A DNA stretch of 14,381 nucleotides from Acidobacteriota bacterium. Its GTDB lineage: Bacteria > Acidobacteriota > Terriglobia > Acidiferrales > UBA7541. Shown here one piece after another: positions 1 to 14,381 of this stretch. Every line of letters starts with the position of its first letter. Position 1 is the first letter of the stretch. The stretch is taken from positions 1 through 14,381 of the forward strand of contig QHYO01000487.1 of NCBI GenBank assembly GCA_003224135.1, in the 5' to 3' direction. The notes beneath the pieces were generated by a model. That model saw only the letters and a list, made by a program, of their open reading frames with translations, was not told the DNA's origin and did no database searches. A program made the translations under genes and the position numbers.

Positions 1-579
1 TATGACAACGCGATTTCGCTCGCGCGCCGTGCGGTCGCGCAGCAGCCTGAGTGCGAAGGAGCGCATGACGTGCTCGGGCGCGCATATTTTTCCGCTGGCC
101 GCTATGAGGACGGCGCGGCCTTGGCGGACAGCGCCCTCGAGATCGTCAGCAACGATTACAACGCGCTCGTTCCGCTCATCAATTCACTGGAAAAAGTAGG
201 CCGCGTAGCCGACGCTGAGCGCATGCGCCGCCGTGAACGCGAAGTCCTCGAAAATCAGTTGCAGCGTTTTCCCGATGATGTGCGTGCCCGCATTCTTCTG
301 GCTTCGGACCAGGCGAGCGCGGGCGAGACCGATGAAGCCATCATGCATGTAAAAATCGCCGTGGCTATGCGCCCCAATGACGCCAACGTCCTCTACAATG
401 CCGCGTGCACGTACGGCATCCTGGGCATGAAAATTGACGCCCTCGAACATTTCCGCCGCTCTGTCAATGCAGGCTATTCGAATCTCGATTGGTGCCTCAA
501 GGATCCCGACCTGAAAATCCTCTATGACGAACCCGAATTTAACAATCTTATTGCGAATCGCGACGCCAAAGACGTCTGA
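1..579 (+). CDS. TPR-repeat protein, C-terminal part (5' end outside window)
   Basis: The reading frame is open from base 1 and ends at TGA 577-579, giving at least 192 residues; the start lies upstream of the window. The protein is made of helical tetratricopeptide units, for example 'AHDVLGRAYFSAGRYEDGAA', then 'ARILLASDQASAGETDEAI' and 'NVLYNAACTYGILGMKIDAL'. It ends in 'DPDLKILYDEPEFNNL', the terminal block often seen after TPR arrays in large Acidobacteriota proteins such as Ser/Thr kinases or winged-helix regulators fused to TPRs. TPRs mediate protein-protein contacts; no catalytic domain is visible in this part, so the effector domain is unknown. It is on the plus strand and is not joined to any following gene. 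The TPR call is firm; the whole-protein function is open. Confidence 0.85.
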   Translation, partial: YDNAISLARRAVAQQPECEGAHDVLGRAYFSAGRYEDGAALADSALEIVSNDYNALVPLINSLEKVGRVADAERMRRREREVLENQLQRFPDDVRARILLASDQASAGETDEAIMHVKIAVAMRPNDANVLYNAACTYGILGMKIDALEHFRRSVNAGYSNLDWCLKDPDLKILYDEPEFNNLIANRDAKDV

Positions 580-1054
580 ATTTTTTCGATGTATAAATTG
601 TGCTAGCTCAGGTGGGATCACAAAATTGAAGGCGCATCGGCTTTGCGGCTTTGCGCCCTCGTCAATTGTTCCGAGAAATTTCTGTTCCTCGGCAAAATCT
701 AGTCACAAACTAACCCGCATGGCAAACTCTACAGTCGGGCGATTGCTGTAAGGGGTCGTTGGCCGGGATTCAACAAACTCCGCGGCTCTGACTCGCATGT
801 CGGCTGGGAAATTTTGGCTGGGAGGCCTGAACTCTGCCTGACTGCCTAAAAACCCAATAAAAAGCCACGTTCCCTACCGTTTGACTCAAGAATCTAGAGC
901 CAACATAAGCCTCTATAGCTCATCAACACTCTAAAAGGTAGTACATTTTTCCTGGCGTTCTGCCAGTAGTTACCCAGCTATCAGCCGCTTTGGCCTTCCG
1001 GTAAGCAGGCTTGCGCAAATATAGGATTCCCCAGAAACTCCGTATTAGAAAGGT
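580..1054. other. Gene-free stretch after the TPR gene
   Basis: No convincing coding frame is present. A weak hairpin (GGCGCA 631-636 with TGCGCC 652-657) follows the TPR stop by about 50 bp but has no T-run, so it is at best a poor terminator. The notable content is a copy of the tRNA-Gln 3' end at 814-834, listed separately. The DNA is more AT-rich after about 845 than in the flanking genes, consistent with decayed or imported sequence. Confidence 0.5.
814..834. repeat. Direct repeat of the tRNA-Gln 3' end (att-like, distal copy)
   Basis: These 21 bases match 5136-5156 at 20 positions in the same orientation; the single difference is A at 830 against G at 5152. The matched part of the tRNA runs from the T-loop through the acceptor strand, discriminator and encoded CCA, plus one base. 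That is the usual attachment core used by tyrosine-recombinase elements. No other part of the tRNA is present here, so this is not a broken second tRNA gene of normal length. It fits the displaced 3' fragment left at the far end of an element of about 4.3 kb. Chance occurrence of a 20/21 match is unlikely. Confidence 0.6.
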
Positions 1055-1254
1055 ATGGATCGGATTTTACAGATACTTGAGGCGACGGAGGGACTGCTCA
1101 CCGTGCAACGGGCAACTTCTGGTTCACCAACCGCAGACGCTCTATAAGGCAATCAAGTCGGGACGCCTACCGCATGTTCGTACACTGGGCGGCTCGGTCA
1201 GAGTAGACCCCCGACGCCCTCGCCTCATGGCTCAGAGGCCGGGGTGCCCGGTGA
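1055..1254 (+). pseudogene. Decayed excisionase-family helix-turn-helix protein
   Basis: Three frames together spell a short MerR/excisionase-type DNA-binding protein of about 65 residues. From ATG 1055 frame 2 reads 'MDRILQILEATEGLLTVQ' and soon hits a stop. Frame 3 then gives 'QTLYKAIKSGRLPHVR' and 'GGSVRVDP' (about 1110-1208). Frame 1 finishes with 'DALASWLRGRGAR' and TGA 1252-1254. The order is that of intact family members: 'LLTV', a helix-turn-helix with 'xTLYKxIKSGRLPxVR', a beta wing and 'RVDPxxLAxWLRGR'. Two frameshifts, near 1101-1112 and 1205-1212, break it. Such proteins serve as recombination directionality factors of integrative elements or as small regulators. Its place between the two tRNA-derived repeats supports the former. 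No intact product is expected. Confidence 0.6.
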
Positions 1255-1844
1255 CAGCTCTCCGGCACCAAATTTAGGGCACGTGAGCAAGCTGTCGGAC
1301 CTTCATTCCCAGCGTAGGGTTGACGGACTGCAACCAGGAGAGTTGACCAAGAAGCGAGGAGTCGCTCCAAATTTTTTTCGGCAGGGCGGCGTTTTGGAGG
1401 GCGTTCCGGCGGATTTGATTTCGATCCTCACGTGCCAAATTAAGTTTTGTGTTTACAACTATTTTGGTAACGACTTGGCGCGTCAGGCTCTCCTCTTTCC
1501 CAATTTGGTACGGCGAAAAGATATATAGCTTCCAATTATCCGTAATTCGAACCTTATCTTTTCCGGGCAAATCCCTATCCTTCGTTCCGGCTCTCCTGCA
1601 GCCCCTAATCTATTGGCTCTCCCAGCCCACGGGCTGACCGGTAATTACCCATGCCGAGTCGCTTGATTTAAAAAATCGATAGTATTCGGCAAGCTATTTT
1701 AAATAAGATGCCGTCCATTGCTCGCCTAGAGTTACGGGGGTAGCACTCTGGACTCAATCTCTCCAGCTTCATTCCATTGAACTCGCGCTCCGTGGCGAGC
1801 ACAGTGTCTGTCGGCACGCTGCATCTTCAACTGCAGGAGGAACT
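1255..1844. other. Gene-free stretch upstream of the TonB receptor gene
   Basis: I see no recognisable gene. A 98-codon frame on the minus strand (1274-1570) and a 94-codon frame on the plus strand (1244-1528) have no motif I know and are not supported. Two small palindromes sit at 1624-1635 (AGCC/GGCT stem) and 1640-1649 (GGTAATTACC). An AT-rich patch at 1666-1706 could hold the receptor promoter, but no pair of good -35 and -10 boxes with correct spacing stands out. Confidence 0.4.
1835..1840 (+). promoter_or_regulatory. Shine-Dalgarno site AGGAGG for ATG 1845
   Basis: A perfect AGGAGG lies four bases before ATG 1845. The frame it opens begins 'MYRLLIAS', like the start of a signal peptide, but differs from the frame of the receptor that follows. 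This marks the ancestral start codon and shows that the coding frame has been damaged just after it. Confidence 0.6.
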
Positions 1845-4800
1845 ATGTACCGCTTGCTGATTGCTTCCCACTTCCACGTTGAACGGGACCGTTACCGATC
1901 CGCAAGGCGCCGTGGTCGCCGGCGCAACAGTTGTAATCACCAACACCGCAACCGGCATGATCCGGGAGGCCACCACCGGCAGTGACGGTGGCTTCGCCGT
2001 CACCGATTTGAGCCCCGGACTGTACACCGTGCGTGTCAATGCTCCAGGGTTCGCTACAAGCGAATTCAGAGAGCTTCGCCTCGAGGTAGGGCGCGCCAGC
2101 ACCTTGAACGTTTCGCTCAAGATTGTGGGAGCTGGAGAAGTCATCCAGGTGACCACGGGCGAAATAGCCGTGAACTCCACGCAATCGGAGGTGCAGGGTG
2201 TGATGGAGGCTGCAGCGATTGAGAGCCTCCCGTTGAATGGCCGGAACTTTCTCGACCTGGCGTTTCTGATTCCAGGGAACCGCCCGGCGGCACGTTTTGA
2301 CCCAACCAAGACGAACACCGTGGAAGTTTCCTCTGCGGGGGCCTTCGGACGAGGCGGCAATATTATTGTCGACGGCGCCGACAACAATGACGAAGTTGTC
2401 GGTGGAACCCTGATGAACTTCCCGCAAGACGGGCTCGCAGAGTTTCAAATCGCCGTGAACAAATATACGGCAGAAGTCGGGCGTTCCTCTTCGAGCATCA
2501 TCAACATCGCCACCAAGTCAGGGAGCAATGATGTGCACGGGTCCGAGTACATCTTCTTCCGTCACAAGGCGCTGCAGGGACTGCCGGCGACCTTCGACCG
2601 GAGATTGCCTACCCCGCGCTTTTCCCGCGAACAGTTCGGCGGCTCTTTAGGCGGCCCCTTCGTTCGCGACAAGCTTTTCGGGTTCATCTCCATGGAATAT
2701 CTCGACCACCACGAACACGGTGACGGGTGGCTCCGCGCTGGCCTTCGTGCACGATTTCCGGCTGACTTCCAAATTCGACTGGATCCCCGATGAGAAGGAC
2801 CACATCTCTCTGCGGTACTCTTTCGAACGGTCTCTGGACGTTGACAACGGCTTTTTGACGCAGCCCGCGGGGTCGGCGGCGAATCGTCAGCAGTCGCTTA
2901 ACCGTTACAACTCAGTTCTCGCGAGCTGGACGAGAAGCCTTTCCTCTAGGCAAATCAACACGGTGATCTACCAAAAGAATTATTTTCTTAACTGCATACC
3001 CGCGTTTTCCCCGAATGACCCGGTGACCAATCCGGCCGGGCTGGCGCCGGGCAATGAGGTCCGATTCCCATCTCTGCAGGACGGCGCAAATTACCGCATC
3101 CCGCAACGTACTAGGTTAGCCCGCGACCAGGTGCGGGACACCTTCTACTGGTCCTTGGGCAAGCATGGCTTGCGGTTCGGGGCTGAATACCAGTATTACG
3201 GATCCGACATACTCTTTGACCTTTTCGGCAGCGGAAGTCTTTTCATGACCGAGGACTTCCCCACTCAGAATCTCTTCACGGGCACGCCTTGTTCGACTGC
3301 CACTCCCTGCGACGACACGGACATTCCGATTGCCATAGGACTCAAGAGCGGCGCGCCTGTTCGTCCGCCTACCGGACCTTTTGTCCACAACAACTATCTG
3401 GGGTTGTTTGTGCAGGATGACTGGCGCATCAAACCCAGCCTGACACTCAACTTGGGACTTCGTTGGGATGGGGACTTCAACTCGTTGGGTGAGACCGAGC
3501 ATGACAAAGCATGTCCGTCGCTGACCGCTGCGAGCCCCAACGGCGAGTTCATTCGCAACATCCTGGGGCCGCATGATTCCTCAGCCAAATACAAGAACTT
3601 CGGCCCGCGCGTGGGTTTTGCTTGGGGCCCCTTCGGCTTGAAAAACACCGTAGTGCGCGGCGGATACGGCATTTACTACGACAGGGTGATTCTGGAACCA
3701 GCCGAGCTGGAAGAGGTACTCAATGGCCGAGTCCTGCCCATTACTGGTTTCGCGGGTTCAAGCTGCACCGCCCCAGGCGGGACAGCGAAACCGAGCCTTG
3801 GCAATTGTTCCTTGACTGGAGCGGTTTACGCTGCTGGCTCCCCTACACTTGCCAGCCCATTCTCAGGTGGCTCCAGCCCCTTCGGAATAGGAGTCAACGT
3901 AATAGACCCTAAAGCAGCCACGCCCTACGTGCAGCAGTTTACCTTAGGAGTTCAGCGTCAGTTTGGAAGGGATTATCTCTTATCGGTAGATGGACTCCAC
4001 AACTTCGGTAACCGCCAGCTTATCCCTAGGTTCCTGCGCAGCTTGCCATCGGGAGTCACCTCTCCCTTCGTGGACTGTCCCAATGGCAGAGATCCCTGCA
4101 ATATAGTGGATCCGGCAAGCGGCCAGAATGTATTGGATTGCTCCAATCCTACTGCGACACCGGTTACCCCTACTACCACGTGCCAGCAGATTACTGACTT
4201 TCAGTCCGCGGCCAGAACCTGGTACGACGCCATGCTGGTGAGTTTCCAAAAACGACCGGGAAGCGGAACGTGGCACCCGGGATTCAACATCAGCTATACC
4301 CTCTCCAAGACCTTTGACGAGCAGCAAGACGACCAGGTCAGCCCTAGCGGAGCGCCTACCGAAAACCCGGCAATCGTTGGCATGCACGTGAATGATCTAA
4401 GGATCGAAAAGGGTTATGCAGTGACCGATGAACGCCACCGTCTCGTGGTGTACGGGAGCATGGAAATCCCGTGGAAGCTAAACATCTCACCCATCTGGAC
4501 GTGGGCCTCCCACGTCCCGATGGATTCCGTAGTACCCGGGCTTGGCAGTGGGCGCCTTCCCAATATCCCGCGGAACGCTTTGGGACGGCAAATTCCCGAT
4601 GGGAAGGCGCTAAATGCCGCTGTCGCTGCCTACAACGCGCTGCCCACGTGCCTCGCCAATGGCAACACTGCCGGCCCAGTCCCCTGCAACGGGCCTGGAG
4701 ACGGGACACGGCTTGCAGTTTCATGTCCTGTCTGCAGCAGTAATCCCAAGTTTGGCGATGATTTCAACTCGATTGACATGCGATTGACGAGGACATTTCA

Positions 4801-5011
4801 CTTCACAGAACCCCATACACTGCAGTTCATTGCGGAAGTGTTCAACCTGTTCAACATCACCAACATCCGGGGCACTACCAACAGGAACTACTCCGGATTT
4901 AACAATACGATTTCCTCGCCGACTTTCAACCAGGCTCTCGACACAGCGGGGAAATTCTTTGGGTCTGGCGGGCCGCGCGCCTTTCAGTTTGCCCTACGCT
5001 ATTCCTTCTGA
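1845..5011 (+). pseudogene. TonB-dependent receptor (Oar-like, carboxypeptidase-regulatory domain), frameshifted
   Basis: An outer-membrane beta-barrel receptor of about 1,050 residues, the type Acidobacteriota carry in many copies, presumed to import large substrates such as polysaccharide breakdown products using TonB energy. Domains in order are a carboxypeptidase-regulatory Ig-like fold (about 1885-2160, 'STLNGTVTDPQGAVVAGATV'), a plug domain (about 2170-2560, 'IESLPLNGRNF', 'IIVDGADNNDE') and 'EQFGGSLGGPFVRDKLFGF'. A barrel follows from about 2740 to TGA 5009-5011, ending in 'AFQFALRYSF' with the expected terminal aromatic residue. There are two lesions. The well-placed ATG 1845 reads only 'MYRLLIAS' before the frame diverges, so most of the signal peptide is missing. 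Between about 2701 and 2730 the frame changes from 1 to 2, and some residues between plug and barrel may also be lost. Sequencing error could explain one lesion, less easily both. Confidence 0.8.
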
Positions 5012-5012
5012 T

Positions 5013-5028
5013 CGGCTCGGTCGAGCCG
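5013..5028. terminator. Short GC hairpin after the receptor gene
   Basis: CGGCTC (5013-5018) pairs perfectly with GAGCCG (5023-5028) around a four-base loop, two bases past the receptor stop. No T-run follows on the plus strand, so intrinsic termination is doubtful; it may only protect the 3' end of the transcript or be incidental. Confidence 0.25.
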
Positions 5029-5135
5029 GAGGAGTACCGGGCACATGCTCTGCCACCGTGGCCGAAGTGAGGATGGCGGGAGCACAGAGGAAGTAATTGC
5101 GGTAGTGAAGTCTCTAAACCACTGATTCTAAGAGA

Positions 5136-5156
5136 TTGGCTGGGAGGCCTGGACTC
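5136..5156. repeat. Direct repeat within the tRNA-Gln 3' end (att-like, tRNA copy)
   Basis: Partner of the repeat at 814-834. It covers the T-loop to the encoded CCA of the tRNA-Gln gene plus one base beyond. For a minus-strand tRNA, an element inserted at this core would extend toward lower coordinates, where the second copy is found. Confidence 0.6.
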
Positions 5157-5211
5157 GAACCAGGATAGCCAGATTCAGAATCTGGAGTCCTGCCAATTGG
5201 ACGACCTCCCA
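5137..5211 (-). tRNA. tRNA-Gln (anticodon CTG)
   Basis: Read on the minus strand, the 72-nt body folds as a full cloverleaf: acceptor TGGGAGG/CCTCCCA, D-stem GTCC/GGAC, anticodon stem CCAGA/TCTGG with loop TTCTGAA, four-base variable region, and T-stem CCTGG/CCAGG with loop TTCGAGT. The discriminator is G and the CCA tail is encoded (5137-5139). Anticodon CTG reads CAG, glutamine, and the T-A first pair is typical of tRNA-Gln. All stems are intact, so the gene looks functional despite being used as an attachment site. A weak inverted repeat (TCTCT 5111-5115 with AGAGA 5131-5135) lies just downstream. Confidence 0.95.
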
Positions 5212-5224
5212 GCAGGTTGAAAAA

Positions 5225-5611
5225 TCAGACACTTAGAAGTTTTTGGTGGCGCACTACTCGCGGTCTTTTCACTGTATTTTCACTGTGGGACACCCGACCA
5301 GTTTGGACGCGTCGCATCGCGTCAACAACGTCCTCTAAATCAACAATGTGGTAGCGGTCGAACACATCTCGCGTCTTGTGGCCAGAAATCGTCATTGCAA
5401 CCTTTTCACTATTCCCTGCCTTCATCAAATTCTTGATTGCCGAACGTCGAAGCTCGTGGATTGATTAATCCAGTGTACCGTGGGTCTTGCTTTCCTTCAA
5501 CTTCAGTCAGCGTGCCGAGCCGGGCGGCGCATGCTTTGTGCCTGACCTTTCGCAGATTGGTGCCGTCGAACACCGTACTTGACTTAGAAATCGTTCACGT
5601 AACTCTTCGGC
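5225..5611 (-). pseudogene. Tyrosine recombinase (phage-type integrase), C-terminal remnant
   Basis: The last part (5458 to 5225) reads 'HELRRSAIKNLMKAGNSEKV' and continues to 'ISGHKTRDVFDRYHIV', giving the catalytic H-x-x-R, the second His in GH and the nucleophile Tyr of the integrase C-terminal domain. Upstream, after a one-base shift near 5459, another frame supplies 'ARLGTLTEVEGKQDPRYTGL', preceded by 'STVFDGTNLRKVRHKACA'. After a further shift near 5597, a third frame gives 'AEELRERFL'. The first catalytic Arg and the N-terminal core-binding domain are not found. At least two frameshifts and the missing N-terminus make it inactive. Its 3' end is 13 bp from the 5' end of the tRNA-Gln gene, the side opposite to that expected for an element using the tRNA 3' end. 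Confidence 0.75.
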
Positions 5612-5699
5612 TGGGCACCGACCTACAAGCGGCTTCGAAGACTCGTCGACAGAATACTGTCGCGTTGACCGTGCAAGTTAGACAACAACACTTCTGGCG

Positions 5700-6377
5700 T
5701 CACAGTTGCGTACCGACCGGATAACTCTGCAAGATCTGAAACATAGCAACGAGACACCACACGACGCGCCAAAAAGGCAATTTGTAGTGGCGCCCCGTTG
5801 GTTCTGGCAGCAAAACCAAAAAGATAAACGGCGTTCCGTGAGCGATCAGCCAGTGGGTTGAGCGCAAAAGGGAGTCGCCGCTCAACAAGACGGCCAGAAG
5901 GATCACCGCACCAAAGGCCCCTTTTAACCACGGCACAGCAATCTTAAGCCAGGTCATCCCCCACGCATCATCGCGAGATTCCCTGGTGTAAGCTGCGGCG
6001 AGTAGTAGCGCGGTTGCGGCGAACAGGACATCTATGCTGCTGTTTGCCGTGCGAAAGACAAACGCACCAACCGAGTGGCATGGTCCGATCAGCAGGCCCT
6101 CCAACAGCATTCCAAGCGATGTGCCGTTCACCCTGACGAACAGAAAGATCAACAGTCCCGAGCCGGCTGCCGACAGTAAGAAAACAGTGAAATCGCGCAA
6201 ATAGAAGGCGTCGGAAGATCCCTTGTAAATGAGAAGAACAACAGCAAAAAAGGACAATGCCACGACGATTGCGAAATTCCGCGCCCACGCTTGATAAGCC
6301 AGCCGATGAGTCAGAACGAAGGGCAAATCACTGCTACGATCAGCGATGCATTCCAGACCACCTGCATCAACCGGCAG
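5700..6377 (-). pseudogene. Polytopic membrane protein remnant
   Basis: The open frame on the minus strand runs from just after an in-frame TAG (6378-6380) to TGA 5700-5702. The only candidate start is a TTG (6326) without a good ribosome site, and the protein-like frame already exists upstream of it ('LPVDAGGLECIADRSSDLPF'). The product has about six hydrophobic helices and ends 'ILQSYPVGTQL', resembling the 'QxYPVAGxQ' segment inside much longer hypothetical membrane proteins of this kind of bacterium. It therefore appears to lack both a proper N-terminus and the C-terminal region after that motif. No function is assigned; a glycan-related membrane role is only suggested by the neighbours. 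It could still be translated as a short protein. Confidence 0.5.
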
Positions 6378-6448
6378 CTAGGCGATTCGAGTGTCGTATG
6401 ATTCCCTGCGAAGAGCTAGGGGACAGATCAGCGCCCTTAGTGGCTCCG

Positions 6449-7708
6449 TCAACCCGCCCGCAGTGGCTTTTCGACGCCTTTTTTTGCATTCGTCGAGTTA
6501 ATCGCAACCATTTCGCCGTGCTCCGTCAACTGAAATTCGGATTCGCCCCACGTAATTCGGTCAGAAAAAAGACTCGCCAGCCACACCACAAAATGAATTG
6601 CGTCCCTCAGCGGCACCAACCACAGCTTCCGCTGAGTCGTTTCATCTCGGATCCCCCATGCCCCAACCGTCCACGCCAGCGTCAGACGCAGCACAAGGTA
6701 CAAGCCCAAGAACGTCGCCGTTCCAGAAATCGAACGGCTCACCAGCGCTCCAGCTAGCGCCCAAGGTAATCCGTGGGTGAACAGCAATCCAACGTACGAC
6801 GCTGGGCGGCATAACCGCACAGTTCGGGCCCATCTCATCTGGTGCTCCCAAAACTTTGCGAAGGTCACGGCCGGATACATCGTCGCCACCACTTCACGCG
6901 ACACACTCACTCGCCCGCCGACTTTCGCAACTCGGTTCCCGATCTGGTAGTCGTCCGCCAACACATTCGCCAAAGCCTCATAGCCGCCGATTTTCGCGAG
7001 CCAGGTTTTCGTCGTCGCCACGGATGCGCCCAGCGCGAACGTGACACCTTCCATCCAGTCAGCTACCAGCACACCCGCCGAGAAATCCGTCGCTACGCCC
7101 AACGCTTCCATTTCCGCCCAAAAGTTGTCCTGCGTCACCCCTCTGTAAAAGCAGCTCTCGACACCCGTTTCGGAGTGTTCGAATGGCGCAGCCATCTCCC
7201 GCAGATAATTCGGCCCAACTCTCACGTCACCGTCACTCTGCACCAGCAGCTCGTACTTCGCTTCGCGCGCTAACAATGCCAGGTTGTTCACTTTCCCGTT
7301 CGAACCCAGTTGAGGCGCATTCGAAAGTAGCCGGATACTTCGTTCCGGAAACTCAGCTGTCAATTCGTGGATGAGCGGAACCGCCTCATCCTCCAAATCG
7401 TTCACGCAAAATAGAATTTCGTATTCGGGGTAGTCCTGCACGCAAAAACTTCGAAAATTCTCATAAGACGCAAAGTCCACGCCACGTACCGGCTTCAGAA
7501 CACTCACCGGCGGAGCGAACGGTCCGAGCTTTGCGCGCTTTTTCGAAAAAAATCGCACCGCCGCCAGCGCTGCAATGAGGTAATACACCAGCGGCACGCA
7601 TGCAACCACCAGCACGACCTCTCGCCAAAAATCCAGGAAGAAATGATTGTGCAGCGCCGTCAGCAGCGCCAGAAAACCTGCTTCGCGTAGGTAATTTAAG
7701 GAAACCAT
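6449..7708 (-). CDS. HpnI/GT21-like membrane glycosyltransferase (first copy, distal)
   Basis: Inverting-type GT-A glycosyltransferase of the ceramide glucosyltransferase (GT21) family, which includes HpnI of hopanoid biosynthesis; it moves a nucleotide-sugar residue onto a lipid at the cytoplasmic membrane. The 419 residues show an N-terminal membrane helix (about 29-52) and 'PVSVLKPVRG'. Catalytic motifs follow: D1 near D104 ('CVNDLED'), 'NGKVNNL' (137-143), D2 'QSDGDV' (157-162), D3 'ADDYQIG' (251-257) and the signature 'QMRW' (290-293). Two or three C-terminal membrane helices close it. All hallmark residues are present, so it should be active. ATG 7708 is 39 bp after the stop of its paralogue, with only a weak GGGA ribosome site. 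Donor and acceptor cannot be read from sequence; the neighbouring heptose genes make GDP-heptose one possible donor, but HpnI proteins use N-acetylglucosamine. Confidence 0.8.
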   Translation of the reverse strand: MVSLNYLREAGFLALLTALHNHFFLDFWREVVLVVACVPLVYYLIAALAAVRFFSKKRAKLGPFAPPVSVLKPVRGVDFASYENFRSFCVQDYPEYEILFCVNDLEDEAVPLIHELTAEFPERSIRLLSNAPQLGSNGKVNNLALLAREAKYELLVQSDGDVRVGPNYLREMAAPFEHSETGVESCFYRGVTQDNFWAEMEALGVATDFSAGVLVADWMEGVTFALGASVATTKTWLAKIGGYEALANVLADDYQIGNRVAKVGGRVSVSREVVATMYPAVTFAKFWEHQMRWARTVRLCRPASYVGLLFTHGLPWALAGALVSRSISGTATFLGLYLVLRLTLAWTVGAWGIRDETTQRKLWLVPLRDAIHFVVWLASLFSDRITWGESEFQLTEHGEMVAINSTNAKKGVEKPLRAG

Positions 7709-7747
7709 CGTCCCGTCGCCCGTTTCAGCGGCAAAAACGCACTAAAC

Positions 7748-8953
7748 TCAGCCCAGCTTTTCCCGCCCCTCTCGAAGCACGATGCGGCCGCCTCTAACCA
7801 ACTGAAACCGGCGATCGCGCCAGACAGCGCTTTTGCTCAAATAGCTGGCGCACCAAACTGCAAATCCCAGCAAATCGCGTATCGGATAGAGCCACACTTC
7901 TTTTTGTGCGCGTGGGTCGCGCACCACTCCCCAACCGATGACGCACGATTCGAGCAACCGATTGAACGTAGCCGCCAGAAACAAGATTGCGCCAAACAGC
8001 AAATGACCCGTGATCGCGCCGGCTAGAATTCCTAAAATCTCGTAAGGCATTGCAAAAATTAGGCCGGTTCCCAAATGACCCTTTGGTCGGGACCAGCGCG
8101 TCCCCTTGGCCCAACGCACTTGCCTTTCCCACATGCGCCGGAAGGTCATTGGCGGAACAACATGATCGATGACATGCCGCGAAAGCAAAACCCGATATCC
8201 CGCCTTGTGAATAAAATTGCCGGTAACGAAATCGTTGGAAAAATATTCGCCGGTTACCCAGTACCCTCCGATTTTTGCGATGGAGTCTTTCCGCGTTACG
8301 ATCGTTGGCCCGAGTCCAAATTTTATTCCTTCCAACAGATTGGCGGTAAGGACTCCCGCTGTCATCTCTACTGACATGCCAATCGCATCCATCCCTGACC
8401 AGAATCCACCTGCATTCTTCCCGCGGTAAATGCATGTCACCATGCCCACTGCCGGATCGAGCATCGGCGCGACCACCTCTCGCAGATAATTCGGCGCCAC
8501 TTCTACATCGCTATCGCTCGTTACCAGGATGTCGTAGGACGCAACCTCGCTCAAGCGGCTAAACGAATACGCCGGTGGATTGGGCAGTTCCGGCTGGCCT
8601 GTAACCAAAATCGAGCATTTGATATGCGGGTAACGCGAAGCCACTTCCCGGATGACTTCCAGCGCCGCGTCGCTCTCCTCATCCGCCGCAAAAAGTATTT
8701 CGTAATCCGGATAATCCTGGCGAAAAAAGCTCTCGATGTTCTCTCTTAACCGTACTTCCGCGCCGTGAACAGGCTTCAAAAGTGAAACCGGCGGCTGGCG
8801 GTCGTTTTGTTTCGCGAATCGTCGCTGCTCTTCACTCTCACGATGAAACTTTGCCGCCCCAACGAGCGCGAGAACCAGGAAGCTGCAAGAAGAAAGAACG
8901 CCCACGCATGCAACCACCAGCAGTGCAAACCCGATGATATTGATCACTGTCAT
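7748..8953 (-). CDS. HpnI/GT21-like membrane glycosyltransferase (second copy)
   Basis: A paralogue of the adjacent gene, 401 residues with the same layout: N-terminal membrane helix (about 5-33), 'PPVSLLKPVHGAEV', D1 'FAADEESD' (D91), D2 'TSDSDV' (145-150), D3 'FSNDFVTG' (238-245) and 'RQVRW' (277-281), then C-terminal membrane helices. It differs at two points. Where the neighbour has the usual 'NGKVNNL', this one reads 'NPPAYSFSRL' without the lysine, and D3 is 'SND' instead of 'ADD'. This suggests a different substrate or a changed role, possibly as a partner subunit. ATG 8953 follows the TGA of the HAD gene with no gap and has GAGGGG about five bases upstream, so translation is probably coupled. 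Confidence 0.78.
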   Translation of the reverse strand: MTVINIIGFALLVVACVGVLSSCSFLVLALVGAAKFHRESEEQRRFAKQNDRQPPVSLLKPVHGAEVRLRENIESFFRQDYPDYEILFAADEESDAALEVIREVASRYPHIKCSILVTGQPELPNPPAYSFSRLSEVASYDILVTSDSDVEVAPNYLREVVAPMLDPAVGMVTCIYRGKNAGGFWSGMDAIGMSVEMTAGVLTANLLEGIKFGLGPTIVTRKDSIAKIGGYWVTGEYFSNDFVTGNFIHKAGYRVLLSRHVIDHVVPPMTFRRMWERQVRWAKGTRWSRPKGHLGTGLIFAMPYEILGILAGAITGHLLFGAILFLAATFNRLLESCVIGWGVVRDPRAQKEVWLYPIRDLLGFAVWCASYLSKSAVWRDRRFQLVRGGRIVLREGREKLG

Positions 8954-9718
8954 TCAGCCCCTCGGCTGAGGGGCACTGGCACGTGGCGCCGCCTGCTGCG
9001 ATTCGGTAGCACCAACAAGATCTTTGAAGTGGCGCGTTGCGTCGTCAGGAAAGTCCGAAATCAGATCGTTGGCGCCTGCTTCGGCGAGCTCGAACAATCG
9101 CGCTGAAGGTGCATACCCTGCGCATCTCATCCCCGCCGCTCGCGCTGCCAGGACGCCCGCCACTGAGTCTTCCACCACGACGCACTGCCTGGCCTTTACG
9201 CCCATTCTTACCGCCGCGAGTAGAAAAATATCCGGTGCTGGCTTTGGAGCACCAGGCTCTTCGCCGGTAACAATCACGGAAAAATGTTTCGTAATTCCAA
9301 AGTGCTCGAGCGATTCATGCGCCCGGACGCGCCCAGCGGAAGTTGCAAGCGCACACAGGATTCCGTCCGCATTCAATTGCGAAAGGACTCTCAGAATTCC
9401 AGGTTTTGCATGCAACTTATTTCTGGCGATCGCATACAAATCATCCTTGCGTCGGCCCAATCTTTCCATTTCCGAAAGCTCAATCGAACCAAGGTAGTGC
9501 CGCAGAATCTCTCGCCGCGGATGCCCCGCATACAGGAAATCCAGATTGAGACTCGCTGAATCAATCCCTTGTTCGACGAGCAGCGTTTTCCACGCGGCCT
9601 CATGAATGGGATGGCTGTCGGCCACCACGCCATCCAGGTCAAAAATGACCGCTTCGAGCGTGGCACCGTGAATGGAGCTTCCTGCTGAGTTTAGTTGAAC
9701 CTCGTGGCTATTCGGCAT
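8954..9718 (-). CDS. HAD-superfamily phosphatase, beta-phosphoglucomutase type
   Basis: A cytoplasmic HAD hydrolase of 254 residues with all four motifs: I 'FDLDGVVADS' (nucleophile D27, acid D29), II 'ATSAG' (T126/S127), III K159 in 'GAPKPAPDIF' and IV 'VVEDSVAG' (E183, D184). The helical cap between motifs I and II marks subfamily I (PGM/Gph-like). Family members act on sugar phosphates as mutases or phosphatases. The position directly after gmhA (11-bp overlap, ATG inside the gmhA end) in a set with hddA and hddC suggests it removes the 7-phosphate from heptose 1,7-bisphosphate, a step normally done by GmhB, which belongs to a different HAD subfamily. That role is inferred from context only. 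The 22-residue leader before the first strand is uncertain; a later start is possible. Confidence 0.75.
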   Translation of the reverse strand: MPNSHEVQLNSAGSSIHGATLEAVIFDLDGVVADSHPIHEAAWKTLLVEQGIDSASLNLDFLYAGHPRREILRHYLGSIELSEMERLGRRKDDLYAIARNKLHAKPGILRVLSQLNADGILCALATSAGRVRAHESLEHFGITKHFSVIVTGEEPGAPKPAPDIFLLAAVRMGVKARQCVVVEDSVAGVLAARAAGMRCAGYAPSARLFELAEAGANDLISDFPDDATRHFKDLVGATESQQAAPRASAPQPRG

Positions 9719-10319
9719 TGTTAAGCATCATGCGCTGGCGAATCGCCAGAAAGATGGCATGCGTGGCGCAAAGATGTGCATCTTCGATGTGTTGCATGCT
9801 GTCAGATGGCACGATGAGGCACAAATCGGCAAGCGTTTTAGCGCGGCCACCCGCAAATCCAGTGAGAACCAGCGTTTGCACTCCCAATCGCCGCCCTGCT
9901 TCCAATCCTCGAATGACATTCGGCGAATTTCCACTCCCCGAAATTGCCAGCGCAATATCGCCTTTTTCGGCAAGACTCTCCAGTTGCTCGGAAAAAATCT
10001 CTTCGTAAGCTTTGTCGTTTGCCCAGGCCGTAATCAACGCGACGTTGTCCGTCAGCGCGATCGTCTTCAAACGCTTCGCGCGTCCTGCGACTGTTCCCTT
10101 CCCGATATCACATGCGAAGTGTGAAGCCAGCGCCGCGCTACCTCCGTTACCGAATACGAACAGCGTCCGGCCCTCCTCATACCCGCGCCAGATCACATCG
10201 ATCACACCGTCCACGACCTGGTGATCGAGATGCGCCAGGACGTCCTGCACAGCCAAAAGATAGTCTTTGGCCGCAAGGGACGGCGCAGCTGCGATGGCGG
10301 TTGTCTTTACATTTTTCAC
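9708..10319 (-). CDS. gmhA: Sedoheptulose-7-phosphate isomerase (GmhA-like SIS protein)
   Basis: A cytoplasmic SIS-domain isomerase of 203 residues, predicted to convert sedoheptulose 7-phosphate to D-glycero-D-manno-heptose 7-phosphate, the first step of ADP- and GDP-heptose synthesis. The sugar-phosphate loop 'FGNGGSAALASHF' (56-68), the 'ISGSGNS' loop (126-132) and the C-terminal 'QHIEDAH' (176-182) with the conserved His are present. The catalytic Glu of E. coli GmhA (second Glu of 'HFAEEL') aligns with Asp71 in 'HFACDI', a conservative but unusual change. DiaA-type SIS proteins are related, but kinase and nucleotidyltransferase neighbours favour GmhA. The start is GTG 10319, about 25 bp downstream of a predicted transcription start; no better ATG is available. 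Confidence 0.82.
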   Translation of the reverse strand: MKNVKTTAIAAAPSLAAKDYLLAVQDVLAHLDHQVVDGVIDVIWRGYEEGRTLFVFGNGGSAALASHFACDIGKGTVAGRAKRLKTIALTDNVALITAWANDKAYEEIFSEQLESLAEKGDIALAISGSGNSPNVIRGLEAGRRLGVQTLVLTGFAGGRAKTLADLCLIVPSDSMQHIEDAHLCATHAIFLAIRQRMMLNNAE

Positions 10320-10351
10320 AGGAAATCCCAGCGAACGAGCTGACTTAATCG

Positions 10352-10380
10352 ATTATATACTGGCCCTGCCGACCTCACAA
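10352..10380 (-). promoter_or_regulatory. Sigma-70-type promoter upstream of gmhA
   Basis: On the minus strand TTGTGA (10375-10380; 4 of 6 consensus bases) and TATAAT (10352-10357; perfect) are separated by 17 bp. Initiation would fall near 10345 and give a leader of about 26 nt before GTG 10319. It occupies the only large gap (88 bp) in the cluster. It would let gmhA, the HAD gene and both GT21 genes be transcribed apart from hddC-hddA, or be boosted relative to them. Confidence 0.6.
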
Positions 10381-10407
10381 CGCGGCGCGAATCGCGTTTC
10401 GTTGCAG

Positions 10408-11376
10408 TTATCGGGGAGGCCCACCCGTTTGGCCGACCAGTTGCCCATTCTGCCCGTCATTATGTAGCACCTGTGAGCCTTCTGTCGTCAGCGCAAAAGG
10501 CATCTCCCGCAGCGCCACGAGCGCCGCTCGCACCTGCTGCTGCTTCTCCGGACGACAGCTCAACAATAAAAATCCGCCGGCTCCCGCTCCAAGGAGCTTG
10601 CCGCCCGCCGCTCCCGCCTCACGAGCAAGACGATAATTCGATTCCACCACGTCGTTCGTGATACCGCTCGCAAGTCCACGCTTAAGCTGCCATCCCTGGT
10701 CGAGGATCGCCAATTCAACCATCTGTCCTACCCTGCGAAATTTCTCTTCGTCCGCCATATTGCGCGCCTGCTCCGTCAAAATCGAAGCCGCGGGCCTTTC
10801 CTGGCCGATATAAAAAAGCATCAGCCGTCCAGAAAGTTCTTCCCGAGTTTTTTCAGAACATTTCACAGCATGCACGTCCACGCCTCCGTCCGGCTGAAAT
10901 CGAATGAAGTTCAATCCGCCGTACGCCGCGGCAAATTGGTCTTGTTTACCAATGGGCGCGGCAACTCGCTCAAGCTCAATCTCGCATGCTGCCGTCGCCA
11001 GCTCGTGTGCGCTGGGACTTCTGCCGGTCCTCACATAGAGCGCATGCAAGAGCCCAACTGTAAATGCGCTGCTCGAGCCCATGCCGGTGCCCGCGGGCAC
11101 ATCCGCGAAGCTGGCGATCTCCATGCCGCGCTCGATGCCCACAAGATTCAGGCACTCTCGTACCAGGGGATGCTCAATTTCCGAAACGCTTGAGACGTCC
11201 TCCGTGCGCGAATACTTGATTCGAATCTTGTCGTGAAAATATGGATGTAGCGCGATGTACATCGCCTTGTCGATCGTGGAGCTGAGCACAGCTCCGCCGC
11301 TTCGGCGGTAATACTCAGGCAGGTCGCTGCCGCCACCAGCAAAGCTCACCCGAAATGAAGTTTTCGTCAGTATCAT
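10408..11376 (-). CDS. hddA: D-glycero-D-manno-heptose 7-phosphate kinase (HddA-like GHMP kinase)
   Basis: A GHMP-family sugar kinase of 322 residues, predicted to phosphorylate C1 of heptose 7-phosphate to alpha-heptose 1,7-bisphosphate in the GDP-heptose branch. The N-terminus 'TSFRVSFAGGGSDLPEYY' (6-23) is the substrate-side motif of the HddA/FGGY-unrelated kinase group. 'PAGTGMGSSSAF' (94-105) is the GHMP phosphate-binding loop, 'GKQDQ' (143-147) carries the catalytic Asp, and 'GGKLLGAGAGGFL' (258-270) is motif 3. Length fits the family. ATG 11376 overlaps the hddC stop by four bases (ATGA), so translation is coupled. The last 20 or so residues are polar and family-atypical. Fucokinase-like or galactokinase-like activity is an alternative, made less likely by the gmhA and hddC neighbours. 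Confidence 0.82.
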   Translation of the reverse strand: MILTKTSFRVSFAGGGSDLPEYYRRSGGAVLSSTIDKAMYIALHPYFHDKIRIKYSRTEDVSSVSEIEHPLVRECLNLVGIERGMEIASFADVPAGTGMGSSSAFTVGLLHALYVRTGRSPSAHELATAACEIELERVAAPIGKQDQFAAAYGGLNFIRFQPDGGVDVHAVKCSEKTREELSGRLMLFYIGQERPAASILTEQARNMADEEKFRRVGQMVELAILDQGWQLKRGLASGITNDVVESNYRLAREAGAAGGKLLGAGAGGFLLLSCRPEKQQQVRAALVALREMPFALTTEGSQVLHNDGQNGQLVGQTGGPPR

Positions 11377-12116
11377 GCAAGTTTTTCTTCGAGTGCAGCC
11401 AATCCGGTTGGGCTACCCATGTCATAAAAGGGTTCTGTCGTCACCCACGCTCGCATCTCGCCTTGCGCAATTAGTTGCGGATAAATCTCCTCTTCCAGTG
11501 AACATTTCCGCTCTGCAGGAAGCCGCGCGAGAATCTTTTTCTTCAGTACGATCACGCCCGCATCAATGTGGCTTAGCCCTTCAGAATTTCGTTTGCGGTA
11601 CGCAGTCACCACTCCGTCCTGGCTCACACCTAAATTGGCGGGCAGCAGGCTCGCCGGAACCTCCTGCGAAGCCGTTTCCGGCTTCCCATAAGCCACAATC
11701 AGCGCCGTGCAATCCGCTTCCTGAAAATCTTGCAGCAACGCAGCGTAATCAATCGCAATATACGTATCGCCATTCACGAGCACAAAATAATCTCGTAGCT
11801 GCGCTTCTGCATTCTTCAAGGCTCCCCCGGTGCCTAAGGGAGACGGTTCAAATGAGTATGAAATGCGGCAACCAAATTTGTCGCCGTCACCAAAGTATTG
11901 CTGAATCTGGTCGCCTAAATAAGCCACGAGCAGCAGCGCACGCCCAATTCCGCCGTGAGTCAGCAATTCCAACTGGTGTTGCAAGAAAGGTTTCCCTCTA
12001 ACCGCTATCATCGGTTTAGGAATCGTTTCCGTAATTGGACGCATCCGCGTGCCCAGCCCACCAGCGAGAATCACGGCTTGCGTGCCGGACTGCCGGCTTC
12101 TCATCGCTGAATTCAT
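11373..12116 (-). CDS. hddC: Heptose 1-phosphate guanylyltransferase (HddC-like nucleotidyltransferase)
   Basis: A nucleotidyltransferase of the glucose-1-phosphate thymidylyltransferase fold, 247 residues, predicted to join D-glycero-alpha-D-manno-heptose 1-phosphate to GTP, giving GDP-heptose. Visible are the nucleotide loop 'AGGLGTRMRPITETIPKPM' (18-36) with Arg24 and Lys34, 'PLGTGGAL' (93-100), and the metal-binding Asp in 'VNGDTY' (114-119), with 'DAGVIVLKK' and 'FYDMGSP' later. The nucleotide and sugar preference cannot be read from motifs; GTP and heptose are inferred from the adjacent hddA and gmhA. A dTTP- or CTP-using enzyme remains possible. ATG 12116 overlaps the upstream glycosyltransferase stop by four bases; Met5 is an alternative start. 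Confidence 0.8.
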   Translation of the reverse strand: MNSAMRSRQSGTQAVILAGGLGTRMRPITETIPKPMIAVRGKPFLQHQLELLTHGGIGRALLLVAYLGDQIQQYFGDGDKFGCRISYSFEPSPLGTGGALKNAEAQLRDYFVLVNGDTYIAIDYAALLQDFQEADCTALIVAYGKPETASQEVPASLLPANLGVSQDGVVTAYRKRNSEGLSHIDAGVIVLKKKILARLPAERKCSLEEEIYPQLIAQGEMRAWVTTEPFYDMGSPTGLAALEEKLA

Positions 12117-13990
12117 TTCTTCGCCAAAAACCGATTCGCGATGGCTGCATTTATCGAGGAGGTGTCCTCGCTGCTCCGCAGCGGCTGCTGTGCTGGCCGG
12201 TTGCTGTAAGCAGCTTTACCGCCGCTTTCCGCAATCAAGTATCTTCCACCTGCAGGCAGCCATTTCTCCGCGTCGGACCGCTTCTCCGATGGCACAAAAA
12301 GGAAAACCCGCTGCGCTCCCTGCCAGATCGGCAAAAATTCTTCATCCTTACAGAAAATCGGCGGCGCGTCAGGATACTGCGAACCCGGCAGCAAATTGTT
12401 GTATCTTCCATTCCAGATCAGCAGCCTGCGTCCCGTGTAGAATCCCACACTCGAACTCGCGTCAAACTCGCCGTAAATCGCCAGCACATCCTCGCCCTTG
12501 ATTTGCACGCGTACTTTTTCCACCAGTGACTTTGACGAAAGGTACGGCCCAAACACGCCCAAGGCAATGTTCGCCGCAAAAAAGAACAATGCCATCGTCG
12601 CCGCCATCGTCAACGTCGCCGCAATTGCTCTATTTCTGCGCCGCAGCCACCACGACAAACCCAGGCCCACCAAAAACGCCACCGCCGCCATTGCCGCCGG
12701 CAGTCGCAGCACTGCGAACGCTTGTGGCGTCAAATCCAAAAAATGCGCCATGGAAACCCGGTAGACATCCTGCTCTTGCCGTTCGAGCAGCGACGATATA
12801 TCTCCGTGCACCTCGACCTTCGCGGAGATCACCAGCATCGTGATCAGCACCCCCGCCAGCAAAACCCCCACCGCCGCCAAAGCTGCTTGAATGTACTTGA
12901 TCCACCTCAGGCCTTCTTCTTCCGCGCGCGCCAATCCAATTCCCAGCAGCATCGCGATCGCCGGCCATGCGCCGAAACTGTAATACTCCATCCGCGAACC
13001 GAACGTCAGCGAGAAAAACAGAAGAATGAATCCGCCCCACAACGCAAGCAAAAGCTTCACCTGTTGTGGCGCCTCCAGATTTTTCCACGTCCGTACGGGC
13101 GGAAACCCTTTGCACACGGCCATCAGAAAAATACTCCACGGGAATAACCAGATCAGGTGTGCGCCCAGCCACAACCACAGCGGGACAGCCTCATAGTCCG
13201 GAGGAAACCGTGTTCCTACTGCTCGCTTGAAGTGCTCATTGATGAAGTACGACCAGAAAAACGTTTTCGCGCGCAAGCTCGCCAGCAGGTGCCACGGCGT
13301 CGCCACAACAAGAAAAATCAGCGTGCTCGATACCAGGTGCATCTCGCCCAGCCGCTTCCATGCTCTCGTCGCAATCACAAACAGCACAATGATCCCGACT
13401 GGAAAAATCACGCCTACCAACCCTCGCGTAAGCATCGCCAGCGCGGACATCACTGCCGCGCCCCAATACGCTATCCGCGGCGGCAACGATCCGGTCCATC
13501 CGCGAAGGAAGAAATAAAAGACCGCCGTAAACTCCAGCGCGTAAATTCCTTCCGGAATCATGATTCGCGTGAATAGAAAAAATCCCGCGCCGGTCAACAC
13601 CGCCAGCGCGCTGTACAACCCTGCCCGCACGCCAAAAAATCGCCGTGCAAATTCATTCACCAGCAGCGCCAGCCCGATCATCGCCAGCGCCACCGGCAGC
13701 CGCGTCGCGAATTCGTTCACGCCCAGCACAGCGTAGCTAGCCGCGACTGCCCAATAATGCAGCGGTGCCTTCATCAGGTACCGAATCCCGTTCATGTAAA
13801 GGATCACCCAGTCGTGCCGCTGCAAGATCTCGCGCGCCACCACTGCATGCGACGCATCCGCATCGTCCAACAAACCGGGAAATCCCGCATTGCCGAGGTA
13901 AATCACGCAGCCAAAGAACAGCGCGATCAGCGCCCCGGCTTTCCGGGTCAGCCAACCTGCTTGCTCTTCTGCTTTTATAGTGGAATTCAT
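12113..13990 (-). CDS. GT39/ArnT-like polyprenyl-phosphate-sugar glycosyltransferase
   Basis: A polytopic inner-membrane protein of 625 residues with about twelve hydrophobic helices and a soluble C-terminal part of roughly 140 residues, the layout of ArnT/PMT-type (GT39/GT83) enzymes. These transfer a sugar from an undecaprenyl-phosphate carrier to lipid A, a glycan or protein on the periplasmic face. The first loop holds the acidic pair D42-D43 in 'GLLDDADASHAVVAREIL' and 'YLMKAPLHYW', matching ArnT's Asp motif and 'KPPLxYW'. Later 'TRGLVGVIFP' and 'TPWHLL' also fit. I chose ATG 13990; the frame is open to a TTG at 14029, but that would overlap the upstream gene. The transporter before it resembles ArnE/ArnF, which supply ArnT. 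The sugar and acceptor are unknown. Confidence 0.8.
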   Translation of the reverse strand: MNSTIKAEEQAGWLTRKAGALIALFFGCVIYLGNAGFPGLLDDADASHAVVAREILQRHDWVILYMNGIRYLMKAPLHYWAVAASYAVLGVNEFATRLPVALAMIGLALLVNEFARRFFGVRAGLYSALAVLTGAGFFLFTRIMIPEGIYALEFTAVFYFFLRGWTGSLPPRIAYWGAAVMSALAMLTRGLVGVIFPVGIIVLFVIATRAWKRLGEMHLVSSTLIFLVVATPWHLLASLRAKTFFWSYFINEHFKRAVGTRFPPDYEAVPLWLWLGAHLIWLFPWSIFLMAVCKGFPPVRTWKNLEAPQQVKLLLALWGGFILLFFSLTFGSRMEYYSFGAWPAIAMLLGIGLARAEEEGLRWIKYIQAALAAVGVLLAGVLITMLVISAKVEVHGDISSLLERQEQDVYRVSMAHFLDLTPQAFAVLRLPAAMAAVAFLVGLGLSWWLRRRNRAIAATLTMAATMALFFFAANIALGVFGPYLSSKSLVEKVRVQIKGEDVLAIYGEFDASSSVGFYTGRRLLIWNGRYNNLLPGSQYPDAPPIFCKDEEFLPIWQGAQRVFLFVPSEKRSDAEKWLPAGGRYLIAESGGKAAYSNRPAQQPLRSSEDTSSINAAIANRFLAKK

Positions 13991-14015
13991 CAACAGGAAG
14001 TTCGAAACATCCGTT

Positions 14016-14381
14016 TCAACCAATCGCAACCAGGGCGACTCCTGCGCAAACCAGGATTACTCCAGCCCAGCGCGCCGCGTTCACTTCTTCTTTCAAAATA
14101 TATTTCGCGCCCAGCGTCCCCACCACGTAACTCAACGCCGAGGCCGGAATCACGAAGCTGATCGGTTGCCACGACAACAGCACCAGCAGCGCATAAAACG
14201 ATGCCGCCATCAGCGGAATCGCCACCCAGAACCACCCATTGCACACCGCGCGCCCCAGAAAAATTAGCAACGCCTTTGGCCGTAGCCGCGCCGGCTCGCC
14301 CGTCGCCTTCATCCCATAGGTCATCGCAATTTCGCCGCCCGTGCTTCCGCAGATCAGCACCGCCAGCAATAAAATTGTGCC
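14016..14381 (-). CDS. ArnE/EmrE-like small transporter of the DMT superfamily (5' end outside window)
   Basis: At least 121 residues; the frame is open through the window end. Four hydrophobic helices are visible, with 'GEIAMTYGMKATG' near the start, like the helix-1 Glu motif of SMR proteins, and a last half 'FVIPASALSYVVGTLGAKYI' followed by 'WAGVILVCAGVALVAIG'. Half-size DMT proteins include SMR multidrug exporters and ArnE/ArnF, which flip undecaprenyl-phosphate-aminoarabinose. The order here, directly before an ArnT-like enzyme with a 25-bp gap, favours a lipid-linked sugar flippase. Such flippases often work as heterodimers, so a partner gene may lie just outside the window. Drug export cannot be excluded. 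Confidence 0.65.
   Translation of the reverse strand, partial: GTILLLAVLICGSTGGEIAMTYGMKATGEPARLRPKALLIFLGRAVCNGWFWVAIPLMAASFYALLVLLSWQPISFVIPASALSYVVGTLGAKYILKEEVNAARWAGVILVCAGVALVAIG

Follow-up and report, generated by a model that had tools for sequence, protein, structure and literature searches.

A GDP-heptose gene cassette beside HpnI-like glycosyltransferase genes in a putative hopanoid head-group locus of an Acidobacteriota genome

Closest described systems

The HpnI-HpnK-HpnJ route leads to bacteriohopanetetrol cyclitol ether. In its passages on these genes, PMC5462960 describes subdivision 1 and 3 Acidobacteria that have HpnI and HpnJ without HpnK and infers that such Acidobacteria are unable to make the cyclitol ether, an inference that leaves open the role of HpnI and HpnJ in them. 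The locus that we describe here resembles this route in that it encodes an HpnI-family glycosyltransferase scoring over the family cut-off (GT21b), and in that HpnJ, the hopanoid radical SAM enzyme, lies next to a pair of small transporters (DMT1 and DMT2) in related genomes and is also present in the genome from which our DNA comes. In contrast to the route, however, that genome has no HpnK over the cut-off of 232.6 bits (best match, 141.5 bits), the locus includes a second, divergent GT21 (GT21a), and loci of this type carry the DMT pair, a GT39 enzyme and a GDP-heptose cassette. HpnK over cut-off was found in 2 of 101 genomes, and a match at E 0.001 in 72 of them.

A second comparison is with the GDP-heptose pathway, as it is treated in the relevant sections of PMC10680097. 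Homologues of its GmhA, HddA and HddC proteins are encoded here in one operon-like run, but a HAD phosphatase of the beta-phosphoglucomutase type, for which we found no precedent in the heptose pathway in those sections, takes the place of GmhB, and the cassette lies in a hopanoid-type rather than a capsule locus. Finally, an ArnT-like GT39 enzyme and a small ArnE-like transporter (a pair in relatives) are shared with the Arn system for lipid A. Yet these proteins score far under the Arn cut-offs (GT39, 86 of 567 bits with the ArnT model; DMT2, a weak 24 of 92 bits with the ArnE model), the scanned window proteins include no further Arn enzyme, none of all the proteins scanned is a lipid A enzyme apart from these weak matches, and the neighbours of the cluster are hopanoid genes.

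Gene content of the window and the heptose cassette

The window, by which we mean the whole 14,381-nucleotide stretch that was analysed, makes up all of contig G000:C483, which comes from an Acidobacteriota genome that is incomplete. The eight minus-strand genes of the original prediction are all present; the last of them is incomplete, however, because the contig ends inside the ArnE-like gene. The features are as follows.

14016..14381, minus strand: DMT2, small ArnE-like transporter, truncated by the contig end (matched to DMT2 of relative L160)
12113..14029, minus strand: GT39/PMT_2 ArnT-like membrane glycosyltransferase, start uncertain (PF13231, 3e-13)
11373..12116, minus strand: HddC-like sugar-1-phosphate nucleotidyltransferase (solved structures 5xhw, 6jq8)
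10408..11376, minus strand: HddA-like heptose-7-phosphate 1-kinase, a GHMP kinase (NCBIfam HddA, structure 3k85)
10352..10380, minus strand: promoter-like site before GmhA (TTGTGA-17-TATAAT)
9708..10319, minus strand: GmhA-like sedoheptulose-7-phosphate isomerase, GTG start (TIGR00441)
8954..9718, minus strand: HAD phosphatase of beta-phosphoglucomutase type, candidate GmhB replacement (TIGR02009)
7748..8953, minus strand: GT21a, HpnI paralogue, proposed heptosyltransferase (TIGR03472, GT21 clade)
6449..7708, minus strand: GT21b, HpnI-family glycosyltransferase (TIGR03472)

The DMT2 fragment matches its L160 counterpart at 84% over 119 aa; DMT1, which precedes DMT2 in relatives, falls off the contig. 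GT39 starts either at TTG 14029, which gives a 14-bp overlap with the ArnE-like gene, or at ATG 13990. Overlaps of 4 bp join GT39 to HddC (12113-12116) and HddC to HddA (11373-11376), GmhA and the HAD gene overlap by 11 bp (9708-9718), there is no gap between the HAD gene and GT21a (8954/8953), and 39 bp separate GT21a from GT21b. The promoter placed earlier in the 88-bp gap between HddA and GmhA (10320-10407) is represented there by a site with 10 of 12 consensus bases. Such sites are not in excess (2 in the scanned region, against 3.7 +/- 1.6 in shuffled sequences), so this one is plausible by position only. A tRNA was the sole match in an Rfam scan.

The cassette, HddC-HddA-GmhA-HAD, lies between GT39 and GT21a, and its three GDP-heptose genes are thus linked in the window. 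Although GmhA, HddA and HddC all fall below their NCBIfam cut-offs, their homology to members with solved structures is clear. The HddA-like protein has HddA as its best NCBIfam model (118 bits, cut-off 600) and the heptose kinase 3k85 as its best solved structure (E 9e-37); the GmhA-like protein gives 116 bits with TIGR00441 (cut-off 209), and its best solved structures are phosphoheptose isomerases. For the HddC-like protein the best structures belong to a 6-deoxy-D-mannoheptose pathway protein. It passes the cut-off of no NCBIfam model, the highest scores being those for mannose-1-phosphate guanylyltransferase (148 bits), MurU (125) and HddC (115, cut-off 300). A role in MurNAc recycling, raised by the MurU score, was dropped, as the HddC-like gene is paired with a GHMP kinase and GmhA. 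Also, 17 residues that all 7 aligned relatives possess are missing from the window HddA, an apparent gap of 51 bp. We counted this gap, the order of the HddC-like scores and the scores below cut-off of HddA, HddC, GmhA and GT21a against the explanation proposed below.

No GmhB match was found in the window. The HAD gene gives 131 bits with TIGR02009 (cut-off 153), and its earlier naming has been replaced, since it is of the beta-phosphoglucomutase type and not GmhB. The same HAD occurs in all 6 counted cassettes that lack GmhB and in none of 11 that have it, a distribution from which we take it that this protein probably stands in for GmhB. Support for the heptose reading comes from one HddA lineage in which the cassette carries both a GmhB-type phosphatase and a transaldolase. 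GDP-heptose is the likely product of the cassette.

Probable hopanoid context and linkage of the cassette to GT21a

GT21b passes the HpnI model TIGR03472 (336 bits, cut-off 310) and groups with the GT21 enzymes of HpnJ loci. GT21a, at 292 bits, is under the same cut-off and is therefore termed a paralogue rather than HpnI. In an alignment of 7 GT21a and 21 GT21b-type sequences, 10 positions are fixed in GT21a and nearly fixed otherwise in the GT21b type. Among them is an Asn for Asp beside another Asp, which we take to be catalytic; the choice of donor is not readable from these positions.

In relatives, HpnJ and DMT1 precede DMT2, and the order HpnJ-DMT1-DMT2 was observed in every one of the 15 fetched HpnJ loci with a continuing contig, the loci having been chosen for HpnJ or GT21. 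HpnJ of the window's own genome (698 bits, cut-off 577.6) is on another contig, C106, whose end cuts it in an orientation that matches the window, and behind it, as in relatives, lie genes for a PLP decarboxylase, TolC and MacB. The linkage of HpnJ to GT21 is observed in relatives, and for the window we infer it, with C106 adjoining. Squalene-hopene cyclase (Shc, 763 bits) and HpnH (550 bits) are encoded in the genome too, each with a score above its cut-off. Together with the gene order in relatives and the end-cut HpnJ, these genes point to a hopanoid head-group locus, and we regard an assignment to the HpnJ/HpnI type as very likely. In G240, a genome 65% complete with the cassette and GT21a, Shc gave no match and HpnH none above its cut-off, which we counted against the explanation below.

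This context also makes a hopanoid likelier than the LPS core, as had been proposed. The argument offered for it, that heptosyltransferases of the WaaC/WaaF type are missing, is true of the contig, in whose cluster we found no GT9 heptosyltransferase, but not of the genome, which has two GT9 enzymes. Both are on contig C352 with a GmhB-type gene, a set that resembles the usual heptose genes for LPS; an LPS inner core was ruled out for the window locus on that ground.

The original prediction that a heptose cassette is joined to HpnI-like GT21, ArnT-like GT39 and ArnE-like transporter genes was borne out. Conservation of gene order was borne out in part: the layout HpnJ-DMT1-DMT2-(GT39)-GT21(-GT21) recurs, whereas the exact eight-gene order was found in no fetched relative, so that uniqueness to this contig applies to the exact order and not to the broader layout. 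GT21a forms a clade of 7 with support of 100/100, and 6 of the 7 assessable orthologues have a cassette no more than 7 kb away, counts that are not independent because the compared genomes are related. The recurring locus carries cassettes of different descent, from two separate HddA lineages, beside this one clade, and HddA, HddC or GmhA matches were found in none of 14 fetched GT21 loci outside it. In metagenomes, 11 longest-contig sizes of at least 3 kb were common to the GT21a and HddA protein lists (jitter control: mean 0.36, maximum 3).

These linkages, together with the overlapping genes of the window and the lack of any gap before GT21a there, argue against an incidental location of the cassette, in which its GDP-heptose would serve an exopolysaccharide, O-antigen or glycoprotein while GT21a and GT21b add ordinary sugars (e.g. 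GlcNAc) to hopanoids. We consider this reading doubtful. It draws support from the wide occurrence of HddA-GmhA-HddC modules away from GT21, which is absent from 80 of 80 public HddA loci (HddC matches in 52, GmhA matches in 51), from related cassettes with the same HAD in polysaccharide-like clusters of G231, G232, G236 and G252, and from G202, where GT21a is part of an HpnJ locus that has no cassette and the genome (94% complete) gave no match to HddA at E 1e-25. The commonness of cassettes without GT21, and GT21a without HddA in G202, were counted against the explanation below, as was the location of cassette and GT21a on a different contig from HpnJ in G232 and G233.

Proposed explanation and its meaning

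We infer all enzyme activities, and likewise donor and acceptor, in what follows. The window cluster would be the downstream half of an HpnJ/HpnI-type hopanoid head-group locus that has acquired a GDP-heptose cassette. The acceptor of GT21a would be bacteriohopanetetrol or a hopanoid related to it, and the sugar transferred would be heptose or one derived from heptose. GT21b and HpnJ would act on that head group or on a parallel one. Moving the product through the inner membrane would fall to the DMT pair, and on the far side GT39 may attach a sugar carried by a lipid. As judged from sequence, the case for GT21a as the user of GDP-heptose is slightly better than even, and that for a hopanoid as acceptor is evenly balanced; the explanation as a whole we hold to be about as probable as its negation.

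An unlikely alternative assigns the heptose to an Arn-like scheme, in which GT21a joins heptose to a lipid carrier, the DMT pair flips the product, and GT39 then passes the heptose, on the outside, to a hopanoid, a lipid or a protein. In the window, GT39 and DMT2 lie immediately upstream of the cassette, and lipid-linked sugars are made plausible in such loci by G232 and G233, where a DPM-like GT2 gene separates the DMT pair from GT39. However, GT39 matches of 67% and 74% occur in G203 and G208, in HpnJ loci with no cassette, which also disfavours GT39 as a heptose-specific enzyme; GT39 is on the opposite strand in G218 and G219; and the affinities of GT21a are with HpnI and ceramide glucosyltransferase. 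It is very improbable that ceramides or other lipids, and not hopanoids, are what the GT21 enzymes glycosylate, for although ceramide glucosyltransferase is the best solved structure for GT21a (E 1e-27) and many metagenome copies are automatically named so, HpnJ is in the relatives' locus, GT21b scores above the cut-off for HpnI, and Shc and HpnH are both encoded in the genome.

The HAD that takes the place of GmhB is a further gene function open to test, as are the MacB/TolC and DMT genes next to HpnJ, a setting in which no HpnN was found. Hopanoids, bacterial lipids similar to cholesterol, serve as molecular fossils, with head groups that are taken as signs of particular bacteria. If the explanation is true, a heptose-using HpnI paralogue would be a testable answer to the role of HpnI and HpnJ in some relatives, searches could be directed at a new composite hopanoid, and GDP-heptose would gain an acceptor of a new kind. 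Tentatively, uncultured Acidobacteriota near Candidatus Acidoferrum may possess a class of heptosylated hopanoids, made by a GDP-heptose-using HpnI paralogue with cassettes recruited from two sources, HpnJ remodelling the head group without deacetylation by HpnK.

Cluster layout in the window

The source assembly comprises 4.5 Mb in 804 contigs and is 85% complete, and the window is all of one contig (C483, 14,381 bp). It carries the following features.

Minus strand, in order: ArnE-like transporter (cut by the contig end), GT39, HddC-like, HddA-like, GmhA-like, HAD phosphatase, GT21a, GT21b
5700-6326: 208-aa ORF after GT21b
5137-5211, minus strand: tRNA-Gln (CTG)
1861-2793 and 2720-5011, plus strand: two overlapping ORFs in different frames

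Overlaps and gaps between the cluster genes, as read from the ORFs, agree with the original prediction, and the single 88-bp gap does hold a promoter-like site. The 208-aa ORF had no Pfam or NCBIfam matches, and tblastn across the mapped loci returned its own contig alone. The 2 overlapping ORFs look like a single carboxypeptidase-regulatory/TonB-type receptor, a family assigned by eye, split by a frameshift. Among the best 120 homologues each of GT21a and HddA, Candidatus Acidoferrum was one of the few named close ones, and one homologue of GT21a bears the label Dormibacteraeota.

The HpnJ locus and its variable part

In relatives, the hopanoid radical SAM enzyme HpnJ is followed by 2 small transporters, DMT1 and DMT2 (L150-L165; L178-L191). 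Judged by sequence similarity, the cut transporter of the window is DMT2: it matched DMT2 of a relative (L160) at 84% and DMT1 at 33%. We fetched 17 HpnJ loci (L153, L160-L165, L178-L186, L190), picked for holding HpnJ or GT21, with genome G252, fetched twice, counted once. DMT1 followed HpnJ in 15/15 loci whose contig continues (those of L178 and L190 stop there), and TolC preceded it in 16/16 whose sequence extends that far (L162, whose sequence was cut short, lies outside this count). MacB also lies upstream in these loci, frequently with HlyD and TPR genes, and the DMT pair lies downstream. The known hopanoid transporter HpnN exceeded its cut-off in 0/38 genomes searched. The TolC, MacB, HlyD, TPR and DMT genes may constitute a hopanoid export system. 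A second, diverged DMT1-DMT2 pair adjoins GT21 genes in G214 and G200 (L162, 10605-14247; L191, 8162-10360).

HpnJ of the window's own genome (698 bits, against 721 for L160; cut-off 577.6) is truncated at the left end of contig C106. Beyond it come a multicopper-oxidase-like ORF (L178, G000:C106, 2582-3730), situated between HpnJ and a PLP decarboxylase, and then TolC and MacB. We infer that this HpnJ lies just to the right of the window with DMT1 in the gap, which fits its reading direction. Two further hopanoid genes of the same genome also exceed their cut-offs: HpnH scored 550 bits (cut-off 225) and squalene-hopene cyclase 763 (cut-off 431). Across 101 genomes including this one, 73 exceeded the cut-off for HpnJ, 76 for the cyclase and 2 for HpnK. 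The absence of HpnK is threshold-dependent, because at E 0.001 matches to the HpnK family occur in 72/101 genomes; many of these cover almost the full length but stay below cut-off.

Gene orders in relatives were as follows.

G218, G219: MacB, TolC, PLP decarboxylase, HpnJ, DMT1, DMT2, (GT39, other strand), HddA, HddC, GmhA, GmhB, transaldolase ... SDR, GT21a, GT21b
G232, G233: contig 1, cassette and GT21a; contig 2, HpnJ, DMT, DMT, DPM-like GT2, GT39, GT21b
G240: HddC, HddA, TlpA-like, GmhA, HAD, GT21a
G203, G208: HpnJ, DMT, DMT, GT39 (67% and 74%), GT21s; no cassette

The original prediction had treated the 8 genes as one cluster. GT39, the DMT pair and the GT21s do recur in HpnJ loci, whereas the make-up and place of the heptose cassette vary. 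From these orders we assign GT39 and the DMT pair to the HpnJ locus and regard the cassette as the variable part.

GT21a and the heptose cassette

In L120-L191 we found 66 GT21 ORFs with >330 aligned residues, 48 of them distinct; the tree has 48 rows, 2 window-derived rows having been swapped for 2 labelled window rows. GT21a and its orthologues formed a clade of 7 (support 100/100), and 6 of the 7 have the cassette beside GT21a, although the compared genomes are related and such linkage counts are therefore non-independent trials. The seventh, G202, reads DMT-DMT-GT39-GT21a-GT21b with nothing between, and its genome gave no HddA match at E 1e-25. Two more GT21a copies (G252, G295) start at a contig end, so that their neighbours are not assessable; the HpnJ contig of G252 ends with a piece of HddA. 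HddA, HddC or GmhA matched in 0/14 fetched GT21 loci outside the clade (5 to 20 kb; L156-L158, L160-L165, L181, L182, L185, L186, L191). L219 (G236:C46, 4872-12545), outside that count as it was reached through HddA, a different search route, holds a cassette (GmhA, sugar transferase, HddA, HddC, HAD) and then, ~1.6 kb after the HAD gene, a GT21; the GT39 genes of this locus lie on the opposite strand.

When the longest contigs (≥3 kb) were compared between the best 120 homologues each of GT21a (75 distinct lengths) and HddA (82), 11 lengths were common; chance expectation, with lengths jittered 5% in 2000 trials, was a mean of 0.36 and a maximum of 3. Equal lengths suggest, and do not prove, the same contig.

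The HddA tree used 92 of 130 distinct rows, 38 public-genome rows being left out (every second taken). The window and G240 fell in an 18-row mixed-phylum set (96/90) that includes Bacillota, Bacteroidota, Melainabacteria and 3 other Acidobacteriota rows, and the 4 GmhB-type cassettes in a set whose 22 rows all come from same-phylum genomes (100/98). At least 2 cassettes of different descent therefore adjoin one GT21 clade.

The best solved structures were a heptose kinase (3k85) for the HddA-like enzyme, phosphoheptose isomerases (1tk9 and others) for the GmhA-like and HddC (5xhw, 6jq8) for the HddC-like. None of the 3 reached NCBIfam cut-offs, and the HddC-like enzyme scored highest with a mannose-1-P model. 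By homology, then, the cassette enzymes resemble those of the GDP-heptose route. This reading gains support from G218, G219, G232 and G233. There HddA-HddC-GmhA lies <7 kb from the GT21a orthologue, together with a transaldolase homologue and a domain of the GmhB type, which G232 and G233 carry as a fusion with GmhA. Of these copies, that of G218 was scanned: its transaldolase scored 346 bits against a cut-off of 282, and its GmhB-type protein passed the histidinol-phosphatase domain cut-off (133 vs 84) but not the GmhB models. Among 80 public HddA loci listed (3 to 21 kb each), HddC matched in 52, GmhA in 51, HAD in 1, and GT21, GT39 or DMT in none.

The window HddA (10408-11376) lacks, in frame, 17 residues present in 7/7 aligned relatives, one of them 98% identical elsewhere; either the assembly is wrong or HddA activity in this genome is doubtful. 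A second HddC-HddA pair is found in the same genome (L189, G000:C582, 6297-7472), its HddA cut by the contig end. The GmhA-like enzyme (9708-10319) has Asp at the site aligned to the catalytic Glu65 of GmhA, as do 75/82 aligned GmhA-like rows from HddA loci, window included. This Asp may mark the GmhA type that accompanies HddA.

HAD is a good candidate for GmhB replacement, since the 2 exclude each other across the longer regions counted: GmhB matched in 0/6 cassettes with HAD (window, L150, L219, L221, L222, L223) and HAD in 0/11 with GmhB (L151, L152, L154, L155, L225, L230-L235). Nine other HddA regions stand outside these counts (L189, L220, L224, L226-L229, L238, L239); HAD matched in 0/9, 3 (L224, L238, L239) gave weaker GmhA-GmhB matches, and the other 6 had neither. 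L219 and L221-L223 resemble polysaccharide clusters, judging from one scanned sugar transferase (L219) and ORF starts. On C352 of the window's own genome, a GmhB-type gene adjoins GT9 enzymes and could serve the cassette pathway, much as Campylobacter is described as using GmhB of its LPS cluster (PMC10680097).

A possible heptosylated hopanoid

Gene content, order, linkage and phylogeny are the observed part of the case. Beyond these, the cassette would produce GDP-heptose, GT21a would use it, and the acceptor would be a hopanoid. Against this count G202, with GT21a and neither cassette nor HddA match; G240 (65% complete), in which Shc went unmatched and nothing exceeded the HpnH cut-off; and the HddA gap, the threshold-based HpnK absence and the higher score of the HddC-like enzyme with a mannose-1-P model.

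Judged from titles and abstract starts, we found no report of heptosylated hopanoids in the open-licence literature, and no description there of this gene combination; we file the cluster as a variant hopanoid head-group locus. In the route outlined in PMC12583986, HpnI attaches GlcNAc to bacteriohopanetetrol, HpnK deacetylates the sugar, and HpnJ forms the cyclitol ether. PMC5462960 reports HpnI and HpnJ without HpnK in Acidobacteria of subdivisions 1 and 3 and suggests that these make no cyclitol ether. A sugar with no N-acetyl group, such as heptose, would bypass the need for HpnK. GT21a was detected at E 1e-110 in 8/89 genomes of the family, and an HpnK-free route via heptose would concern these carriers only, a small part of the family.
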